Source: Streptomyces sp. NBC_01460 (GTDB lineage Bacteria > Actinomycetota > Actinomycetes > Streptomycetales > Streptomycetaceae). Taken from it: 64,000 bases of DNA. Position numbers and translations under genes: made by a program. Positions 1 to 64,000 of the stretch are shown here, piece after piece (within the stretch, counting starts at the first letter, position 1; each line of letters opens with the position of its first letter). A model generated the notes under the pieces. It did not search any database and was not told the origin of the DNA. It saw nothing but the letters and a program-made list of their open reading frames with translations. The stretch lies in NCBI RefSeq assembly GCF_036227405.1, contig NZ_CP109473.1, positions 1,054,001-1,118,000 on the forward strand, in the 5' to 3' direction.

Positions 1-791
1 CGGTCGGCGCGGACGAACCGGCTGATGTGGACGGGGCTCTGGGCGGCGACGAACGGCCCGCCCGACCAGTCTCCGTGGAGGCTGACCCGTTCGAGTCCGG
101 CTTCGGCCGCGTAGGCCTCGATGTCCTCCGGGGTGGTGAGCCGCGTGATCTCGGTTCCTATCCGGGTGCCGCCGGGCTCGTGCAGCAGGTGTGAGGTGTG
201 CCAGAGCCCCTGTTCGGTGAGGAGCGTGGAGTAGGTCTGGAGCCCGGTCCCTGGTGCGGGGTAGGGCGCGAAGAACGAGGTGCGGCTGAGTCCCTCGTGC
301 AGGGTGTGGACGAAGCCCGGGTTGTGGGTCTCCACCACGAGGGTTCCCCCGGGCGCGAGACGGCGCGCGGCACCGGCGACGGCGGCGCGCTGGCCCGCCG
401 GGTCGAGGACGAGGGACATCGTGCCGCAGACGCAGTAGACGAGTCCGTGGCGGTCGCCGTCGTCGTAGGTGCGGATGTCGCCGTGCACGGGGGTCACGGC
501 GACCCCGGACTCCGCGACGGCGGTCCGCAGCCGTTCGAGCATCTCCGGGGACGAGTCCACTCCGACGACCTCGCCGGTGAGACGCGCGAGCGGTACGGCG
601 ATACGGCCCGTGCCCACCCCGAGTTCGAGGGCGGACCCGCCGGGATGCCAGGCGGCCAGCGCCGCGGCCGTGCGGTCGGCCGAGCCGTCCTGGGGGAAGA
701 GCCGGTCGTAGAAGTCGGCGAAGACCCTGCCGTAACCGATGTCCGCGATCGTGGGGGCGGCGGTGTCCGAGGGTGCGGTCGCGGTGCTCAT
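1..791 (-). CDS. Class I SAM-dependent methyltransferase (3' end outside window)
   Basis: The gene starts at ATG 791 and runs off the left edge after about 263 codons. Motif I (ELGVGTGRIAVPLA, about residues 55-68) and the following acidic loop (VVGVDSSPEMLERL) mark a Rossmann-fold methyltransferase using S-adenosylmethionine. A later CGTMSLVLD-type stretch fits motif IV. Its start overlaps the stop of the upstream small membrane protein by four bases (ATGA), so the two are translationally coupled in the peptide operon. In linaridin clusters the methyltransferase dimethylates the N-terminal amine of the mature peptide; that role here is inference from context. An unrelated small-molecule methyltransferase would look the same by motif. 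Confidence 0.85.
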   Translation of the reverse strand, partial: MSTATAPSDTAAPTIADIGYGRVFADFYDRLFPQDGSADRTAAALAAWHPGGSALELGVGTGRIAVPLARLTGEVVGVDSSPEMLERLRTAVAESGVAVTPVHGDIRTYDDGDRHGLVYCVCGTMSLVLDPAGQRAAVAGAARRLAPGGTLVVETHNPGFVHTLHEGLSRTSFFAPYPAPGTGLQTYSTLLTEQGLWHTSHLLHEPGGTRIGTEITRLTTPEDIEAYAAEAGLERVSLHGDWSGGPFVAAQSPVHISRFVRAD

Positions 792-1396
792 GCCTGCTCG
801 CTTTCTGCCGCCGGAGCGGACGGATGACGCATCGGGGTGTAGGGGGAGACGAAGATGATCTCCGGCTCCTCGGAGTCGTCGTAGCCGGCGTTGCGGGCCA
901 GCGTGAACTGGAAACCCTTGATCCCGGTGGCGCCCGAACGTTCGATGCCGGCCCGGAAGTAGGCGCTCAGGATGCGGTATCCGGGCAGGGTGCGGGCCGT
1001 CGCGAACCCTTTGTCGAGGTGACGCATCACCTCGGTGCCCAGGTCGAAGACGGCCTTCTCGGTCCGGCGGGCGGGGAACCAGACGATCTGGTGGGCCCTG
1101 CGCCCCGCGATGACCTCCACGGGCGCCCAGTCGGAGGTCTCTCCGGCCTCGTCGAGGGTGCGGCAGTAGAACTGGAGATCGTGCTGGGCCGGAGTCGGAG
1201 CGAAGAAGCGCCAGTTCGGGAAGAGCGTGGAGAAGACGTCGAGCCGGGCGAGCCTGCTGAACGTCGGCTGGGGGTGCTGGGCGCAGAGGGTGCCCAGCAG
1301 CAGCAGGCCGGCGAGCAGCCGTACGTGGCCGTCCGGGCCGCCGAAGTGGCGGGCGAGCAGCCGGCCGGCCGGGGCGGCGGAAGCGGTGCCGGTCAT
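788..1396 (-). CDS. Small membrane-anchored protein with NWRFFAPTP motif, putative linaridin maturation partner
   Basis: The protein has 202 residues. ATG 1396 is chosen because it overlaps the upstream stop as ATGA; longer upstream extensions in this frame run over the hydrolase gene. One hydrophobic helix (about residues 25-40, LLAGLLLLGTLC) is followed by NWRFFAPTP near residue 60 and then a soluble domain. The aromatic-FAP motif after a single membrane helix is typical of small partners of HTTM/SdpB-like membrane proteins (SdpA or DUF5819 type). It lies between the HTTM-hydrolase fusion and the methyltransferase with overlapping stops and starts on both sides, so it almost certainly works with them. 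In linaridin terms it would occupy the LinL-like slot, but I cannot prove homology by eye. Confidence 0.6.
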   Translation of the reverse strand: MTGTASAAPAGRLLARHFGGPDGHVRLLAGLLLLGTLCAQHPQPTFSRLARLDVFSTLFPNWRFFAPTPAQHDLQFYCRTLDEAGETSDWAPVEVIAGRRAHQIVWFPARRTEKAVFDLGTEVMRHLDKGFATARTLPGYRILSAYFRAGIERSGATGIKGFQFTLARNAGYDDSEEPEIIFVSPYTPMRHPSAPAAESEQA

Positions 1397-3339
1397 CGGG
1401 CCCCCTCCTGGCCGGCCGTGGCGGAGGGCCGTCCTGCCGTGGCGGAAGGCCGTCCGGCCGTGGCGGAAGGCAGCACGGCCGTGGTGTCGCCGAAGAAGGC
1501 CACGAGTCGGCGGGCCGCCTCGCAGGCGAGCTGCGGGTCGGTCAGGATGCCGTCGTGGTCGGCGGCCTCGACGACGGTGCTGCGGACGGTCCGGCCTTCC
1601 AGGTGCGCGTCGGCGAGGTCCTTGTGCAGGAGCAGGTGGTCGGGGTCCCGGTCGACCGTGTGCTGGGCGGACAGCACCAGGGCGTGGGCGTCCAGCCGGG
1701 GCAGGGGGCCCTCGAAGGACCGGAAGTCCCTTTCCGCGGCCCGCCATTCGCGCAGTGCGGCGGTCCACACGCGATGGTCCGCGTACTCGGCCATCGCCCT
1801 GCTTCGCACCGGGGCGGGCAGGTTCCGGATCCAGCCGGGAGTCTGCATGAGGACGCCGAGGCCCGCCCGCAGGCTGACGGACGTGGAGCGGATCATCTCC
1901 TCGATGTGCCGGGCGTTCGCGCCCTGCTGGCTGGACCGGTCGAGCTGCTGGGGGTGGGAGCTGTCCACGTAGACGACGGAGTGCACCCGCTCGCCGAGCC
2001 GGACTGCCGCCCGTCGGGCGAGCTCACCGCCCAGGGAATGCCCGACCAGCGAGACCTGGCGTCCTTCCGGGACGGCAGCCTCGATCAGGTCGACCAGGTC
2101 GTCCACCGATTCACCCAGGTGGTACGGCGTCGGGGCGTGCCGTCTGCTCGCCCCGTAACCGGCCCGGCTGTAGGCCAGCCACTGGCGTCCCTCGGCGTTG
2201 AGGGCCTTGGCGTACCAGCTGAAGTGCGCGGGCAGGGCGCCGAGGCCGTGCACGAGGACGGCCACCGGGCCCTCCCCCGTCCGGCTGACCGTGCCGTCGT
2301 AGGCCAGTTCGTTGCCGTGGCGGGTGGTGACCGTGGCACCGAACGCGTGATCGGTGGTCCGCAACCTGCGGTGGACCGCCACTACGGCCGCCGCGGCCGT
2401 GGCGCCGGCCAGGAGCAGTGCCGCGGCCGCCGGCATCCGGTCGTCCCGTCCGGCGACGGCGGGGTGGCTGCGGGGCGTGCTGGTGTACGCGACCATCGGG
2501 TGCATCGCGGTGAAGGCCGGAATGAATCTGCCCAGCCCCATGACGGAGCCGTTGGCGACGTGGAAGACCGCGACGCCGGCGATCACCGGGCGGGCCAGCA
2601 GGCCGCCCTTCAGGTACAGCACCGGGAACAGGCATTCCATGGCCAGCACACCGTGGGCGAGGACTCGTGCGGACCGGGGGTGGCGGCGGGTCAGTCGCCA
2701 CACCTTCTCGTGCCCGTAGGTCCTGGTCCGCATGACACCGGTCAGGGCGGAGCCGGTGCGCCAGTCCTTCCCGAGGAGCTTGATCCAGCCGGAGACGACG
2801 TACGACAGGTTGGACTGGAGCGCCACGTACCACACCAGCGCGTCCTGGGCGGCGGGCGAGGGGGCGAGCCGGGCCAGGCCGGTCGCGGTCTGCACCAGGT
2901 TGGACGCCTGGTCGGAGCCGTCCGTGCCGTAACGGTGGGTGGGATAGAGCAGGGCGCCGCTGAGACCGAGGAAGAGATTGGCCGCTCCGCGGGCCCGGCT
3001 GTCGCCCGGCAGCAGGAGAACGGCGCTCGCGGCCACCCGGGCGGCGTGAAAGGACCGGCTGGTCCGCTCGTCGGCGACGAGGTCGAGCAGCTTGCGCAGT
3101 GGCCTGCCGTAGTGGGCGTGCCCGTACCGGGCGAGTGCCCAGTCGTTCAGTCCGCCCGGGCGTTTCTGATCCGGGGTGGTGAGGTGCTCCAGGCTGGACA
3201 GCAGGGAGGTGACGGCGGCGATCCGTTCGGAGGCGCCGATGGCCTGGCTGCGGGAGACGGGCAGGGGACCGGTGAGAGCCGAGAGCGCCGCCCGGGCGGT
3301 GGGCCCGGAGGCTCTGAGCTTGGCGAGGCGAGCGAGCAT
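1393..3339 (-). CDS. HTTM-like membrane domain fused to alpha/beta hydrolase (LinH-like)
   Basis: The protein has 648 residues, with AGGAG placed before ATG 3339. The N-terminal half (about 1-340) is hydrophobic with several membrane segments. It carries features of HTTM/SdpB-type proteins: YGTDGSDQ near 140, and SNLSYVVSGWIKLLGKDW followed by G-ALT near 175-200. The C-terminal half (about 360-625) is an alpha/beta hydrolase: oxyanion strand VAVLVHGLG, nucleophile elbow GHSLGG, and a late EAADHDGIL histidine. Linaridin clusters are reported to need membrane proteins of this kind for Thr dehydration and epimerisation. It follows the four precursor peptides after a 192-bp gap holding a hairpin. 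The C-terminus has a threefold heptad repeat (AGRPSAT) encoded by 21-bp DNA repeats. Confidence 0.7.
   Translation of the reverse strand: MLARLAKLRASGPTARAALSALTGPLPVSRSQAIGASERIAAVTSLLSSLEHLTTPDQKRPGGLNDWALARYGHAHYGRPLRKLLDLVADERTSRSFHAARVAASAVLLLPGDSRARGAANLFLGLSGALLYPTHRYGTDGSDQASNLVQTATGLARLAPSPAAQDALVWYVALQSNLSYVVSGWIKLLGKDWRTGSALTGVMRTRTYGHEKVWRLTRRHPRSARVLAHGVLAMECLFPVLYLKGGLLARPVIAGVAVFHVANGSVMGLGRFIPAFTAMHPMVAYTSTPRSHPAVAGRDDRMPAAAALLLAGATAAAAVVAVHRRLRTTDHAFGATVTTRHGNELAYDGTVSRTGEGPVAVLVHGLGALPAHFSWYAKALNAEGRQWLAYSRAGYGASRRHAPTPYHLGESVDDLVDLIEAAVPEGRQVSLVGHSLGGELARRAAVRLGERVHSVVYVDSSHPQQLDRSSQQGANARHIEEMIRSTSVSLRAGLGVLMQTPGWIRNLPAPVRSRAMAEYADHRVWTAALREWRAAERDFRSFEGPLPRLDAHALVLSAQHTVDRDPDHLLLHKDLADAHLEGRTVRSTVVEAADHDGILTDPQLACEAARRLVAFFGDTTAVLPSATAGRPSATAGRPSATAGQEGAR
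1415..1477 (-). repeat. Three 21-bp tandem repeats inside a coding region
   Basis: Three near-identical 21-bp units (1415-1435, 1436-1456, 1457-1477) encode the heptad AGRPSAT just before the stop of the HTTM-hydrolase gene. The units keep the reading frame, so copy number can vary without breaking the protein or the ATGA overlap with the next gene. It is probably a slippage-derived flexible tail. Confidence 0.85.
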
Positions 3340-3484
3340 GGAAGGTACTCCTGGGCGGAAGTGGGGCAGGGGCGGCCGGCGGCGTGGGCGTCGGCTGGAC
3401 CGGCGACGGGGCGTTCGGCGTGCGGACTGCCCGGATACGGATGCGCTCCGGTGCGGGAGGCCGGTGTCCGGCCGTCCCCGTCCG

Positions 3485-3519
3485 GTCCCGGCCGGGCGGC
3501 ACGCCGCTCCGGCCGGGAC
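3485..3519 (-). terminator. Intercistronic hairpin after the precursor genes (attenuator candidate)
   Basis: A perfect 10-bp inverted repeat (3485-3494 with 3510-3519) encloses a 15-nt loop. It begins 12 bases after the stop of the last precursor gene, and the modification genes begin 146 bases further on. No U-tract follows. In RiPP operons such hairpins let many precursor transcripts end or be stabilised while some read through into the enzymes; that role here is inferred from position. Confidence 0.6.
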
Positions 3520-3531
3520 CGAACGTCTGTG

Positions 3532-3747
3532 TCAGCCGAGGAGTTCGACCTCGATGGGGGGCTCGAGAGGTCCGCCGTCCCGCCCGGCCACGAACGCGTT
3601 CACCAGGGCCACGCCGATGATCACGCCCGACACCACTGCTGGCGTGGCCATGACAGGAGTTTGGGTGGTGATGACCCGGCCCTGCGGGTCGTCGACCCTG
3701 ATATCGGTGAGGGCACCGGGTCGTGTCAGGAAGGAAGTGTCATTCAT
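3532..3747 (-). CDS. Linaridin-like precursor peptide 1
   Basis: This is a 71-residue peptide. ATG 3747 is preceded by GGAGAG. The N-terminal part is polar (LTDIRVDDPQGR). Then comes TPVMATPAVV and a long hydrophobic Val/Ile/Ala/Gly stretch, ending in a short acidic tail. TPVMATPA closely resembles the TPAMATPA at the leader/core junction of the cypemycin precursor as I remember it, which is why I call this linaridin-like. It has no cysteine, so an aminovinyl-cysteine ring is not expected, as in legonaridin-type linaridins. It is the last of four related peptide genes before the hairpin and the membrane hydrolase. Without the family match it would simply be a hydrophobic peptide. Confidence 0.65.
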   Translation of the reverse strand: MNDTSFLTRPGALTDIRVDDPQGRVITTQTPVMATPAVVSGVIIGVALVNAFVAGRDGGPLEPPIEVELLG

Positions 3748-3790
3748 CTGGCTCTCCTTGTCCGTGTTCCGGTTCGAGTGGGGGCCGCGA

Positions 3791-3985
3791 TCACTGCTCG
3801 ACGGGCGACGTGTCGCCGATCGCGTCGCAGACCGCCACACCCGCCACGAAGCCGGCGGCGAACACGGCCGTCGCGAGGACGGGCGTGGCCGCGACGGGGG
3901 CCGTGCCCGTGGTGGTGAAACCGGGGTCCTTCTCGGTCAGGGGGCTTGCCGCGGCCGGGACGGCCTGGAAAACGGCAGCGTTCAT
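3791..3985 (-). CDS. Linaridin-like precursor peptide 2
   Basis: This is a 64-residue peptide with a strong AGGAGG before ATG 3985. The leader-like region contains SPLTEKDPGFTTTG, followed by APVAATPVLATAVF and a hydrophobic run with one internal Cys (AVCDAI) and an acidic tail. The junction P-V-A-A-T-P matches P-V-M-A-T-P of peptide 1, and LTEKDPGF aligns with LSESDAGY of peptide 3, so these are paralogues by duplication. The gap to peptide 1 is 43 bp. The Cys is not near enough to the C-terminus for a cypemycin-type decarboxylated ring, and no decarboxylase gene is visible in the window. Confidence 0.65.
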   Translation of the reverse strand: MNAAVFQAVPAAASPLTEKDPGFTTTGTAPVAATPVLATAVFAAGFVAGVAVCDAIGDTSPVEQ

Positions 3986-4035
3986 GGACTTCCTCCTAGG
4001 GTGTGAAGGTGTGTGGGGCGGTGTCACGGGGTTGT

Positions 4036-4239
4036 TCAGAGCTGCGGCTCGTGGGTGCCGCCGATGCCGCCGGTGCCGTCGATCGCCGGACCGACGACGA
4101 ACTCCGCCACGACGAACTGCACCGAGGCGATCGGGCTCGCGGCCGGACCGGTGTACCCCGCGTCGCTCTCGGACAGGGCGCGCATCGTGACCGCGGTGGC
4201 GGGGCATACGGAGGTCGTCGCCCACCGGGTGCCGGTCAC
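4036..4239 (-). CDS. Linaridin-like precursor peptide 3 (GTG start)
   Basis: This is a 67-residue peptide. GTG 4239 overlaps the TGA of the upstream peptide as GTGA, so translation is coupled and no separate ribosome site is needed. LSESDAGYTGPA parallels the leader of peptide 2. ASPIASVQFVVAEFVVGPAI corresponds to the hydrophobic core of its sisters but is shorter, with a Glu inside it. The tail is Gly-rich (GTGGIGGTHEP). It is the most divergent of the four and may yield a different product or be on the way to loss. Confidence 0.55.
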   Translation of the reverse strand: MTGTRWATTSVCPATAVTMRALSESDAGYTGPAASPIASVQFVVAEFVVGPAIDGTGGIGGTHEPQL

Positions 4240-4421
4240 AGCGAGGGCTCGGTGGTGCTGCCGATGATCGCTCCGGCCGCGTAGGCGACGACCACGGCGG
4301 CGGCGACCGTCACGATCACCTGGGTGGCGGCGATCGGTGCCACACCGCCGAAGGTCTGCCCCTCGGTCCTCTCGTCGAGCGAGCCGACGGCGGCCCAGCC
4401 CGGTGTTCTGACCTGCTGCAT
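4236..4421 (-). CDS. Linaridin-like precursor peptide 4, first gene of the operon
   Basis: This is a 61-residue peptide, with AGAGGAGG ideally spaced before ATG 4421. Residues 1-29 are polar (SLDERTEGQTF). Then APIAATQVIV and an uninterrupted Ala/Val/Ile/Gly stretch of about 25 residues follow, ending GSTTEPSL. The P-I-A-A-T junction matches the other three peptides. It overlaps peptide 3 by four bases. It is the first gene of the operon, so its promoter should lie in 4422-4571; I could not identify convincing -35/-10 boxes there. Confidence 0.65.
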   Translation of the reverse strand: MQQVRTPGWAAVGSLDERTEGQTFGGVAPIAATQVIVTVAAAVVVAYAAGAIIGSTTEPSL

Positions 4422-4571
4422 GTTTCCTCCTCTGTCAGCCTGGACGGCACCCGGAGGCTCCCGCCACAGGTCCGTACGGCAGCGCGGCCCCCCGGACCCC
4501 GAGGGCCCGGCCGGGCGGCGTTCCGTCTGTGCCGTCAACGATGGCGGGGCCACCGGCCGGGCGGAAGGCCG

Positions 4572-4790
4572 TCAGCTGGCACAAGGCTGCAGGGCTGCCC
4601 GCAGGATGGTGCAGGCGCGGCGCTGCCGCCGCCGACGCGGTGCGGGGAGGGCGGGAACGGCGCATGAGCGGTCGAGAAGGTCGAAAGAGGTTTTCTCATC
4701 GGTGAGCGAACCGAACAGCATCGCGCCGAGCGCGAGCACGCTCACCTCACGCCGGTGGGCGGGGTCGGTGCCTATGGTGCGGTACTTCAT
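4572..4790 (-). pseudogene. Aldo/keto reductase, N-terminal remnant
   Basis: ATG 4790 has a good GGGAGG upstream. The first 40 residues (KYRTIGTDP, VSVLALGAMLFGSLTDEKTS) match the start of aldo/keto reductases, with the glycine-rich first barrel strand. After FDLLDR the sequence turns into unrelated Arg/Pro-rich residues and stops at 72 codons; the family is normally about 300-340 residues. The 3' 85 % of the gene has been lost, apparently where the peptide operon begins, which suggests the operon was inserted here. Confidence 0.7.
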
Positions 4791-4833
4791 GGTGTTCTTC
4801 CTCCCCTTCGGCCGTCGTCCGGGCTCGAAGGGG

Positions 4834-4864
4834 AATCTGCATTTTGAAGTGCACTCCAGGTCAA
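4834..4864 (-). promoter_or_regulatory. MerR-type promoter/operator of the truncated aldo/keto reductase
   Basis: Reading leftwards, TTGACC (4864-4859) is followed by a 19-bp spacer and CAGATT (4839-4834). The long spacer holds a 14-bp near-palindrome (TGGAGTGCACTTCA, 4858-4845). A 19-bp spacer with a centred dyad is the hallmark of promoters activated by MerR-family proteins. No MerR gene is present nearby. Confidence 0.6.
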
Positions 4865-5276
4865 GCGTTGCCGGGGCGCACCAGGGACGGAATCCCCGGG
4901 GCGCCCGTCGACGGACGTCGGCCTGCCGCCGCCGATTGCCTGGCAGGCGTCAGGTGGTGAAGGCGAGGTAGGTGGTGGGGCCTGAGAAGGTGATGAGCTG
5001 TCGGGGCTTGAGGCACGTGAACGCGGCGTGCATGGCGATACCGGCTGCCACTGCGTACCCACTGGGACTGCGTATCCCACCCGCCCGGCGGCAAGACCGC
5101 CCGCGCCGAGCTTCTCGACACCAGCTCGTGATCCCGTCGGCGCAACAGCGTGTGCGGGCTGTCGTCAGCGGGCGCTTGCACAGGGGCGGGTTCTCAAGCC
5201 GGCACTGGAACCCGGCGAGCTCTTCGAGCTGCGGCTGCGGGATGCACTGGGCCTCACGAGATGAACGACCGGTCCG
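4865..5276. other. Intergenic stretch of about 410 bp without a convincing gene
   Basis: Several short frames are open but lack ribosome sites and family motifs. On the minus strand, codons 5032-4957 read MHAAFTCLKPRQLITFSG and onwards to a stop; this looks protein-like and could be a gene tail, but I cannot assign it. Part of the MerR-type promoter region borders it on the left. Confidence 0.4.
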
Positions 5277-6509
5277 TCAGGTACGCATCCCCAGCTTGAG
5301 GGCGGCTTCGCGGGCCTTCTCGTCGGCCATGGCTATGAACCGTTTCCGCGTGCCGTACGTCTGGAAGTCGGCCTGCGACTTGACCAGCAGGGAATCCGCC
5401 CGCTCCGTCAGCTTGTGCGCCGCCTTCAGCGCCTTGATGAGGTCCTTGGTGCACCGGTTGGACGGCAGGGCGTGCACCTCACTGGTACGTGCACGGACGC
5501 GAGTGATCAGACGGAGCACGGTCTGCCGCTGGGCATCCAGCTCGGCGGAACGCTGACTCGCGCGCGCAGTCGGCGTCCAGCCTCGCCCCGAAGCCGCCTG
5601 GTCGGGACTGGAGATCGTCCGGCTCCATCCGGCCGACGGGGCCGGACGAGCGGACAGGCGAACCGCTGCCGGGTTGAGCGGAGTGATGTCACCGAGTTCC
5701 AGAATGGTGAACAGCGCCACTTTTCTCTCGTCGGCGAACTGCCGGGCGCTGGCCGTGTAGCCACCGGACGCATAGAACAGCAGGTGGTGGTGGGAGTCCG
5801 CCACTCCCCGCAGTTCTCGAATGGGTCCGACACCGATCGGCTGGCTGTAGTGCTTCACCTGCGCCACGGCGTCGCGGGCGACCACGTCGATGCCCCCGTC
5901 CGCACCGGCACCCGTCACCCGCGCGTCGGTGAAGCCGAGACTGCGCATGTGGTCGGCGGCGGCGAGCTCGGCGTCCTGCCATGTGCGGATGCTCCCTGTA
6001 TGGCACCTCCCCTCCGGTGAGCTTGCGCTTCCTTCCGCATACGGAGGTGCGGGAGCCTGGCCGGGTGCCCCTCGGCCCGGTCCTGTCATCCCGAACAGCT
6101 CGTGGTCGTGCTGCGCGACGTGCGGAGGCGCACCAGAGACGTTGCCGTTCCTGCGCCGCCCGGCGCTGACCAAAGCCCTGGCCACGGCCGGAGAGAGAGA
6201 ATTGAGCTCTATCGCGCCTTCGGAGCCGTCGAGCACGACTGCCTCGCCGAAGCGGGATGGGCCTCTGCCCTCGATGAGGGTAAGGGGACGGCTCAGTTCC
6301 ATGTGGGCCACCTTGAAGGTGCCCCGCCACAGAAGGAGGCGTCGACCGGTCAGCGCGCCCTGGAACCGGAGAGTGGTGAACAGTAGCTCGACCCGTTCGT
6401 TCGGCTCCAGGCGCGCCAATAACTGGTCAGCTTGTGGAGAGTTGGCCACCCAGCCGCTGCCGCGAACGGCAGCGGAGGTGCGAGGGTCATTGCGGAGACT
6501 TGACACCAT
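5277..6509 (-). CDS. Mrr-like restriction endonuclease domain protein
   Basis: With ATG 6509 the protein has 410 residues; the start is uncertain because the frame stays open upstream and no strong ribosome site is visible. The central region (about residues 195-300) is a PD-(D/E)XK nuclease of the Mrr type: TWQDAELAAADHMRSLGF, then GADGGIDVVARDAVAQVKHY, holding the catalytic Asp and QxK. The preceding 190 residues (LARLEPNERVELLFTTLRFQG) look like a membrane-lipid/PH-like small domain, and the tail is basic. Such proteins cleave foreign or methylated DNA or act in stress. It stands alone, with no methylase or helicase partner in view. Confidence 0.7.
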   Translation of the reverse strand: MVSSLRNDPRTSAAVRGSGWVANSPQADQLLARLEPNERVELLFTTLRFQGALTGRRLLLWRGTFKVAHMELSRPLTLIEGRGPSRFGEAVVLDGSEGAIELNSLSPAVARALVSAGRRRNGNVSGAPPHVAQHDHELFGMTGPGRGAPGQAPAPPYAEGSASSPEGRCHTGSIRTWQDAELAAADHMRSLGFTDARVTGAGADGGIDVVARDAVAQVKHYSQPIGVGPIRELRGVADSHHHLLFYASGGYTASARQFADERKVALFTILELGDITPLNPAAVRLSARPAPSAGWSRTISSPDQAASGRGWTPTARASQRSAELDAQRQTVLRLITRVRARTSEVHALPSNRCTKDLIKALKAAHKLTERADSLLVKSQADFQTYGTRKRFIAMADEKAREAALKLGMRT

Positions 6510-7025
6510 TCTATTTTGCAGCGACTCCCTCCGTCTGACATGACTTCCGACGCGGACGTGATGTGACGTGGGCTGGCAGGCCATAGGCCATGGCGCCATC
6601 CTTGCCGGGGGTGCATGTCCGTCAACCGTGGTGCGGACCGCCGACAGGGAGCGTCGCCACACCCGAATCAGCCAGCTCACGCCAGCAGCGTGTCGACGAA
6701 GCCAACACTGCCTTGTCCAGAGGCCGTTGCCACGCAGGGGGAACAGGAGGCGATGAACCGTGAGGGTGGACGACACCGGTGGATCTGGCCGGACCGTCAC
6801 TGCGGCACAACTCTTGGACGAGGCCGGACCGTCACTGCGACACAACTGTTGGACGAGGCCGAACACGAAGCCGGCGACCAGGCGTCTGCCGGGCACGTCC
6901 AACGGCCGCGAGGACAAGGGTGCCGCTTCCGCGTCCACCGACTGGGAAGCGGTTCACGCCGTCGCCGCGGACCGCTCCCTCTACACGCACCCCCTCGAAC
7001 CCCGCGCTGGCAAGGCGGCCTTCGG
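6510..7025. other. Non-coding stretch upstream of the Mrr-like gene
   Basis: No frame here shows family motifs or a plausible start. The only structure is a 35-bp tandem duplication (6788-6857). The region is downstream of the TetR gene, which reads towards it. Confidence 0.5.
6788..6857. repeat. Two tandem 35-bp repeats
   Basis: Units 6788-6822 and 6823-6857 differ at only two positions. A third partial unit of about four bases starts at 6858. It is a simple duplication in an intergenic region and no dyad was seen inside the unit. Confidence 0.9.
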
Positions 7026-7682
7026 TCATCCGGCAGCGCGCCCAGGCAACCCAGGGCGTCGAGACGGGTGTCGATCTGCGACGACTGCGCGCCCGAGCGA
7101 GGCCAGGAAGTCGTCGAGCATCGCGGTCTGCACGTCGGCAGAGAACCGGTCGGGGTCGAAGAGCGCCTGCACGACCAGCCCATGAGTGAACGCGACTGCC
7201 GCAGCCGCCAGTTGTTCGGCGTCGGCAGCCGCATCGCTCAACTGTCCCATTCGGCCGGCCGCTTCGAGATGCGGCCGGACCATCCCCCGCAACCGTGCGT
7301 AGCGCCCGGCCTGCTCGCCGGCCAGCCCCTCGTCGGCAAGCGCGAGGTCCCACGAGCTGACCCAGATGCGGTTGCGGGCGGTGTCGTCCGGCGTCAGCAG
7401 CAGGATGTCCAGCAGCATGGCGCGCACCGACGGCAGCCCCTCGGCAGGCCGCACGCGGCGCGGGCGTTCCGCGGAACGTACCTCCAACAGGTCCAGCGCG
7501 TGCGCGATCAGAGCCCGCTTGGTCGGGAAGTAGTGCATGAGCATCCCCGTCGAGCCGTTCATCGCGGCGGCGACGGCTCGCAGTGTCAGCCCGCCGAACC
7601 CTTTGTCTGCGAGCACGGCCCACACCGCCTCGGAAACGTCCTTGCGTCGGGCTTCGTGGTCTCCGGGTGCGGGTGGCGGCAT
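7026..7682 (-). CDS. TetR/AcrR-family transcriptional regulator
   Basis: The protein has 218 residues. The N-terminal HTH (about 15-60) reads VSEAVWAVLADKGFGGLTL, RAVAAAMNGSTGMLMHYF, PTKRALIAHAL, the classic TetR helix-turn-helix ending in the Y/H-F-x-x-K signature. The C-terminal ligand domain (VSSWDLALADE, FTHGLVVQALF) is of the common TetR_C type. It is divergent from the GNAT fusion gene, with a 60-bp gap holding a 24-bp palindrome, so it very probably represses itself and that gene. Confidence 0.9.
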   Translation of the reverse strand: MPPPAPGDHEARRKDVSEAVWAVLADKGFGGLTLRAVAAAMNGSTGMLMHYFPTKRALIAHALDLLEVRSAERPRRVRPAEGLPSVRAMLLDILLLTPDDTARNRIWVSSWDLALADEGLAGEQAGRYARLRGMVRPHLEAAGRMGQLSDAAADAEQLAAAAVAFTHGLVVQALFDPDRFSADVQTAMLDDFLASLGRAVVADRHPSRRPGLPGRAAG

Positions 7683-7692
7683 GCTGCTAGCT

Positions 7693-7716
7693 TACGTACC
7701 GAACGCTCGTTACGTA
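7693..7716. promoter_or_regulatory. Palindromic TetR operator in divergent promoter
   Basis: This 24-bp dyad has identical TACGTA arms at both ends (7693-7698, 7711-7716) and matches at 20 of 24 positions of its reverse complement. It sits between the TetR start (7682) and the GNAT start (7743), where it would cover both promoters. Confidence 0.75.
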
Positions 7717-7742
7717 CCCCGCATCATCGAACCGAGGTCCCC

Positions 7743-8702
7743 GTGTTCATACGCCCGCTCCGCGTGAACGCCCAGCTCCGCCCTCTGGAGCCCGCGCACG
7801 CACAGGAGTTCCTCGACCACATCGACCGAGCCCGCCCGAACGTCGACCCCTGGATCCCCTGGGCGACCTTCAGCACCGACCTCGCCTCCGCCACGGCCAC
7901 CCTCCAGCGCTACGCCGACAGGCAGGCCACCGACACGGGCCGGATCTACGGGATCTGGCGGGACGGCACCTTGGTCGGCGGCGTGATGTTCACGCGCTTC
8001 GACACGGCGTCGGGGAACTGCGAGATCGGCTGCTGGGCGGAGGAAGCGGGCCAAGGCCTGGGCCTGGTGAACCAGGCGTGCCGGGAACTGATCGACTGGG
8101 CGTTCGGGGAACGCGGGATGAGCCGCGTCGAATGGTGGGTCTCCTCGGTCAACACCCGAAGCATCGAAGCGGCCCGCCGCCTCGGGCTGACCCGGGAGGG
8201 GGTGCTGCGGCGGCACACCGAGTACCGGGGCGAGCGACTCGACATAGAGATCTGGTCGGTCCTCTCCGACGAGTGGCCGCCCGCATCCGGCAGCACAGCA
8301 CCGGCCGACAAGGCAGAGCTCGACCGCCTGATGACCACCTTCCTCGGCGCGTTCGACAACACGAACGGCTCCAGCCCCGAAGTCGACCTGATCCGGCAGG
8401 TGTTCATCCCTCAGGGAATGATCATCAGCAATACCAGGACGGGCCCCGTGGTCTACGACCTCGACGCGTTCATCGAACCCCGGGCGAAGCTGCTCACCGA
8501 TGGGACGCTGACGGAGTTCTCCGAGTGGGAGGTCTCCGAGCGGACGGAGATCTTCGAGTCGATCGCGCACCGCATCAGCCAATACCGCAAGTCCGGCTTC
8601 CACGACGGCGAACGGTTCGAGGGCGCGGGCCGCAAGACGACCCAGTTCGTACGGACGCCCGTCGGCTGGCGGATGGCCGCGCTGACCTGGGAGGACGAGT
8701 AG
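7743..8702 (+). CDS. GNAT acetyltransferase (RimJ/RimL type) fused to a SnoaL-like domain
   Basis: GTG 7743 gives 319 residues. Residues 1-175 are a RimJ/RimL-type N-acetyltransferase: LRPLEPAHAQEF, GIWRDGTLVGGVMF, an acetyl-CoA loop EEAGQGLGLVNQACRELIDW, then NTRSIEAARRLGL and REGVLRRH. Residues about 190-319 form a second domain (LDRLMTTFLGAFDNTNG, IFIPQGMIISN, GFHDGERFEGAGRKTTQF, GWRMAALTWED) with the pattern of SnoaL/DUF4440-like proteins. The fusion is unusual. Divergence from the TetR gene with a shared operator suggests it is induced by that regulator's ligand. Substrate unknown. The frame is open far upstream, but only this start leaves the operator free. Confidence 0.75.
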   Translation: MFIRPLRVNAQLRPLEPAHAQEFLDHIDRARPNVDPWIPWATFSTDLASATATLQRYADRQATDTGRIYGIWRDGTLVGGVMFTRFDTASGNCEIGCWAEEAGQGLGLVNQACRELIDWAFGERGMSRVEWWVSSVNTRSIEAARRLGLTREGVLRRHTEYRGERLDIEIWSVLSDEWPPASGSTAPADKAELDRLMTTFLGAFDNTNGSSPEVDLIRQVFIPQGMIISNTRTGPVVYDLDAFIEPRAKLLTDGTLTEFSEWEVSERTEIFESIAHRISQYRKSGFHDGERFEGAGRKTTQFVRTPVGWRMAALTWEDE

Positions 8703-8768
8703 ACAGCCCCCGAACGTTTCCGACCCGCGTCCACCTGTCCGTCGGGAAGCACGTCCCGTCGTGAGCCG

Positions 8769-9125
8769 TCAGTCCAGCAAGCGCTCGGCGCGGTCCGCAA
8801 CGCCACGGATGTGCCGCCCGTCGGCGACCATCCCGAGGAGGAGACGGGGCCCCTCCACATGATGGATGAGCCCGTCCACGGCGGCCTCGCGCATGGGGGT
8901 GACGGTGCTCTTGACGGGAATACCGCGCGCCGCGGCGTACTCGCCCGCGTCGCGGTCGTCCGTGATCCAGACGGCCCCGGCGAACTCCTCTCGTTTTTCG
9001 CCCAGATGACGCATGGGCTCGCTCGGAACGCCGCCGAAGACCGCTCGTCGCAGTCGGTCCGCGAAGGCGATCTCAGCCTCGGTGCACAGTTCGATCGGCT
9101 CCCCCAGCCAGCTCTCGACGGGGAG
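8769..9125 (-). pseudogene. PIN-like domain gene, 5'-truncated remnant
   Basis: The minus frame reads LPVESWLGEPIELCTEAEIAFADRL and continues to EEFAGAVWITDDRDAGEYAAARGIPV, MREAAVDGLI and a TGA at 8769. ITDDRDA before a strand and AARGI is typical of the last acidic motif of PIN-type nucleases. The middle acidic motif (HLGE followed directly by KREEF) seems to have lost several residues. No start codon with a ribosome site is found, and sequence upstream of about 9125 belongs to another remnant on the opposite strand. It looks like a toxin-type gene that has been cut. Confidence 0.45.
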
Positions 9126-9127
9126 TT

Positions 9128-9520
9128 GACCCCGATCTCGTGTACAGCGCCATCGCGGCCTGCTGGTCCGCCGGCCTGGACACCATGGACGCCTTTCACC
9201 AGGAGCTACGGGACAGCGACTTCGACCTGAACAGGGAAGCCGTTCTGCGCCTCATGAGCCTCCTCGTGGGCACCGGCGCCCATCACATCAAGCTCATCGG
9301 AGCGGAGGTGGACGAGACCGCGCTGAAGGAGACATCGCACGCCACCGAGAGGGCCCTTCGCTTCGCCATCGACTTCCTGAAAGGCGAGTGCTCGATCCCC
9401 CGGTCCGAGATCCTCTCCTCGCCGAACGGCACGACCGTGCCTGCGCTGCTGCTCCATCACCGCTGGCTGACGGACAAGCTGCTCGAACGGCGCCGTTCCG
9501 ATTCCAGCGGCTCGTCACCG
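9128..9520 (+). pseudogene. Internal fragment of an unidentified gene (weak DUF262 resemblance)
   Basis: The plus frame from 9128 reads DPDLVYSAIAACWSAGLDTM, then FDLNREAVLRLMSLLVGTG and RALRFAIDFLKGECSIPRSE, ILSSPNGTTVPALLLHH. The protein-like composition and the RSEILSSPN-x-x-P-x-x-x-x-x-H pattern recall the core of DUF262/GmrSD-type proteins. There is no start codon in context on the left, and it goes out of frame near 9490. It abuts the PIN remnant tail to tail at about 9125, so this point is probably a recombination junction. Confidence 0.4.
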
Positions 9521-9818
9521 ATCAGAGCTACGAGCAGCAGTGGATCCTGCCAGATGGCCGGGAGGTCCACTCGACGGAGGACCGCGGGACGGCTGGATCA
9601 CAGAGGCGAAGTGGACCGGCGGTGACAGAATCGGTGAATGGAGGAGTCCCCGCCCTCATCGAGGACCTCGGAGGCAAGGGGGTCGGCTCTATGGTGTCCA
9701 ATGAATGGGGTGCCGCGCATGTGATGGAAGTGCTGTCCAGGGCCTTCCCCGAGGCCTGTGCCAGCGGGCAGCTGAAGGTGTATCACGTGCCCGGCAACAG
9801 CATGAGTGGAATGAGTTC

Positions 9819-10301
9819 GTGGCTGCAGTGATCGCAATGCTGGAAGAGCTCCGGGGCCTCGCCCCGCTGACTGCCGAGGGCGCGGCGGCGCGGTTCTCGG
9901 CCCAGGAGTGGACACCCGGAGGTAAACCCCGCCACGGTGTGGAAACGTCGTGGGACAAGGGCAGCATCGGGGCCTGGATCCAGACGTTTACCAGTGGGAC
10001 GGTCAGTGTCTCGTTCGCCGTCTGGATCCGCGATGTCGACGAGTCGGGTTATTTCGACGATCTGGAGGCCGTCTACGAGCAGGGGGAGCAAGCGCTGGCC
10101 GACTTCCTACCCGAGGTCGAGGAGTCCCCGCTTGTCGGCCACCTCATCGAGGCCGAGCCGACGGAGGCGGACCGGGACGAGTTCATTACGGTGACGAAGT
10201 GGGCCCTTGACGCCCGGATCCTGACTGCCGGCGTGATCCAGCAGGACACAGATCTTCCGGTGACGGTCGTGGTGGCGCTGGAAGAGCCCGGCATCGCGTG
10301 A
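9819..10301 (+). CDS. Hypothetical acidic protein
   Basis: The frame from GTG 9819 gives 160 residues. It begins VAAVIAMLEELRGLAPLTAE and contains RFSAQEWTPGGKPRHGVE, WIQTFTSGTVSVSFAVWIRD, YFDDLEAVYEQGEQALADFL and ITVTKWALDARILTAGVIQQ. It is acidic, soluble and without signal peptide or membrane helix. The reading frame continues as EWNEF just upstream, which looks like the normal first residues of the family, so the true 5' end may be truncated. A GC-rich hairpin follows 21 bp after the stop. I cannot assign a function. Confidence 0.6.
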   Translation: MAAVIAMLEELRGLAPLTAEGAAARFSAQEWTPGGKPRHGVETSWDKGSIGAWIQTFTSGTVSVSFAVWIRDVDESGYFDDLEAVYEQGEQALADFLPEVEESPLVGHLIEAEPTEADRDEFITVTKWALDARILTAGVIQQDTDLPVTVVVALEEPGIA

Positions 10302-10321
10302 CCCACCCTGGACGTTGGGCG

Positions 10322-10345
10322 CCCCGGCCCCGCCAGGGGCCGGGG
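10322..10345 (+). terminator. Hairpin after the hypothetical gene
   Basis: A perfect 10-bp GC stem (10322-10331 with 10336-10345) and a 4-nt loop lie 21 bp after the stop at 10301. No T-tract is present, as usual in Streptomyces. Confidence 0.7.
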
Positions 10346-11135
10346 GACGCCCTGGCATGCGGGAAGCTCGGCGCGCTGGCATCCGTTGGACCGTGTCGCG
10401 GTGATCACCGCGAGGGAGCCTGGCAACGACCAGGACTCCCTCGGTGGTTTGGCGGAGGCACCCAACGCGGGCCGCGCCCACCGCTGGGCACCTCGCGGGC
10501 GAGGGCCTGGACGGACTGAGTCCCCTAGGCGCCATGGCTGAGCCATCATAGGGCCCATAAGGTTGGCTCTTGCTCGGCTGGCCCGGGCCTTGATCGCTCC
10601 CCTTTCTGCACCGAACGCTTCGAGTGCCACCGGCGTGGGGGCGCTATCCCGGTCCACGCCACCAGACGGCAATGGAACCACTCGAGAGCCCACGGCCGAA
10701 CCGCAGCGACGCGTTCCCGTTCCCTACTGAGGGCTGGACGCTGCTCGCCGCCAAGTCATTGACGACGGCGTTGACTGTGGACCAGCACAGGTCGGCTGTA
10801 TCGAAGTCCGCGCTGTGCTCGGCTCGCTCGCGGCGAGCGGGTGAACCAGATTACGGTAGGCCCGCAGAAATTCAGCCGCTGCCCGCGTTCGAGTTCACCG
10901 GCGAAGCTACGGCGGCGCATCCGGAGGTCGGCGGCGAAGGCCGGCTTCGGAAGACAGGCGAACCCTCCCCAGTGACCATCGTGTTCGTCCAGCACCACGG
11001 GCGCATGATTCCCCTAGGCGTACATCGCCGCGCGGCACCGCTCGCCCAGCCCTGCGGGGAGCCGGGGCTCGCTCAATTGGTACGGGCGGACATCACCCCT
11101 GCAGTGACGACGGACGCAGCTCTCCAGACGCAGCC
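10346..11135. other. 790 bp without a supported gene
   Basis: Short frames on both strands have no ribosome site, no motif and inconsistent codon-position bias. This is the left flank of the putative integrative element, adjoining the displaced YjbQ tail. Confidence 0.5.
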
Positions 11136-11196
11136 CTACCCGAGGAACGACAGCCGCACCCGCCGCTCCGCATTGTCCACGTTCATGTCCACCAAA
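11136..11196 (-). pseudogene. Displaced 3' end of a YjbQ-family gene
   Basis: The minus strand reads LVDMNVDNAERRVRLSFLG then TAG at 11138-11136. This is nearly the same as the last 19 residues (LVDTNVDNAERTVRLSFLG) of the complete YjbQ-family gene at 34991-35413, in the same orientation. Upstream of the leucine the match stops abruptly. A displaced 3' end is what an element leaves behind when it integrates into a gene's end and supplies a replacement tail. Confidence 0.8.
11163..11195. repeat. Direct repeat, left copy (putative att site)
   Basis: These 33 bp match 35018-35050 with one mismatch: 22 identical bases, one difference, then 10 identical. Similarity continues more weakly on the left through the rest of the YjbQ coding tail and ends on the right exactly after CCACCAA. 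Confidence 0.75.
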
Positions 11197-11514
11197 CTCC
11201 GTTAAGGCAACCCCGAGGATAGCTAGCCGCCTGGGACCTACAGCCGCCCGTCCAACGTGTACGAGGAGTAGAGGGGAACCGCTGCTGCTGGTCGACGCGT
11301 GCCATTTGGAGCGCAAGACTGGGTGGGGTTCTACACACACGAATGGCACCCATGAAGTTGTGGGCCAGGTCGGCCCACAACTGTCCTGCCTGGCAGCGCT
11401 CCTGCCTGTGCACTTCTCGGATAGCAGCGGCCCATACTCGCGGGGTGAGTTGAACGCCCGCCCTTCATGGGCCGACGGCATCGGACGTATCACCGGCGTT
11501 GAGCGACTTGTCCC
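11197..11514. other. Non-coding stretch inside the left end of the putative element
   Basis: I see no convincing gene here. The lipoprotein gene on the minus strand ends at 11515 and reads towards this region. Confidence 0.5.
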
Positions 11515-12072
11515 TCATGGCGCCAACCTGTCACACGCATCCGACGTCTCGACCGTCTCGGTGAAGGAGACGATCAGACGCTTCATGGCGTCGGCGTCCT
11601 CGTGATCAGAACCGTAGGCCTGAACTCCGGTGTAGAGCTCCTGCTTGTACTTCGCGTCCACGCAGTCCTGTGTCTTGCCGAAGGCCTGGTTGTCGGAATA
11701 CACGTACCGCCCCGCGTCCGCGGTCTTCTCCACTCGCTCGAGGGTCTGACTGCGGAGGAAGTACGCCGTGTCATGCCCGCCCTGCCACCATTTCTGAACC
11801 GTTCTGACAGCGAGCTTTCCGTCCACGGACACATCGCACCAGTTCGCCGAAGGCGAGATGTCGGGCTTGACGGAGAGCTTCTTCCCCGGCGGGAGAAACG
11901 GCGTGAGCTCCTTGGTGTCGAACGGTATGCCGCAGAGGGCGCCTGGCACGGAATAGTCCCTGGTCTCCTCATCGGCGCCACATCCTGTGACCGTGGCAGC
12001 CAAAACGGCGAGAACGACGGCGGCGAAGGCAGGACCGGAATGTGATCCGGAGATCGGTAGGCGGCGGGCCAT
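11515..12072 (-). CDS. Secreted lipoprotein, unknown function
   Basis: ATG 12072 (GAGAGG upstream) gives 185 residues. The signal peptide ends in the lipobox VTGC (Cys about residue 30), so the mature protein should be lipid-anchored outside the membrane. The mature part has conserved-looking Cys residues (LCGIPF, NWCDVSV, DCVDAKY, DACDRL), four after the lipid Cys and so probably two disulphides. Paralogous lipoproteins commonly follow DUF6571 genes in Streptomyces, and here one lies 69 bp downstream of a decayed DUF6571 gene. Function unknown. Confidence 0.8.
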   Translation of the reverse strand: MARRLPISGSHSGPAFAAVVLAVLAATVTGCGADEETRDYSVPGALCGIPFDTKELTPFLPPGKKLSVKPDISPSANWCDVSVDGKLAVRTVQKWWQGGHDTAYFLRSQTLERVEKTADAGRYVYSDNQAFGKTQDCVDAKYKQELYTGVQAYGSDHEDADAMKRLIVSFTETVETSDACDRLAP

Positions 12073-12140
12073 GGTGGTACCTCTCGAGGGCGGCTTGGAA
12101 TCTGGGCGGAACTTGGCGACTTCGTCAGGACGTTGTCCGG

Positions 12141-13485
12141 CTACCCGGGGTACGGCCGTCGACGATCGACTGGGGCGTTGTAGAAACCCTGTGCGCCGCT
12201 TTCGCGAGCCCACGTCTCGGCGTCCGCGGGGCCGACCATGCCGTGCTCTTCCGCGGCCAGCCGAGCTGCCTGGCCGGACCGGTTGCCGTCGTTCTTCAGG
12301 CCGTCTTGCCAGAGCTCACCCCTCGCGTCCTCGGTATCCTCCAGTTCCGTGCTCTTGAAGTCCTGGAACATGGATTCGAGGACGGTGCCGGTGATGGTGG
12401 TGGTGGCTCCACCCGCGACAGCTCCGATCCAGCGAGTGGCGACGAAGGAGGTTCCTACGCCGACCTCCGTACCGAGACCACCCGAGATACCGCTCTTGAC
12501 CAGGTCCATCGAGTCCTTGTACGCCTCGTCCCTCTCCTTCCCGGCAGCCGCCAGTTCCTCCTGGCGGCCCAGGGCGAGAGTTCCGGAGACCTCCCCCGAC
12601 TTCTCTGCGATTCGGCGCACGACACCTTCCGTGTCGTCGTCCACGACCTGACCGGCAGGCAGATCGGGATTGAGGTGGTACTCCATCAGCTGGCTCATGT
12701 AGGCCTTCTGGCCCACTTCTACCGCCGCGTAGCCGTCCGGGCTCTGGCCCACGGTGAAGTGAACCTTGGTGACGTCTCGCGGCTCGAGTACGGCCTCTTC
12801 CCCGACCACCGGATACATCTTCTTTGTCTGCCCCCACGACGTCGAGTCGGTGTCGGTCCGGTCAGCGCCGCTGATGTACCGACTGATGTCCGGCAGGTAC
12901 TCGGAGGTGATCTGCCCCATGCTGTCGAGCATGTGTCCGTGCTCGAGCAGACGCTTGTCCGGGTCCTCGCCGATGGACGACACGATTCGTTCCATGAGCG
13001 TGGTCTGCTCGGCGTTGTGGTGCGGCGTGTCCAGCGTCGGCAGCTCACCGGCCGGGTGACCTGTGGTGGCGGCCTCGAGGGCCATCGCCAGGTTGTTCCG
13101 TCCTGCGATGCTCTCCTCGTGTTCGGAGTCGTAGTCGGTGGGCCAGTCGCGCTCCTCAAAGAGGTAGTCGAAGTTGGTCAGAGAATTCTTGACCTCCCTG
13201 TCGTCCTTCTTCTCGGTGAAGTCGTGGTCCTCGTCCTTGGTGAGGAAGGTGTCGTTGAAGAAGGATGTCGCGGCGTCCGGGTGGTTGGCGAGAGCCTTGA
13301 GGCACCCCGTCATCGGGTTCCATCCGGTATCCGTACCGGTGTGGTTGAGCGTCGCGTCGGGCCCCAGGCGCTGCAGGCTTCGTGCTGCCCGTTGCCTGTG
13401 AACTTCTTCTCCGTGGCCATGAGCTTGTCGCCGTAGCTGTTCAGGAACTGTCGTCGTAGTCGCCCCAGCGCATCAGGTTGCTCAT
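12141..13485 (-). pseudogene. DUF6571-type protein, N-terminally truncated with two frameshifts
   Basis: The main open part (13313-12141) encodes MTGCLKALANHPDAATSFF, NFDYLFEERDWPTD, AMALEAATTGHPAGELPT, ITSEYLPDISRYI and a C-terminal region with Ala/Gly/Thr stretch WIGAVAGGATTTITGT. These are characteristic of large Streptomyces DUF6571 proteins. Upstream pieces continue the same protein in other frames: MRWGDYDDSS stops near 13441; LNSYGDKLMATEKKFTG and HEACSAWG run to about 13368; and PDATLNHTGTDTGWNPMTG rejoins the main frame. So there are frameshifts near 13443 and near 13368. The usual N-terminal several hundred residues are missing, replaced by a NERD-like gene stub. Confidence 0.75.
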
Positions 13486-13751
13486 CACCTGTCCACCCCG
13501 AACAGGACAAGCGGAAGGAGGATCCGTGCGGTGCGCCGCTCGCCGGCCGCTCCGGTGGCCCAGGAGCTGCCCTTGCTGCGGTAGATACGTCGCAGAGCGA
13601 AGGCGAACAGGACGGCGAGGACGCCGTCCCAGTCCAGGTAGATCATCGTCAGGTATCCAACCGCAGAGGCCGGAATCATGGTCAACGGGGTGGCCCAGGC
13701 GGCGGTGAGGTGCTGCTTGCGGCGTTCGGTCGCGCGAATCGTGTCGGCCAT
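13485..13751 (-). pseudogene. NERD-like nuclease-domain protein, 5' stub
   Basis: ATG 13751 starts an 88-residue frame: a basic N-terminus, two membrane segments (LTMIPASAVGYLTMIYL and VLAVLFAFAL), then WATGAAGERRTARILLPL. The GAxGERRTARxLxPL pattern is how NERD (nuclease-related) domains begin. The frame stops 7 residues later, so the nuclease domain is lost. Its TGA overlaps the ATG of the decayed DUF6571 fragment (TGATG). I read this as a recombination join of two gene pieces; the stub could still make a small membrane protein. Confidence 0.5.
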
Positions 13752-13831
13752 CGCCTGGGTGCTCTTGCCAGCCCACCCCCTGGTCCGAGGAATCCCCCTC
13801 AGGGCCCGCCCCGACGGGATCACCGGCACCC

Positions 13832-14032
13832 GAGCTGGCCATCGCCCACCTCCTCGTCGAGGGCCACGTCGACGAAGCGATCGCCCGCCGCCTCGGCATG
13901 AAGGTCCGCACCTGCCGCGGTCACATCGCCAAACCCTCCGCCGCCCTCGGCAGCGGTAGCCGCGCCCAACTCGGCTACCTCCTCGCCCGCTCGGGCATCC
14001 TCGACGACCGCACGGCCGACCCGGCGGACTGA
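13832..14032 (+). pseudogene. LuxR-family regulator, C-terminal HTH fragment
   Basis: The frame reads ELAIAHLLVEGHVDEAIARR, LGMKVRTCRGHIAK, GSGSRAQLGYLLARSGIL and stops at 14032. This is the complete four-helix LuxR DNA-binding domain, but nothing upstream encodes the rest of the protein and there is no start codon in context. In Streptomyces such LuxR genes often precede small secreted proteins, as here with the next gene 55 bp on. Confidence 0.7.
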
Positions 14033-14087
14033 TACCGGCCCTCCTCCCCCGTACAACCATCCGCCGATCTCCGCTGTCTTGATCCCA

Positions 14088-15443
14088 GTGAAGAAGACGC
14101 TCATCGCCTCCGCCGCCGCACTCGGCGCGCTCGCCGCCGTCACCGGCCCGGCCGCGGCCCCCGCCGCGGCCGCCTCCGACGCCCTGTGGCTCTGGTCCGA
14201 CCCGTACGAGATCACCCTCGCGGGCCCGTCCGAGGACGGCTCCCCCGCACTGTCGCAGTCGCTGACCGTGCAGATCAGCCACGACAACACGGCGACCACC
14301 GTCCCGGCCGGCACGCTCACCGTCGACGCCTCCGGAGTCGCCTCGTTCGCCGAGGTCACCTGGCCCGCGAACTGCCACCCGGAGAACGAGACCACCGCCG
14401 TCTGCACCACCCCCGAACTCCCCGGCGGCGCCAACGCCCCCGCCGCGCGGATCGGCCTGACCACGAAGCCGGGCGCCACCGACGGCAACGACGGCTACGT
14501 CCGCTACACCGCTCAGGCCGGCGGCATGAACGCCTACCCGGGGGAGACCTACGTCGCCGTCAACGACGGCCCCGCGCTCGGCCTCACCCAGGCCGAATAC
14601 CGCACCGGCATGGCACCCGACCAGTCCTTCGACTCCTCCGTCGTCCTCGGCAACCAGGGCAACCGCACCGCCGACCGCACCCTGCTCACCGTCTTCACCT
14701 CCCGCGGCATCCGCCTCGGCATGTCCGTCCCCTCCAACTGCGAGTCCACGAACGCCGTCACCGGCCGTACGTTCCTCTGCGTCCTGGACGAGCGGACGAC
14801 CCCGGGCTCGTACCACTCCCTCCCGCTGAAGTTCCGCACCAAGGACATGGCCCTCTTCGACCGCGTCGACTATTCGGCGCAGCCCTACTCCGAGCAGGCG
14901 CTCGCCGAGGCCCGCACCGGCCGCGCCTTCACCCCGGGCGCCGGCCCGGAGCTGAACCTCACCCCGGCCGCCGCCCCCTCCGACGAGCTCCAGCCGTACC
15001 GCAGCTTCACGGTGAAGACCGTCAACCAGGCCGACTACCGGCTGACCGCCTCCACCGTCTCCGGCGCGGCCGGCGACACCGTCACCGCCACCGTCACCGT
15101 CCACAACGCGGGCCCCGCCTGGGTCGCCTCCCTCGGCGCGGGCGAACCCGCCGCGACCGTCGACATCGACATCCCCGCCGGCACCTCGGTCGCCTCCGCC
15201 CCCGACGCCTGCTGGTCCCAGTCCGAGACCCGCTACCGCTGCAACACCCCCATCTACCTCACCGAATCCGGCAAGCGCGCCACCCACACCTTCCCCTTCA
15301 CCCTCCACATCGACGAGGTCATCCCGAACGCCACCGCCCGCGCCGCCCTCTACAACGACGCCTACGAACCTGCCGTCCGCACCTTCGACCCCGACCTGAC
15401 GAACAACACGGCCACCCTCACCGTCAACCCCTCGACGAGCTGA
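14088..15443 (+). CDS. Secreted protein with DUF11-like beta domains
   Basis: GTG 14088 gives 451 residues starting with a Lys-Lys and a signal peptide (LIASAAALGALAAV, cleavage likely after the Ala-rich stretch about residue 28). The mature protein is Thr/Ala-rich with beta-sandwich-like repeats: VQISHDNTATTVPAGTLTV, then near the C-terminus ASTVSGAAGDTVTATVTVHN and DPDLTNNTATLTV, typical of DUF11/CARDB-like surface domains. Two paired Cys sets are visible. No catalytic motif is seen. It is probably an extracellular structural or adhesive protein. Confidence 0.8.
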   Translation: MKKTLIASAAALGALAAVTGPAAAPAAAASDALWLWSDPYEITLAGPSEDGSPALSQSLTVQISHDNTATTVPAGTLTVDASGVASFAEVTWPANCHPENETTAVCTTPELPGGANAPAARIGLTTKPGATDGNDGYVRYTAQAGGMNAYPGETYVAVNDGPALGLTQAEYRTGMAPDQSFDSSVVLGNQGNRTADRTLLTVFTSRGIRLGMSVPSNCESTNAVTGRTFLCVLDERTTPGSYHSLPLKFRTKDMALFDRVDYSAQPYSEQALAEARTGRAFTPGAGPELNLTPAAAPSDELQPYRSFTVKTVNQADYRLTASTVSGAAGDTVTATVTVHNAGPAWVASLGAGEPAATVDIDIPAGTSVASAPDACWSQSETRYRCNTPIYLTESGKRATHTFPFTLHIDEVIPNATARAALYNDAYEPAVRTFDPDLTNNTATLTVNPSTS

Positions 15444-15603
15444 CGCACGCCCCCTCATGCTGCCCGGCCCGACCCCTGCGCCGGCCCTGTACGAGCCGGG
15501 CAGCCGACCCCCGCACCTCCCCGGCAACCCCACCCGCACCACCCGTGGGCGACTGGCCCGCCCAGAGGGCGGAACGGGCGGGCACGGGCGGACCAAAGCG
15601 CCG

Positions 15604-16023
15604 AGCGAACAGGCGGGTGTCGGCGTCAATGATGACCTGATGGTTGGTGGAGTAGCGGTAGTTCTTGGACTGCTCGGCGATGCTGTGATCGCGGGTGGGC
15701 ACCAGGGTGCCGTCCACGATGAGCGCGGCATCTCTCGCGAACCGGCGCCGGGGCTGCAGCGCGAAGAGCGGGCCGAGTTGGTCGATGATCCGGTCGGCCG
15801 CCGACTTCGATATTCCGAAGAGTGGGGCGAGTTGGCGCATGGTCAAGTTCGTACGCCAATACCCGGCGACCAGCAGCACCCGGTCTTCCAGCGGCCGGCC
15901 CCGCCGTACCGGATTCGCACCCTCCCGGCGCAGCGCGGTCACCAGCTTCCCGAAGATGCGCGGGCTCAGCCCGGTGAACGGGGCTATCCAAGACGGCTCC
16001 GACGCCGTGATCACACCAGCCAT
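15604..16023 (-). mobile_element. IS5-family transposase, 5' fragment
   Basis: The frame from ATG 16023 reads MAGVITASEPSWIAPFTGLS, then RLRREGANPVRRG-like and WRTNLTMRQLAPLFGISKSA, followed by LIVDGTLVPTRDH and NHQVIIDADTRLFA. This is an IS5-type transposase with the N-terminal HTH_Tnp_4-like region and the first Asp of the DDE triad. Family similarity ends near residue 140; the open frame that follows (to 15424) is unrelated and antisense to the secreted protein's 3' end. The second half, with the last catalytic Glu, is missing. I could not identify terminal inverted repeats with confidence. Confidence 0.7.
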
Positions 16024-16063
16024 GGCGAGATCATCTCTCGGCAAGATCGTCGGAGGTCGTGTG

Positions 16064-16333
16064 TCAGTCGACGAGCAGCTCGTCGAGGCGCTGAACGGAC
16101 GTCGGGGTGCCTATTTCTTCGGCCATTGCCACCAATTGGTCGTGGTACTGGCGCGTGATGGGCGGGGCATCCTGGTAGATCCACGAGCACATGGTGTCGA
16201 ACGCCAACTCCTCCTCGCCATGCGAGAGCAGGTGGCACACATCCGTGGTGACGGCCTCCGAAGTGAGAGGCGAGTCCTCAAGGAGCGCCGCTACCCGAGT
16301 TCCTCGCCGTCTGACGGAGGGCTGTCGACTCAT
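16064..16333 (-). CDS. MafI-like immunity protein
   Basis: This is an 89-residue acidic protein from ATG 16333. The pattern LLSHGEEELAFDTMCSWIYQ, APPITRQYHDQLVAMAEEIG resembles the MafI family, immunity proteins of MafB-type secreted toxins. It lies just downstream of the YD-repeat toxin and SUKH genes on the same strand, but separated from them by a strong hairpin, so it may have its own promoter or be an orphan immunity gene. The short length and lack of signal sequence fit a cytoplasmic antitoxin-like role. Confidence 0.6.
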   Translation of the reverse strand: MSRQPSVRRRGTRVAALLEDSPLTSEAVTTDVCHLLSHGEEELAFDTMCSWIYQDAPPITRQYHDQLVAMAEEIGTPTSVQRLDELLVD

Positions 16334-16376
16334 CTCATCCGTTGCGAGACAACCTTAAACGACTGCGTGACGGGCT

Positions 16377-16409
16377 ACGGAGCCCCGCCATGCGATGGCG
16401 GGGCTCCGT
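16377..16409. terminator. Strong hairpin between immunity genes
   Basis: A perfect 15-bp stem (16377-16391 with 16395-16409) with a 3-nt loop lies 71 bp beyond the SUKH stop on the minus strand. The most probable role is terminator of the toxin/SUKH transcript. Confidence 0.85.
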
Positions 16410-16480
16410 TGTGCGTCACGGCAAGGTTCCATGCAGTGGCTTCCCCTGCCACCGGGACAGCGAAACCACAGCATTCACAT

Positions 16481-17005
16481 TCAGGGCAGGAATTCGAAGA
16501 ACGGACGGTCAGGCGCGAGGTTACGAGAACACACCGTTACGTCCTCACCCCTGAGATACGCCAGCAACCACTCACTGAACGTCATCTCATGGAGAGTCCA
16601 CGCCGGACTATCGAATTCCTGAACCACGACACGCCAAGGCGACGAGGGGGTTTCGGGAACGCGAAGGAAAACGGCTTCGCCTGTCGTGGCCGTCGCCACA
16701 GGCATCAGTTCTCCAGGGCCGGCTCCGACCGCACTGGGCAGGAACTCCGCCATGTCCTCCTCACGCCAGAGCTCAAGGTCCAGCCTGATGTTCTTTCCCA
16801 GGCTGTGCAAGAGATGACCTGCAGGATGCTTCAGATAGAGTTGCTTGTTGATCGAGATGGAACCGTAGGCGTCCACGATCTCACGGAAGTCTGCCGGGAA
16901 TTTGATACCGAGTTCCCGCTCCAGTTCGATCCAAGGCGCTGGATCCGACCAGTTGAACTGGGGTTCACCCAAGAGGGCTTGGATCTCTGGGAGAGTTGCC
17001 ACCAC
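16481..17005 (-). CDS. SMI1/KNR4 (SUKH) family immunity protein
   Basis: The protein has 174 residues from GTG 17005, ten bases after the stop of the YD-repeat toxin. The N-terminal third has the SUKH signature: LPEIQALLGEP, W-x-x-IELERELGIKFPADFREI, and DAYGSISI. The C-terminal part has WRVVVQEFDSPAWTLHEMTF and FSEWLLAYLRGE. SUKH proteins are the commonest cytoplasmic immunity proteins of bacterial polymorphic toxins, particularly nuclease toxins. Position and strand make it the cognate immunity protein of the adjacent nuclease. Confidence 0.88.
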   Translation of the reverse strand: MVATLPEIQALLGEPQFNWSDPAPWIELERELGIKFPADFREIVDAYGSISINKQLYLKHPAGHLLHSLGKNIRLDLELWREEDMAEFLPSAVGAGPGELMPVATATTGEAVFLRVPETPSSPWRVVVQEFDSPAWTLHEMTFSEWLLAYLRGEDVTVCSRNLAPDRPFFEFLP

Positions 17006-17015
17006 TAGGCCCCTT

Positions 17016-20000
17016 CTAGCACTTCGATCCGATGCCGGTCGGGGAGTTTATCGCAGTACACGAGTAGGTGTCCGTGATATTCCCTTGCGGTCCGTATACA
17101 GTCATTCCCACCTGCACGGTTGTCGGAACGGCCGAATGAGGGTCTCCGTATACGGGCACGACCGACATGAACAGCTTATTGTTCGCGTTCAAGGCTTTCC
17201 ATCCGAAGGATTCGACCTTGCTCGCCATTCTCGCATTTGCCCTGCCGTGCAAAGCAACCAGGTTTCGAACGTCCTGGCCGGTACCCTTGCCCCAATAACC
17301 TATCAGGTGGCCGGCCTGCGGGTTCCCGCCTCCTGCAGCTATCTCTCCCATACCGTCCGGCTGAACGGAAGGTTCGCATTCGGCGCATTTCGGCATACCG
17401 CCTGCCCCGGTGCGCGACCTGCGGTCGGCCTTGGTGAGGAACGCATAGGCGCCGGTCGCTCTGCAGCCCTTATTCCCCTGGTGATCCGTGTACTCCTCGA
17501 GGCCGCCGTAAATCCGCCCCCCGTCGATCAGAGGCATCGGGTCGCAGGTGGGGCTGTTGGTGTCCGTGGTCCGCGGTGCGGGCCTGGGCGCGGGGCCCGG
17601 CGATGGCTGAGGGGTGGGACCCGGACGCGGCTCGTCGGACGAATCGCTGGAACTGGCCTCGTCCGCGGACGGCATCAGCAGACTGCCCAGGGCCGCCCCC
17701 GCGTCCGCCAGGCCCTGCTTGCCCTGCGGAGTCGACGCGTAGGCGGCGGTGCCCAGCAGCGCGGCTGCCGCCCAGTAGACCGCCGGGATCGCGAACCAGA
17801 TGACATGACCGTCCAGCTCGACGAGGCTGGTGGGGTTGCCGCCCGTGAAGGCGTAACGGTTGCTGGTGTACGGGTCCGCGCCCAGACTCATGTCGGCGAG
17901 GGCACCGTTGTACATGTCCCGGGTGGTGAAGCGGTTGAGACCCGGGCTGTAGTCGCGGAAGCCCATGTCGTACGTGCCGGACTGGGCGTCCCAGCGCTTG
18001 GCGTTGTAGCGGTAGGGGTTGTACTCCTCCTTGTCCGGCTGGCCCGTCTCGGGCTTGTCGATGCCGGTGAACTCGGCGGCGTCGTTGTTGCCGTAGGCGG
18101 TGTAGCCGTAGGTGGCCTTGGTGTCGCCGTTCTTGTCGGTCAGGGTCTCGACGTCGGTGTGGCTGTTGTAGCCGTAGTAGCCGTCTTCGGTCGAGCCGTC
18201 GGCATTGTGCTTGCTCTGCGACAGACGCTCGCCCCACGGGCTGTACTGGAACGATTTCGTCAGCGCGCCGGCGACCTTCTCGTCGAGGACCTCGCCGGAC
18301 AGACCCAGGTACTCGAAGTCGGTGGTCTTGCCGTCCACCGTCTTCGACGCGGTGCGGTCCAGCGGGTCGAAGGCGTACGTCGTCGACTTCATCGCACCGT
18401 CGGCGTCCAGCTTCTGGGACTCCACGACATGGTCGAAGCCGTCGTAGACGCTCCGCTCGATGACCTTGCCGCCGGAACTGACCGACTGCTGGCGGCCGAA
18501 GGGGTCGTAGGCGTAGTCGGCGTCGACACCCGACGTCGTACCGGTCAGCAGCCTGTTCCGGTCGTACTGGAATGTGGTGCTTGCACCCTTGACGGCCTGG
18601 CTGATGACGTTGGCGTTGTCGTCGTGGACGTACGTCTCCGTGCCGGCGCCGTTGCCTGTCTTGACCGACTTGGTGAGCCGGTCGGCCGGGTCATAGGTGA
18701 GGTCTGTCGTGGAGTCGAGGTACGCCGCACGGTTGTCGGCGTTCATCTTCTTCGCGACGTCCTGCGCCTTGTTCCCGTTGGCGTCGTAGGCGTAGGTGTG
18801 GGATGCGACCAGCGTGGTGCCGTCCGCCTTCTTCTCCGTCGTCGACTTCAGCGCGGCGTCGAGGTAGTAGGTGTAGTCGACGGTGTTGCCGTTGTCCTTG
18901 GTCTCCTTGAGCTTCTGGCCGCGCGCCGTGTACGTGTACGCGGTGACCTTGGGGTCGCTGTCCGTGGCGGACTTGCCGACGGACACCGTCTTGACCTTTT
19001 CCCGCAGGTCGTAGGTGTACTTGGAGAACTGGCTGGGGTGGGTGACCGTCTCCGACTGCCCGTTGGCGTCGTACGTGTACGACGTCGCCTTCTTCTCCTG
19101 ACCGGCCAGGAACTCGGTCACTTGCCGGACCTGGTCGAGCCCGGTGTAGGCGACTGCGTAGGCGTCGGCCCTCGCGCCGGACGACGTGTCGTCGATGGTC
19201 GTCAGGTTGCCGTTGGCGTCGTAGGCGTAGGCGTAGGTTCGCTTCTCCGTGTCGGTCTCCGCGGAGTTGTCACGGACCAGTTTGACGCCGTCCGCGACCA
19301 CGACACCGGCGCTGTTCTGCGCCAGCTTCAGCTTGGTGTCCTCGCCCTGCTCGAGGGTATAGCTGCCGAGGCTGACCCAGGTGCCCGCGCCGGTGTTCTG
19401 GTCCTTGGTGACCGCCGGCTCGGTCGCCGTGCCGTGCGAGAGCGTGTACTTCGCGGTGGCGGCGGCCCCGGTCACCTTCGGGTACTTCACGTACGCGGCG
19501 TACGTACCGTCCTCCGGGATGTCGAGCGCCCATGTGAAGGCGTCGGTGCCGGTGCCGGCCGCGTGGGTGCGGTGGTCGTAGCCCTGCTGCCCGCCGATGT
19601 CCCCGGTGGCCCATGTCCCCGTCGAGGAGGTTTGCTGGTTGTCCGAGTTGTCTGCCAGGACCACGGACTTGCCGACGGGGACACCGTCGTCGGAACGGGA
19701 CTTGACCTTTCCGTCGGGGTAGAAGGACCACGTCATCGTCCGGTTGGACGAGCCGCCCGCCGATGTCAGCGTCCTTGTCGTCTGCTGGCCCAGGGCGTTG
19801 TAGTCGTAGCTGGCGGCGATGTCCCACGGATCCGTGGAGCTCTTCGTCCACCCGTTGTCGAAGTACTCGTTCGTCGTGACGTTGCGGATCGTCTGCCCCT
19901 CCGAGGGCGGCATCGAGGTCTTCGCGACCCGTCCCACGGCGTCGTACTCGGTCTCGGTGTAGACGTTGGGGTCGTTGTGGCGTGCGTCCGCGGGGTCGTA

Positions 20001-23000
20001 CGGCTGGTACTGCCGCTTGGGACGGTTCAGAGCGTCGTACTCAGTGCGGGTGGTGAAGGCCGTGGTCGTCTCCGCTTCGACGGCTCGCGGACTGATCACC
20101 TTGGTGGTGTTGCCGACCTGGTCGTACTCGGTTCGGGTCGTGCGGTAGGTGATCGGCGAGGTCCCGCTGCGCGGGACTTTCACCTCGGTCTGCTTGCCGC
20201 GCTCGTCGTAGGTGACGAGCGTGGTGTTGTCCTCGGCGTCCGTCGTGGACACGACCAGGTTGTCCTTGTCGTAGGACTTCCTGTTGGTCTTGCCGACGGC
20301 GTCCGTGACCGTGGTGACCCGGTGGTTGAGGTCGTAGGCCGACAGGGTGGTGTAGTCGGCTGTGTCCGCCGTGGCGTTCTTCTTCGGGTCGACGACCTTG
20401 GTGGCGTTGCCGACGCTGTCGTACTCGTAGCTGACCTTGTCCCCGTTCGCGTTGACGACGGAGGTGAGCTGGTAGATCTCGTTGTAGTAGTTGGTCGTGA
20501 CGAAGTCCCCCGCGTCCGACGCGGTCAGGGCCCCCTTCGGTTCGGTCGTCGTCTTGAGGTTGCCGACCTTGTCGTAGGTGTAGAGCGTCTTGCGTTCGTC
20601 CGACGTCGTGGTGTACTTCGGCGCGGTCGCCGAGGTCATCTGGTCGGTCGCGTCGTACACCGCGGTGGACACCGCGCCGTTGGGCGCCGTCGACGTGGTG
20701 ACGTTGTCGTTCTGGTCGTACACGGGTGCCGGTGCGGTGATCAGGTCACCGGTGGCCTGGTTCTTGGGTTCGGACTTGACCAACGGGCGCCCGAAAGCGT
20801 CGTAGGTCTGCGTGGTCTTCTTGCCCAGCGCGTCGACGACATCGGTGACCTGGCCCCGCTCGTCGTAGACGAAGGTCGAGGACCTTTTCAGTGCGTCTGT
20901 CATGGTCGTCGGGAAACCCGTGGGACCGAAGCCGCTGTTGGTGTCCTCGTTGCCGTTGGCGTCGGTCGCCTTGGTCAGCTGGCCGTAGGAGTCGTACTCA
21001 TACGATGTGGTGTAGTCACCCGCAGTCGGGGTGGCGACGCCCTTCGGGTCAGTGACCGCCCTCAGGTTGCCGAAGGTGTCGTATCCGAACTGCCATTTCC
21101 GCCCCTCGGGCGACGTCTTGGTGAACAGATCGGCCGAGTAGCCGTCGGCACGGGTCTGGTACACGTACTGGGCTGAGTTCGCCGGGTAGCTGCCCGGCGC
21201 GCAGTCGGACTGGGGCGGCACACCCCCCTTGTTGCTCTCCGCTTCCCGCTTCCAGAGCGGGAAGCCGGTCTTCTGGTCGTAGCAGTACGCCGTCCTGGCG
21301 CCGTTGTTCTCCTCCGTGTAAATGACGTTGTTGTCCGCGTCCCACGACAGCTTCATCGTCTGCGACTTGGCGTTCGTCGACTGGACGGCGCGGCCGAAGT
21401 CGTCGGTCACGTATTCGGAGGCACGCGTCTCGGCGTCCGTGACCTGGGTGTCGGTGAACTTGGCGTTGTCGGCGTTCTCCGCGTAGGTGAAGCCGGTGGT
21501 GCCACGGAGACGGTCGGTGATCGTCTTGGTCCACCAGTGGTACTTCGGGTCGTCCCCGGTCTGGGGGAAGTTGTACGCCAGCGACGTGGCGTTGCCGCGC
21601 GGGTCGGTGGCCTTGACGAGCTTGACGTTCTTGTTGCCCTGGGTCGCGTCGTACTCGAAGCCGAAGACCTTCGGCTGAGTGGAGCCGGCGCCGTCGGTGA
21701 GCTGCGTGAGCAAGCCCTTGTCGGAGTACTCGAAGGTGACCTTCCGGCCCGAGATTTCGGTCATCGACTTGATGTGGTCGATGATCTTCGGATTGTTGTC
21801 GTCAGCCTTGGAGTAGTACTCCACGGTCAGCGACTGGCGGCCGGCCGGGTCGGTGACGTATTTGAGGAACTTGGTCGGCTTGTTGTTGGACTTGCGTTCC
21901 TCGTATGTGTAGGTCTGCGTGTTGCCGTTCTTCTCGATCAGCGAGGTCATGTAGCCGTCGCAGCCGAACAGGAATCGGGTGCCGTCCGGACGAGTCATCG
22001 TCCAGGCGTCCGGGATCGGGTCCTTCAGCGGCGTACAGTCCAGACCGGGCATCGCCGACAGCTTGTAGTGGACGCCCGCAGGGGCCTTCCACGAGCCATC
22101 GGGCTGCTTGCGGAAGACGTGCGTGGTGCCGTCGCCGTCCGGGAGCCGGATCTCGGTCGGGTTCGGCTTCGGGTGGAACTCCAGCGGCGCACCGAGCCGG
22201 ATCGGGCCGGCTGCCTGGAAGGACCAGCCGGGACCGGAGACCGTGTCGGAGGTGTCGAGACTGTTGTACGCGAACCGGGCGAACGTGGTGACTCCGCGGC
22301 CAGGATTGGTGAAGGCGTTGTACTGCCAGACACTGTTGCCAGACGCCAGGTCGCTCATCACTGTCGAGCCGGCGCCGGTGTTCTTGCCCGTGTATACGTA
22401 GAACTTTTCCATGCCGAGCTGGTTGGAGGTCGGGTCCTCCACTGCCACGTTCTGCTGCAGGCCAGGGATGCCCGAAGTGCCCGAGGTCCAGGTTCCGGTC
22501 GTCTTGTTGAAGACGTCCCAGGTCAGGGCGTAGTCGGTGCGCTTGTTGCCCGAATCGGAGTTGATCGGGGTCTTGACCTGTGCCTGGAGGCTGACCGAGT
22601 CACCCGGTGCGACGTCCCGCGGCAGGGTGGTCTGGATCTGGTTGCCGCCGTTGGTGACGTCGGTGCCGTCGGGGAGAGCCCACTTGTAGGTGAGGGCCTG
22701 GTCGGTGGCCTTCCACGTGGTCGTGGTGGTGTTGGTGAGGTTGAAGTCGACCGTGTAGGTGGTGTTCGGCGTCATCCGGGCCGGGGTCTGCGGCGCGAAG
22801 TACGTCGAGGCGGTCGTCGAATCGATATATGTGACGACGATCTTCGGGTGGAGCTTGGGCTCGGCTCCCTCCGAGGACAGGAACAGGGTGCGTTCCTGCT
22901 TGAGGGTTTCGTCGGCCATTTTTATGGCGACGCCCTTCTGGGACGTCGGGGTGCTCACCCAGGACTGCGCGAGTGAGGTGACGTTCCAGTCGTGCCGCGC

Positions 23001-25649
23001 CGGGTCGTTGGTCTTGGACCCGTTGTCGGACACGACCGCGCCGACATCACCGCCCTGTGCCGTCCAGGTGGTGGCGGCGTTCGCCTTCACCCACGTGGCC
23101 GTCTCATCGAAGTCCCGCGCCAAAGGCCGGAGTTCGTAGACCGCTCCGGACGCGTCCTGACTGGTCTGGGTGCCCCACAGACGTACCGTCGCATCCAGCA
23201 CACGTGCGGTCGCGGGGATGCTCAGGGCCGGGAACTTCAGCAGGGCGCGGGTCTTGCCGTAGGTGAGGGAGTTGTTGCCCGCGGAGATCCAGTTCTGCGG
23301 GCCGCCTTCGGTAAGCGTGTCGTGGGCCAGCGAGGGTTCGGCCGAGGACAGGGTGGTGTCGGCGGACGCCTCCAGGACCTTTGTCGTCCGGCCCGCCTTC
23401 GGGAGGCGGACCAGCTGGGTCTGCGCGGGGAGGACCTGGCGGTCCTTCGTCTTCACCGCGATCATGTAGTAGTACGCGCGGCCGAACGGGTCCACATCAT
23501 CGGCCCGGGTCGGGGCCGCGGTGGTGTCGGTGAACGACGTCGTGCCCGGCGCCACCGGCGCCACCATGGTGGCCGGGGACGGGGTGAACGTCTGGTTGAT
23601 GGAACGGTGCACCTGGTACTCGACCAGGTCGTCGTCCGTGCTCAGGGCCGACGGATCCACGTACGCGGACCAGTTCAGTTCCGCACCGGTGTCGTGGATG
23701 GTGGTCGGGGCGGTGAGGTCGACGCCCTGGCGGCCGTAGGTCAGGACCAGCTTCGGATAGTTCGCCGACTCACCCGCGTAGCCGAACTCGCTGCCCTCGT
23801 AACGCGGTCCGCCTTTGGGCCCGTTGACGCTCTCGTCACCGGCTTTGATGACGAATCCGTTGTTGGCGTTCGTGCCGTCGATCCAGGACTGGACGGTCTT
23901 GGTGACAGGGAAGGTGTGCCAGGTGTTGAGCTCACCCGGCTTCTTCGTGACGACACCCCCCTTGGTGAAACGCACCGCGTCCGCAAGAACGGTCGTAGAC
24001 GTCGAGGCGGGGCCGTCGCCCAGGACGACCTTGCCAAGAGTGCCCGCCTTGAACGGGTGCGTGCCCAGTGTCTTCCAGACCCCGCCGGTGCCGGCCTGCT
24101 GATTGACGGTGTACGCCTTCGTCCCGCCGCTGTACGTCACGGTGTAGGGAGCGTTCGTGGCGCGGTCGGTGGCCGGGACGTTGTGCGTCTCGACCTGGTA
24201 GTCACCGTCCTCCGGCAGGCTCGGCTGCCAGGAGTATGTGTCTCCCGCGACCGTGTCCTTGTTGTAGAGGTAGTCCTGGTTCGTGGCGTACTGCGTGTAA
24301 GCGGTGTTCCCCGACGCCGGCCACGCACCCACCGCAGCGGTCCGCCCTGTGTCACCGTCATCGACGACAACAGAGGTGCCCGACAACTCACCGGTGAAGG
24401 TGTTGGCACTGTTCCACGTCGCCTGCCCCTCGGTCCACGGCTGCGTGGCTCGGTGCGCTTCCAGCTGCACCTCGGTGTCACCAGTGGTGTGGGTCTGGTC
24501 GTAGTACAGTTTCAGATCGGCCGAGTCGAGCTTCGTGCCCGCCGGTACTCCGGTCAGTGGGAACCGCATGAGCGCACGTGAGGACCCTGTGCTGGTGTTT
24601 CCGACCGACAACCGCCAGTTGTCGTCGTAGTTCGTCCCCGGACCGTCCGAGGAGATCATCACGTCCTGTGCCGTCGTCGGCGTCGGCGCGATCGAGATCG
24701 TGGGATCGACCGTCACGGGGTACTGCCGCTCTGCTGCGGCCAGCCACTCGGCATCGGGCGTGACCCTGAGGTTCCAGCCCTTGCCCGCCCTGGTCAGCTT
24801 CTGGCTGACCTTCTTGCTGTAGGCGAACCCGTAGGGCGAGCGGACGTCCTTCTTCGCGTCCGTCATGAAGGCCGAGGGGATCACCAGGACCGGATTCGCG
24901 CCCTCACCGTAGAAGGAGACCGATCCGTCCCGACCCTGCTTCGGTGTCAGCCCGCCGGCATCCAGCGTGAAGGTGAAGGAGACCGGGCCCGTGGGCTTCC
25001 GGCCCAGGACGATGTTCTCCTTCACCCGTCCGGGGCCGACCTGGTAGGACAGGTCCGCTCCGGCCACGGCGTCCCTGTAGGTGACGGTGTCACCCTTGGC
25101 GACGGGGGCGAGCTTGCCCGCGCCCTGAAGGCCCAGGGTCACCGCGTGCCCGTCGCCGGCCTCGAACCTCAGCAGCTTGTCAGGGCTCGAGCCGAACCAA
25201 CTGTGCGCGGTATTGGTTGTGTTGACAAATTCGAAACCTTCGGCACGGGTCTTGGTGACCGACGGATCGATGTCCTTCCAGGACTTGCCCGACCGGTAGC
25301 CGGTCGGCGCCGCCGACACCTCGGCCTGCACCCGGCCGTCGGAGAGTTTCCAGTACCGGGCGTTCGCCGTACGCCTCCCGGTCAGTTCGGCAACACGCTT
25401 GGCCTTACCGGCTGCCTTGCCCTTCGGCAACTTCTCACGGCTCGGCAGCACCGGCGTTCCACCGGTCGACGGCTCGTCCGGCTTGTCGGGCCCCTTGTCG
25501 TCGTCCGAGAACCAGCCCGCAAAGCCATGGGCAATACCCTCGTCGCGATCACCCGAAACCGGTGCTGCGTAGGCGACTTGCGGGAGCATCGTCCCGGCGA
25601 CCGCCGATACCACGAGGCAGGCTATCGCCCGCCCATATCTTACTTTCAC
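17016..25649 (-). CDS. Giant secreted YD-repeat (RHS-like) polymorphic toxin with NucA-like nuclease tip
   Basis: The protein has 2877 residues, with GAGGGG before GTG 25649. The signal peptide is residues 1-28 (cleavage after AYA). DNRLRE-type domains lie near 325-370 and 750-940 (tags NWRLSVGN, DTTLSSAEPSL, KTRALLKFP). Golvesin-like carbohydrate-binding modules lie near 470-560 and 2000-2120 (LPEDGDYQVETHN, IPEDGTYAAYVKYP). YD/RHS repeats fill about 1240-2540 (YTYDANGN-type units). The RHS core end is near 2545-2610 (RYNAKRWDAQSGTYDMGFRD), followed by a hydrophobic segment near 2617-2640 and a Pro-rich linker. The last 160 residues carry AGHLIGYWGKGTGQDVRNLV and NARM, resembling DNA/RNA non-specific endonucleases (Asp/Gln-x-GH, RNLV). 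The SUKH gene follows at once. It is probably a contact or secreted anti-competitor toxin. Confidence 0.88.
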   Translation of the reverse strand: MKVRYGRAIACLVVSAVAGTMLPQVAYAAPVSGDRDEGIAHGFAGWFSDDDKGPDKPDEPSTGGTPVLPSREKLPKGKAAGKAKRVAELTGRRTANARYWKLSDGRVQAEVSAAPTGYRSGKSWKDIDPSVTKTRAEGFEFVNTTNTAHSWFGSSPDKLLRFEAGDGHAVTLGLQGAGKLAPVAKGDTVTYRDAVAGADLSYQVGPGRVKENIVLGRKPTGPVSFTFTLDAGGLTPKQGRDGSVSFYGEGANPVLVIPSAFMTDAKKDVRSPYGFAYSKKVSQKLTRAGKGWNLRVTPDAEWLAAAERQYPVTVDPTISIAPTPTTAQDVMISSDGPGTNYDDNWRLSVGNTSTGSSRALMRFPLTGVPAGTKLDSADLKLYYDQTHTTGDTEVQLEAHRATQPWTEGQATWNSANTFTGELSGTSVVVDDGDTGRTAAVGAWPASGNTAYTQYATNQDYLYNKDTVAGDTYSWQPSLPEDGDYQVETHNVPATDRATNAPYTVTYSGGTKAYTVNQQAGTGGVWKTLGTHPFKAGTLGKVVLGDGPASTSTTVLADAVRFTKGGVVTKKPGELNTWHTFPVTKTVQSWIDGTNANNGFVIKAGDESVNGPKGGPRYEGSEFGYAGESANYPKLVLTYGRQGVDLTAPTTIHDTGAELNWSAYVDPSALSTDDDLVEYQVHRSINQTFTPSPATMVAPVAPGTTSFTDTTAAPTRADDVDPFGRAYYYMIAVKTKDRQVLPAQTQLVRLPKAGRTTKVLEASADTTLSSAEPSLAHDTLTEGGPQNWISAGNNSLTYGKTRALLKFPALSIPATARVLDATVRLWGTQTSQDASGAVYELRPLARDFDETATWVKANAATTWTAQGGDVGAVVSDNGSKTNDPARHDWNVTSLAQSWVSTPTSQKGVAIKMADETLKQERTLFLSSEGAEPKLHPKIVVTYIDSTTASTYFAPQTPARMTPNTTYTVDFNLTNTTTTTWKATDQALTYKWALPDGTDVTNGGNQIQTTLPRDVAPGDSVSLQAQVKTPINSDSGNKRTDYALTWDVFNKTTGTWTSGTSGIPGLQQNVAVEDPTSNQLGMEKFYVYTGKNTGAGSTVMSDLASGNSVWQYNAFTNPGRGVTTFARFAYNSLDTSDTVSGPGWSFQAAGPIRLGAPLEFHPKPNPTEIRLPDGDGTTHVFRKQPDGSWKAPAGVHYKLSAMPGLDCTPLKDPIPDAWTMTRPDGTRFLFGCDGYMTSLIEKNGNTQTYTYEERKSNNKPTKFLKYVTDPAGRQSLTVEYYSKADDNNPKIIDHIKSMTEISGRKVTFEYSDKGLLTQLTDGAGSTQPKVFGFEYDATQGNKNVKLVKATDPRGNATSLAYNFPQTGDDPKYHWWTKTITDRLRGTTGFTYAENADNAKFTDTQVTDAETRASEYVTDDFGRAVQSTNAKSQTMKLSWDADNNVIYTEENNGARTAYCYDQKTGFPLWKREAESNKGGVPPQSDCAPGSYPANSAQYVYQTRADGYSADLFTKTSPEGRKWQFGYDTFGNLRAVTDPKGVATPTAGDYTTSYEYDSYGQLTKATDANGNEDTNSGFGPTGFPTTMTDALKRSSTFVYDERGQVTDVVDALGKKTTQTYDAFGRPLVKSEPKNQATGDLITAPAPVYDQNDNVTTSTAPNGAVSTAVYDATDQMTSATAPKYTTTSDERKTLYTYDKVGNLKTTTEPKGALTASDAGDFVTTNYYNEIYQLTSVVNANGDKVSYEYDSVGNATKVVDPKKNATADTADYTTLSAYDLNHRVTTVTDAVGKTNRKSYDKDNLVVSTTDAEDNTTLVTYDERGKQTEVKVPRSGTSPITYRTTRTEYDQVGNTTKVISPRAVEAETTTAFTTRTEYDALNRPKRQYQPYDPADARHNDPNVYTETEYDAVGRVAKTSMPPSEGQTIRNVTTNEYFDNGWTKSSTDPWDIAASYDYNALGQQTTRTLTSAGGSSNRTMTWSFYPDGKVKSRSDDGVPVGKSVVLADNSDNQQTSSTGTWATGDIGGQQGYDHRTHAAGTGTDAFTWALDIPEDGTYAAYVKYPKVTGAAATAKYTLSHGTATEPAVTKDQNTGAGTWVSLGSYTLEQGEDTKLKLAQNSAGVVVADGVKLVRDNSAETDTEKRTYAYAYDANGNLTTIDDTSSGARADAYAVAYTGLDQVRQVTEFLAGQEKKATSYTYDANGQSETVTHPSQFSKYTYDLREKVKTVSVGKSATDSDPKVTAYTYTARGQKLKETKDNGNTVDYTYYLDAALKSTTEKKADGTTLVASHTYAYDANGNKAQDVAKKMNADNRAAYLDSTTDLTYDPADRLTKSVKTGNGAGTETYVHDDNANVISQAVKGASTTFQYDRNRLLTGTTSGVDADYAYDPFGRQQSVSSGGKVIERSVYDGFDHVVESQKLDADGAMKSTTYAFDPLDRTASKTVDGKTTDFEYLGLSGEVLDEKVAGALTKSFQYSPWGERLSQSKHNADGSTEDGYYGYNSHTDVETLTDKNGDTKATYGYTAYGNNDAAEFTGIDKPETGQPDKEEYNPYRYNAKRWDAQSGTYDMGFRDYSPGLNRFTTRDMYNGALADMSLGADPYTSNRYAFTGGNPTSLVELDGHVIWFAIPAVYWAAAALLGTAAYASTPQGKQGLADAGAALGSLLMPSADEASSSDSSDEPRPGPTPQPSPGPAPRPAPRTTDTNSPTCDPMPLIDGGRIYGGLEEYTDHQGNKGCRATGAYAFLTKADRRSRTGAGGMPKCAECEPSVQPDGMGEIAAGGGNPQAGHLIGYWGKGTGQDVRNLVALHGRANARMASKVESFGWKALNANNKLFMSVVPVYGDPHSAVPTTVQVGMTVYGPQGNITDTYSCTAINSPTGIGSKC

Positions 25650-26014
25650 GCCATTCCCCTCACGTCACGGAAACCCATCCCGCGCAAGGCGGAATGGGGG
25701 CATCCATATGCGTCGGCGCGGGCACTCCGTCGCCGGTCATACTGGATCTGACCTGGACCGGAACCACTTCGAGACATGTCAAACCAGGCCATTTCACATG
25801 CGGAGAAATGGCCTCGCGAAAGATGAGCCGGTCACTGCGGGGGGATTCTTCAACACGGGGGCGAGGGCACGTCAACCACATTCACATACCAGGCATTTTG
25901 CTGCGCAGATCGAAGGCAATTGAAGGCACCTTGCCCGAATTATCCATCGCCTGGCATCGATCGGTTCCGATGGTGTATAACCCAATCGAATTTGCCTCGA
26001 CGGAAAGTGTGGCC
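25650..26014. promoter_or_regulatory. Divergent promoter region, 365 bp
   Basis: This is the gap between the divergent YD-repeat toxin (minus) and the MmpS-like gene (plus). It is locally less GC-rich than its surroundings near 25900-26010. No clear -35/-10 pair or dyad stands out by eye, but both promoters should lie here. Confidence 0.5.
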
Positions 26015-26527
26015 ATGCCTGTAACAGGAACTCCGGTAAGCCCGGAGGAGTCAGAAATCCCGGAGACCACAGAGATTTCCGAGGCCCGGTACGACCGCGG
26101 CATCGACCGCAAGGGCATCGCCGTCGCGGCGGCGATACTCCTCGCGTGCGGCGGGTTCGTGGCGTACGGAGTCCTGGACCCCGAGGAAGCGCGGTCACCC
26201 CGGCAGGCCGTGCCCGCCGCCAGCGTGACCTACGAGGTACTCGGGGAGGGCACGGCCGACATCTCCTACCGCGGTCCGAGTGCAGCGAGGGCGACCGTGG
26301 TCACGAACGCCCGTCTCCCGTGGAAGAAGACCGTGAGCGTCCCCCTCGGTGCTTCCTCGATCGTCAGCGTCACCCTCGGAGAGAACGGGGGAACGGCCAG
26401 CTGCACCCTCGCCGTCGGCGGCAAGCACATCCAACGTGGCACCGCCATCGGCTCCTTCGGCCGGACCACTTGCAGCAGTGAACTTCTCGCACCCGCAGTA
26501 TCCTCAGCCTCCGAAGAAGCCACGTGA
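26015..26527 (+). CDS. MmpS-like single-pass membrane protein
   Basis: ATG 26015 with GGAAAG upstream gives 170 residues. An acidic N-terminal tail (PEESEIPETTEISEARYDR) is followed by one membrane helix (IAVAAAILLACGGFVAYGVL, about 38-57) and an outer domain. That domain contains VTYEVLGEGTADISY, NARLPWKKTVSVPLG and GGTASCTLAVGGKHIQRG, the strand pattern of MmpS-family accessory proteins. Its TGA overlaps the GTG of the next short frame. No MmpL partner is nearby, so the role is unclear. Confidence 0.75.
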   Translation: MPVTGTPVSPEESEIPETTEISEARYDRGIDRKGIAVAAAILLACGGFVAYGVLDPEEARSPRQAVPAASVTYEVLGEGTADISYRGPSAARATVVTNARLPWKKTVSVPLGASSIVSVTLGENGGTASCTLAVGGKHIQRGTAIGSFGRTTCSSELLAPAVSSASEEAT

Positions 26528-26836
26528 AAGCACAGTTCCCCTTCCGCCTTGCGGCTGGGGTCGCCGGGTCGCTCGCGTCCCTCGGGCTCGTCCTCCTGCC
26601 CCGGGCAGCCGCGGCGATCTCGAACGCCGAGGGCTTGCGACGCATCGCATCGGACGGGCCCGATCCCGTGCGGTGGTCCTTGTCCGCGCGCCCCACAGAA
26701 CAAATTTTCTGCCCCACGACTCGTCACTCGGCCGAGACCAGTCGGCAGAGGTCCCGCTCTCCGTCGGCGCGAGGGCCGGCGTGCCTCCCGTACAGCCGCC
26801 CGACTCACCTTCGCCTCCGGTATACCCCTCGAACGG
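26524..26836 (+). pseudogene. Secreted-protein N-terminal remnant overlapping the MmpS-like stop
   Basis: GTG 26524 overlaps the previous stop (GTGA) and begins VKAQFPFRLAAGVAGSLASL with a clear signal peptide ending AAAA, then ISNAEGLRRIASDGPDP. After about 55 codons the composition becomes Arg/Ser/Pro-rich, unlike a secreted protein, and beyond 26836 the frame is antisense to the anti-sigma gene. I read it as a coupled secreted-protein gene that has lost its 3' part. Confidence 0.4.
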
Positions 26837-27559
26837 CTACCCGTGCTTTCCGGAACTGCGGGCGTGCTCGGCACTCTTATCTCGTGAAGGAGAGGCCGTC
26901 GGGCGCTCCTTCGGCTGCTCCGGCGGCCCCGTCCTCTTGGCCGGCTTTCCAGGCGATGACGGAGCCGTCCCCCCTGCACCGGAGAGCGCGGCGCAGTAGG
27001 ACTCCACGCCAGACTCTCCTCCTGCGGCATCGGCCAGTTGCTGAAACGCCTTACCTCGGTGCTTGCCGTTTCCTTTACCCCACGCCTGGCACAGCGCCGC
27101 TTGGCTCTGGGATGCCGGAGCATGTGCCGAGGGCGACGATGTCGGTGGCAGACTTCTCCGGCCCGTCTCTTTCCGGCTACTGCCGGGGAGTCGCGGGGCG
27201 TCCACTCCTGGCGGCGGCTGGGGATTATCCACGACGTCGTCGGCCTCGCCGAACGGAACAGGTAGGGCACCGGTGCCGACCGCCAGCGCGACGCCGCCAA
27301 GAGTGACGGTCGCGAGTGCGGCACCGAGCGCCGTCTTGACAGAGGCAGAGGCAGAGGCTGGGGAACGGCGCGACGGGCGCCAGTCGTCACGCCTTCGGGG
27401 ACGCTGCGGGCCGATGTCTTCCGCAGCACGGGATTCCCGGAAGGCCGCGAGCGCACGCTCGGCTCCCTCTGGTTCGACGCGTCCTCGCAAGGCATCAGCG
27501 AGCGCACCGACCTCTGGCACGGAGAACGCCGCGTCGCCGTCTTCAGCCTTGCGTCTCAT
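26837..27559 (-). CDS. Putative membrane anti-sigma factor
   Basis: The protein has 240 residues from ATG 27559, overlapping the sigma-factor stop by four bases. The cytoplasmic N-terminal part (about 1-70: VPEVGALADALRGRVEPEG, ERALAAFRES) is followed by one membrane helix (VKTALGAALATVTLGGVALAVG, about 73-95) and a Pro/Ser-rich outer domain with LCQAWGKGNGKHRGKAFQQL and ESYCAALSG. The topology and coupling to the sigma gene are those of an ECF anti-sigma factor. There is no zinc HxxxCxxC motif in the N-terminal region, so it is not the ZAS type. Confidence 0.75.
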   Translation of the reverse strand: MRRKAEDGDAAFSVPEVGALADALRGRVEPEGAERALAAFRESRAAEDIGPQRPRRRDDWRPSRRSPASASASVKTALGAALATVTLGGVALAVGTGALPVPFGEADDVVDNPQPPPGVDAPRLPGSSRKETGRRSLPPTSSPSAHAPASQSQAALCQAWGKGNGKHRGKAFQQLADAAGGESGVESYCAALSGAGGTAPSSPGKPAKRTGPPEQPKERPTASPSRDKSAEHARSSGKHG

Positions 27560-28239
27560 GTCTCATCCCTCAGTGTGCCCGGCGCCACGGCTACGGTGCC
27601 TTCCTCTCGGCTCCCCGAGGTCAGCTGTTCGGCCAATCGTCTCAGCCCTCGGTAGGCCGCGGTCCGCACGGCACCCGGTCGCTTGCCCAGAACCCGTGCG
27701 GCAGCGGGCCCGTCCAGAGCGACCACCACGCGCAACAGCACCGCCTCCGCCTGATCCGGCGGCAACCGCGCGATCTGTGCGATCGCCCACTGTGTGGATA
27801 TCGACTCCAACACCTCATCCGCCGTGTCCGTCCGCCCGGGGAGTTCCAGGACGTCCCGCTCGATCAGTGTCGTGCGGGGGCGGCGCTTCTGCTTGCGAAG
27901 GTGGTCCAGCGCCCGATGCCGCGCGATGGTCGCCGTCCAACCCCGAAAACCAGCACCATCCCCCCGAAAACGCTTCAGGTCCCTTGCGATCTCCAGCCAG
28001 GCGTCCGAGGCGACGTCCTCGGCATCCTCCCCGACCAGCCCGCGCATGTACCCGAGGAGGCCCGGGTGCACGAGCCGGTAGGCAGTCGCGAAGGCCTCCT
28101 CATCCCCCTGCTGAGCTCGTGATACAGCCAATCCCAGCTCCGCGTCGTATGCCGAAGCACGACGCTGATCCCCACCCCTGCGCACACGTGCCTCTTCAAT
28201 CGTCCAAGAACCTTCCCCACTCCTTCTGCGCCCTGACAC
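27556..28239 (-). CDS. ECF-type RNA polymerase sigma factor
   Basis: The protein has 227 residues. Region 2 is at about 40-105: DEEAFATAYRLVHPGLLGYM, EDAEDVASDAWLEIARDL, FRGWTATIARHRALDHLRKQ. Region 4 is at about 140-200: IARLPPDQAEAVLLRVVVAL, GPAAARVLGKRPGAVRTAAY, RGLRRLAEQL. The 35-residue basic N-terminal extension makes the start uncertain; a start nearer residue 29 is possible. It is translationally coupled to the membrane protein that follows, which should hold it inactive until an envelope signal arrives. Regulon unknown. Confidence 0.9.
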   Translation of the reverse strand: MSGRRRSGEGSWTIEEARVRRGGDQRRASAYDAELGLAVSRAQQGDEEAFATAYRLVHPGLLGYMRGLVGEDAEDVASDAWLEIARDLKRFRGDGAGFRGWTATIARHRALDHLRKQKRRPRTTLIERDVLELPGRTDTADEVLESISTQWAIAQIARLPPDQAEAVLLRVVVALDGPAAARVLGKRPGAVRTAAYRGLRRLAEQLTSGSREEGTVAVAPGTLRDET

Positions 28240-28294
28240 ACAGAAATGTCACAGCCGCTGCCTGCACCGCTCCGGCTGAGATCCGGCGGTGAGC

Positions 28295-28747
28295 TCAGCC
28301 CGCCGGCTTCGTTGTGACACGCCCGTGAAGCAGTAAGTACATCTGCTGTACGGATTCTTCCGGTCCGACTGCGAACCGTTTCGACACCTTGCCAACCGGA
28401 TTCCATACGCGACCATCAGGCATCCGAATGCCCACCACTTGGCCGAAGAGCTCCTGCTGTGTCAGGTCGAAGTCCACCCACTCGGCACCAGCTCGCCGTA
28501 CGAACACCTCGCCCACGTAAGCCCCGAGCCAGAACAGCTCACGTGCCACGCTTGCCTGGTCCGGCCCAGCGGCACGGAGCCCATCGGTGATCCGATCCAC
28601 TACACGCAGGCTCGCAACCGAGTAGTCCAGAGGCAGCCGGTTCCGAACTGCCACCCTCCGGATGAACTCAGCTACTCCCTGCGGAACCTGACGTGCCAAC
28701 ACACGCTGTTTCTGCTCTACACCCGAACCCACTGCATCCCCCCACAC
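28295..28747 (-). CDS. Hypothetical protein, 150 residues
   Basis: It starts GTG 28747 and is soluble. The pattern SVASLRVVDRITDGLRAAGP, ARELFWLGAYVGEVFVRRAG, EWVDFDLTQQELFGQVVGIR, MPDGRVWNPVGKVSKRF, EESVQQMYLLLHG is a familiar small Streptomyces family with no characterised function known to me. It resembles small immunity-like proteins in size and in the G-A-Y-x-G-E-V core. It is near toxin genes but not adjacent. Confidence 0.65.
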   Translation of the reverse strand: MWGDAVGSGVEQKQRVLARQVPQGVAEFIRRVAVRNRLPLDYSVASLRVVDRITDGLRAAGPDQASVARELFWLGAYVGEVFVRRAGAEWVDFDLTQQELFGQVVGIRMPDGRVWNPVGKVSKRFAVGPEESVQQMYLLLHGRVTTKPAG

Positions 28748-28961
28748 CTCGTTCGGTCCCGGGGGCCCATCAGCGCCCGGAGAGGAACTCGCTCCCTCCT
28801 CCAGTCAAGCGAGACCGAGGCCGCTGACGTCACACCTCCACGTGGCGTAGGGGCAGGTGGTCCAGAGTCTTCGTGCCTGACGCCGCCCCCGTGATGTTTC
28901 CGCGTCGGGCGGCGCTCATGTACTGGGGCCCGGACACTCCGGCCCCCCTAGGAGGGGCAAA

Positions 28962-29903
28962 GTGCACATCAAACGCGCCGTACTGGCAGCAGCAATCGCC
29001 GGCGCAGCTGCTCTGTCGACAGCAGGGACCGCCACGGCGGAGCCGAGGACGGCGGCCAGCTGGATCATTGCCACCGGCTACTCCTCCGGCTCCCCTGCGC
29101 TGATCTCGCTCGACCCCGTGAACGGCAACGTCATCCGGACCTTCGCGCAGGACGCCGAGGACGGCGCCCTCTCTCCGAAGGACTCCGCCGCGGCGTACAT
29201 CCAGCGCGGCAGCACCTGCATTCCCCAGACCGAAGGCTGTGTCTACCCCCGGAACCTGGTGGTCGCTGACGGCGACGGCAGCGACCCGCACGTTCTGGTC
29301 CGAGGTATCGCGCCCGAAACCAACGAGGCCCCGTATGTCGGGCACCCCGACTGGTCGCCGGACGGTAAGCGGATCGTCTACTTCAGCCCACGCGGTCTGG
29401 AGTGGATCAGGAGTGACGGCACAGGACAGGAGGTACTCACGGCAGCAGGCGGCGCCGGCACCTTCTCACCCGACGGCCAGAGCATCGCCTTCGTGAAGGC
29501 CACCGCATACGAGACGCCCGACGGCTGGCAGTACGGCAGGGACGTCTGGGTCATGGACATCGCCACCCGGCAGATGCACCAGATCAGCACAGCCCGCGAC
29601 GCTGTGTCCACGCCCGTCGACTGGTCCCCCGACGGGCAGCGCATCGTCTACGTCACAGAGACCGGCCTGAACACGGTCGACGTGGTGACCGGCGCTGTCA
29701 CCGAGCTGCACAGCAGCTGGGTGACCTCCCTCAGCAGCGTCCAAGGCCCCGTCTTCTCGCCCGAAGGCACCCACATAGCCTTCTCTGCCACGGACGACCT
29801 CGAGTACACCCGCAGCACCTACGTCGCCGACGCGGCCGACGGAAAGAACCTGCGGGTCCTCACTGACCAAGCCACAACCCCGACAGACTGGCTGAGCAGG
29901 TAG
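28962..29903 (+). CDS. Secreted TolB-like beta-propeller protein
   Basis: GTG 28962 with AGGAGG ideally placed gives 313 residues. The signal peptide ends ATA (about residue 26). The mature protein carries PD40/WD40-like repeats: HPDWSPDGKRIVYFSP, GTFSPDGQSIAFVKA, VDWSPDGQRIVYVTE, PVFSPEGTHIAFSATDD. This is the blade motif of TolB and related periplasmic propellers. It is likely an extracellular binding protein; partner unknown. It ends in a hairpin at 29906. Confidence 0.85.
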   Translation: MHIKRAVLAAAIAGAAALSTAGTATAEPRTAASWIIATGYSSGSPALISLDPVNGNVIRTFAQDAEDGALSPKDSAAAYIQRGSTCIPQTEGCVYPRNLVVADGDGSDPHVLVRGIAPETNEAPYVGHPDWSPDGKRIVYFSPRGLEWIRSDGTGQEVLTAAGGAGTFSPDGQSIAFVKATAYETPDGWQYGRDVWVMDIATRQMHQISTARDAVSTPVDWSPDGQRIVYVTETGLNTVDVVTGAVTELHSSWVTSLSSVQGPVFSPEGTHIAFSATDDLEYTRSTYVADAADGKNLRVLTDQATTPTDWLSR

Positions 29904-29905
29904 CA

Positions 29906-29950
29906 GGAACGCCGGCCGCGGGCCCGGGGATACCTGCGGCCGGCCGTTCC
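29906..29950 (+). terminator. Terminator hairpin after the beta-propeller gene
   Basis: A 14-bp stem with one bulge (29906-29919 with 29936-29950) starts three bases after the stop. Confidence 0.75.
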
Positions 29951-30052
29951 GAGGTCGGCAAAACCGCCCGAGGGGGATGGGGCGCGACCGGGCCCGATGA
30001 GGTGCAGCAGGTACGACGTCGTCGACCACAACCCCGATGCGGGCACAGCGGT

Positions 30053-30099
30053 GCCGTCCCAGTCCGGACACCGGAACGGTGAGCCCGGCCTGGGACGGC
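30053..30099 (-). terminator. Hairpin after the amidase gene
   Basis: A perfect 10-bp stem (30053-30062 with 30090-30099) lies 13 bases beyond the amidase stop on the minus strand, with a long 27-nt loop. Confidence 0.65.
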
Positions 30100-30112
30100 G
30101 TGCTCCGAGCCG

Positions 30113-32392
30113 TTACCTGAGGTAGACCAAGCCATCGGTGGTGATGGCCGGGCGGCCGCTTGTGCCGACGACGACGATCTTGACGGTGTGCTTCGCGCTT
30201 GCGGTCCAGGACTTGGTCCAGATCGCGTCGCGGTACTTGGTGGTGGAGGACTTCAGGTCGACGGTGGCGGTCTTGACTCCGTCGACGTAGACATATGCCT
30301 GCCCTGAGGTGGAGGCGCGGGAGACCACCCAGGCTGCCGACCTTCCGGTGAAGGTCCAGGTGAGGCTCGCGTTCTTGGCGGAACTGGAGTAGGACTTTCC
30401 GCCCAGGTAGCTGGTGGACGACCTTGTGGTCCAGGTGCCGGACCGGGCGGCGGAAGTCTCCTGAAGGATCGTCGGGGTGCCGGCGACGGAGGCGGTCCCG
30501 GTGTTCCCGGCTCGGTCGTAGGCCGTCAAGGCCCAAGTCGTGGCCACGCCCGACTTCGCGCTGTGGGCGGCACCGTAGGTGGTCGGGCCGTATGTGGCGG
30601 ACACCGGTGCCGTCAGGCGGACTTCCTTCAGCGCGGCGTTGTCGGTCGCCTTCCAGCTCAGGGTGATGGGGACGCCGGTGGTGTTGACGGTTCCGGTGCG
30701 CAGGGCGAGGGCGGGCTTGGTGGTGAACGTCGGCGCGGTGGTCTCCGCGACCACGGTCGCCGTTGCTGTTGTGGTCGTCTTGCCGGACTGGTGGACCGCA
30801 CGGACGCTGATCTTGTGAGAGCCGACCGCGAGGGTCGCCTTGGCGGAGGTGGCCGTGCCCGCGGCGGTGGCGCCAACCTTGCCGTCGACGAGCAGCTCGT
30901 ACTTCGAGATCAATGAGGCCGGCGTAGTGGCCGACCATGTCACCGTGATGGGAGCCTTGGTGTAGTACGTCGTCCCGGACACTCCGGCACCGGTGATCGA
31001 CTTGATCGCCAGGCCGGTGACAGGGCCGGCGGTCCAGGAGCGGATCGTGCCGAGCTGGGCGTAGAAGGCGTTGCCGGGGCACTGCGTGTTGTAGCCGTCG
31101 CGGTGGCCATGGATGACCGGGAAGGACAGCTGCGCGCCCTTGGCCCAGGTCTTGCCGAAGTAGTTGAGGCCGCTGTCACCTGCGGTGAGAGTGGTGGTGC
31201 CTGCCGGGTCGACACCGTACTGGCCGAGCTTCCATGCGGCGATCCGGGCGACCGAGGTCATCGCGGCCAGGGGCGGTGCGGCGTCGGTGTAGGTGCCCAG
31301 AACCGAGATCCCCGTGGTTTCCGTGTTGAAGCCGTACGCGTGCGCGCCCAGTACGGGGCGGTCGATGCCGCCCTTGCGTCCCTCGTAGATCGTGCCGCAT
31401 TTGTCGACGAGGAAGTTGTAGCCGAGGTCTTTCCAGCCCAGTTGCTGAACGTGGTAGGCGTAGATGCCGCGCACTACCGCCGGGCCGTTGGCACAGGTGT
31501 AGGTGTTTGACTCGGCGGTGTGGTGCACCACCACGGCCTTGATCTTCCCGCCGGGCAGATACCCCGGTTCCTCCGGGCTGATCGACTCGTCCGCACCCCA
31601 GCCCGCACGTGACGTGATCGGCGGCTGCGGCGCTGTCGACGGCGGCGCGGGCGGCACGCTCACGGTCGGTACGGGGCTCGTCGTCGCGGAAGCGGACGGC
31701 GACGGCGGCGACGTCGAATCGCTCGGTGCTGGTGGCGTGGTGGGCTGCTCGCTCACCGGAGGCTCGGTGGGCGGCCCACTACTCGCAGGAGTCTCGGCTG
31801 GAGTCGTGCTCTGCGTCGGCTCACCCGAGTCGGATGGCGAATCCGTCGGCGTAGGCTCGCCGCTCTCGTCAACGGCGAACGCAGCAGGCTCCATGCCCGT
31901 GCCCTTGCCGCCTCCGGGATCGACCATGTCCAGACGCAAGCCCGCAGGCAGTCCTGCCGACGCCGACGCTCCCGAACGCACCCGTGCCTCGACACCGTTG
32001 GAGGCGCCGACCCACGCCGGCTCGGTGCCCCCGCGTACGGCACCACCCTCGCCCTGACCACTGTCGCCATCAAGCCGCATCCAGCGGGACCACTGCCCCG
32101 ATTCCACCGACCGCGTTCGCACCTCGATCGCGCCAGGGACGTGCAGTGCCGGATCCGTCCACGTCACCCCCACCATGCTGAACGGCTCTGCGTCCCGCCG
32201 CTCCAGGGCGGCGGACCGGCCGTCGTCGCTCGCGGCGAACTGCGCTGTCCTGGCATAGGCCTTGACCGGGCCCCGACTTTCGTCCGCTTGGACACCAGAT
32301 CCCGTACTGCCGGTGACCCCCTGGAAGACCAGCACTCCGGCCAGCCCCGCGACGGCCGTAGCCGCAGTCACCCATATTCGACGCTGCTTCAC
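30113..32392 (-). CDS. Secreted N-acetylmuramoyl-L-alanine amidase (PGRP type) with Ig-like tail
   Basis: The protein has 759 residues. A signal/anchor helix (about 8-28) precedes an N-terminal domain and a long Pro/Ser/Thr linker (about 175-265). The amidase_2/PGRP domain (about 265-445) opens with SRAGWGADESI. Zinc ligands are visible in VVVHHTAE and in VIHGHRDGYNTQCPG, with YNFLVDKCGTIYEGR and GAHAYGFN between them. The C-terminal 300 residues contain repeated beta domains (TTTATVVAETTAP, TDNAALKEVRLTA). It cleaves the amide bond between muramic acid and peptide in peptidoglycan, outside the cell. It is larger than plain PGRP amidases because of the added wall-binding-like tail. Confidence 0.88.
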   Translation of the reverse strand: MKQRRIWVTAATAVAGLAGVLVFQGVTGSTGSGVQADESRGPVKAYARTAQFAASDDGRSAALERRDAEPFSMVGVTWTDPALHVPGAIEVRTRSVESGQWSRWMRLDGDSGQGEGGAVRGGTEPAWVGASNGVEARVRSGASASAGLPAGLRLDMVDPGGGKGTGMEPAAFAVDESGEPTPTDSPSDSGEPTQSTTPAETPASSGPPTEPPVSEQPTTPPAPSDSTSPPSPSASATTSPVPTVSVPPAPPSTAPQPPITSRAGWGADESISPEEPGYLPGGKIKAVVVHHTAESNTYTCANGPAVVRGIYAYHVQQLGWKDLGYNFLVDKCGTIYEGRKGGIDRPVLGAHAYGFNTETTGISVLGTYTDAAPPLAAMTSVARIAAWKLGQYGVDPAGTTTLTAGDSGLNYFGKTWAKGAQLSFPVIHGHRDGYNTQCPGNAFYAQLGTIRSWTAGPVTGLAIKSITGAGVSGTTYYTKAPITVTWSATTPASLISKYELLVDGKVGATAAGTATSAKATLAVGSHKISVRAVHQSGKTTTTATATVVAETTAPTFTTKPALALRTGTVNTTGVPITLSWKATDNAALKEVRLTAPVSATYGPTTYGAAHSAKSGVATTWALTAYDRAGNTGTASVAGTPTILQETSAARSGTWTTRSSTSYLGGKSYSSSAKNASLTWTFTGRSAAWVVSRASTSGQAYVYVDGVKTATVDLKSSTTKYRDAIWTKSWTASAKHTVKIVVVGTSGRPAITTDGLVYLR

Positions 32393-32574
32393 GCAGCCCC
32401 ACCCCCAAACTGACTCGACTGGCTCGGCTCCTCACGGCCCCGAGCCGCATTACCGATAACGGACGACATCTGCCCTGGTCGCGAACGCGACACTGATGCC
32501 GTCCATGGATCTTTGGCGAGATTCACCCTCGGAGAGCGAGACGCCAAGTCACCCAATTTTTTGGCTTTTACCCG

Positions 32575-33324
32575 TCATCTCATGTCATGTGCCACCTGGA
32601 CCTGCGATTCCCCGCCCCGGCCGGACCGTCCGGCCATCACCTTGATGTGTTGCATGTGCGTGAGCGTGCGAACCAGTCGGACCGTGAGCACGGCACAGAC
32701 AATGTCGAAAACGTCGGAGAGCACGAGCAAGCCGATGCTTGCGTTTGTCCGGTCGATGGATTCGGCCGCTTCGTAGGACACGCCTCCGACCAGCGCGAAG
32801 AGGCCCTCGGCGAGCCAGAAGCCCCACCACAGATTGATGAGTCCATGGCCCGGACGGCTGGTTGTTGCTTGCGACTCCGCGGATCGGCTCGCGTTCCAGA
32901 TGTCCAGAGTGACCCGGCGCGGGAACCACAGGTTGACGACCGGGATGAGCCAGCCCCAGCCAGTCCAGCTGCGACCGTGTCGGTGAGCGCCGGGGGCGAA
33001 GACTTCGGCATTGTCGCGCAGGCGGTAGAGCCAGCACACGTAAACGATCCCCGTCGAGAGATAGAGCAAGCTCTGAAGCATGCCGGTGAGGTCGTAGTAG
33101 AGCTGTCTGTTGCCAGCGTGCGATACAGCGTCGAGGGCTGCCGCTGAGTCCGGCAGATCGCGCAGCAGGACGTACAGGTATCCACCCGAGGCGATGGACA
33201 GCATGTCCGTGATGATCACGGCGACGAGCAGAAGTGAGACGGCCACCCCCAGACCGACGGGTGAGCGCACCGCCGCGAGGTAGGCAGGCGCAGGTATGGG
33301 TGCGCCGTACGTGGTTGTGTTCAC
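32575..33324 (-). CDS. DUF4328 membrane protein
   Basis: The protein has 249 residues. About five hydrophobic segments are visible (SLLLVAVIITDMLSIAS, LYLSTGIVYVCWLYRL, GWGWLIPVVNLWFP, WWGFWLAEGLFALVG, LLVLSDVFDIVCAVLTV). The WLYRLRDNAEVFAPG and WTGWGWLIPVVNLWFPRR stretches are the DUF4328 signature. Function unknown. It precedes the amidase gene on the same strand with a 180-bp gap, so co-transcription is possible but unproven. Confidence 0.85.
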   Translation of the reverse strand: MNTTTYGAPIPAPAYLAAVRSPVGLGVAVSLLLVAVIITDMLSIASGGYLYVLLRDLPDSAAALDAVSHAGNRQLYYDLTGMLQSLLYLSTGIVYVCWLYRLRDNAEVFAPGAHRHGRSWTGWGWLIPVVNLWFPRRVTLDIWNASRSAESQATTSRPGHGLINLWWGFWLAEGLFALVGGVSYEAAESIDRTNASIGLLVLSDVFDIVCAVLTVRLVRTLTHMQHIKVMAGRSGRGGESQVQVAHDMR

Positions 33325-34002
33325 GGTTCATGCAGCGCTACCACCGTTCCAGGCGTCACACCCCCAGCCACTTCAGGTAGTACGAGGCACTCTGCTGCCA
33401 GGCTCCGCCAGACGGTTTCCGGCTGCGCGACGAGCCAGGACGGGCGTAACGCTGGGGGCCTGACCCCCGCGACTGTGTGTACTACCCGGGGACGCGCTTG
33501 GAAGCGCGATGGGGCCGTCGGAGCTCGGCACCCCGCCGTAAACCGGATCTACGGGCTCCGGGCGGGCCCCTGAGCTCGTCCGTTCCCAGCCGCCCACTCG
33601 GCAACGGCCGACCGCAAGGACCATCGCTGGCAGGGGCGAGCCCCACCTGGTCGATGCCGAGGCCGCAGACCTTACCTCGCTCGCGGGACATCAGGCCGAG
33701 GGACCGTGGAAGCATTCCTCACAGCCGTGGGATCGCCACACGACGCAGCGCGACGTTCGCGCTCTTCTGATCGCCGTCTTGGAGACCAGCGCCTCCACCG
33801 TCACTGGCCAGCACACGCGTTCTACTCGCTGCCGAGCCCGGCTGGACGGCCGAGACAGCAGCCCTGCTGCTTCACCTTGGCGATCTCGAACAGTTGCTGG
33901 CGACCGCTGAACGCAGGCCGACCACCCGTGACAGGAGCCCTGCCCTCGTACTCATGGCGGACTTTGCGGGCCGCCGAGTCCGTCCGATGCGGTGGTGGAC
34001 CG
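33325..34002. other. 678 bp of decayed sequence
   Basis: I found no supported gene. This is where the missing C-terminal part of the serine recombinase should lie, but its zinc-ribbon and coiled-coil pattern could not be read in any frame. Confidence 0.45.
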
Positions 34003-34930
34003 TCAGCCGGGCCCGGCCCCGGCCGACTGAGGCCGGGTTGTCGGACCAGGCACTGGCACCCACAGCCCCTCACTGAGCCTTACAGGATTCCCATCTTCGC
34101 CGAGCACCGGCTTGTGCTGGTGCATCAGGTAGCCGAGCGTGGCTTCGGATATGAGGATGTTCCTCAGACTCTGCGGGGCCCACGGCCGCCCTCCGGCAGA
34201 CTTGCCGTACATCATGGCCAGGTGGTCCGCGGGCGATGCCTCGCCCGCACGGTTGAGGCGGGCCGCTTCACTGCTGGTGGTGACGTTCTCGGGGTCGGCC
34301 AGGATGCGCCGGGCGACATCTCGGAGCACCTCGGAGGCATGCGGGTACAGTTCCACGTGGTCGACCTTGCCGCCCATGACCTTTCGCACGTACTGGAAGC
34401 CGTACCACGGCTTGCCCTTTGGCCGGCCGGCTGCCCTGATCTTGATCGTGGCGTCGCGGTTCCGGCGCTGGATCGCGCGGAGTTCCATCTGCGCGCCCCA
34501 GGCTTCCATGGTGAAGCGGTTCTCGTCGGCCGGGTCGTCCAGCTCCCACGGACCGTCGTGTCCGTACGTGACGAGCATCTTCTTCTCGTCCCGCATCTTG
34601 TATCCGGTGTTCAGGCAGTCGACGACGTTGCGGCCCAGCCGGTCCACGGCAGCCGCGACGAGACCGTCGTAGGGGCCCTCTCGTCCCGGAGCCAGGGGCC
34701 CAGCTTCGGGCGGAACACGGGGTCGGTGGCGCCCGAGACCTCCCAGTCGTCGGCCCAGCCGATGATGTGCGCGCCAACGGACGCTGCGGCTGTGAGGACG
34801 TTCTCCCGCTGACGCTCAGGGGACGACGCGCCAGCTCCACGCGCGACAGACGCCGCACGCCGAGCAGGCATTTGCCGCATCCGTCGTAGGGGCGTTCGAT
34901 CGCATATGGGGTCGTACCGTGCAAGATTCC
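34003..34930 (-). pseudogene. Large serine recombinase, frameshifted and C-terminally truncated
   Basis: Three frames together spell one protein. First RPYDGCGKCLLGVRRLSRVE (about 34900-34840) holds the putative catalytic-Ser strand. Then SPERQRENVLTAAASVGAHI, GWADDWEVSGATDPVFRPKL and GPWLRDE run to about 34680. After a shift by two bases, DRLGRNVVDCLNTGYKM, LVTYGHDGPWELDDP and the recombinase domain (AAGRPKGKPWYGFQYVRK, AEATLGYLMHQHKPVLGEDG) run to a stop at 34003. Large serine integrases are 450-600 residues; here only about 300 remain, so it is inactive. It lies 60 bp from the intact YjbQ-family gene's 3' end, where an integrase gene would sit in an element. Confidence 0.8.
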
Positions 34931-34990
34931 CTCCGTTCGCGCACGCATGGTACGGAGAATCGGCGGCACGACCCCTGGGAGCGATCTTGG

Positions 34991-35413
34991 TCAGCCCAGG
35001 AAGCTCAGCCGCACCGTCCGCTCCGCATTGTCCACGTTCGTGTCCACCAAGCACACCGACTGCCACGTCCCCAGCTCCAGTTGCCCCCCGATCACCGGCA
35101 AAGTGGCGTGCGGCGGCACCAGGGCGGGGAGCACGTGGTCGCGGCCGTGGCCCGGGCTGCCGTGGCGGTGGCGCCAGCGGTCGTCGGCCGGGAGCAGGGT
35201 CTGCAGGGCGGTGAGGAGGTCGTCGTCGCTGCCGGCCCCGGTCTCCAGGATCGCGATTCCGGCAGTGGCGTGGGGGACGAAGATGTTGAGCAGGCCGTCT
35301 CTGCCGTGCGCGGTGCGGGCGAGGAACCGCGCGCAGTCCTCGGTCAGGTCCATGACCGTCTCGGTCCGTCCCGTGGTGACGCTCAGCAGGTGCGTGGTGA
35401 AGGTGTCGGGCAT
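34991..35413 (-). CDS. YjbQ-family protein (UPF0047, thiamine phosphate synthase-like)
   Basis: The protein has 140 residues from ATG 35413. Family hallmarks are NIFVPHATAGIAILE, HRHGSPGHGRDHVLPALVP, HATLPVIGGQLELGTWQSVC, LVDTNVDNAERTVRLSFLG. YjbQ proteins are small trimeric beta-barrel proteins with a metal-binding histidine cluster and weak thiamine-phosphate-synthase activity in E. coli. The gene reads towards the recombinase remnant and its last 60 bases are duplicated at 11136-11196. The flavoprotein gene starts divergently 73 bp away. Confidence 0.9.
   Translation of the reverse strand: MPDTFTTHLLSVTTGRTETVMDLTEDCARFLARTAHGRDGLLNIFVPHATAGIAILETGAGSDDDLLTALQTLLPADDRWRHRHGSPGHGRDHVLPALVPPHATLPVIGGQLELGTWQSVCLVDTNVDNAERTVRLSFLG
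35018..35050. repeat. Direct repeat, right copy (putative att site)
   Basis: This is the partner of 11163-11195 within the 3' end of the intact YjbQ-family gene: 22 identical bases, one mismatch, 10 identical. The distance between copies is about 23.9 kb and the orientation is the same. Confidence 0.75.
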
Positions 35414-35486
35414 GGGCCCATTCTCCCGCCGTCCGGGCACGTCCCGCCCCGGGAAGATCCGGAGCCCCGCCAGGGTTGGTAGAAGC

Positions 35487-36563
35487 GTGAACGACTTCGG
35501 GACGCGCGAACTGGACGTGGTGGTCATCGGCGCCGGGCAGGCGGGCCTGTCCGCCGCCTACCATCTGCGGCGCGCCGGCCTCGGGCCCGACCGGGACTTC
35601 GTGGTGCTGGACCACGCGCCCCGGCCGGGTGGCGCCTGGCAGTTCCGCTGGCCCTCACTCACGTACGGCAAGGTGCACGGCATGCACTCCCTGCCCGGTA
35701 TGGAGCTGACGGGCGCCGACGACAGCCGCCCCTCGTCCGAGGTGATCGGCGCGTACTTCGACGCGTACGAGAGGCGCTTCGACCTGCGCGTGCACCGCCC
35801 GGTCGAGGTGAGCGCCGTGCGCGAGGGCGACGGTGGGCGGCTGCTCGTCGAGACCTCCGAGGGTGCGTACGCCACCCGCGCGCTGATCAACGCCACAGGT
35901 ACCTGGGACCGGCCGTTCTGGCCGCGCTATCCGGGCCAGGAGACCTTCAGGGGCCGGCAGTTGCACACGGCGGACTATCCGGGGCCGGACGGGTTCGCGG
36001 GCCTTCGCGTGATCGTGGTCGGCGGTGGCGCGTCCGGGACCCAGCACCTGATGGAGCTCGCCGGGACGGCCTCCGAGACGTACTGGGTGACGCGGCGGCC
36101 CCCGGTGTTCCGGGAGGGGCCGTTCAGCGAGGACCAGGGCCGGGCCGCGGTGGCCATGGTGGAGGAGCGCGTACGCCGGGGGCTCCCTCCGCAGAGCGTG
36201 GTGAGCGTGACCGGGCTCCCGCTCAACGACGCCGTGCGCCGCGCTCGCGAGCAGGGGATCCTCGACCGGCTTCCCATGTTCGAGCGGATCACCCCGGGCG
36301 GGGTGGCCTGGCCCGACGGCAGCACGGTGGACGCCGACGTGATCCTCTGGGCGACCGGCTTCCGCGCCGCCGTCGATCACCTGGCACCCCTGAGACTCCG
36401 CGAGCCGGGCGGCGGCATCCGCGTCGAGGACACGAGGTCGGTGCGGGACGCACGCGTGCACCTGGTCGGGTACGGCCCCTCCGCGAGCACGATCGGCGCG
36501 AACCGGGCCGGCCGGGCGGCGGTCCGCTCGGTCACCCGCCTGCTGGACCGCGTGCCCGTCTGA
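35487..36563 (+). CDS. FAD-dependent monooxygenase / flavoprotein oxidoreductase
   Basis: GTG 35487 gives 358 residues. The FAD dinucleotide site VVVIGAGQAGLSAAYHL is at about 9-25, a second Rossmann motif for NAD(P)H (VIVVGGGASGTQHL) at about 173, and the ATGFRAA signature near 292. WQFRWPSLTYGKVHGMHSLP is seen in YhhW/CzcO-like flavoprotein monooxygenases. This layout fits the trimethylamine-monooxygenase/CzcO group; substrate unknown. The start is leftmost in a frame open from 34947, and upstream sequence is antisense to the YjbQ-family gene. Confidence 0.85.
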   Translation: MNDFGTRELDVVVIGAGQAGLSAAYHLRRAGLGPDRDFVVLDHAPRPGGAWQFRWPSLTYGKVHGMHSLPGMELTGADDSRPSSEVIGAYFDAYERRFDLRVHRPVEVSAVREGDGGRLLVETSEGAYATRALINATGTWDRPFWPRYPGQETFRGRQLHTADYPGPDGFAGLRVIVVGGGASGTQHLMELAGTASETYWVTRRPPVFREGPFSEDQGRAAVAMVEERVRRGLPPQSVVSVTGLPLNDAVRRAREQGILDRLPMFERITPGGVAWPDGSTVDADVILWATGFRAAVDHLAPLRLREPGGGIRVEDTRSVRDARVHLVGYGPSASTIGANRAGRAAVRSVTRLLDRVPV

Positions 36564-36633
36564 GACCGATGGACCTCCTGACCGACCTGCTTACCGTCGT
36601 CGTCCACTTCGTGAGTTGACTCGTCCGACCGTC

Positions 36634-37344
36634 TCAGCACCCCGGCAGCACCGCCGCTCCCCGTCCCACGGGTGCGGCGGCGCTGCCGTGCGTCCGTGTC
36701 TCAACCCCGGGGCCCCTGAGAGCGGGGCCGGTGAACGGGGGCAGGCTCGCGAAGGACGGGTCCGGGGTGACCGCCTCCGCGAGGGCGTCGAGCGTGCGAC
36801 GTACCCGGGTGAGCGGGTGGCCGGGGAACTCCGCGTCCCACCGGGCGTGGTCGGCCGCGTGGAAAGGGAGGCCACCCTGCACATCGGGGGCCTAGGGGTG
36901 CGGCCGGACGTACGCCTCGGGGCCGACCTGGGCCATGACCACGGCCTCCCGCGTCCCTGTCGTCCCGCGTTCGGGAGCCTGGATCTTCACCACGGTGCTG
37001 CACTCCTGGCGGGGCACCGTGAAACTGCCGATGAACACCTACCCATGGGCCTGGTGGGGCAGCGGCAGCTTGAGTATCTGCCGCAGCGCGGGCAGCTCAC
37101 CGAGCCTCTTCACCAATGCCTCGATGAGTCCGCCGCCCGCCTGCGCCGTCCAGTGGGTGAGGGTCTCGCGTAGCGCGGGGCCCTCGTCCAGTGCGGCCGG
37201 AAGGTCCGGTGGCAGGTCGAAGCAGTGCACCGACAGCACATCACCGTCGTCATTCGTCCAGGCGTCGATCCGGTCGTCCAGGGGCCATTCGCCTGAATCC
37301 GGGGAGTTGTACCCCCGAGCAGTGCTCTCATGGGTGGCGATCAT
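36634..37344 (-). pseudogene. Conserved hypothetical gene interrupted by two in-frame TAG codons
   Basis: From ATG 37344 the frame encodes DDRIDAWTNDDGDVLSVHCF, LPPDLPAALDEGPALRETL, then TAG at 37041-37039. The same frame continues VFIGSFTVPRQECSTVVKIQ, APERGTTGTREAVVMAQVGP to a second TAG (36894-36892). It then reads LPFHAADHARWDAEFPGHPL, TRVRRTLDALAEAVTPDPSF to TGA at 36634. All three pieces are clean coding sequence in one frame with no indel, about 236 codons in total. Both stops could come from CAG. I take it as a recently inactivated gene; amber readthrough is the less likely alternative. Function unknown. Confidence 0.7.
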
Positions 37345-37382
37345 GCCGGACCTCCGTGCCGCTCCGCAGCCGGGTCGACGCT

Positions 37383-39188
37383 TCAGGTCGCGACGGGGGC
37401 CGGCTGGCTGTCGCCGTGGATCAGGGCGGCGTAGCGCCCGCCCTGGGCGAGCAGTTCCTCGTGCGTTCCGCGCTCGGCCGCGCGGCCGTCGTCCAGGACG
37501 ACGATCTGGTCCGCGTCCCGGACGGTGGAGAGCCGGTGCGCGATGGTCAGGGTGGTACGGCCCTTCGACAGGGCGTCGATGGCTTGCTGTACAGCGTGTT
37601 CCGTACGGGTGTCCAGGGCGCTGGTCGCCTCGTCGAGGATCAGCACCGGCGGGTCCCGGAGGATCGTCCGGGCAATGGCCAGCCTCTGCTTCTCACCGCC
37701 CGAGAACCGGTACCCGCGTTCGCCGACGAGGGTGTCGTAGCCGTCGGGCAGCCCGGCGATGTGCGCGTGGATCTGCGCGGTGCGGGCCGCGGCCTCGATC
37801 TCCTCGTCGGTGGCGTCCGGTTTGGCGAAGCGGAGGTTCTCGGCGACCGAGGCGTGGAAGAGGTAGGTCTCCTGGGAGACCACGCCGACGGCCCGGGCGA
37901 GGGTGTCGAAGTCCAGGTCGCGGACATCGACCCCGTCGATCGTGACCCTGCCCCCGGTGACGTCGTACAGCCGCGGAACCAGGTAGCTGAGCGTGGACTT
38001 ACCCGATCCGGTGGGGCCGACCACGGCCAGGCTGTTCCCCGCGGGCACGGTCACGTCGATGCCGCTCAGGGTCGGGCCGCTCTTCGCGTCGTAGGCGAAG
38101 GTGACGTCCTCGAAGGCGAGGTCGCCGCGGATCTTCTCCAGCCGGACGGGCTTCTCCGGCTCGGTGATGTCCACGTCGAGATCGAGGTACTCGAAGATGC
38201 GCGCGAACAGGGCGAGGGACGTCTGCATCTGCACACCGGTGGAGAGCAGGCTCACGGCCGGCCGGAAGAGGCCCTGCTGGAGCGAGACGAAGGCGACCAG
38301 CGTGCCGATGGAGACGGCTGTGACACCCGACTGGAGGGTGAGGCCGGCCGCCCAGTAGATGACCGCCGGCATGGCGGCCATCACGATCCCGATGGTCGAC
38401 ATCCGCCAGCGCCCGGCCATGCTGGAGCGCACTTCGAGGTCGACCAGGCGCTCCGACTCCTCGGAGAAGGCCTTGGTGAGCGAGTCGGAGCGTCCCATGG
38501 TCCGGCCGAGCAGGATCCCGCTGACCGAGAGTGATTCGGTGACCGTGGCCGCCATCGCGGCCATCTGCTTCTGGCGCTGGGTGGTGATCTTCTTCCGCTC
38601 CCGGCCGACACGACGGCTGATCCAGACGAAGACCGGCAGCAGGAGGAGCGAGACGACGGTGAGCCGCCAGTCCAGCGCGAGCATGGCGACCACGGTGGCG
38701 ACGACGGAGGTGAGGTTGGAGACCAGGGAGGTAGCCGTGGAGGTGACCGTCGCCTGCATCCCGCCGATGTCGTTGGCGATGCGGGACTGGACCTCACCGG
38801 TGCGGGTCCGGGTGAAGAAGGCGAGCGGCATCCGCTGCAGCTGGGTGTAGACGGCGGTGCGCAGGTCGTGCATGACGCGCTGGCCGACCGTCGTGGAGAT
38901 CAGGGTCTGCAGGACACCGAAGACGCTGTTCATCACGGCGGTGAGGATCATGCCGAGCGCGAGCAGCGTGAGCAGCCCCGTGCGCCCCTGGGGGATCGCG
39001 GTGTCCAGGATCTCGCGCAGCAGGAACGGTGAGGCGACCGACACGAGCGAGGACGCGCCGACCAGCAGCCCCACCACGGTGAGTCTGGCGCGGTAGGGGC
39101 GGAAGAGCCTGAAGATGCGGCGCAGCTCGGCGGGTGGCTGCCCGGTGTCTGACGCCGGCGGTGTCCAGTCGGGTTCGTCGGGTTTCAT
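37383..39188 (-). CDS. ABC exporter (fused membrane and ATPase domains)
   Basis: The protein has 601 residues, with AAGGAG before ATG 39188. Six membrane helices span about 30-320 (TVVGLLVGASSLVSVASPFL, SLVSNLTSVVATVVAMLAL). The ATPase domain is at about 355-595: Walker A GPTGSGKST, Q-loop VVSQETYLF, signature FSGGEKQRLAIARTI, Walker B VLILDEATSALD, H-loop IAHRLST. All motifs are intact, so a homodimeric exporter is expected. It is divergent from a MarR regulator, which suggests drug or lipid export under its control. Confidence 0.92.
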   Translation of the reverse strand: MKPDEPDWTPPASDTGQPPAELRRIFRLFRPYRARLTVVGLLVGASSLVSVASPFLLREILDTAIPQGRTGLLTLLALGMILTAVMNSVFGVLQTLISTTVGQRVMHDLRTAVYTQLQRMPLAFFTRTRTGEVQSRIANDIGGMQATVTSTATSLVSNLTSVVATVVAMLALDWRLTVVSLLLLPVFVWISRRVGRERKKITTQRQKQMAAMAATVTESLSVSGILLGRTMGRSDSLTKAFSEESERLVDLEVRSSMAGRWRMSTIGIVMAAMPAVIYWAAGLTLQSGVTAVSIGTLVAFVSLQQGLFRPAVSLLSTGVQMQTSLALFARIFEYLDLDVDITEPEKPVRLEKIRGDLAFEDVTFAYDAKSGPTLSGIDVTVPAGNSLAVVGPTGSGKSTLSYLVPRLYDVTGGRVTIDGVDVRDLDFDTLARAVGVVSQETYLFHASVAENLRFAKPDATDEEIEAAARTAQIHAHIAGLPDGYDTLVGERGYRFSGGEKQRLAIARTILRDPPVLILDEATSALDTRTEHAVQQAIDALSKGRTTLTIAHRLSTVRDADQIVVLDDGRAAERGTHEELLAQGGRYAALIHGDSQPAPVAT

Positions 39189-39220
39189 GAGCTCCTTCGA
39201 GCGTGTGCGGTGGAAGGGGT

Positions 39221-39256
39221 GCGGGGCGTGCGGGGCGTGCGGGGCGTGCGGGACGG
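39221..39256. repeat. 9-bp tandem repeats upstream of the ABC exporter
   Basis: Three perfect copies of GCGGGGCGT (39221-39247) and a fourth degenerate copy (39248-39256) lie in the 5' untranslated region of the exporter. Confidence 0.85.
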
Positions 39257-39315
39257 CCCTCGCGGCCGACGGGCCTTCGGAGTCCGGCCCACGAGCCGCT
39301 TTGGGGAGCCTAGCT

Positions 39316-39338
39316 CATTGTTACCTCTATTCACAATG
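39316..39338. promoter_or_regulatory. MarR operator between regulator and exporter
   Basis: The dyad CATTGT-N11-ACAATG (39316-39338) sits in an AT-rich patch between the two divergent starts. It would overlap the -35 region of the MarR gene promoter (-10-like TATTGT at 39352-39357). Confidence 0.7.
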
Positions 39339-39363
39339 AACCAGGTCCTGATATTGTTCCCGT

Positions 39364-39810
39364 ATGGACTCCCCCGACTCCGATGGCATGCTGGCCGAGC
39401 AGTTGCTGCGGCTCACCCGCAGGCTTCAGCGCATCCAGGGCCGGCAGCTGGAGCCGATAGGCATCACCCCGGCCCAGTTCCGCCTGCTGCGCACGACCGC
39501 GCACTACGACGGTCCGCCCCGGATGGCCGATCTCGCCGAGCGGCTGGACGTCGTCCCGCGCGCGGTGACGACCCTGGTCGACGGCCTGGAGGCGAGCGGC
39601 CGGGTGCGCCGTGCCCCGGATCCGACCAATCGCAGGGTGATCCGGATCGAGATCACCGAGGAGGGCCGGGCGGTGCTCCGTTCGATGCGCGACGCGCGGA
39701 AGGCAGCCGCGGAGGAGATCCTGGCTCCATTGACCGCCGAACAGCGTGAGGTGCTCGGCGGGCTGCTCACCGCTCTGGTCGACGGGATGCCGGAGCGCCG
39801 CCGCTGCTGA
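39364..39810 (+). CDS. MarR-family transcriptional regulator
   Basis: The protein has 148 residues. The winged helix is visible: PAQFRLLRTTAHYDGPPRMA, LAERLDVVPRAVTTLVDGLE, ASGRVRRAPDPTNRRVIRIE, with the D-x-R-N/D-R-R wing. The -10-like TATTGT ends six bases before ATG 39364 and there is no ribosome site, so the mRNA is probably leaderless. It is divergent from the ABC exporter with a palindrome in between, and probably represses both. Confidence 0.9.
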   Translation: MDSPDSDGMLAEQLLRLTRRLQRIQGRQLEPIGITPAQFRLLRTTAHYDGPPRMADLAERLDVVPRAVTTLVDGLEASGRVRRAPDPTNRRVIRIEITEEGRAVLRSMRDARKAAAEEILAPLTAEQREVLGGLLTALVDGMPERRRC

Positions 39811-39856
39811 GGCACGCGGTGCGGCCACCGCACCGCACCGTCGAGGGGATCCTGAC

Positions 39857-42799
39857 ATGCCGCTGCTGGAGCCGAAGCCGGAAGCCCTGCGCCCGCGTAC
39901 GGCACGGACGCCGCCCCCCGATCGGGTGCCGGACTCGAAGGCGTCGGGGACCCCGGCGGAGCTGCGGGCCGGTCTGACGGCCCTGCTCGGTCCCGAGAAA
40001 GTGCTGTGGAAGGTGTCCGACCTGGTGCGGTACGCCTCGGACGCCAGCCCCTACCGCTTCCTCCCGCAGGTCGTGCTGGTCCCGGAGGACCTCGACGACA
40101 TCTCGGCCATCCTCTCCTACGCGCACGGCAACGGCCGGGGCGTCGTCTTCCGGGCCGCCGGCACCAGCCTCAACGGGCAGGCGCAGGGTGAGGACATCCT
40201 CGTCGACGTACGCCGGCACTGGACGGGGATCGAGGTCCTGGACGACGGCGCACGGGCCAGGATCCGGCCCGGTACCACTGTCATGCGCGCCAACGCCGCC
40301 CTCGCCCGGCACGGCCGGATCCTGGGGCCCGACCCCGCCAGTGCCATCGCCTGCACCATCGGCGGGGTCGTGGCGAACAACGCCTCGGGGATGACCGCGG
40401 GGATCACCAGGAACTCGTACCGTACGGTCTCCTCGCTGACCTTCGTCCTGCCGAGCGGCACCGTGGTCGACACGGGTGAACCGGGCGCCGACGAGCTGCT
40501 GCGTCACGCGGAACCGCACCTGTGCGACGAGCTGCTGGCCCTCAAGGCGGAGATCGAGGCCGATGAGCGGCTCACCGCGCGGATCCGCGCCAAGTACGAG
40601 ATCAAGAACACCAACGGCTACCGCCTCGACGCGTTCCTCGACGGATCGACACCCGTGGAGATCCTCCGGGGCCTGATGGTCGGCTCCGAGGGCACGTTCG
40701 GTTTCATCTCGGAGGTCGTCTTCGACACGCTTCCCCTGGACCGCCGGGTCTCCTCCGCGCTGCTGTTCTTCCCTTCGCTCACCGCGGCGGCGGCAGCGGT
40801 ACCACGGTTCAACGAGGCGGGAGCGACGGCCGTCGAGCTGATGGACGGCAACACCCTGCGCGCCTCGGTCCGGGTCGACGGTGTCCCCTCCGACTGGGCG
40901 GCGCTCCCCCTGGGGACGACAGCGCTCCTGGTGGAGTTCCGTGCCCCGGACGAGAGTGCGCTGGCCGCCTGCGAACGGGTGGCGGCCTCGGTCGTCGCCG
41001 ACCTCGATCTGGTCGCTCCGGCCGTCTCCGTCACCAACGCGTTCACCCGGGACGCCGCCACCGTCTCCGGCTACTGGAAGGCGCGCAAGGCGTTCGTCAC
41101 CGCCGTCGGCGGCTCCCGCCCCTCGGGCACGACCCTGATCACCGAGGACTTCGCCGTTCCGCCGTCCAGGCTCTCGGAGGCCTGCGAGGCGCTGCTCGCC
41201 CTGCAGGCGGTCCACGGCTTCGACGCCGCCGTCGCAGGCCACGCGGCGCACGGAAACCTGCACTTCCTGCTCGCCTTCGACGCCGCGAACCCGGCCGATG
41301 TCGACCGGTACGCCGCGTTCATGGACGAGTTCTGCACACTCGTCGTCGACCGGTTCGACGGGTCGCTGAAGGCGGAGCACGCCACCGGACGCAACATCGC
41401 ACCGTTCCTGGAACGGGAGTGGGGCCCCACGGCGACGGAGCTGATGTGGCGTACGAAGCAGGCCATCGACCCCGACGGGGTGCTGGCACCCCGGATCGTG
41501 CTCGACCGGGACCCGAAGGCACATCTGCGCGGGCTCAAGACCATTCCCAAGATCGAACCGGTCGCCGACCCCTGCATCGAGTGCGGCTTCTGCGAGCCGA
41601 CCTGCCCGAGCGAGGACCTGACCACGACACCGCGTCAACGGATCGTGCTGCGCCGGGAGATGATGCGGCAGCAGCCAGGCTCGCCGGTGGAGTCAGGACT
41701 GCTGGACGCCTACGGCTACGACGCGGTCGACACCTGTGCGGGTGACTCCACGTGCAAGTTGGCGTGCCCGGTCGGCATCGACACCGGGGCGATGATGAAG
41801 GACTTCCGCCACCATCGGCACTCCCCGCGTGAGGAGCGCGTGGCGGCTCTGACGGCACGGCACTTCAAGGTCGTCGAGGCTTCGGCCCGTGTCGCCCTCG
41901 GTGTGGCCGGACTCGTCACACGCCACGCCGGTGACCGGCTGCTCGAGGCCGTGACGCGGATCGCCCGCAAGGCGGTGGACCCGGATCTGGTGCCCGAATG
42001 GCTGCCGGAGATCCCCGGAGCCGCCTCCCGCTCCCTGCCGCCGACCACCCGGGCGGGTGCGAGCGCCGTCTACTACCCGGCCTGTGTGAACCGCATCTTC
42101 ACCGGCCCGGCGGATGCGGGAGCGCTGTCCCTCGCCGAGTCCGTCGTCTCCTTGTCCGCGCGGGCGGGCAGGCCCGTGTGGATCCCCGAGGACGTGGCCG
42201 GGACCTGCTGCGCGACGATCTGGCACTCCAAGGGGTACGACACCGCCAACGCGGTGATGGCCAACCGCATCGTGGAGGCCGCCTGGGGCTGGACAGCGGG
42301 CGGCTCGCTTCCTCTGGTCGTCGACGCGTCGTCGTGCACCCTGGGCCTGGCGCACGAGGTCGTGCCCTACCTCACCGAGGACAACCGCGCGCTGCACCGG
42401 GAGTTGAAGGTCGTCGACTCGCTGGTGTGGGCCGCCGACGAGCTGCTCCCCTCGCTGACCGTGTTCCGCAGGACGGATTCCGCCGTCCTGCACCCCACCT
42501 GCTCGATGGAGCATCTGGGTGACGTGGCACAGCTGCGTACGGTGGCCGAGGCGTGTGCCGAGGAGGTCGTCGTGCCGGACGACGCGGGCTGCTGCGGGTT
42601 CGCCGGGGACCGGGGCATGCTGCACAAGGAGCTCACCGACTCGGCGACCGCCAAGGAGGCTGCGGAGGTCAACACCCGGGAGTACGACGCCTATCTGTCG
42701 GCGAACCGGATGTGCGAGATCGGGATGGACCGGGCGACCGGACACCGCTACCACTCGGCGCTCATCGAACTCGAGCGCGCGACCCGGCCCGTCCTCTGA
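39857..42799 (+). CDS. FAD/4Fe-4S D-lactate-dehydrogenase-like oxidoreductase (three domains)
   Basis: ATG 39857 gives 980 residues. Residues about 45-260 are an FAD_binding_4 domain (PQVVLVPEDLDDISAILSYA, RAAGTSLNGQAQGEDILVD). Residues about 290-550 are FAD-oxidase_C (MVGSEGTFGFISEVVFDTL, GHAAHGNLHFLLAF). Then come two 4Fe-4S clusters (CIECGFCEPTCPS about 575; C-x-x-DSTCKLACPVG about 635). The C-terminal half has two CCG domains (YYPACVNRIF, GTCCATIWHSKG, HPTCSMEHLG, DDAGCCGFAGDRG). This is the fused Dld/GlpC-type architecture that oxidises D-lactate or a similar 2-hydroxy acid and passes electrons on. It follows the MarR gene by 46 bp. Confidence 0.9.
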   Translation: MPLLEPKPEALRPRTARTPPPDRVPDSKASGTPAELRAGLTALLGPEKVLWKVSDLVRYASDASPYRFLPQVVLVPEDLDDISAILSYAHGNGRGVVFRAAGTSLNGQAQGEDILVDVRRHWTGIEVLDDGARARIRPGTTVMRANAALARHGRILGPDPASAIACTIGGVVANNASGMTAGITRNSYRTVSSLTFVLPSGTVVDTGEPGADELLRHAEPHLCDELLALKAEIEADERLTARIRAKYEIKNTNGYRLDAFLDGSTPVEILRGLMVGSEGTFGFISEVVFDTLPLDRRVSSALLFFPSLTAAAAAVPRFNEAGATAVELMDGNTLRASVRVDGVPSDWAALPLGTTALLVEFRAPDESALAACERVAASVVADLDLVAPAVSVTNAFTRDAATVSGYWKARKAFVTAVGGSRPSGTTLITEDFAVPPSRLSEACEALLALQAVHGFDAAVAGHAAHGNLHFLLAFDAANPADVDRYAAFMDEFCTLVVDRFDGSLKAEHATGRNIAPFLEREWGPTATELMWRTKQAIDPDGVLAPRIVLDRDPKAHLRGLKTIPKIEPVADPCIECGFCEPTCPSEDLTTTPRQRIVLRREMMRQQPGSPVESGLLDAYGYDAVDTCAGDSTCKLACPVGIDTGAMMKDFRHHRHSPREERVAALTARHFKVVEASARVALGVAGLVTRHAGDRLLEAVTRIARKAVDPDLVPEWLPEIPGAASRSLPPTTRAGASAVYYPACVNRIFTGPADAGALSLAESVVSLSARAGRPVWIPEDVAGTCCATIWHSKGYDTANAVMANRIVEAAWGWTAGGSLPLVVDASSCTLGLAHEVVPYLTEDNRALHRELKVVDSLVWAADELLPSLTVFRRTDSAVLHPTCSMEHLGDVAQLRTVAEACAEEVVVPDDAGCCGFAGDRGMLHKELTDSATAKEAAEVNTREYDAYLSANRMCEIGMDRATGHRYHSALIELERATRPVL

Positions 42800-43058
42800 G
42801 CAGGCGGGCGGAGAGCGCGAGAAGACGGAAGGCCAAGACCGCCCGCCCCCTTGGAGCCGGACAACCCGGCCGCACCCGCCACCTCCGGCGTCGCGACGCC
42901 CCGGCCCCGCACCTCCCCTGGAGCGCGGCTGGGATTCCGGAGGCCGGAAATAATCGGTTGCCCCGGACAGGGGCAGGAAGCGAACCTTGCACGGTTTGGT
43001 CCCCCCACTGTTCCATGAGGTCCGCCACGGATCTCCGCTTCCGATTCTTTGGGACGTC

Positions 43059-44990
43059 ATGCAGATTCGCGATCTTCCGTACTCGGATCCAGGCGATCCC
43101 GACGTACGGTCAGGCCCCCGCTTCCTGATCTGGCTCGGGCGACGTCAGCTCGCGGGCCAGCTCAGATCCCTCTCCTGGGGGCTGCTCCACCACTGCGCGA
43201 TCGCGGGCCTCCCCCTCGCCGTCGGCCTGGCGGTGCAGGCCGTCATCGACGATTCCGGCCGGGACCTCGCGACGGCCGGTGTTCTTCTCGTGGTCCTCGG
43301 CGTCCTCATCGCCGTGGGCGACACCATGCTCCACCGGACGGCGGTCACCAACTGGATCACCGCCGCGGCGCGGGTGCAGCAGCTGCTGGCCCGCAGGACG
43401 GCCGAGCTGGGCTCCGCGCTGACCCGGAGGGTGGCGGCCGGCGAAGTGGTGGCGGTGAGTACGGGCGATGTCGAGAAGATCGGCTGGTTCGTCGAGGCCC
43501 TGTCGCGCTTCCTGGCCGCCGCGACGGCACTCGTGCTGATCTGCGTCGGGCTCGTCGTCTACCTGCCCTCGCTCGGTGTGCTGGTCGCGATCGCCACCCC
43601 TGTGCTGGCCCTGGCCGTCCTGCCCCTGCTCCCCCGGGCCACCCGACGGGCGGACCTGCAGCGGGAGAAGGCGGGCAAGGCCACGGAGCTGGCGTCCGAC
43701 ACGGTGGCAGGGCTCCGGGTGCTCCGCGGCATCGGCGGTGAGGAGCTGTTCCTCGGACGCTACCGGCGCGCCTCCCAGGAGGTCCGCAAGGCAGCCGTGC
43801 GCAGTGCGCGGATGTGGGCGCTCATCTCGGCGATCCAGGTGTTCCTGCCGGGAGTCCTGCTGATCTCGCTGGTCTGGTACGGCGCCACGCTGGCCCGGGA
43901 CGGTCTGATCGACGTCGGCCAGCTGGTCACCGTGTACAGCGCGGCGACCCTGATGCTCTTCCCCCTTCGCAACGTGGAGGAGATCGCCATGGCGTACTCC
44001 TTCTCGCGGCCGTCCGCCCAGCGTGCGGTCCGGGTGCTGTCCCTGCGCCGCACCACACGCCGGTCGACGGCGGACGCCGTGATCCCCCGGGGCGATCTGT
44101 ACGACCCGGTGACCGGACTGATGGCGCCTCAGGGCCTGTTCACCGCTGTGGTCTGCGGCGATCCCGACGAAGCGGGACGGCTGGCGGAGCGGCTCGGCGG
44201 ACACGCGGAGCCGCCCTCCGCAGCGCGGGCCGACCCGCACGCAGAACCGCACGCCGACCCGCACTCAGACCATCACTCAGACCCGGACGGCACGTCCGGG
44301 CCCGTCCCCTCGGTGCTGCTCGGCGGTGTTCCGCTGGACGAGCTGCCGCTCGCCTCGGCACGGACCGCGGTCCTGGTCCAGGACAAGGACCCGGTGCTGC
44401 TCTCCGGGACGCTCCGGGAGCTGCTGGACGTCCCGTCCTCGGGCTCCGTGACGGCCGAGGAGGCGCTCGCTGCCGCCCGGTGCGGTGACGTGCTGGACGC
44501 CCTGGCCCAGGCGTCCGTCGACGCGGACGGCGACCCGATGAACACCCGGATCACCGAGCGGGGCAGGTCGCTGTCCGGTGGCCAGCGGCAGCGCCTCGCA
44601 CTGGCCCGTTCGCTGGTCACCGACCCGGAGGCGCTGGTGCTCGACGAGCCGACGTCCGCCGTCGACTCCCACACGGAGGCCAGGGTCGCGGCCGGCATCG
44701 AGCAGTTGCGCCGGGGCCGTACGACGGTGGCCTTCGCCTCGTCCCCGCTGCTGCTGGACCTGGCGGACCGCGTCGTGCTCCTCCACAAGGGCACGGTCGT
44801 GGCGGCGGGCACCCACCGCGAGCTGCTGAGGGACGAGCCGCTGTACCGGGCGGTGGTGACCCGTGAGACCGACGAGGAGGCCGCGGCACCGGCCGCCCAC
44901 GACGGACTCGCCGCGATCGACGGCCTCCGGCCGGCCCCGGCGGTCGAGGAGATGGCCCGTGCGGCCGAGGAAATCGAGGAGAGAGCATGA
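43059..44990 (+). CDS. ABC exporter half A: intact signature motif, no Walker A
   Basis: ATG 43059 gives 643 residues. Six membrane helices lie in about 25-315. In the ATPase domain the usual P-loop position reads VVCGDPDEAGRLAE, without GxxGxGKS/T, and is followed by a His/Asp-rich insert (ADPHAEPHADPHSDHHSDP). The later motifs are intact: signature LSGGQRQRLALARSL, Walker B ALVLDEPTSAVD. It overlaps half B by ATGA and must form a heterodimer with it. It cannot bind ATP through its own P-loop, so the single complete ATP site should be made of half B's Walker A and this subunit's LSGGQ. Substrate unknown. Confidence 0.88.
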   Translation: MQIRDLPYSDPGDPDVRSGPRFLIWLGRRQLAGQLRSLSWGLLHHCAIAGLPLAVGLAVQAVIDDSGRDLATAGVLLVVLGVLIAVGDTMLHRTAVTNWITAAARVQQLLARRTAELGSALTRRVAAGEVVAVSTGDVEKIGWFVEALSRFLAAATALVLICVGLVVYLPSLGVLVAIATPVLALAVLPLLPRATRRADLQREKAGKATELASDTVAGLRVLRGIGGEELFLGRYRRASQEVRKAAVRSARMWALISAIQVFLPGVLLISLVWYGATLARDGLIDVGQLVTVYSAATLMLFPLRNVEEIAMAYSFSRPSAQRAVRVLSLRRTTRRSTADAVIPRGDLYDPVTGLMAPQGLFTAVVCGDPDEAGRLAERLGGHAEPPSAARADPHAEPHADPHSDHHSDPDGTSGPVPSVLLGGVPLDELPLASARTAVLVQDKDPVLLSGTLRELLDVPSSGSVTAEEALAAARCGDVLDALAQASVDADGDPMNTRITERGRSLSGGQRQRLALARSLVTDPEALVLDEPTSAVDSHTEARVAAGIEQLRRGRTTVAFASSPLLLDLADRVVLLHKGTVVAAGTHRELLRDEPLYRAVVTRETDEEAAAPAAHDGLAAIDGLRPAPAVEEMARAAEEIEERA

Positions 44991-46768
44991 TCGGCCTGGC
45001 ACCACCGGTGTACGACCCGGCCGCACCGGAGTCGTCGACGACCCTGCCGGTCGGTGCACCGACGACCGTACGGACCTATGTGCGCGCTCTGCTGCGGCGC
45101 CACCGCAGGCCGTTCGCCGTGCTCATCGCGGTCAACGCGGTCGCGGTGATCGCTTCGATCACCGGGCCGTACCTCCTGGGCGGCCTGGTCGAGGACCTCT
45201 CGAACGGGGTCACCGACCTCCACCTGGAGCGCACCGCGGGGGTGTTCGCCCTGGCGCTGGTCGTGCAGACCGTGTTCACGCGGACGATGCGGCTGCGTGG
45301 CGCGATGCTCGGTGAGGAGATGCTCGCCGATCTGCGCGAGGACTTCCTCGTACGGTCGGTCGGGCTGCCGCCCGGCGTCCTGGAGCGGGCCGGCACCGGG
45401 GACCTGCTGTCCAGGATCACGACGGACATCGACCGGCTGGCCAACGCGATGCGTGAGGCGGTGCCGCAGCTGGCGATCGGCGTGGTCTGGGCCGGGCTGC
45501 TGCTCGGCGCGCTGACCGTCACCGCCCCGCCGCTGGCCCTCGCGGCGCTGATCGCGCTTCCGGTGCTGGTCGTCGGCTGCCGCTGGTACTTCCGGCGGGC
45601 GCCGTCCGCGTACCGCTCGGAGGCAGCCGGGTACGCGGCGGTGGCGGCCGTGCTGGCCGAGACCGTGGACGCGGGGCGGACCGTCGAGTCCCACCGGCTG
45701 GGGGCCCGCAGGATCGCCCTGTCGGACCGGCGGGTCGCGGAGTGGACGGCCTGGGAGCGGTACACCCTTTTCCTGCGCTCGGTGCTCTTCCCGGTCATCA
45801 ACACCACGTACGTGACCATTCTCGGCGCGGTGCTGCTGCTGGGCGGCTGGTTCGTGATGGAGGACTGGATCACGGTCGGGCAGCTGACGACGGGGGCGCT
45901 GCTGGCGCAGATGATGGTGGACCCGATCGGTCTGATCCTGCGCTGGTACGACGAGCTGCAGGTCGCCCAGGTGTCTCTGGCGAGGCTCGTCGGCGTACGG
46001 GAGATCGAACCCGAGGCGGGTGACGCCGGTGTCTCTCCCGACGGACGGGACGTGCGGGCGGAGACCGTGCGCTTCGGCTACCGCGAGGGCGTCGACGTCC
46101 TGCACGAGGTGTCGCTGGACGTCGCCCCGGGCACACGGCTCGCGCTGGTCGGACCGTCCGGTGCGGGCAAGTCCACGCTGGGGAGGCTGCTGGCCGGGAT
46201 CTACGCGCCCCGGACGGGCTCGGTCTCACTGGGCGGTGCCGAGCTGTCCGGGATGACGGCGGAGCGCGTACGGACCCATGTGGCGCTGGTCAACCAGGAG
46301 CACCACGTGTTCGTGGGCTCGCTCCGGGACAACCTCCTGCTCGCCCGTACGGACGCCGAGGACGCGGAGCTGTGGGCCTCGCTCGCGGCCGTGGACGCGG
46401 ACGGCTGGGCGAAGGCGTTCGACGAGGGGCTGGACACGGAGGTCGGCTCGGGCGGTCTGGCCCTCACTCCGGCACAGGCGCAGCAGATCGCCCTGGCCCG
46501 CCTCGTCCTGGCGGACCCGCACACGCTGGTCCTGGACGAGGCGACCTCGCTGCTCGACCCGCGGGCCGCGCGTCATCTGGAGCGTTCACTGGCGCGGGTG
46601 CTGGAGGGCCGTACGGTCATCGCGATCGCGCACCGCCTGCACACGGCACACGACGCGGATGTGATCGCTGTCGTGGAGGACGGCCGGATCAGCGAACTGG
46701 GCAGTCACGACGAGCTGGTGGCCGCCGACGGCGCGTACGCGGCGCTCTGGCGCTCCTGGCACGGCTGA
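44987..46768 (+). CDS. ABC exporter half B: intact Walker A, degenerate signature
   Basis: The protein has 593 residues. Membrane helices lie at about 45-320 (FAVLIAVNAVAVIASITGPY, LAIGVVWAGLLLGALTVTAP). ATPase domain: Walker A VGPSGAGKSTLGRLLAG, Q-loop LVNQEHHVF, then a changed signature LTPAQAQQIALARLV instead of LSGGQ, Walker B TLVLDEATSLLD, and H-loop AIAHRLHT. It complements half A, which has LSGGQ but no Walker A. It is coupled by a four-base overlap. Confidence 0.9.
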   Translation: MIGLAPPVYDPAAPESSTTLPVGAPTTVRTYVRALLRRHRRPFAVLIAVNAVAVIASITGPYLLGGLVEDLSNGVTDLHLERTAGVFALALVVQTVFTRTMRLRGAMLGEEMLADLREDFLVRSVGLPPGVLERAGTGDLLSRITTDIDRLANAMREAVPQLAIGVVWAGLLLGALTVTAPPLALAALIALPVLVVGCRWYFRRAPSAYRSEAAGYAAVAAVLAETVDAGRTVESHRLGARRIALSDRRVAEWTAWERYTLFLRSVLFPVINTTYVTILGAVLLLGGWFVMEDWITVGQLTTGALLAQMMVDPIGLILRWYDELQVAQVSLARLVGVREIEPEAGDAGVSPDGRDVRAETVRFGYREGVDVLHEVSLDVAPGTRLALVGPSGAGKSTLGRLLAGIYAPRTGSVSLGGAELSGMTAERVRTHVALVNQEHHVFVGSLRDNLLLARTDAEDAELWASLAAVDADGWAKAFDEGLDTEVGSGGLALTPAQAQQIALARLVLADPHTLVLDEATSLLDPRAARHLERSLARVLEGRTVIAIAHRLHTAHDADVIAVVEDGRISELGSHDELVAADGAYAALWRSWHG

Positions 46769-46779
46769 GCGGGCCCAGG

Positions 46780-46816
46780 ACCCTGGAGGCGGCTGCTCTG
46801 CCGGCCGCCCCAGGGT
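46780..46816 (+). terminator. Hairpin after the ABC exporter pair
   Basis: An imperfect GC-rich stem of about 13-14 bp (arms ACCCTGG... and ...CAGGGT) begins 11 bp after the stop at 46768. Confidence 0.6.
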
Positions 46817-47016
46817 TGGGCGGTCATGCGGCGTCGGCCGCCCGGTGCGCACCGCACCCGGAGCTGGCCGGCCATGAGGCCACCGACGGCCCATCGGGGG
46901 GCCGCGCGGTCACAAGAGGCGAACTCGGTCCCCTCCGGTGAGGATGAGGGAGTGACTGGCTCCGGATCCGGGGCAGGCGAGCGATGACCGCGTAAGCCCG
47001 AGAAGGGACGCACACC

Positions 47017-48378
47017 GTGGCACGACCCAGGATTCTCGTTGTCGGCGCCGGCTTTGCCGGGGTCGAGTGCGTGCGCCGGCTGGAGCGCAGCCTCGCGCCC
47101 GGCGAGGCGGAGATCGCTCTCGTCACCCCGTTCTCGTACCAGCTCTACCTGCCACTGCTCCCTCAGGTCGCCTCCGGGGTGCTCACCCCCCAGTCGGTCG
47201 CCGTCTCCCTGCGCCGCAGCCGGCGCCACCGCACCCGGATCGTGCCGGGCGGGGCCATCGGAGTGGACACGAAGGCGAAGATCTGTGTGGTCCGCAAGAT
47301 CACGGACGAGATCGTGTACGAGCCGTACGACCACATCGTGCTGGCCGCCGGCAGCGTCACCCGGACCTTCGACATCCCAGGGCTGGTGGACAACGCCCGG
47401 GGCATGAAGACGCTGGCCGAGGCGGCGTACATCCGGGACCACGTCATCTCCCAGCTGGACCTGGCCGATGCCAGCCACGACGAGGAGGAGCGGGCGTCGC
47501 GGCTGCAGTTCGTGGTGGTGGGCGGCGGGTACGCCGGCACGGAGACGGCCGCGTGCCTGCAGTTGCTGACCACCAACGCCGTGAAGCACTACCCCCGGCT
47601 GGACCCCAAGCTGATCAAGTGGCACCTCATCGACATCGCGCCCAAGCTCATGCCCGAGCTGGGCGACAAGCTCGGCCGCAGCGCCCTCGAGATCCTGCGC
47701 AAGCGCGGCATCGAGGTCTCGCTGGGGGTCTCCGTGGCCGAGGCCGGCCCGGACAAGGTGACCTTCACCGACGGCCGGGTGCTGCCCTGCCGCACGCTGA
47801 TCTGGACCGCCGGGGTGGCTGCGAGTCCGCTCGTCGCCACGCTCGACGCCGAGACGGTACGGGGCCGGCTGGCCGTGACGCCGGAGATGAGCGTGCCGGG
47901 CATCGACGGTGTGTTCGCGCTCGGCGACGCCGCGGCGGTACCGGACCTGGCCAAGGGCGACGGGGCGATCTGCCCGCCCACCGCTCAGCACGCCATGCGC
48001 CAGGGCCGCAAGCTGGCGGACAACATCATCGCTTCCCTGCGTGGCCAGGCTCTGCAGCCGTACGTCCACAAGGACCTCGGCCTGGTCGTGGACCTCGGTG
48101 GCCGGGACGCGGTGTCGAAGCCGCTCGGCATCGAGCTGAGGGGCATGCCGGCCCAGGCCGCCGCGCGCGGCTACCACTGGGCGGCGCTGCGGACGAACGT
48201 CGCCAAGACGCGGGTGATGACCAACTGGCTGCTCAACGCGATCGCCGGTGACGACTTCGTGCGCACCGGGTTCCAGGCCCGCAAGCAGGCCACCCTGCGC
48301 GACTTCGAGTACACCGACGCCTATCTCACCCCCGAGGAGATCCGCGCGCACACCGCCGAGGCGGGCATCCGCGGCTGA
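47017..48378 (+). CDS. ndh: Type II NADH dehydrogenase (NDH-2)
   Basis: GTG 47017 gives 453 residues. FAD site ILVVGAGFAGVECVRRL is at about 5-21, the NADH site QFVVVGGGYAGTETAA at about 165, WTAGV near 265, and a second FAD contact VFALGDAAAV near 305. It lacks the proton-pumping subunits of complex I and passes electrons from NADH to menaquinone at the membrane surface. The C-terminal region (YHWAALRTNVAKTRVMTNWL) fits the membrane-associated helices of the family. It is the single-gene type with its own promoter region and a hairpin at the end. Confidence 0.88.
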   Translation: MARPRILVVGAGFAGVECVRRLERSLAPGEAEIALVTPFSYQLYLPLLPQVASGVLTPQSVAVSLRRSRRHRTRIVPGGAIGVDTKAKICVVRKITDEIVYEPYDHIVLAAGSVTRTFDIPGLVDNARGMKTLAEAAYIRDHVISQLDLADASHDEEERASRLQFVVVGGGYAGTETAACLQLLTTNAVKHYPRLDPKLIKWHLIDIAPKLMPELGDKLGRSALEILRKRGIEVSLGVSVAEAGPDKVTFTDGRVLPCRTLIWTAGVAASPLVATLDAETVRGRLAVTPEMSVPGIDGVFALGDAAAVPDLAKGDGAICPPTAQHAMRQGRKLADNIIASLRGQALQPYVHKDLGLVVDLGGRDAVSKPLGIELRGMPAQAAARGYHWAALRTNVAKTRVMTNWLLNAIAGDDFVRTGFQARKQATLRDFEYTDAYLTPEEIRAHTAEAGIRG

Positions 48379-48401
48379 TCCGCCCGGCCCGGCCTCCTCC
48401 C

Positions 48402-48430
48402 CCGGCCTCCGCCGCGCGGGCGGGGGCCGG
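48402..48430. terminator. Bidirectional terminator between NDH-2 and DNA ligase
   Basis: A 12-bp GC stem with one or two mismatches (48402-48413 with 48419-48430) lies between the convergent stops at 48378 and 48433. Confidence 0.65.
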
Positions 48431-48432
48431 CG

Positions 48433-49968
48433 TCATGTCCGGCGCGAGAGCACCGTGTCGACCGTGTCCGCGTCCTGGGGCCGTTTGTCCTCGCGGTAGC
48501 GCAGGACACGGGCGAACCGCAGCGTCACGCCCGCCGGATAGCGGGTGGAGCTCTGGAGGCCGTCGTAGGCGATCTCCACGACGAGTTCCGGGCGCACCGT
48601 CACCACATGCCCGTCGTCGCCGGTGGACAGCTCCCGGAGCCGTTCGGTCTGCCAGGCGAGCATGGTGTCCGTGAGCCCTTTGAAGGTCTTGCCCAGCATC
48701 GCGAACGTGCCGTCCTCCCGACGTGCCCCCAGGTGGAGGTTGGAGAGCTTGCCGGTGCGTCGGCCGTGGCCCCACTCGGCGGCCAGCACCACGAGGTCCA
48801 GGGTGTGTACGGGTTTCACCTTCAGCCAGGTGGCTCCCCGCCGGCCCGCGCTGTACGCCGCCGCTGTGCCCTTGACCACGACGCCCTCGTGCCCGCGGGC
48901 CAGCGTGGCCTCGGAGAACGCCACCGCGGTCTCGCGCTGCGACGCGTCCCCGGGGTCCTCCACGACGACGCGCCGGACGCGCATCGGTTCGGGCACGAGT
49001 GCGGCCAGCTCCCGGTGGCGTTCGGCGAGGGGGAGGTCGAGGAGCTCGCGTCCGTCCACGGACAGCACGTCGAAGAAGACGGGGACCACGGGGACGGATT
49101 CGGCCGCACCGGCGACGTCCCGGCGGGAGCCCAGCCGGCCGGCGGTCTCCTGGAACGGCCGGGGCCGCCCGTCGGCCCCGAGCGCGATCGCCTCGCCGTC
49201 GAGGATGAACCGGCCGGCGGGGAGGGAGGACACCCTTTCGGCGAGTTCGGGGACCCGCTCGCTGATGTCGTCGAGCGTCCGGGTGTAGACGTGCACCCGG
49301 TCTCCGTCCCGGTGCACCTGGACGCGGATGCCGTCCAGCTTCTCCTCGACGACGCAGGGCCCCAGCCGGTCGATCGCCTCGGTGACCGAGCGGGCGGTGT
49401 GCGCGAGCATCGGCTGGACCGGCCGGCCGACGGTGAGCCGGAACGACGCGAGGGCTCCGGGGCCCTGCGTGAGCAGCGCACGGGCGACGGGGGACAGCGC
49501 CCCGGCGAGCATGACGGCGCGCCGCACCTCGACGGGCGGTGCCCCGGCAGCGTCGGCCAGGGCGTCGACGGCGACCGCGTCCAGGGCTCCCTGGCGGACC
49601 TCTCCGGTGAGCAGGCCGCGCAGGAAGTACTGCTCGTCCGCGGTGGCGGATCCGAGCAGCCGCACCAGGCGTTCCTTACGGGCGGCCTGCGAGCCGGGGC
49701 CCTTCAGGGCGCCGATCGCCGTCAGTTCCGCGTCCGTCTCCGCCACGGTCAGCGTGGGTGCGTCGGCGGGTGTCACCGGAACGCGCAGCGTGCTCCAGCC
49801 GATCCCGAGCCGCCCCTGCGGGAGGCGGCCTGCGAGATAGGGGATGACGACCGGGACGTCGTCCGGCCCCGCCTCCCGGAAGAGTCCGGCCAGCAGTGCG
49901 GTCTTCCGGGTCCGGGCCGAGGTCGCGGCGACCTCCAGGGACACATGGGCGAGCCTGGCGAGCAGCAT
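48433..49968 (-). CDS. ATP-dependent DNA ligase
   Basis: The protein has 511 residues. The N-terminal DNA-binding domain (about 1-195) is followed by the adenylation domain with catalytic Lys in VVEEKLDGIRVQVHRDG (motif I), motif III YTRTLDDISERVPEL-FILDGE, motif IV EGVVVKG, motif V TWLKVKP. The C-terminal OB domain is VVEIAYDG-RFARVLRYREDKRPQDAD. This is the complete archaeal/actinobacterial ATP-ligase fold, distinct from the essential NAD-dependent LigA. It probably serves in repair. Confidence 0.93.
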   Translation of the reverse strand: MLLARLAHVSLEVAATSARTRKTALLAGLFREAGPDDVPVVIPYLAGRLPQGRLGIGWSTLRVPVTPADAPTLTVAETDAELTAIGALKGPGSQAARKERLVRLLGSATADEQYFLRGLLTGEVRQGALDAVAVDALADAAGAPPVEVRRAVMLAGALSPVARALLTQGPGALASFRLTVGRPVQPMLAHTARSVTEAIDRLGPCVVEEKLDGIRVQVHRDGDRVHVYTRTLDDISERVPELAERVSSLPAGRFILDGEAIALGADGRPRPFQETAGRLGSRRDVAGAAESVPVVPVFFDVLSVDGRELLDLPLAERHRELAALVPEPMRVRRVVVEDPGDASQRETAVAFSEATLARGHEGVVVKGTAAAYSAGRRGATWLKVKPVHTLDLVVLAAEWGHGRRTGKLSNLHLGARREDGTFAMLGKTFKGLTDTMLAWQTERLRELSTGDDGHVVTVRPELVVEIAYDGLQSSTRYPAGVTLRFARVLRYREDKRPQDADTVDTVLSRRT

Positions 49969-50048
49969 GCGGCCATGGTCCTACGGCGGCGGTCCGGCCG
50001 CTCCCGGAGCGCGCGGACCCGCCGTCCCCGGAGCATGCGGACCGGACG

Positions 50049-50840
50049 TCAGATCACGTTGAGCGCGGCGGCCGCGCCCACTGCCCCGAGGATCATGAAG
50101 GCGGGCATCAGCACCTTGATCTCCACCCAGCTGCCGGCCCGGAAGCGCATGAACTTCGGGGGGCCGAGCGGGTACCAGCGCTTGCGTCCCAGCGGGATCG
50201 GCCACAGGATCGGGCAGCCCGAGACGGTGAGCGCGTCGCCGACGCAGTGGACGAGGGCCCCGAGGACGATCGGCAGCCCCAGCCACAGGTACTCCTGGCC
50301 GGGCTCGGTGAACAGCCAGTCCGCACCCTGTCCCGGCTTGTCGAGGACGCCCGCGAGGATCCAGGCGCTGGTGGCGCCGAGCAGCCAGACGAGGACGTCG
50401 CTGGACACCCGCGCCGCCCGCCACAGGAGCCCCTCGACCGCGAGGACGAGGTGGACGAAGAGGATCGCCAGGACCGCCCACCTGCCGCCGGTTATCGCCG
50501 CGAGGGAGGCCGCCCCTCCGGTCAGGACGGCCCAGAGCCAGGTGTGGGTGAGGGTGCGGTGACCGCCGGTCCTGCGCGGGTCGCCGGGTCCCTTCGTCGC
50601 CTTGTAGACCGCGTACGAGAGCTTGTCGACGATCTCGCAGACGGCTTTGGAGACGGGCCCGAAGGCGCGCGAGATGGTGGCCGACTTGTGGTCGAGGTCC
50701 GGGGCCAGTGCGGCACCGGCGGTGATCAGGGCTCCGACGACCAGGACGGGCCAGGGCATGGTGTGGCCCGCGGCCGCGGCCGCGGCGCCCACCCCCAGCC
50801 AGGCCGCTGCCCCTGACAGAGAGTGTGCCGGTCCCATCAT
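50049..50840 (-). CDS. Membrane-bound metal-dependent hydrolase (YdjM/DUF457 family)
   Basis: ATG 50840 (MMGPAHSLSG) gives 263 residues; a longer frame to 50969 exists but lacks support. Metal-binding signatures are seen in MGPAHSLSGAAAW, LAPDLDHKSATIS and GGHRTLTHTWLWA, with a later HCVGDALTVSG. About six membrane helices separate them. E. coli YdjM is LexA-regulated and of unknown enzymatic role. It is divergent from the helicase gene across about 157 bp. Confidence 0.85.
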   Translation of the reverse strand: MMGPAHSLSGAAAWLGVGAAAAAAGHTMPWPVLVVGALITAGAALAPDLDHKSATISRAFGPVSKAVCEIVDKLSYAVYKATKGPGDPRRTGGHRTLTHTWLWAVLTGGAASLAAITGGRWAVLAILFVHLVLAVEGLLWRAARVSSDVLVWLLGATSAWILAGVLDKPGQGADWLFTEPGQEYLWLGLPIVLGALVHCVGDALTVSGCPILWPIPLGRKRWYPLGPPKFMRFRAGSWVEIKVLMPAFMILGAVGAAAALNVI

Positions 50841-50997
50841 GGCTGTTTCCCGCCCCCATCGTGATTCGGCCGTGTGTCCAGGCCGGGCCGCCATGGCCTG
50901 TGCCGGGCGGCCGAGTTGAGTGGGAAGCGTATCGTCCGTGATCTTCACCGCGTCCGCCGGTTCCCTCATCCGGGCAGGAGACAGGCAAGATGGGGGC

Positions 50998-53511
50998 GTG
51001 ACCCTTATCGATCAGCTTCCCCCGACCGCCGACCCGGACGCCCTCTTCGAGTCCTTCTCGTCATGGACCGAATCGCAGGGCATCACCCTCTATCCGGCTC
51101 AGGAGGAGGCGCTGATCGAGGTGGTCTCCGGGGCGAACGTGATCCTTTCCACCCCCACGGGCTCCGGGAAGAGCCTGGTCGCGGCGGGTGCGCACTTCAC
51201 GGCGCTGGCCCAGGACAAGGTCACGTTCTACACCGCGCCGATCAAGGCGCTGGTCTCGGAGAAGTTCTTCGACCTGTGCAAGCTCTTCGGCACGGAGAAC
51301 GTCGGGATGCTGACCGGCGACGCCTCGGTCAACGCCGACGCCCCGGTCATCTGCTGCACCGCCGAGGTGCTCGCCTCCATCGCGCTGCGTGACGGCAAGT
51401 ACGCCGACATCGGCCAGGTCGTGATGGACGAGTTCCACTTCTACGCCGAGGCCGACCGCGGCTGGGCCTGGCAGATCCCGATCCTGGAACTGCCGCAGGC
51501 CCAGTTCGTCCTGATGTCGGCGACGCTCGGTGACGTCAAGATGTTCGAGGAGGACCTGACCCGCCGCACCGGCCGCCCCACCTCCGTGGTGCGCTCGGCG
51601 ACACGTCCGGTCCCCCTCAGTTACGAGTACCGGCTCACGCCGATCACCGAGACGCTGACGGAGCTGCTGGACACCCGGCAGTCGCCCGTCTACATCGTGC
51701 ACTTCACGCAGGCCGCGGCCGTCGAGCGGGCGCAGTCGCTGATGAGCATCAACATGTGCACGAAGGAGGAGAAGGAGAAGATCGCCGACCTGATCGGCAA
51801 CTTCCGCTTCACCACCAAGTTCGGCCAGAACCTGTCCCGCTACGTGCGGCACGGGATCGGGGTACACCACGCGGGCATGCTCCCGAAGTACCGCCGTCTC
51901 GTCGAGAAGCTGGCCCAGGCGGGCCTGCTCAAGGTGATCTGCGGTACGGACACCCTGGGGGTCGGCGTCAACGTCCCGATCCGCACGGTGCTGTTCACCG
52001 CGCTCACCAAGTACGACGGCACCCGGGTGCGTACGCTGCGCGCCCGTGAGTTCCACCAGATCGCCGGCCGCGCCGGGCGGGCGGGCTTCGACACGGCGGG
52101 CTTCGTCGTCGCGCAGGCCCCCGAGCACGTCATCGAGAACGAGAAGGCCGTCAAGAAGGCCGGCGACGACCCCAAGAAGAAGCGCAAGGTGGTCCGCAAG
52201 AAGGCCCCCGAGGGCTTCGTCGCCTGGTCGGAGACGACCTTCGACAAGTTGATCCAGTCCGAGCCCGAGCCGCTGACCTCCCGCTTCCGTGTCACGCACA
52301 CGATGCTGCTCTCGGTGATCGCCCGGCCGGGCAACGCCTTCGCGGCGATGCGGCATCTGCTCGAGGACAACCACGAGCCGCGCAGGGCCCAGCTCCGGCA
52401 CATCCGCCGGGCCATCGCGATCTACCGCTCGCTGCTCGACGGCGGCGTGGTGGAGCAGCTCGACACGCCCGACGCGGAGGGCCGGATCGTGCGGCTCACC
52501 GTCGATCTCCAGCAGGACTTCGCGCTCAACCAGCCTCTGTCCACGTTCGCGCTGGCCGCCTTCGACCTGCTGGACGCCGAATCCCCGTCGTACGCCCTGG
52601 ACATGGTGTCCGTCGTCGAGTCGACGCTCGACGACCCGCGGCAGATCCTGGCCGCCCAGCAGAACAAGGCGCGGGGCGAGGCCGTCGGGCAGATGAAGGC
52701 GGACGGCGTCGAGTACGAGGAGCGGATGGAGCGGCTCCAGGAGGTCACGTACCCGAAGCCGCTGAGCGAGCTGCTCTGGCACGCCTACGACGTGTACCGG
52801 ACGAGCCACCCGTGGGTCGGCGACCACCCGGTGTCACCGAAGTCGGTGATCCGCGACATGTACGAACGGGCCATGACCTTCACGGAGTTCACCTCGAACT
52901 ACGAGCTGGCCCGCACCGAGGGCATCGTCCTGCGCTATCTGGCGAGCGCGTACAAGGCGCTCGAGCACACCATCCCGGACGACCTGAAGTCCGAGGACCT
53001 GGAGGACCTGATCGCCTGGCTGGGCGAGATGGTGCGTCAGGTGGACTCCAGTCTGCTGGACGAGTGGGAGCAGCTGGCCAACCCGGAGGTGGAGACCGCC
53101 GAGCAGGCGCAGGAGCGGGCCGACGAGGTCAAGCCGGTGACGGCCAACGCCCGCGCCTTCCGGGTCCTGGTGCGCAACGCGATGTTCCGCCGGGTGGAGC
53201 TGGCCGCTCTGGACCGGGTCCGCGACCTGGGCGAGCTGGACGGCGACGCCGGCTGGGACGAGGACGCGTGGGGCGAGGCGATGGACGCCTACTGGGACGC
53301 GCACGAGGACCTGGGCACAGGCCCGGACGCGCGCGGCCCGAAGCTGCTGAAGATCGATGAGGACCCCGCGCACGGTCTGTGGCGGGTGTGGCAGGCCTTC
53401 GCCGACCCCGCGGGGGACCACGACTGGGGAATTCGTGCGGAGGTCGATCTCGCGGCCTCCGACGAGGAGGGCCGGGCGGTCGTCCGGGTCACGGCCGTGG
53501 GCCAGCTGTGA
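50998..53511 (+). CDS. Ski2/Mtr4-like DEAD/DEAH-box helicase with DUF3516
   Basis: GTG 50998 gives 837 residues. Helicase motifs in order: Q-like ITLYPAQEEALIEV, Walker A STPTGSGKSLVA (about 55), TAPIKALVSEKF, DEFHF (variant DEAD box, about 150), SATLGD, and in the second RecA domain GVHHAGMLPKYR, CGTDTLGVGVNVPI and QIAGRAGRAGFD. A lysine-rich linker (KKKRKVVRKKAPEG) and the large C-terminal DUF3516 region follow. This is the actinobacterial relative of RNA-exosome helicases, likely to unwind RNA. A 34-bp gap leads to the thioesterase gene. Confidence 0.92.
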   Translation: MTLIDQLPPTADPDALFESFSSWTESQGITLYPAQEEALIEVVSGANVILSTPTGSGKSLVAAGAHFTALAQDKVTFYTAPIKALVSEKFFDLCKLFGTENVGMLTGDASVNADAPVICCTAEVLASIALRDGKYADIGQVVMDEFHFYAEADRGWAWQIPILELPQAQFVLMSATLGDVKMFEEDLTRRTGRPTSVVRSATRPVPLSYEYRLTPITETLTELLDTRQSPVYIVHFTQAAAVERAQSLMSINMCTKEEKEKIADLIGNFRFTTKFGQNLSRYVRHGIGVHHAGMLPKYRRLVEKLAQAGLLKVICGTDTLGVGVNVPIRTVLFTALTKYDGTRVRTLRAREFHQIAGRAGRAGFDTAGFVVAQAPEHVIENEKAVKKAGDDPKKKRKVVRKKAPEGFVAWSETTFDKLIQSEPEPLTSRFRVTHTMLLSVIARPGNAFAAMRHLLEDNHEPRRAQLRHIRRAIAIYRSLLDGGVVEQLDTPDAEGRIVRLTVDLQQDFALNQPLSTFALAAFDLLDAESPSYALDMVSVVESTLDDPRQILAAQQNKARGEAVGQMKADGVEYEERMERLQEVTYPKPLSELLWHAYDVYRTSHPWVGDHPVSPKSVIRDMYERAMTFTEFTSNYELARTEGIVLRYLASAYKALEHTIPDDLKSEDLEDLIAWLGEMVRQVDSSLLDEWEQLANPEVETAEQAQERADEVKPVTANARAFRVLVRNAMFRRVELAALDRVRDLGELDGDAGWDEDAWGEAMDAYWDAHEDLGTGPDARGPKLLKIDEDPAHGLWRVWQAFADPAGDHDWGIRAEVDLAASDEEGRAVVRVTAVGQL

Positions 53512-53545
53512 CGGCGCGCCGGCCAGGAGAGTGGAGAAGAACCGC

Positions 53546-54421
53546 ATGACGAACCCCGCCGACAGCCTGGTCGACCTGCTCGACCTGGAGCGGATCGAGG
53601 TCAACATCTTCCGTGGCCGCAGTCCCGAGGAGTCCCTGCAACGGGTCTTCGGCGGGCAGGTCGCCGGCCAGGCCCTGGTCGCGGCCGGCCGCACCACGGA
53701 CGGGGACCGTCCGGTGCACTCGCTGCACGCGTACTTCCTGCGGCCCGGGCGGCCCGGCGTCCCGATCGTGTACGACGTGGAGCGGGTGAGGGACGGCCGG
53801 TCCTTCACCACGCGCCGGGTCACCGCCGTACAGCAGGGCCGGACGATCTTCAACCTGACGGCGTCCTTCCACCGTCCGGAGGAGGCCGGCTTCGAGCACC
53901 AGCTGCCGCCGGCCCGCGTCGTGCCCGATCCGGACGAGCTGCCGACCGTCGCGGACGAGGTGCGTGAGCACCTGGGCGGTCTGCCGGAGGCTCTGGAGCG
54001 GATGGCCCGGCGCCAGCCCTTCGACATCCGCTACGTCGACCGGCTGCGCTGGACGCAGGAGGAGATCGAGGACGCGGACCCGCGGAGCGCGGTGTGGATG
54101 CGTGCGGTCGGCCCGCTGGGTGACGACCCGCTCGTCCACACGTGCGCGCTGACGTACGCGAGCGACATGACGCTGCTCGACGCGGTACGGATCCCGGTCG
54201 AGCCGCTGTGGGGACCGCGCGGCTTCGACATGGCGTCGCTGGACCACGCCATGTGGTTCCACCGGCCGTTCCGCGCGGACGAGTGGTTCCTCTACGACCA
54301 GGAGTCGCCGATCGCCACGGGCGGCCGCGGGCTGGCCAGGGGGCGGATCTACGACCGCCAGGGCCAGTTGCTCGTGTCCGTGGTGCAGGAGGGGCTGTTC
54401 CGCCGGCTCGACGGCGTGTGA
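53546..54421 (+). CDS. tesB: Acyl-CoA thioesterase II (TesB)
   Basis: The protein has 291 residues in double hot-dog form. The first half has VFGGQVAGQALVAAGRT and HSLHAYFLRPG. The second half has ASDMTLLDAVRIP, FDMASLDHAMWFHRPFR, DEWFLYDQESP and GRGLARGRIYDRQGQLLVSV. The Asp/Thr/Gln catalytic set of TesB corresponds to the D of SLDHAMWFH, the T/S of SPIATGG and the Q of VVQEGL. It hydrolyses acyl-CoAs to free acids and CoA. It is probably co-transcribed with the helicase. Confidence 0.93.
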   Translation: MTNPADSLVDLLDLERIEVNIFRGRSPEESLQRVFGGQVAGQALVAAGRTTDGDRPVHSLHAYFLRPGRPGVPIVYDVERVRDGRSFTTRRVTAVQQGRTIFNLTASFHRPEEAGFEHQLPPARVVPDPDELPTVADEVREHLGGLPEALERMARRQPFDIRYVDRLRWTQEEIEDADPRSAVWMRAVGPLGDDPLVHTCALTYASDMTLLDAVRIPVEPLWGPRGFDMASLDHAMWFHRPFRADEWFLYDQESPIATGGRGLARGRIYDRQGQLLVSVVQEGLFRRLDGV

Positions 54422-54432
54422 CGCACGGCGGG

Positions 54433-54660
54433 TCAGGTGCCCGGGAGCGGGTCCTGGTCCACCTCGTGGCGGCGGCTGCGGATGTCCGGCCCCGGCGGAT
54501 GCAGTTTGGCGTCGCAGGCGGGGCCGAGTCCGGCACGGCGTGACTCCGTGCCGGTGAGGGGGCGTCCGCACAGCGCGCAGCGCACCGGACGGCGGCCGGA
54601 GGCCCGGACCGGCTCGGGCGGCGGTCCGGGAAAATCTGGGAAGGGCTCGGGGGACTCCAC
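54433..54660 (-). CDS. Small zinc-ribbon protein (DUF6011-like)
   Basis: This is 75 residues from GTG 54660. CALCGRPLTGTESRRAGLGP-ACDAKL carries Cys-x2-Cys and a third Cys, the treble-clef-like pattern of DUF6011 proteins. The N-terminus is Pro-rich. It is convergent with the thioesterase gene, 11 bp between stops. Confidence 0.7.
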   Translation of the reverse strand: MESPEPFPDFPGPPPEPVRASGRRPVRCALCGRPLTGTESRRAGLGPACDAKLHPPGPDIRSRRHEVDQDPLPGT

Positions 54661-54709
54661 GCACGGATCCTCTCAAGCCGGTACGGCGGATGACGAAGGA
54701 GACCTGCGG

Positions 54710-55402
54710 TTGAGCACCGTGCTGAGGTTGGAACGCGCGCCCCGGGACCAGGCACCGGCTGCCGGGAGTGGCGTTCCCGCACCGGTCGCCCACCTGGTGC
54801 GGTGCGGGGAGGGCCCGGAGCCCGGGCCCGTGGTGGCGTACGTCGAGCGTGAGCTGCCGCCGGGCGGGATATCCGCCTACCGGGCGGCACGGGGCGGCGG
54901 CGCGCGCTCCTTCGTCCTGTGGGCGGACGAGCACCGCCGGGAGCGGCTGGCCACCCTGGTGACCGTGTCGGCCGGGGGCGGTGTCGCGACCTACCAGGTG
55001 CTCGGGTCGCACGGCGAGCTCGTCGGCACGGTCGTACGGGAGAAGGCGTTCCGGGGCAGGGGGCTGCGGACCCGCTGGACGGTGACGCCTGCGGGCGGCC
55101 CTGAGGCGGTGGGCCTCAAGGGGCGGATCCTCTGGTGGGGCGTGTGGTGGCTGTTCCTCCCCCTGCAGACGCTGATCGTCGTGCTGAGCCTGCTCGGCGG
55201 TGACGGTGACGCGGCACGCGGTCCCCGGCGCGTCGTGTGGCGTGGCGGTGGGAAGGCGCCGCTGGAGTTCCGGTCGAAGGACGACGCCCTGCTCGTGTAC
55301 GCGCCGGGATACGACCGGCGGCTGGCGGCGGCGCTCCTCGCCGTGGTGCGCACCTTCGACAGCTGGCTGCTCGGCGCGGAGTGGGACGACGCGAAGGACT
55401 GA
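54710..55402 (+). CDS. Hypothetical protein with internal membrane helix
   Basis: TTG 54710 is preferred because AAGGAG lies eight bases upstream; GTG 54719 is possible. The protein has 230 residues. Beta-rich halves (FVLWADEHRRERLATLVTVS, RTRWTVTPAGG) flank one helix (IWWGVWWLFLPLQTLIVVLS-like, about 140-160). A second part has RRVVWRGGGKAPLEFRSKDD and RRLAAALLAVVRTFDSWLLG. The fold resembles tubby-like/LURP phospholipid-scrambling domains but I cannot confirm this. Confidence 0.7.
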   Translation: MSTVLRLERAPRDQAPAAGSGVPAPVAHLVRCGEGPEPGPVVAYVERELPPGGISAYRAARGGGARSFVLWADEHRRERLATLVTVSAGGGVATYQVLGSHGELVGTVVREKAFRGRGLRTRWTVTPAGGPEAVGLKGRILWWGVWWLFLPLQTLIVVLSLLGGDGDAARGPRRVVWRGGGKAPLEFRSKDDALLVYAPGYDRRLAAALLAVVRTFDSWLLGAEWDDAKD

Positions 55403-55405
55403 CGG

Positions 55406-55809
55406 TCAGTCCCGCTGCCGGTCGAGTGCCTCGTCGAGGGTCCGGGCCGCGGTGATGAGGGACAGGTGGGTGAACGCCTGCGGAAAGTTGCCGAGTTGCC
55501 ATAGGGCTGGACGTACGCCTGTTCCCGTTCGCTCCAGCCGCGTTCCATGACCTGCTCCAGGACGGTGTCCCTGGCCCGGGTCCAGCGGGCGGTGTCGGGG
55601 TAGTGGAGCTGCTTCCGGGAGCAGTCCGGATCGTCGGGCGACAGCCCGAAGAAGCCCCCACGGTCATGGTCGAGCAGCGCGGCGAAGATGCTCGGGGAGT
55701 CGAACCGGGGTGCGGTGTACCAGTCGACGACCCCCTCCGCCGAAACCAGCGCACCCGTCTGCAGGTCGCCCACCAGACCGTGCGCCGCTATGGGAGGGTA
55801 TCGGTCCAT
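55406..55809 (-). pseudogene. GH15 glucoamylase-like gene with a large internal deletion
   Basis: ATG 55809 starts DRYPPIAAHGLVGDLQTGAL, SAEGVVDWYTAPRFDSPSIF, AALLDHDRGGFFG, the N-terminus of GH15 (trehalase/glucoamylase-type) proteins. After about 80 residues the sequence jumps to what is normally the C-terminal end (WQLGNFPQAFTHLSLITAAR, TLDEALDRQRD then TGA at 55406), in another frame. About 450-500 codons, including all the catalytic residues, are gone. It is an unusual case where both ends survive. Confidence 0.75.
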
Positions 55810-55896
55810 GACCGTCCAATCTCCGGCATATCCCCGAGAAGGCCACCATCCGGCAAACGCCTCCCGGGCGCTCCCCCGGCCCCGGGGAGGTACCGC

Positions 55897-56844
55897 GTGG
55901 ACATGATCCAGGTCCGCGCCGTCAGCCCGCCGGACCTCACCGGGCGGGTCGAGGAGCTCCTCACCGGCAGTCCGTACGTCCTGGACCTGGTCGTGCAGCG
56001 CGACACCGTGCGCAATCCCGACGGGGACTCCGTCTCGTGCGACGTGCTGACGGGAGCCGCGAACGAGATCCTCCGCGGCCTGCGGGAGTTGGGGGTCGAC
56101 GTGCGGGGGTCCCTCGTCATCGCGCCGGTCGGCATGGCGTTCTCGGGGCAGGCCTCCCAGGAGGCGACGCGCAGACTCGGGAAGCTGGCCGGCGCGCCGG
56201 TGTGGGAGCAGGTGGAGGCGCGTATCCGCTCGGAGGGGAGGTACGCGCCGAGTTTCTACCTCTACCTGGTCATCGCGGGCCTCATCGGGTCGGTCGGCAT
56301 CGTCACGAACTCACAGATCCTGATCGTCGGGGCGATGGTCGTCGGCCCCGAGTACGGGGCGATCGTCGCCGTGGCCCTGGGCATCGAGCGGGGGGACCGG
56401 GGCATGGTCCGCACCGGCCTGTCCGCCCTGTGCTCGGGCCTTCTGCTGACGATCGCGGTCACCTTCCTCTTCAGCCTGCTCATCCGCGGCTTCGGCCTCC
56501 AGTCGGAGGCGTTCGACCGGGGGCTGCGCCCGGTCTCCGACCTGATCAACACCCCGAACTTCTTCTCCTTCGCCGTCGCGGGCCTGGCCGGTGTCGTCGG
56601 CATCGTGTCGCTCACGGAGGCCCGTACGAGCGCCCTGCTCGGCGTGTTCATCTCCGTCACGACCATCCCGGCGGCCGCGGCCATCAGCGTCTCCACGGCC
56701 TTTGCCAGCTGGTCCGAGGCACGGGGGTCCCTCATCCAGCTCCTGGTCAACCTCGCGGTGCTCATCGTGGTGGGCGCGGCCGCGCTCAGGTGCCAGCGGG
56801 TGATCTGGGGGCGCGTGGGCCGGGCGCGGCACGGCCGGGCCTGA
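55897..56844 (+). CDS. DUF389 membrane protein
   Basis: GTG 55897 with GGGGAGG six bases upstream gives 315 residues. An N-terminal soluble part (about 1-110, ferredoxin-like VLDLVVQRDTVRNPDGDSVS) is followed by DUF389 membrane helices: LYLVIAGLIGSVGIVTNSQI, LIVGAMVVGPEYGAIVAVAL and FAVAGLAGVVGIVSLTEART. Function unknown in bacteria; it resembles integral membrane transport-like proteins. It ends in a hairpin at 56852. Confidence 0.88.
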   Translation: MDMIQVRAVSPPDLTGRVEELLTGSPYVLDLVVQRDTVRNPDGDSVSCDVLTGAANEILRGLRELGVDVRGSLVIAPVGMAFSGQASQEATRRLGKLAGAPVWEQVEARIRSEGRYAPSFYLYLVIAGLIGSVGIVTNSQILIVGAMVVGPEYGAIVAVALGIERGDRGMVRTGLSALCSGLLLTIAVTFLFSLLIRGFGLQSEAFDRGLRPVSDLINTPNFFSFAVAGLAGVVGIVSLTEARTSALLGVFISVTTIPAAAAISVSTAFASWSEARGSLIQLLVNLAVLIVVGAAALRCQRVIWGRVGRARHGRA

Positions 56845-56851
56845 GCCCGCA

Positions 56852-56887
56852 CGGCCCCTCCGGCGCCGGGAGGCGGCCGAGGGGCCG
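56852..56887 (+). terminator. Hairpin after the DUF389 gene
   Basis: A perfect 9-bp stem (56852-56860 with 56879-56887) lies 7 bp after the stop. Confidence 0.6.
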
Positions 56888-56958
56888 GAACCGGCCCGGC
56901 CCCGGATGATGGGAGACAGGCCGCCCGGGCGGCCCCGCACGCAGCCAGGAGGGCCGCC

Positions 56959-58389
56959 ATGCCCCAGGAACGCACCTCACCGCTCCGCGCCGTACCGGGC
57001 GCGACACCGCAGGAACGGGCCGCGCTCGGCAAGGCGGCGCGCAAGCTGTCGCCCCGGTCCGGCCACGCCGTGTACGAGCCGGCGGCCGACCGGCCGGACC
57101 CACTGGGCCTCCTGGAGTCCCAGTCGGCGGCACGGCTGCGGGAGCTCGTCCCGATCCGGTACGGACGCATGACGGAGTCACCGTTCCGCTTCTACCGCGG
57201 TGCCGCGGCGATCATGGCCTCCGACCTGGCGGGGACGCCGGACTCCGGGATCAGGGCCCAGCTGTGCGGCGACGCGCATCTCATGAACTTCCGGCTGCTC
57301 GCCTCGCCCGAACGCAACCTGCTGTTCGACATCAACGACTTCGACGAGACCCTGCCGGGCCCCTGGGAGTGGGACCTCAAGCGGCTGGCCGCGAGTCTCG
57401 TCATCGCGGGGCGTGCCAACGGCTTCACCGGCAAGGAGCGGGCCCGCGTCGTACGGGCGACCGTGCGGTCGTACCGGGAGTCGATGATCCGGTTCGCGGA
57501 GATGCGCAATCTCGATGTCTGGTACACGAAGACCGATGTGGACCGCCTCAGGACCGTGGCCACCGACAGGCTCGCCGCCCGGGGACGCAGGCGGGTGGCC
57601 AGGGCGACGGCGAAGGCCCGTACCAGGGACAGCCTCCAGGCGTTCGGCAAACTGACCGAGGTGTCCGGCGGCCGGCTCCGGATCGCCGCCGATCCTCCCC
57701 TGATCGTGCCGCTCGCCGACCTGCTGCCCGACGCCGAACGACTGGTGACGGAGAGCCGGCTGCGAGGGCTCCTGGAGCGCTACGGCCGCAGCCTCCCCAC
57801 GGACCGCAGGGCACTGCTCGCCGACTTCCGGCCCGTGGACATGGCCCGCAAGGTCGTCGGCGTGGGAAGCGTCGGGACGCGCTGCTGGATCATCCTCCTG
57901 CTGGGCAGGGACGGCGAGGACCCCCTCTTCCTCCAGGCCAAGGAGGCGGACACCTCGGTCCTGGCACCGCACGCGGGGCCGAGCACCTACCGGAACCAGG
58001 GCCGGCGGGTGGTCGCCGGCCAGCGGCTGATGCAGGCGGCGGGCGACATCTTCCTGGGCTGGGAGCGGGTGGACGGCTTCGACGGGAAGCGCCGGGACTT
58101 CTACGTGCGCCAGCTGCGCGACTGGAAGGGCGTCGTCGAACCCGAACTGATGGTGCCGCGGGGCATGGGCGCCTTCGGAGAGCTGTGCGGGTCGACCCTG
58201 GCCCGCGCGCACGCCCGGTCCGGTGACCGGATCGCCATCGCGGCGTACCTGGGCCGGAGCGACGTGTTCGACCGGGCGCTGGAGACGTTCGCCGAGCGGT
58301 ACGCCGACCAGAACGAGAGGGACCACCGGGCGCTGATCGACGCGGTGGCCGCGGGCCGGCTACCGGCGGCCGAGGAGGCCGACGGCTGA
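56959..58389 (+). CDS. DUF2252 family protein
   Basis: The protein has 476 residues. Hallmarks are RYGRMTESPFRFYRGAAAIM, LCGDAHLMNFRLLASPERNL, FDINDFDETLPGPWEWDLKR and, late, LARAHARSGDRIAIAAYLG. The GDxHxxNF and FDxNDFDE motifs resemble kinase-like (APH-type) catalytic residues, and DUF2252 is indeed related to the protein-kinase fold. No substrate is known. It is a complete, intact gene of normal family length. Confidence 0.9.
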   Translation: MPQERTSPLRAVPGATPQERAALGKAARKLSPRSGHAVYEPAADRPDPLGLLESQSAARLRELVPIRYGRMTESPFRFYRGAAAIMASDLAGTPDSGIRAQLCGDAHLMNFRLLASPERNLLFDINDFDETLPGPWEWDLKRLAASLVIAGRANGFTGKERARVVRATVRSYRESMIRFAEMRNLDVWYTKTDVDRLRTVATDRLAARGRRRVARATAKARTRDSLQAFGKLTEVSGGRLRIAADPPLIVPLADLLPDAERLVTESRLRGLLERYGRSLPTDRRALLADFRPVDMARKVVGVGSVGTRCWIILLLGRDGEDPLFLQAKEADTSVLAPHAGPSTYRNQGRRVVAGQRLMQAAGDIFLGWERVDGFDGKRRDFYVRQLRDWKGVVEPELMVPRGMGAFGELCGSTLARAHARSGDRIAIAAYLGRSDVFDRALETFAERYADQNERDHRALIDAVAAGRLPAAEEADG

Positions 58390-58514
58390 CGCGGCCCTCG
58401 ATTCACCACCCCTCGACAGCGGGTACATCACAGACACAAGGGGACATCGTGGTATCACCGTGAGGACCCCGGCGGGGCGGTTCGACCCGGCCGGGACCCG
58501 ACACCGAGGAGACC

Positions 58515-59855
58515 ATGACCATGTCGGCCGAACCGGTCGGTACACCCGGCACGGAGTCGCCGGATCCGCTCACGGTGATCCGCACCCGGGGGTACGTGGT
58601 ACTCCTGTTCATGGTCGCGGTCCTCGGAGTGCCCATCTCCGCAGCGGCGTTCGGCTTCCTCGCGCTCGTCCACGAGATCCAGTCCCTGACCTACGAGGAC
58701 CTCCCCCGCGCGCTGGGCTTTCACGGCACACCCTCCTGGTGGCCGGTCCCGCTGCTCGCCGTGGCCGGCCTGCTGACCGGCCTGGCCGTCCGTCACCTCC
58801 CCGGAACGGGCGGGCACAGGCCCGCCGAGGGGTTCGTGAACTCGGGGGCACCGACGGCCGCGGAACTGCCCGGGGTCGCGCTCGCCGCTCTGGCGACCCT
58901 CGGGCTCGGAGCGGTTCTCGGCCCGGAGGCGCCCCTGATCGCCCTCGGCGGCGGCCTGGCCGTGTACGCGGCGCGGCTGCTGAAGCCCGGCATCGCGCCG
59001 AGCGCGGGCGCCATGGTGGCCGCCGCGGGCAGCTTCGCCGCGGTGAGCGCCCTGCTGGGATCTCCGCTGCTCGGCGCCTTCCTGCTGATGGAGGCGTCCG
59101 GCCTCGCCGGGATGATGCTCGGCCTCGTGCTCGTGCCGGGGCTGCTCGCCTCGGGGATCGGGTCGCTCATCTTCGTCGGCCTGGGATCGTGGACCGGCCT
59201 GGGGACGTACTCCCTGACCCTCCCCCACGTGCCGCACACCCCCCAGCCCACGTTCGCCGAGTTCGGCTGGGCCATCGCACTGGGGGCGGCCGCCGCACTC
59301 GCCGGCCTCGGCATCAAGAGGCTGTCGCTGTCCCTGCAGGGGCGCGTCGAGCGGCGGCGGGTGCTCACGACGGTGGTGATGGGGCTGACCGTCGGGGTGC
59401 TCGCGCTGCTCTACGCCGAGAGCACGGGGAGGGACGCCTCCGAGGTGCTGTACTCGGGTCAGGACGACCTGGGCGGCCTGCTCGCCCAGGACGCGACGTA
59501 CACCGCCACGACGCTTCTCGTCCTCATCGTCTGCAAGGCGCTCGCCTACTCCGCGTCCCTGGGCGCCTTCAGGGGCGGGCCGATCTTCCCGGCGATGTTC
59601 CTCGGAGCAGCGGCCGGGCTGGTGCTGTCGCACCTGCCCGGCCTGAACGCGACCTCGGGTTTCGCGATGGGCATCGGCGCCATGTGTGTGGCGATGCTCA
59701 GGCTGCCGATGACCTCGGTGCTGCTGGCCACGCTCCTGCTGGGATCGGAGGGCATCACCGTCATGCCGCTCGTGATCGTCTCCGTGGTGGTGTCCTACGT
59801 CCTCGTGCTCAGACTCGAGCGTCCCTCTGCGGCCCCGCGCACAGCGCCCAGATGA
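58515..59855 (+). CDS. ClC-family chloride channel/antiporter
   Basis: The protein has 446 residues from ATG 58515 (GAGGAG upstream), with about ten to eleven membrane segments. The selectivity-filter helices read GAVLGPEAPLIALGGG (canonical GxEGPxx changed to GPEAPLI), AAGSFAAVSALLGSPLLGAF and GAFRGGPIFPAMFLGAAAGL (matching GxxxGxFxP). The gating Glu is present in GPEAP. It exchanges or conducts Cl-. Its 3' end overlaps the stop of the convergent small membrane protein by 47 bp. Confidence 0.9.
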   Translation: MTMSAEPVGTPGTESPDPLTVIRTRGYVVLLFMVAVLGVPISAAAFGFLALVHEIQSLTYEDLPRALGFHGTPSWWPVPLLAVAGLLTGLAVRHLPGTGGHRPAEGFVNSGAPTAAELPGVALAALATLGLGAVLGPEAPLIALGGGLAVYAARLLKPGIAPSAGAMVAAAGSFAAVSALLGSPLLGAFLLMEASGLAGMMLGLVLVPGLLASGIGSLIFVGLGSWTGLGTYSLTLPHVPHTPQPTFAEFGWAIALGAAAALAGLGIKRLSLSLQGRVERRRVLTTVVMGLTVGVLALLYAESTGRDASEVLYSGQDDLGGLLAQDATYTATTLLVLIVCKALAYSASLGAFRGGPIFPAMFLGAAAGLVLSHLPGLNATSGFAMGIGAMCVAMLRLPMTSVLLATLLLGSEGITVMPLVIVSVVVSYVLVLRLERPSAAPRTAPR

Positions 59856-60243
59856 CGAAGACGTTGATGGCGATGAGGACGATGGACCAGAAGGGGTAGT
59901 ACGGGAGCCAGAGGAAGTTGGCGAGGGCGAGGAGTCCGGCGAGCACGACTCCGACACCGCGCGCCCAGACCGCCCCGCTGAACACGGCGAACCCGGCGAC
60001 CACGACGACGATGCCCAGGATCAGGTGCACCCAGCCCCAGCCGGTCAGGCTGAACTGGAACACGTAGTTGCGGGTCGAGACGAACAGGTCGTCCTTGGCG
60101 ATGGCGGCGATCCCCTCGAAGATCGCCATGGCGCCACCGAAGATCATCATCACGCCGGCGAAGACGGTCCAGCCGGACGGAGCGGCCTTGCGCGCTCCGG
60201 CGGAGTCGTGGTCCGTCCGTACCCCACTCGTACTTCCAGCCAT
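59809..60243 (-). CDS. Small four-helix membrane protein (DUF7144 type)
   Basis: ATG 60243 is chosen because GAGGAGG lies just upstream; this gives 144 residues. Four membrane helices are visible (GVMMIFGGAMAIFEGIAAIA, LILGIVVVVAGFAVFSGAVW, GVGVVLAGLLALANFLWLPY, IVLIAINVFVIWAL). The Trp-Gly-Trp pattern and YYPFW before the last helix match small actinobacterial membrane proteins (DUF7144). It overlaps the ClC gene tail to tail. Confidence 0.82.
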   Translation of the reverse strand: MAGSTSGVRTDHDSAGARKAAPSGWTVFAGVMMIFGGAMAIFEGIAAIAKDDLFVSTRNYVFQFSLTGWGWVHLILGIVVVVAGFAVFSGAVWARGVGVVLAGLLALANFLWLPYYPFWSIVLIAINVFVIWALCAGPQRDARV

Positions 60244-60365
60244 GTCGGCCTCCTCGTTCACAGTGCAATACAAGCCGCAATACGGCTCATATCTCGCCCA
60301 TCAGCCTGACACGCCATCACCCGGTCAGCACCCGGACCGCCCTGGGCGCCCTCTCCAATAAAAGA

Positions 60366-60381
60366 TATAATCCCGGATATG
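60366..60381 (+). promoter_or_regulatory. -10 box for a probably leaderless mRNA
   Basis: A perfect TATAAT (60366-60371) is followed seven bases later by the ATG at 60379, so transcription should start at the A of the start codon. No ribosome site is present. The -35 region is not well conserved. Confidence 0.65.
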
Positions 60382-60954
60382 AGAGAAGGAGAGGCATCGG
60401 ACACCGTCGACGGCCGCCTCGCGGCACGTCTGGGCTCGCTCCGCACCGAACACGGGTGGTCGCTGGACGAGCTGGCCCGCCGCACCGGGGTGAGCCGCTC
60501 GACCCTGTCCCGGCTGGAGCGGGGCGAGCTGAGCCCCACCACCGCCGTGCTCGGACAGCTCTGCACGGTGTACGGGCGGACGATGTCCCGGCTGCTGAGG
60601 GAGGTGGAGACGGAACCCCCGCAGCTGGTCCCCGCCGCGCTGCAGCCGGTCTGGCGGGACGACCGGGCGGGCTTCGTACGCCGCTCCGTGTCACCGCCGC
60701 ACGCAGGGCTGCGCGCCGAGGTCATCGAGGGCACGCTCGACGCCGGAGCGGACATCGCGTACGAGGACGCGCCCGTGCCCGGCGTGGAGCAGCACATCTG
60801 GGTGCTCGAAGGCACGGTCGAGATCACCGTCGACGGGACCGTGCACACGGTGCGCGAGGGCGACTGCCTGCGCTTCCGGCTGTACGGCCCCTCCCACTTC
60901 CACTGCCCGGGCCCGCTGCGGGTCCGCTACGCGTTGATGATCGTCCTGCCGTGA
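60379..60954 (+). CDS. XRE-family regulator with cupin domain
   Basis: The protein has 191 residues. The HTH lies at about 14-68 (RLGSLRTEHGWSLDELARRT, GVSRSTLSRLERGELSPTTA). The C-terminal cupin_2 domain is at about 110-190 (VPGVEQHIWVLEGTVEITVD, HTVREGDCLRFRLYGPSHFH), with metal-ligand-like His and Glu. Such regulators sense small molecules and often control a neighbouring acetyltransferase or oxidase gene; the GNAT gene follows 20 bp downstream. Confidence 0.92.
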   Translation: MREGEASDTVDGRLAARLGSLRTEHGWSLDELARRTGVSRSTLSRLERGELSPTTAVLGQLCTVYGRTMSRLLREVETEPPQLVPAALQPVWRDDRAGFVRRSVSPPHAGLRAEVIEGTLDAGADIAYEDAPVPGVEQHIWVLEGTVEITVDGTVHTVREGDCLRFRLYGPSHFHCPGPLRVRYALMIVLP

Positions 60955-60974
60955 ATGTGAAAGGACCCCGCCCC

Positions 60975-61496
60975 ATGACCGAGATCGTCCCCATGTCCGG
61001 CCCCGGACTGGTCACGTACGCCGATGAGCTCGCGGCCCTGCTGATCGAGGCGGTGGAAGGCGGGGCCTCCGTCGGATTCCTCACCCCGCTGGACCGGGCC
61101 TCCGCCGCCGACTGGTGGCGGGGACGGGCCACCACGGTCGAGACGGGGAGCCAGCAGATCTGGATCGCCCGTGACGACGAGCGGGTGGCGGGCACGATCT
61201 CCCTGGTCAGGACGGCCCTGCCCAACGCACGCCACCGCGCTGAGGTCGCCAAGCTCGTGGTCAGGCCGTCGGCCCGCGGCCGGGGGGTCGGCCGTGCGCT
61301 GCTCACCGCGGTCGAGGAGTTCGCGGCCGCCGAGGGGCTGACGCTGCTGGTCCTGGACACCGAGACGGGGAGCGACGCCGAGCGGCTGTACCGCTCGGCG
61401 GGCTGGACCCCGTGCGGCTCCGTCCCGGACTACGCGACGGACCCGTACGGCACGCTCAGGGCGACGACCTTCTACTACCGGGCGCTCACCCCCTGA
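60975..61496 (+). CDS. GNAT-family N-acetyltransferase
   Basis: The protein has 173 residues from ATG 60975. Acetyl-CoA binding motif A reads AEVAKLVVRPSARGRGVGRA, followed by LLTAVEEFAAAEGLTLLVLD and GSDAERLYRSAGW. It lies in an apparent operon with the XRE-cupin regulator. The regulator/acetyltransferase pairing suggests detoxification of a small amine. Confidence 0.9.
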   Translation: MTEIVPMSGPGLVTYADELAALLIEAVEGGASVGFLTPLDRASAADWWRGRATTVETGSQQIWIARDDERVAGTISLVRTALPNARHRAEVAKLVVRPSARGRGVGRALLTAVEEFAAAEGLTLLVLDTETGSDAERLYRSAGWTPCGSVPDYATDPYGTLRATTFYYRALTP

Positions 61497-61558
61497 GACG
61501 CCGCCCCGGAGGGGCCGTCACAATGAGAGCGACGCCACGCTACCGAGGAGACATCCCC

Positions 61559-62047
61559 ATGACGCTGCACGACATCCCGCTCCGCACGCTCACCGGCGAA
61601 GCGACCTCGCTGGGAGCCTACGAGGGTTCGGCGGTCCTGCTGGTGAACGTCGCGTCCAAGTGCGGACTCACCCCGCAGTACGCCGGACTGGAGAGGCTCC
61701 AGAAGGAGTACGGGGACCGCGGGTTCACCGTTCTCGGAGTGCCCTGCAACCAGTTCGCGGGCCAGGAGCCGGGGACCGCCGAGGAGATCCAGACCTTCTG
61801 CTCCGCGACGTACGGGGTCAGCTTCCCGCTGCTGGAGAAGATCGACGTCAACGGCGAGAACCGGCACCCCCTGTACGCGGAGCTGACGAAGCTCGACGAC
61901 GCCGAGGGCGCGGCCGGCGACGTCCAGTGGAACTTCGAGAAGTTCCTGATCTCCCCCGCGGGCGAGCCGGTCGCCCGGATCCGCCCCCGCACCGAGCCGG
62001 AGGCCCCCGAGGTCGTCGCGCTGATCGAGGCCAGCCTGCCGCAGTAG
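61559..62047 (+). CDS. Glutathione peroxidase family thiol peroxidase
   Basis: ATG 61559 with GAGGAG upstream gives 162 residues. Catalytic tetrad: Cys in NVASKCGLTPQY (Cys in place of selenocysteine), Gln in PCNQFAGQEPG, Trp and Asn in QWNFEKFL. Streptomyces lacks glutathione, so it probably uses thioredoxin or mycothiol-linked reductants (established for Cys-type GPx enzymes). It reduces peroxides in the cytoplasm. Confidence 0.93.
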   Translation: MTLHDIPLRTLTGEATSLGAYEGSAVLLVNVASKCGLTPQYAGLERLQKEYGDRGFTVLGVPCNQFAGQEPGTAEEIQTFCSATYGVSFPLLEKIDVNGENRHPLYAELTKLDDAEGAAGDVQWNFEKFLISPAGEPVARIRPRTEPEAPEVVALIEASLPQ

Positions 62048-62061
62048 CGGGACCGACGGCG

Positions 62062-62096
62062 CGCGGGGCCGGACCGGCGTACGGTCCGGCCCCGCG
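62062..62096. terminator. Strong bidirectional terminator
   Basis: A perfect 14-bp GC stem (62062-62075 with 62083-62096) and 7-nt loop lie between the convergent peroxidase and acyl-CoA dehydrogenase genes. Confidence 0.9.
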
Positions 62097-62102
62097 GCAC
62101 GG

Positions 62103-63329
62103 TCAGCGGATGGGCATCCCCGACAGGGTGCGGGCGATCACCAGACGCTGGATCTCGCTCGTGCCCTCGAAGATGGTGTAGATCGCCGCGTCCCGGTGCA
62201 TGCGCTCGACCGGGTACTCACGGGTGAAGCCGTTCCCGCCGAGGATCTGGACGGCCTGGGCGGTGACCGTCTTCGCCGTCTCGCTCGCGTACAGCTTGGA
62301 CATCGAGCCCTCGGCCGCGGTGAACGGCTTGCCGGCGCTGGCCATCCACGAGGCGCGCCAGACGAGCAGCCGGGCGGCGTCGATCTGCGTCCGCATGTCC
62401 GCCAGCTGGAAGGCGATGCCCTGGTTGTCGATGATGGGGCGGCCGAACTGCGTCCGGGTCTTCGCGTAGTCGAGCGCGACCTCGTAGGCGGCGCGGGCGG
62501 TGCCGACGGCCATGGCCCCGACGGCGGGGCGCGACGCCTCGAAGGTCGCCATGGCCGCGTTCTTGACGCGCTCGCCGCCGCTCCTGGCGCGCTCGCGGGC
62601 CCGGGCGAGGCGCTCGTCGAGCTTCTCCTTGCCGCCGAGCAGGCAGTGGCCGGGGACGCGGACGTCCTCGAGGACGACCTCGGCCGTGTGCGAGGCGCGG
62701 ATGCCGTGCTTCTTGAACTTCTGGCCCTGCGAGAGACCGGGGGTGGCCGGCGGGACGATGAAGGAGGCGTGCCCCTTCGAGCCCAGCTCCGGGTCGACGA
62801 CCGCGACGACGACGTGGACGTTGGCGATACCGCCGTTGGTCGCCCAGGTCTTGGTGCCGTTGAGCACCCACTCGTCCTTCGCCTCGTCGTACACCGCACG
62901 GGTGCGCATCGAGGCCACGTCCGAACCGGCGTCCGGCTCGGACGAGCAGAAGGCGGCGACCTTCACGTCGTCGGCGTCCCCGTACATCTGGGGGATCCAG
63001 GTGCCGATCTGCTCCTCGGTGCCGTTGGCGAGGACGCCGACGGCCGCCAGGCCCGTGCCGACGATCGACAGCGCGATACCGGCGTCGCCCCAGAAGAGCT
63101 CCTCCATGGCCATGGGGATGCCGAGGCCCGTAGGGTCGAAGAACTGCTGGGCGTAGAAGTCGAGGGAGTAGATGCCGACCTTGGCCGCCTCCTGGATGAC
63201 GGGCCAGGGCGTTTCCTCACGCTCGTCCCACTCCGAAGCGGCCGGCCGGATCACCTCGGCGGCGAATCCGTGCAGCCAGTCACGGACCTGCTTCTGGTCG
63301 TCGTTGAGCTCGAGCGTGAACTCGGCCAT
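62103..63329 (-). CDS. Acyl-CoA dehydrogenase
   Basis: ATG 63329 (MAEFTLELN) is preferred: GGAGGGAACC sits immediately before it, inside the codons of a possible start 12 bases earlier. The protein has 408 residues. Substrate/FAD segments: AAFCSSEPDAGSDVASMRTR, WVLNGTKTWATNGGIANVHV, TQFGRPIIDNQGIAFQLADM and QILGGNGFTREYPVERMHRD. The catalytic base Glu is in IYTIFEGTSEIQRLVIARTL. It oxidises acyl-CoA to enoyl-CoA in fatty-acid breakdown. It is divergent from a TetR gene with a dyad between them. Confidence 0.94.
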   Translation of the reverse strand: MAEFTLELNDDQKQVRDWLHGFAAEVIRPAASEWDEREETPWPVIQEAAKVGIYSLDFYAQQFFDPTGLGIPMAMEELFWGDAGIALSIVGTGLAAVGVLANGTEEQIGTWIPQMYGDADDVKVAAFCSSEPDAGSDVASMRTRAVYDEAKDEWVLNGTKTWATNGGIANVHVVVAVVDPELGSKGHASFIVPPATPGLSQGQKFKKHGIRASHTAEVVLEDVRVPGHCLLGGKEKLDERLARARERARSGGERVKNAAMATFEASRPAVGAMAVGTARAAYEVALDYAKTRTQFGRPIIDNQGIAFQLADMRTQIDAARLLVWRASWMASAGKPFTAAEGSMSKLYASETAKTVTAQAVQILGGNGFTREYPVERMHRDAAIYTIFEGTSEIQRLVIARTLSGMPIR

Positions 63330-63358
63330 GGTTCCCTCCATGCACGTCCGGAAAACCC

Positions 63359-63387
63359 GTTACTAGCGGTAACAACAGTCTGTTACC
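63359..63387. promoter_or_regulatory. TetR operator between acyl-CoA dehydrogenase and its regulator
   Basis: Two nested dyads share one arm: GTTAC-N5-GTAAC (63359-63373) and GGTAAC-N8-GTTACC (63368-63387). They lie between the divergent starts at 63329 and 63503. Confidence 0.7.
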
Positions 63388-63502
63388 AGCAAGTAGCTTC
63401 TGTCAACCGGTCAGCGACGGATCCGCGTGCGACAGAGCAGGGTGTTACGTTGCCCGGGCGTGACGAGATCGCAGGACAGCCGGGTGGGGCGGGAGAAACG
63501 AC

Positions 63503-64000
63503 ATGGAGACCACAAGAGGGGCCGAACGGCAGCGGACCGCGGCGGAACGCCGCCGCCGGGAGCTGCTCGAAGCCGCGGACCGGGTGGTGCTCAGGGACGG
63601 CCCGCAGGCCTCGATGAACGCGATCGCCGCGGAGGCCGGGATCACCAAGCCCATCCTCTACCGGCACTTCGGCGACAAGGGCGGCCTCTACCGCGCGCTC
63701 GCCAAACGCCACACAGACGCCCTGCTCAGCGCCCTGCGGGCCGCACTCGACGCACCCTCCGAGCGGCGCGAGCGGGTCGAGGCGACCCTGGACACCTACC
63801 TCGCGGCGATCGAGGCGCGCCCACAGGTCTACCGCTTCCTGATGCACCCGTCCGACGACGCCGCCCCCGCTCCGGAGCAGGGTTTCGACGTCGGCCGGCA
63901 CTCGGCCCCGCTGCTGCGCCGCCTGGGCGAGGAGCTGGGCAAGGTGATCGTGGAGCGGGTCGATCTCGGTCCGGACAGTGAGCAGATGGCTCGCATCTGG
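63503..64000 (+). CDS. TetR-family regulator (3' end outside window)
   Basis: From ATG 63503 the frame is open to the right edge (166 codons). HTH: RRRELLEAADRVVLRDGPQA, SMNAIAAEAGITKPILYRHF, GDKGGLYRALAKRH. The C-terminal ligand domain begins and is cut. The divergent layout with an acyl-CoA dehydrogenase and the operator between suggests control of fatty-acid degradation, in the manner of KstR/FadR-type TetR proteins. Confidence 0.9.
   Translation, partial: METTRGAERQRTAAERRRRELLEAADRVVLRDGPQASMNAIAAEAGITKPILYRHFGDKGGLYRALAKRHTDALLSALRAALDAPSERRERVEATLDTYLAAIEARPQVYRFLMHPSDDAAPAPEQGFDVGRHSAPLLRRLGEELGKVIVERVDLGPDSEQMARIW

What the first reader, a model, noticed from the sequence alone, without database searches (positions are those of the whole stretch)
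1..4421. Linaridin-like RiPP operon with four precursor peptides
Four paralogous small peptides with strong ribosome sites or coupled starts precede an HTTM/alpha-beta-hydrolase fusion, a small FFAP-motif membrane protein and a SAM methyltransferase, all on one strand with overlapping stops and starts. TPVMATPA in peptide 1 is nearly the cypemycin junction TPAMATPA (recalled from memory). There is no cysteine decarboxylase in view and Cys is absent or internal, so this looks like the non-AviCys type. Four dissimilar cores in one operon is unusual for linaridins.
Basis: partly seen in the sequence, partly recalled or inferred. Interest (0 to 1): 0.85.

Follow-up and report, generated by a model that had tools for sequence, protein, structure and literature searches.

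The report
Four-peptide linaridin operon with shared tails
A soil bacterium carries an operon that probably makes four related, chemically modified membrane-seeking peptides of the linaridin type, and in many of its relatives the peptides of one gene cluster end in the same short cluster-specific tail, which looks like an unexplained address tag.

Summary
Window 1-4421, minus strand, encodes four paralogous peptides (A4 to A1), a 648-residue HTTM/alpha-beta-hydrolase protein (LinH), a 202-residue FFAP-motif protein (LinL) and a methyltransferase (LinM). Left of base 1 follow an ABC transporter, an FAD oxidoreductase (LinE) and two putative regulators. LinH and LinL have distant homologues (27-30%) at the Streptomyces CT34 (legonaridin) locus and beside the S. 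griseus CypA-family precursor; LinM (54%) and LinE (67% over 218 residues) closely match the CT34 locus. So it is a linaridin-type operon without AviCys features, as proposed. Several precursors are not unusual here: 48 of 71 LinH loci show two or more. Three further features: (1) in the window's clade, precursors of one cluster tend to share a cluster-specific C-terminal tail beyond the end of tail-less relatives (0 of 10,000 permutations; leader plus core 376 of 10,000), but only partly in the window and its nearest relatives; (2) a tandem GCA-N6-TGC block upstream, confined to this clade in 83 records; (3) small peptides ending NGWQ in sister clusters, not in the window. New variant of a known kind. 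No product has been shown.

The parts
4236..4421 (-). precursor A4, 61 aa; hexapeptide PIAATQ; tail after ..AAGAIIG is STTEPSL
4036..4239 (-). precursor A3, 67 aa, GTG start overlapping the A4 stop; tail THEPQL; hexapeptide not canonical
3791..3985 (-). precursor A2, 64 aa; hexapeptide PVAATP; one internal Cys; tail DTSPVEQ
3532..3747 (-). precursor A1, 71 aa; hexapeptide PVMATP; longer tail PLEPPIEVELLG
1393..3339 (-). LinH-like, 648 aa: N-terminal part similar to annotated HTTM proteins (no Pfam HTTM hit), C-terminal alpha/beta hydrolase (GHSLGG at 433; Ser435 and His595 invariant in 26 aligned homologues)
788..1396 (-). LinL-like, 202 aa, FFAP motif; weak DUF5819 (below cut-off)
1..791 (-). 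LinM-like SAM methyltransferase, 268 aa in full (last 16 bases lie left of the window)
4578..4612 (-). tandem dyad GCA-N6-TGC, 22 bases apart, in the A4 upstream region: candidate operator

Best explanation
This is a multi-component linaridin operon. Each precursor has a leader, a hydrophobic core starting about Ala-Thr-Pro, and in this clade a C-terminal tail. The membrane pair LinH/LinL probably dehydrates Thr/Ser of the core (inferred from the family). The leader is probably cut inside the PxxxTP-type hexapeptide, leaving an N-terminal residue (mostly Ala) that LinM dimethylates. LinT exports the products and LinE adds an oxidative step of unknown kind. The four mature peptides are probably short membrane helices that act together. 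The tail is most likely a cluster-specific address read by one partner of the cluster (processing enzyme, transporter or a shared binding partner), and it may be removed at the Gly where tail-less sister peptides end. Shown here: gene content, homology, paralogy, tail covariation across the clade, conserved upstream DNA. Inferred: all chemistry, cleavage, export, and what the tail does.
For: LinH matches the S. griseus CypA-family locus (30%, E 2e-30) and the CT34 locus, where it is split (28%, E 1e-26 and 28%, E 1e-7); LinL matches CT34 (29%, E 3e-13) and S. griseus (27%, E 1e-7); LinM 54% (E 2e-78) and LinE 67% over 218 residues (E 3e-85) match CT34. Transporter and LinE follow on the same strand. 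In 82 loci fetched with LinH (two of every three complete on both sides or less, some cut by contig ends), tblastn finds LinL in 79, LinM in 63, LinT in 71 (about nine of these at 26-36%, perhaps other ABC transporters) and LinE in 60. Tail: 21 A4/A1 pairs, own-cluster tail similarity 17.9 against 3.5 for other clusters, 0 of 10,000 permutations; body 53.0 against 50.0, 376 of 10,000. In 14 collapsed pairs 0 and 1976 of 10,000. In 29 tail-less pairs the last eight residues give 673 and the body 7171 of 10,000. 41 precursors of 10 clusters: tail 0 of 2000, body 205 of 2000; best tail partner in the own cluster for 27 of 41, body 10 of 41, chance 8%. Identical tail residues share a codon in 117 of 163 cases against 96 expected, so recent DNA copying alone does not explain it.
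Against: The cores hold few Thr, unlike corynaridin with seven. The peptides fail the CypA model. Identity of LinH and LinL to the classical loci is only 27-30%, and LinT has no match at the CT34 or S. noursei stretches (best E 2.4 and 1.1; E 4e-6 in S. griseus). In 7 of 21 A4/A1 pairs the tails do not agree (score 2 or less), and these are the window (-2) and near relatives (L020, L021, S. nitrosporeus, S. genisteinicus and two more); the other 14 score 15 or more. The own partner was the best tail match in only 9 of 21. The body also shows a slight own-cluster excess (376 of 10,000). No reader of the tail was identified. No product is known.
Confidence: 0.72

Rival explanations
1. The shared tails are only an echo of gene conversion or recent duplication within clusters and have no function of their own.
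For: Same-codon use at identical tail residues is somewhat above chance, 117 of 163 against 96 expected; two L024 tails are identical in DNA.
Against: A4 and A1 bodies group by type across species rather than by cluster, so the paralogues are old. Many tails have the same residues with different codons. Conversion would have to stop at the core/tail border again and again.
Confidence: 0.25
2. The tails stay on the mature peptides and set which partner peptide or target they bind, as in multi-peptide membrane-active systems.
For: Two or more precursors are common in this family (48 of 71 loci); daptides, another RiPP class with several hydrophobic peptides, act together (passages of PMC10036551).
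Against: Tail-less sister clusters manage without. The tail starts where their peptides stop.
Confidence: 0.3
3. It is a daptide-like system.
For: Among NCBIfam models LinM hits the daptide methyltransferase best (84.2 bits); several hydrophobic precursors.
Against: Below the cut-off (175 bits), and other methyltransferases of this genome score alike (30 matches, best 83.3); no peptide ends in Thr; LinM is 54% identical to the gene at the CT34 locus; LinH/LinL are present.
Confidence: 0.03
4. The peptides are unmodified membrane bacteriocins (class IIb-like) beside an unrelated enzyme set.
For: A4 gives a weak class IIb hit (13.2 bits, cut-off 21.5).
Against: Peptides and LinH/L/M/T/E occur together in many species and many carry a linaridin-type hexapeptide.
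Confidence: 0.05

Closest known systems
Legonaridin (type B linaridin) of Streptomyces sp. CT34
   Same: Homologues of LinH (both halves), LinL, LinM and LinE lie at the CT34 locus read here; precursor there has PTMITP and no C-terminal Cys
   Different: One Thr-rich precursor seen there against four Thr-poor ones; LinH split there, fused here; no LinT match in the stretch held; no tail. That CT34 is the legonaridin strain is from passages of PMC9927463; that this very locus makes it is recall and inference
Grisemycin/cypemycin (type A linaridins); CypA-family locus of S. griseus NCTC13033
   Same: Fused LinH and a LinL with the FFAP motif; ATP at the core start
   Different: C-terminal Cys there, none here; no LinE or LinM match by tblastn there, though another methyltransferase-like ORF lies in that locus. 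The name grisemycin for this locus is recalled
Corynaridin of Corynebacterium lactis (PMC9927463: abstract and passages seen)
   Same: HTTM protein, hydrolase, LinL, ABC transporter, PxxxTP, no decarboxylase
   Different: One precursor with seven Thr, HTTM and hydrolase as separate genes, no methyltransferase, a short-chain oxidoreductase
Daptides (PMC10036551: passages seen)
   Same: Several short hydrophobic precursors per cluster
   Different: Invariant C-terminal Thr and its own enzymes; no C-terminal Thr here

Membership tests
linaridin | LinH homologue | tested here: met
   E 2e-30 to the S. griseus CypA-family locus, E 1e-26 and 1e-7 to the two halves at the CT34 locus
linaridin | LinL homologue (used to find linaridin clusters, per PMC9927463) | tested here: met
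   E 3e-13 CT34 locus, E 3e-14 S. noursei locus, E 1e-7 S. griseus locus
linaridin | PxxxTP hexapeptide in the precursor | tested here: inconclusive
   exact in A1 and A2; PIAATQ in A4; GPAASP in A3 (read)
linaridin | passes NCBIfam NF033752 linaridin_CypA | tested here: not met
   A1 15.0 bits, A2 12.5, no hit for A3 and A4, cut-off 35; S. griseus control 94.1, CT34 precursor 18.7. The model is for cypemycin relatives; I do not treat it as defining the class
linaridin | dehydrobutyrine in the product | not testable with these tools
   needs mass spectrometry
linaridin type A | C-terminal Cys for AviCys | tested here: not met
   none of the four peptides ends in Cys
linaridin type A | cysteine decarboxylase in the cluster | not tested
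   no decarboxylase model was run; the operon genes read have other assignments
linaridin type B | methyltransferase and oxidoreductase as at the CT34 legonaridin locus | tested here: met
   LinM 54% E 2e-78; LinE 67% over 218 residues E 3e-85, the fetched stretch beginning inside that gene. The paper speaks of short-chain oxidoreductases; LinE here is an FAD/NAD type
[quoted passage not shown]
   A1 ends in Gly, A2 Gln, A3 Leu, A4 Leu
daptide | daptide methyltransferase above cut-off | tested here: not met
   84.2 bits against 175
class IIb bacteriocin | TIGR03949 above cut-off | tested here: not met
   A4 13.2 bits against 21.5

The most novel reading that the evidence does not exclude
A branch of multi-component linaridins uses a rapidly changing, cluster-specific C-terminal tail as a removable address (follower) that tells its own machinery which peptides belong to the set, so that new core sequences can be added to a cluster without redesign. 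The same branch is switched by a tandem GCA-N6-TGC operator with RegA/RegB, and in many members by a small secreted peptide ending NGWQ.
Probability: 0.28. Interest if true: 0.75.

Novelty: new variant of a known kind. Interest (0 to 1): 0.57.

Why it matters
In 2022 linaridin-modifying enzymes had not been reconstituted in E. coli (PMC9576775, passages). A family with several natural cores per enzyme set gives ready-made substrate panels for that question. If the tail is an address tag, it would be a portable handle for peptide engineering, and it makes leader-independent recognition in linaridins testable by simple swaps. The conserved upstream block and the NGWQ peptides suggest a way to switch on silent clusters.

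Tried and rejected
Daptide reading: rejected. CypA-model membership of the peptides: failed in the peptides and in the own genome (in one search the control rang nowhere). Pfam and NCBIfam gave no family above its cut-off for LinL or the peptides, nor any for RegA and RegB; PADLOC gave nothing for RegA, RegB or LinH. That RegA and RegB are regulators rests on reading helix-turn-helix-like and P-loop stretches by eye and on a sub-threshold AAA_16 hit of RegB (E 0.013). The RegB model was too poor to use (mean pLDDT 61.6). The listed Foldseek rows (50) and PDB sequence rows (60 of 101) for LinH are hydrolase matches only. A RegB/tail link as cause is weak: RegB is in 9 of 13 clade loci and 0 of 66 others, but two of the nine (L022, L072) showed no precursors, one (L038) is broken off, clusters with tails and no RegB exist (L023, L026, L057), and the clade is one lineage. 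A reading of the ORF at 4572-4790 as an upstream peptide was dropped: its end reads across upstream DNA conserved in other clusters.

Literature seen: PMC9927463 (abstract, passages), PMC10036551, PMC9576775, PMC8914351, PMC10885120, PMC12710340 (passages only). Searches (132 papers, 30 listed) listed no title or abstract about shared precursor tails, but I read none of the other listed papers, and the main linaridin genome-mining paper is not held, so absence from print is not claimed.

Data choices. L018 and L019 were left out of the tail tests (93-95% identical to the window). L072 gave no precursor; L022, L075 and L029 have too little upstream DNA. One search used 41 peptides of 10 clusters, two of them (L023 9390, L026 9309) added by eye and two starts corrected by hand. 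One search used 21 pairs: 10 from loci and 11 matched only by equal contig length in the listing, out of 18 such groups; of the other seven, four repeat loci already used, one (288024) is a near-copy of the window, and two held no A4/A1 pair. Its 29 tail-less pairs were picked from loci with two clear peptides, not all. The L052 pair with one common end was in no test. The 25 seed peptides of the profile come from loci that it was then run on. The operator pattern was derived from the alignment. The 13 'clade' loci include L022, L072 and L075, where no tail was seen. One search used a wrong frame for LinL (9 hits); one search replaces it (79). LinE was queried with about 70 extra residues in front.

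Full report
What is there. On the minus strand, from 4421 down to 1, lie four small peptide genes and three enzyme genes, with ribosome sites or 4-base overlaps. The genome around the window is held, and the genes continue left of base 1: LinM ends at L004:17985, then an ABC transporter (L004:16138-17988, 616 aa), then an FAD/NAD-type oxidoreductase here called LinE (L004:14550-16040, 496 aa, GTG start). Beyond these lie the putative regulators RegA on the other strand (L004:13304-14404) and RegB (L004:11359-13236); no family model passes its cut-off for either. Window base 1 is L004:18001.

The four peptides are paralogues: each of the six pairwise alignments beats all 500 shuffles. A profile made from 25 such peptides was run over the related loci. 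Of 71 loci with at least 3 kb upstream of LinH (10 others have less), 37 show two, 4 three, 5 four, 2 five, 1 one and 22 none; some of the 22 have a different kind of precursor. LinH is uncommon: 26 of 392 genomes of the genus at E 1e-60 and 9 of 394 of the class at E 1e-100, own genome counted in both.

Class. A named control was needed. The CypA model rings in S. griseus NCTC13033 (94.1 bits), and a LinH homologue lies directly downstream (E 2e-30). In Streptomyces CT34, the legonaridin strain (PMC9927463, passages), a weak CypA hit (18.7 bits) is followed by a LinH homologue; likewise in S. noursei (21.0 bits). Partners in the stretches fetched: CT34 LinL 29% (E 3e-13), LinM 54% (E 2e-78), LinE 67% over 218 residues (E 3e-85); S. 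noursei LinL 30% (E 3e-14), LinM 55%, LinE 71% over 207 residues; S. griseus LinL 27% (E 1e-7), LinT 30% over 168 residues (E 4e-6). No LinT match in CT34 or S. noursei and no LinM or LinE match in S. griseus, though that locus has another methyltransferase-like ORF. So the operon has the enzymes of the CT34 (type B) locus with the fused LinH of the S. griseus (type A) locus. In LinH, GHSLGG starts at 433, and Ser435 and His595 are invariant in 26 aligned homologues. The membrane half matches annotated HTTM proteins (35%, E 1e-12) but no Pfam HTTM model. The model has mean pLDDT 83.7.

Tails. In the clade with LinH about 63% or more identical to the window, precursors carry some five to twelve extra residues after the point where tail-less relatives end. 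Compare ..AYAAGRVAG-ELRPM with ..GAYAAGKAVG-end, and ..NAFEAGRNCG-ELRPV with ..AAFEAGQG-end. Precursors of one cluster often share this tail although their cores differ: THPTLPHA in three of three in Nocardiopsis flavescens, NVELPM in three of four in S. griseus, S[ND]T[RK]LPM in three of four in Streptomyces SID8352, DPWC/DPGC in two of five in TRM49041. Over 41 precursors in 10 clusters the last eight residues score 15.2 within and 1.3 between clusters (0 of 2000 permutations), while leader plus core score 56.4 and 52.2 (205 of 2000). Pairing only the A4 with the A1 type: 21 pairs, 17.9 against 3.5, 0 of 10,000; body 376 of 10,000; 14 collapsed pairs 0 and 1976; 29 tail-less pairs 673 for their last eight residues and 7171 for the body. 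Against this, 7 of the 21 pairs do not agree at all (score 2 or less), among them the window and near relatives, where A1 has a longer tail; 14 score 15 or more. The own partner is the best match in 9 of 21. Codons agree in 117 of 163 identical residues, 96 expected from codon use (pairs with at least four identical residues, not independent). In the window A4 STTEPSL and A3 THEPQL agree, A2 DTSPVEQ loosely, A1 only in its EP.

Upstream block. An alignment of the A4 upstream DNA of nine clusters has 31 invariant columns of 327, most of them in one stretch with two dyads GCA-N6-TGC 21-22 bases apart. The pattern drawn from it occurs 14 times in 1.65 Mb of 83 records, all in this clade and in the operon's orientation: ten upstream of precursors, four between LinT and LinE (L023, L026, L057, L075). 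In the own 8.8 Mb genome it occurs once, at window 4578-4612 minus; the reversed control pattern also occurs once, so one hit per genome is no evidence by itself; the evidence is the recurrence at the same place. RegA is found in 13 of 13 clade loci and 8 of 66 others, RegB in 9 of 13 and 0 of 66. That RegA or RegB binds there is inference.

NGWQ peptides. Seven sister clusters (L020, L023, L024, L025, L026, L057, L075) encode a small peptide ending NGWQ (NGWQWE in L057) between LinT and LinE or touching the LinE start; L021 has one after LinT, with no LinE found; L033 and L062 have one upstream of LinH. Nine records hold NGWQ-stop, while the 23 other orders of these four residues give none in the same 1.65 Mb. 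Six have a signal-peptide-like start (judged by eye). The window and its close relatives L018 and L019 have instead a coupled ORF of 34-36 residues without NGWQ.

How it probably works. LinH and LinL dehydrate Thr/Ser in the membrane; cleavage in the hexapeptide frees an N-terminus that LinM dimethylates; LinT exports. These steps follow from the known family and are not shown here. The tail is the open point: address tag, partner-binding end, or passive leftover. I favour the address, because it is shared across unrelated cores in two thirds of the pairs, changes fast between clusters, and sits beyond the normal end of the peptide.

Noticed in passing
L020 end 15381, L021 15213, L023 15682, L024 15129, L025 15649, L026 15666, L057 12054, L075 6431, L033 9388, L062 8597: Small peptide genes ending NGWQ in sister clusters, eight of ten after the transporter gene, six with signal-peptide-like starts by eye; candidate pheromones; not found in the window.
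   Followed up: partly
L052 9163-9667: Two precursor-like peptides outside the tailed clade share one 15-residue Cys-containing end (DACFDAADGGAGVCG) while cores differ: possibly a second, independent case of shared ends.
   Followed up: no
window 4572-4790 minus: ORF whose first 41 residues match (98%) a stretch at L019:332-454, about 8 kb from the precursors there; looks like an aldo/keto reductase start (recalled, no Pfam hit); the rest reads over conserved upstream DNA.
   Followed up: partly
L072 upstream of 10001 (also L131): S. anulatus LinH cluster with RegA and RegB but no precursor seen upstream; a large regulator-like reading frame lies there instead.
   Followed up: partly
genomes of L080 (S. 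griseus NCTC13033) and L051 (Streptomyces CT34): Each holds two LinH loci: one beside a CypA-type hit and one of the present family; the CT34 copy of the latter shows one TGA inside the matched stretch.
   Followed up: no
L057 12395-12836: Two further precursor-like peptides sit between transporter and oxidoreductase, downstream of a copy of the tandem block at 11630.
   Followed up: no
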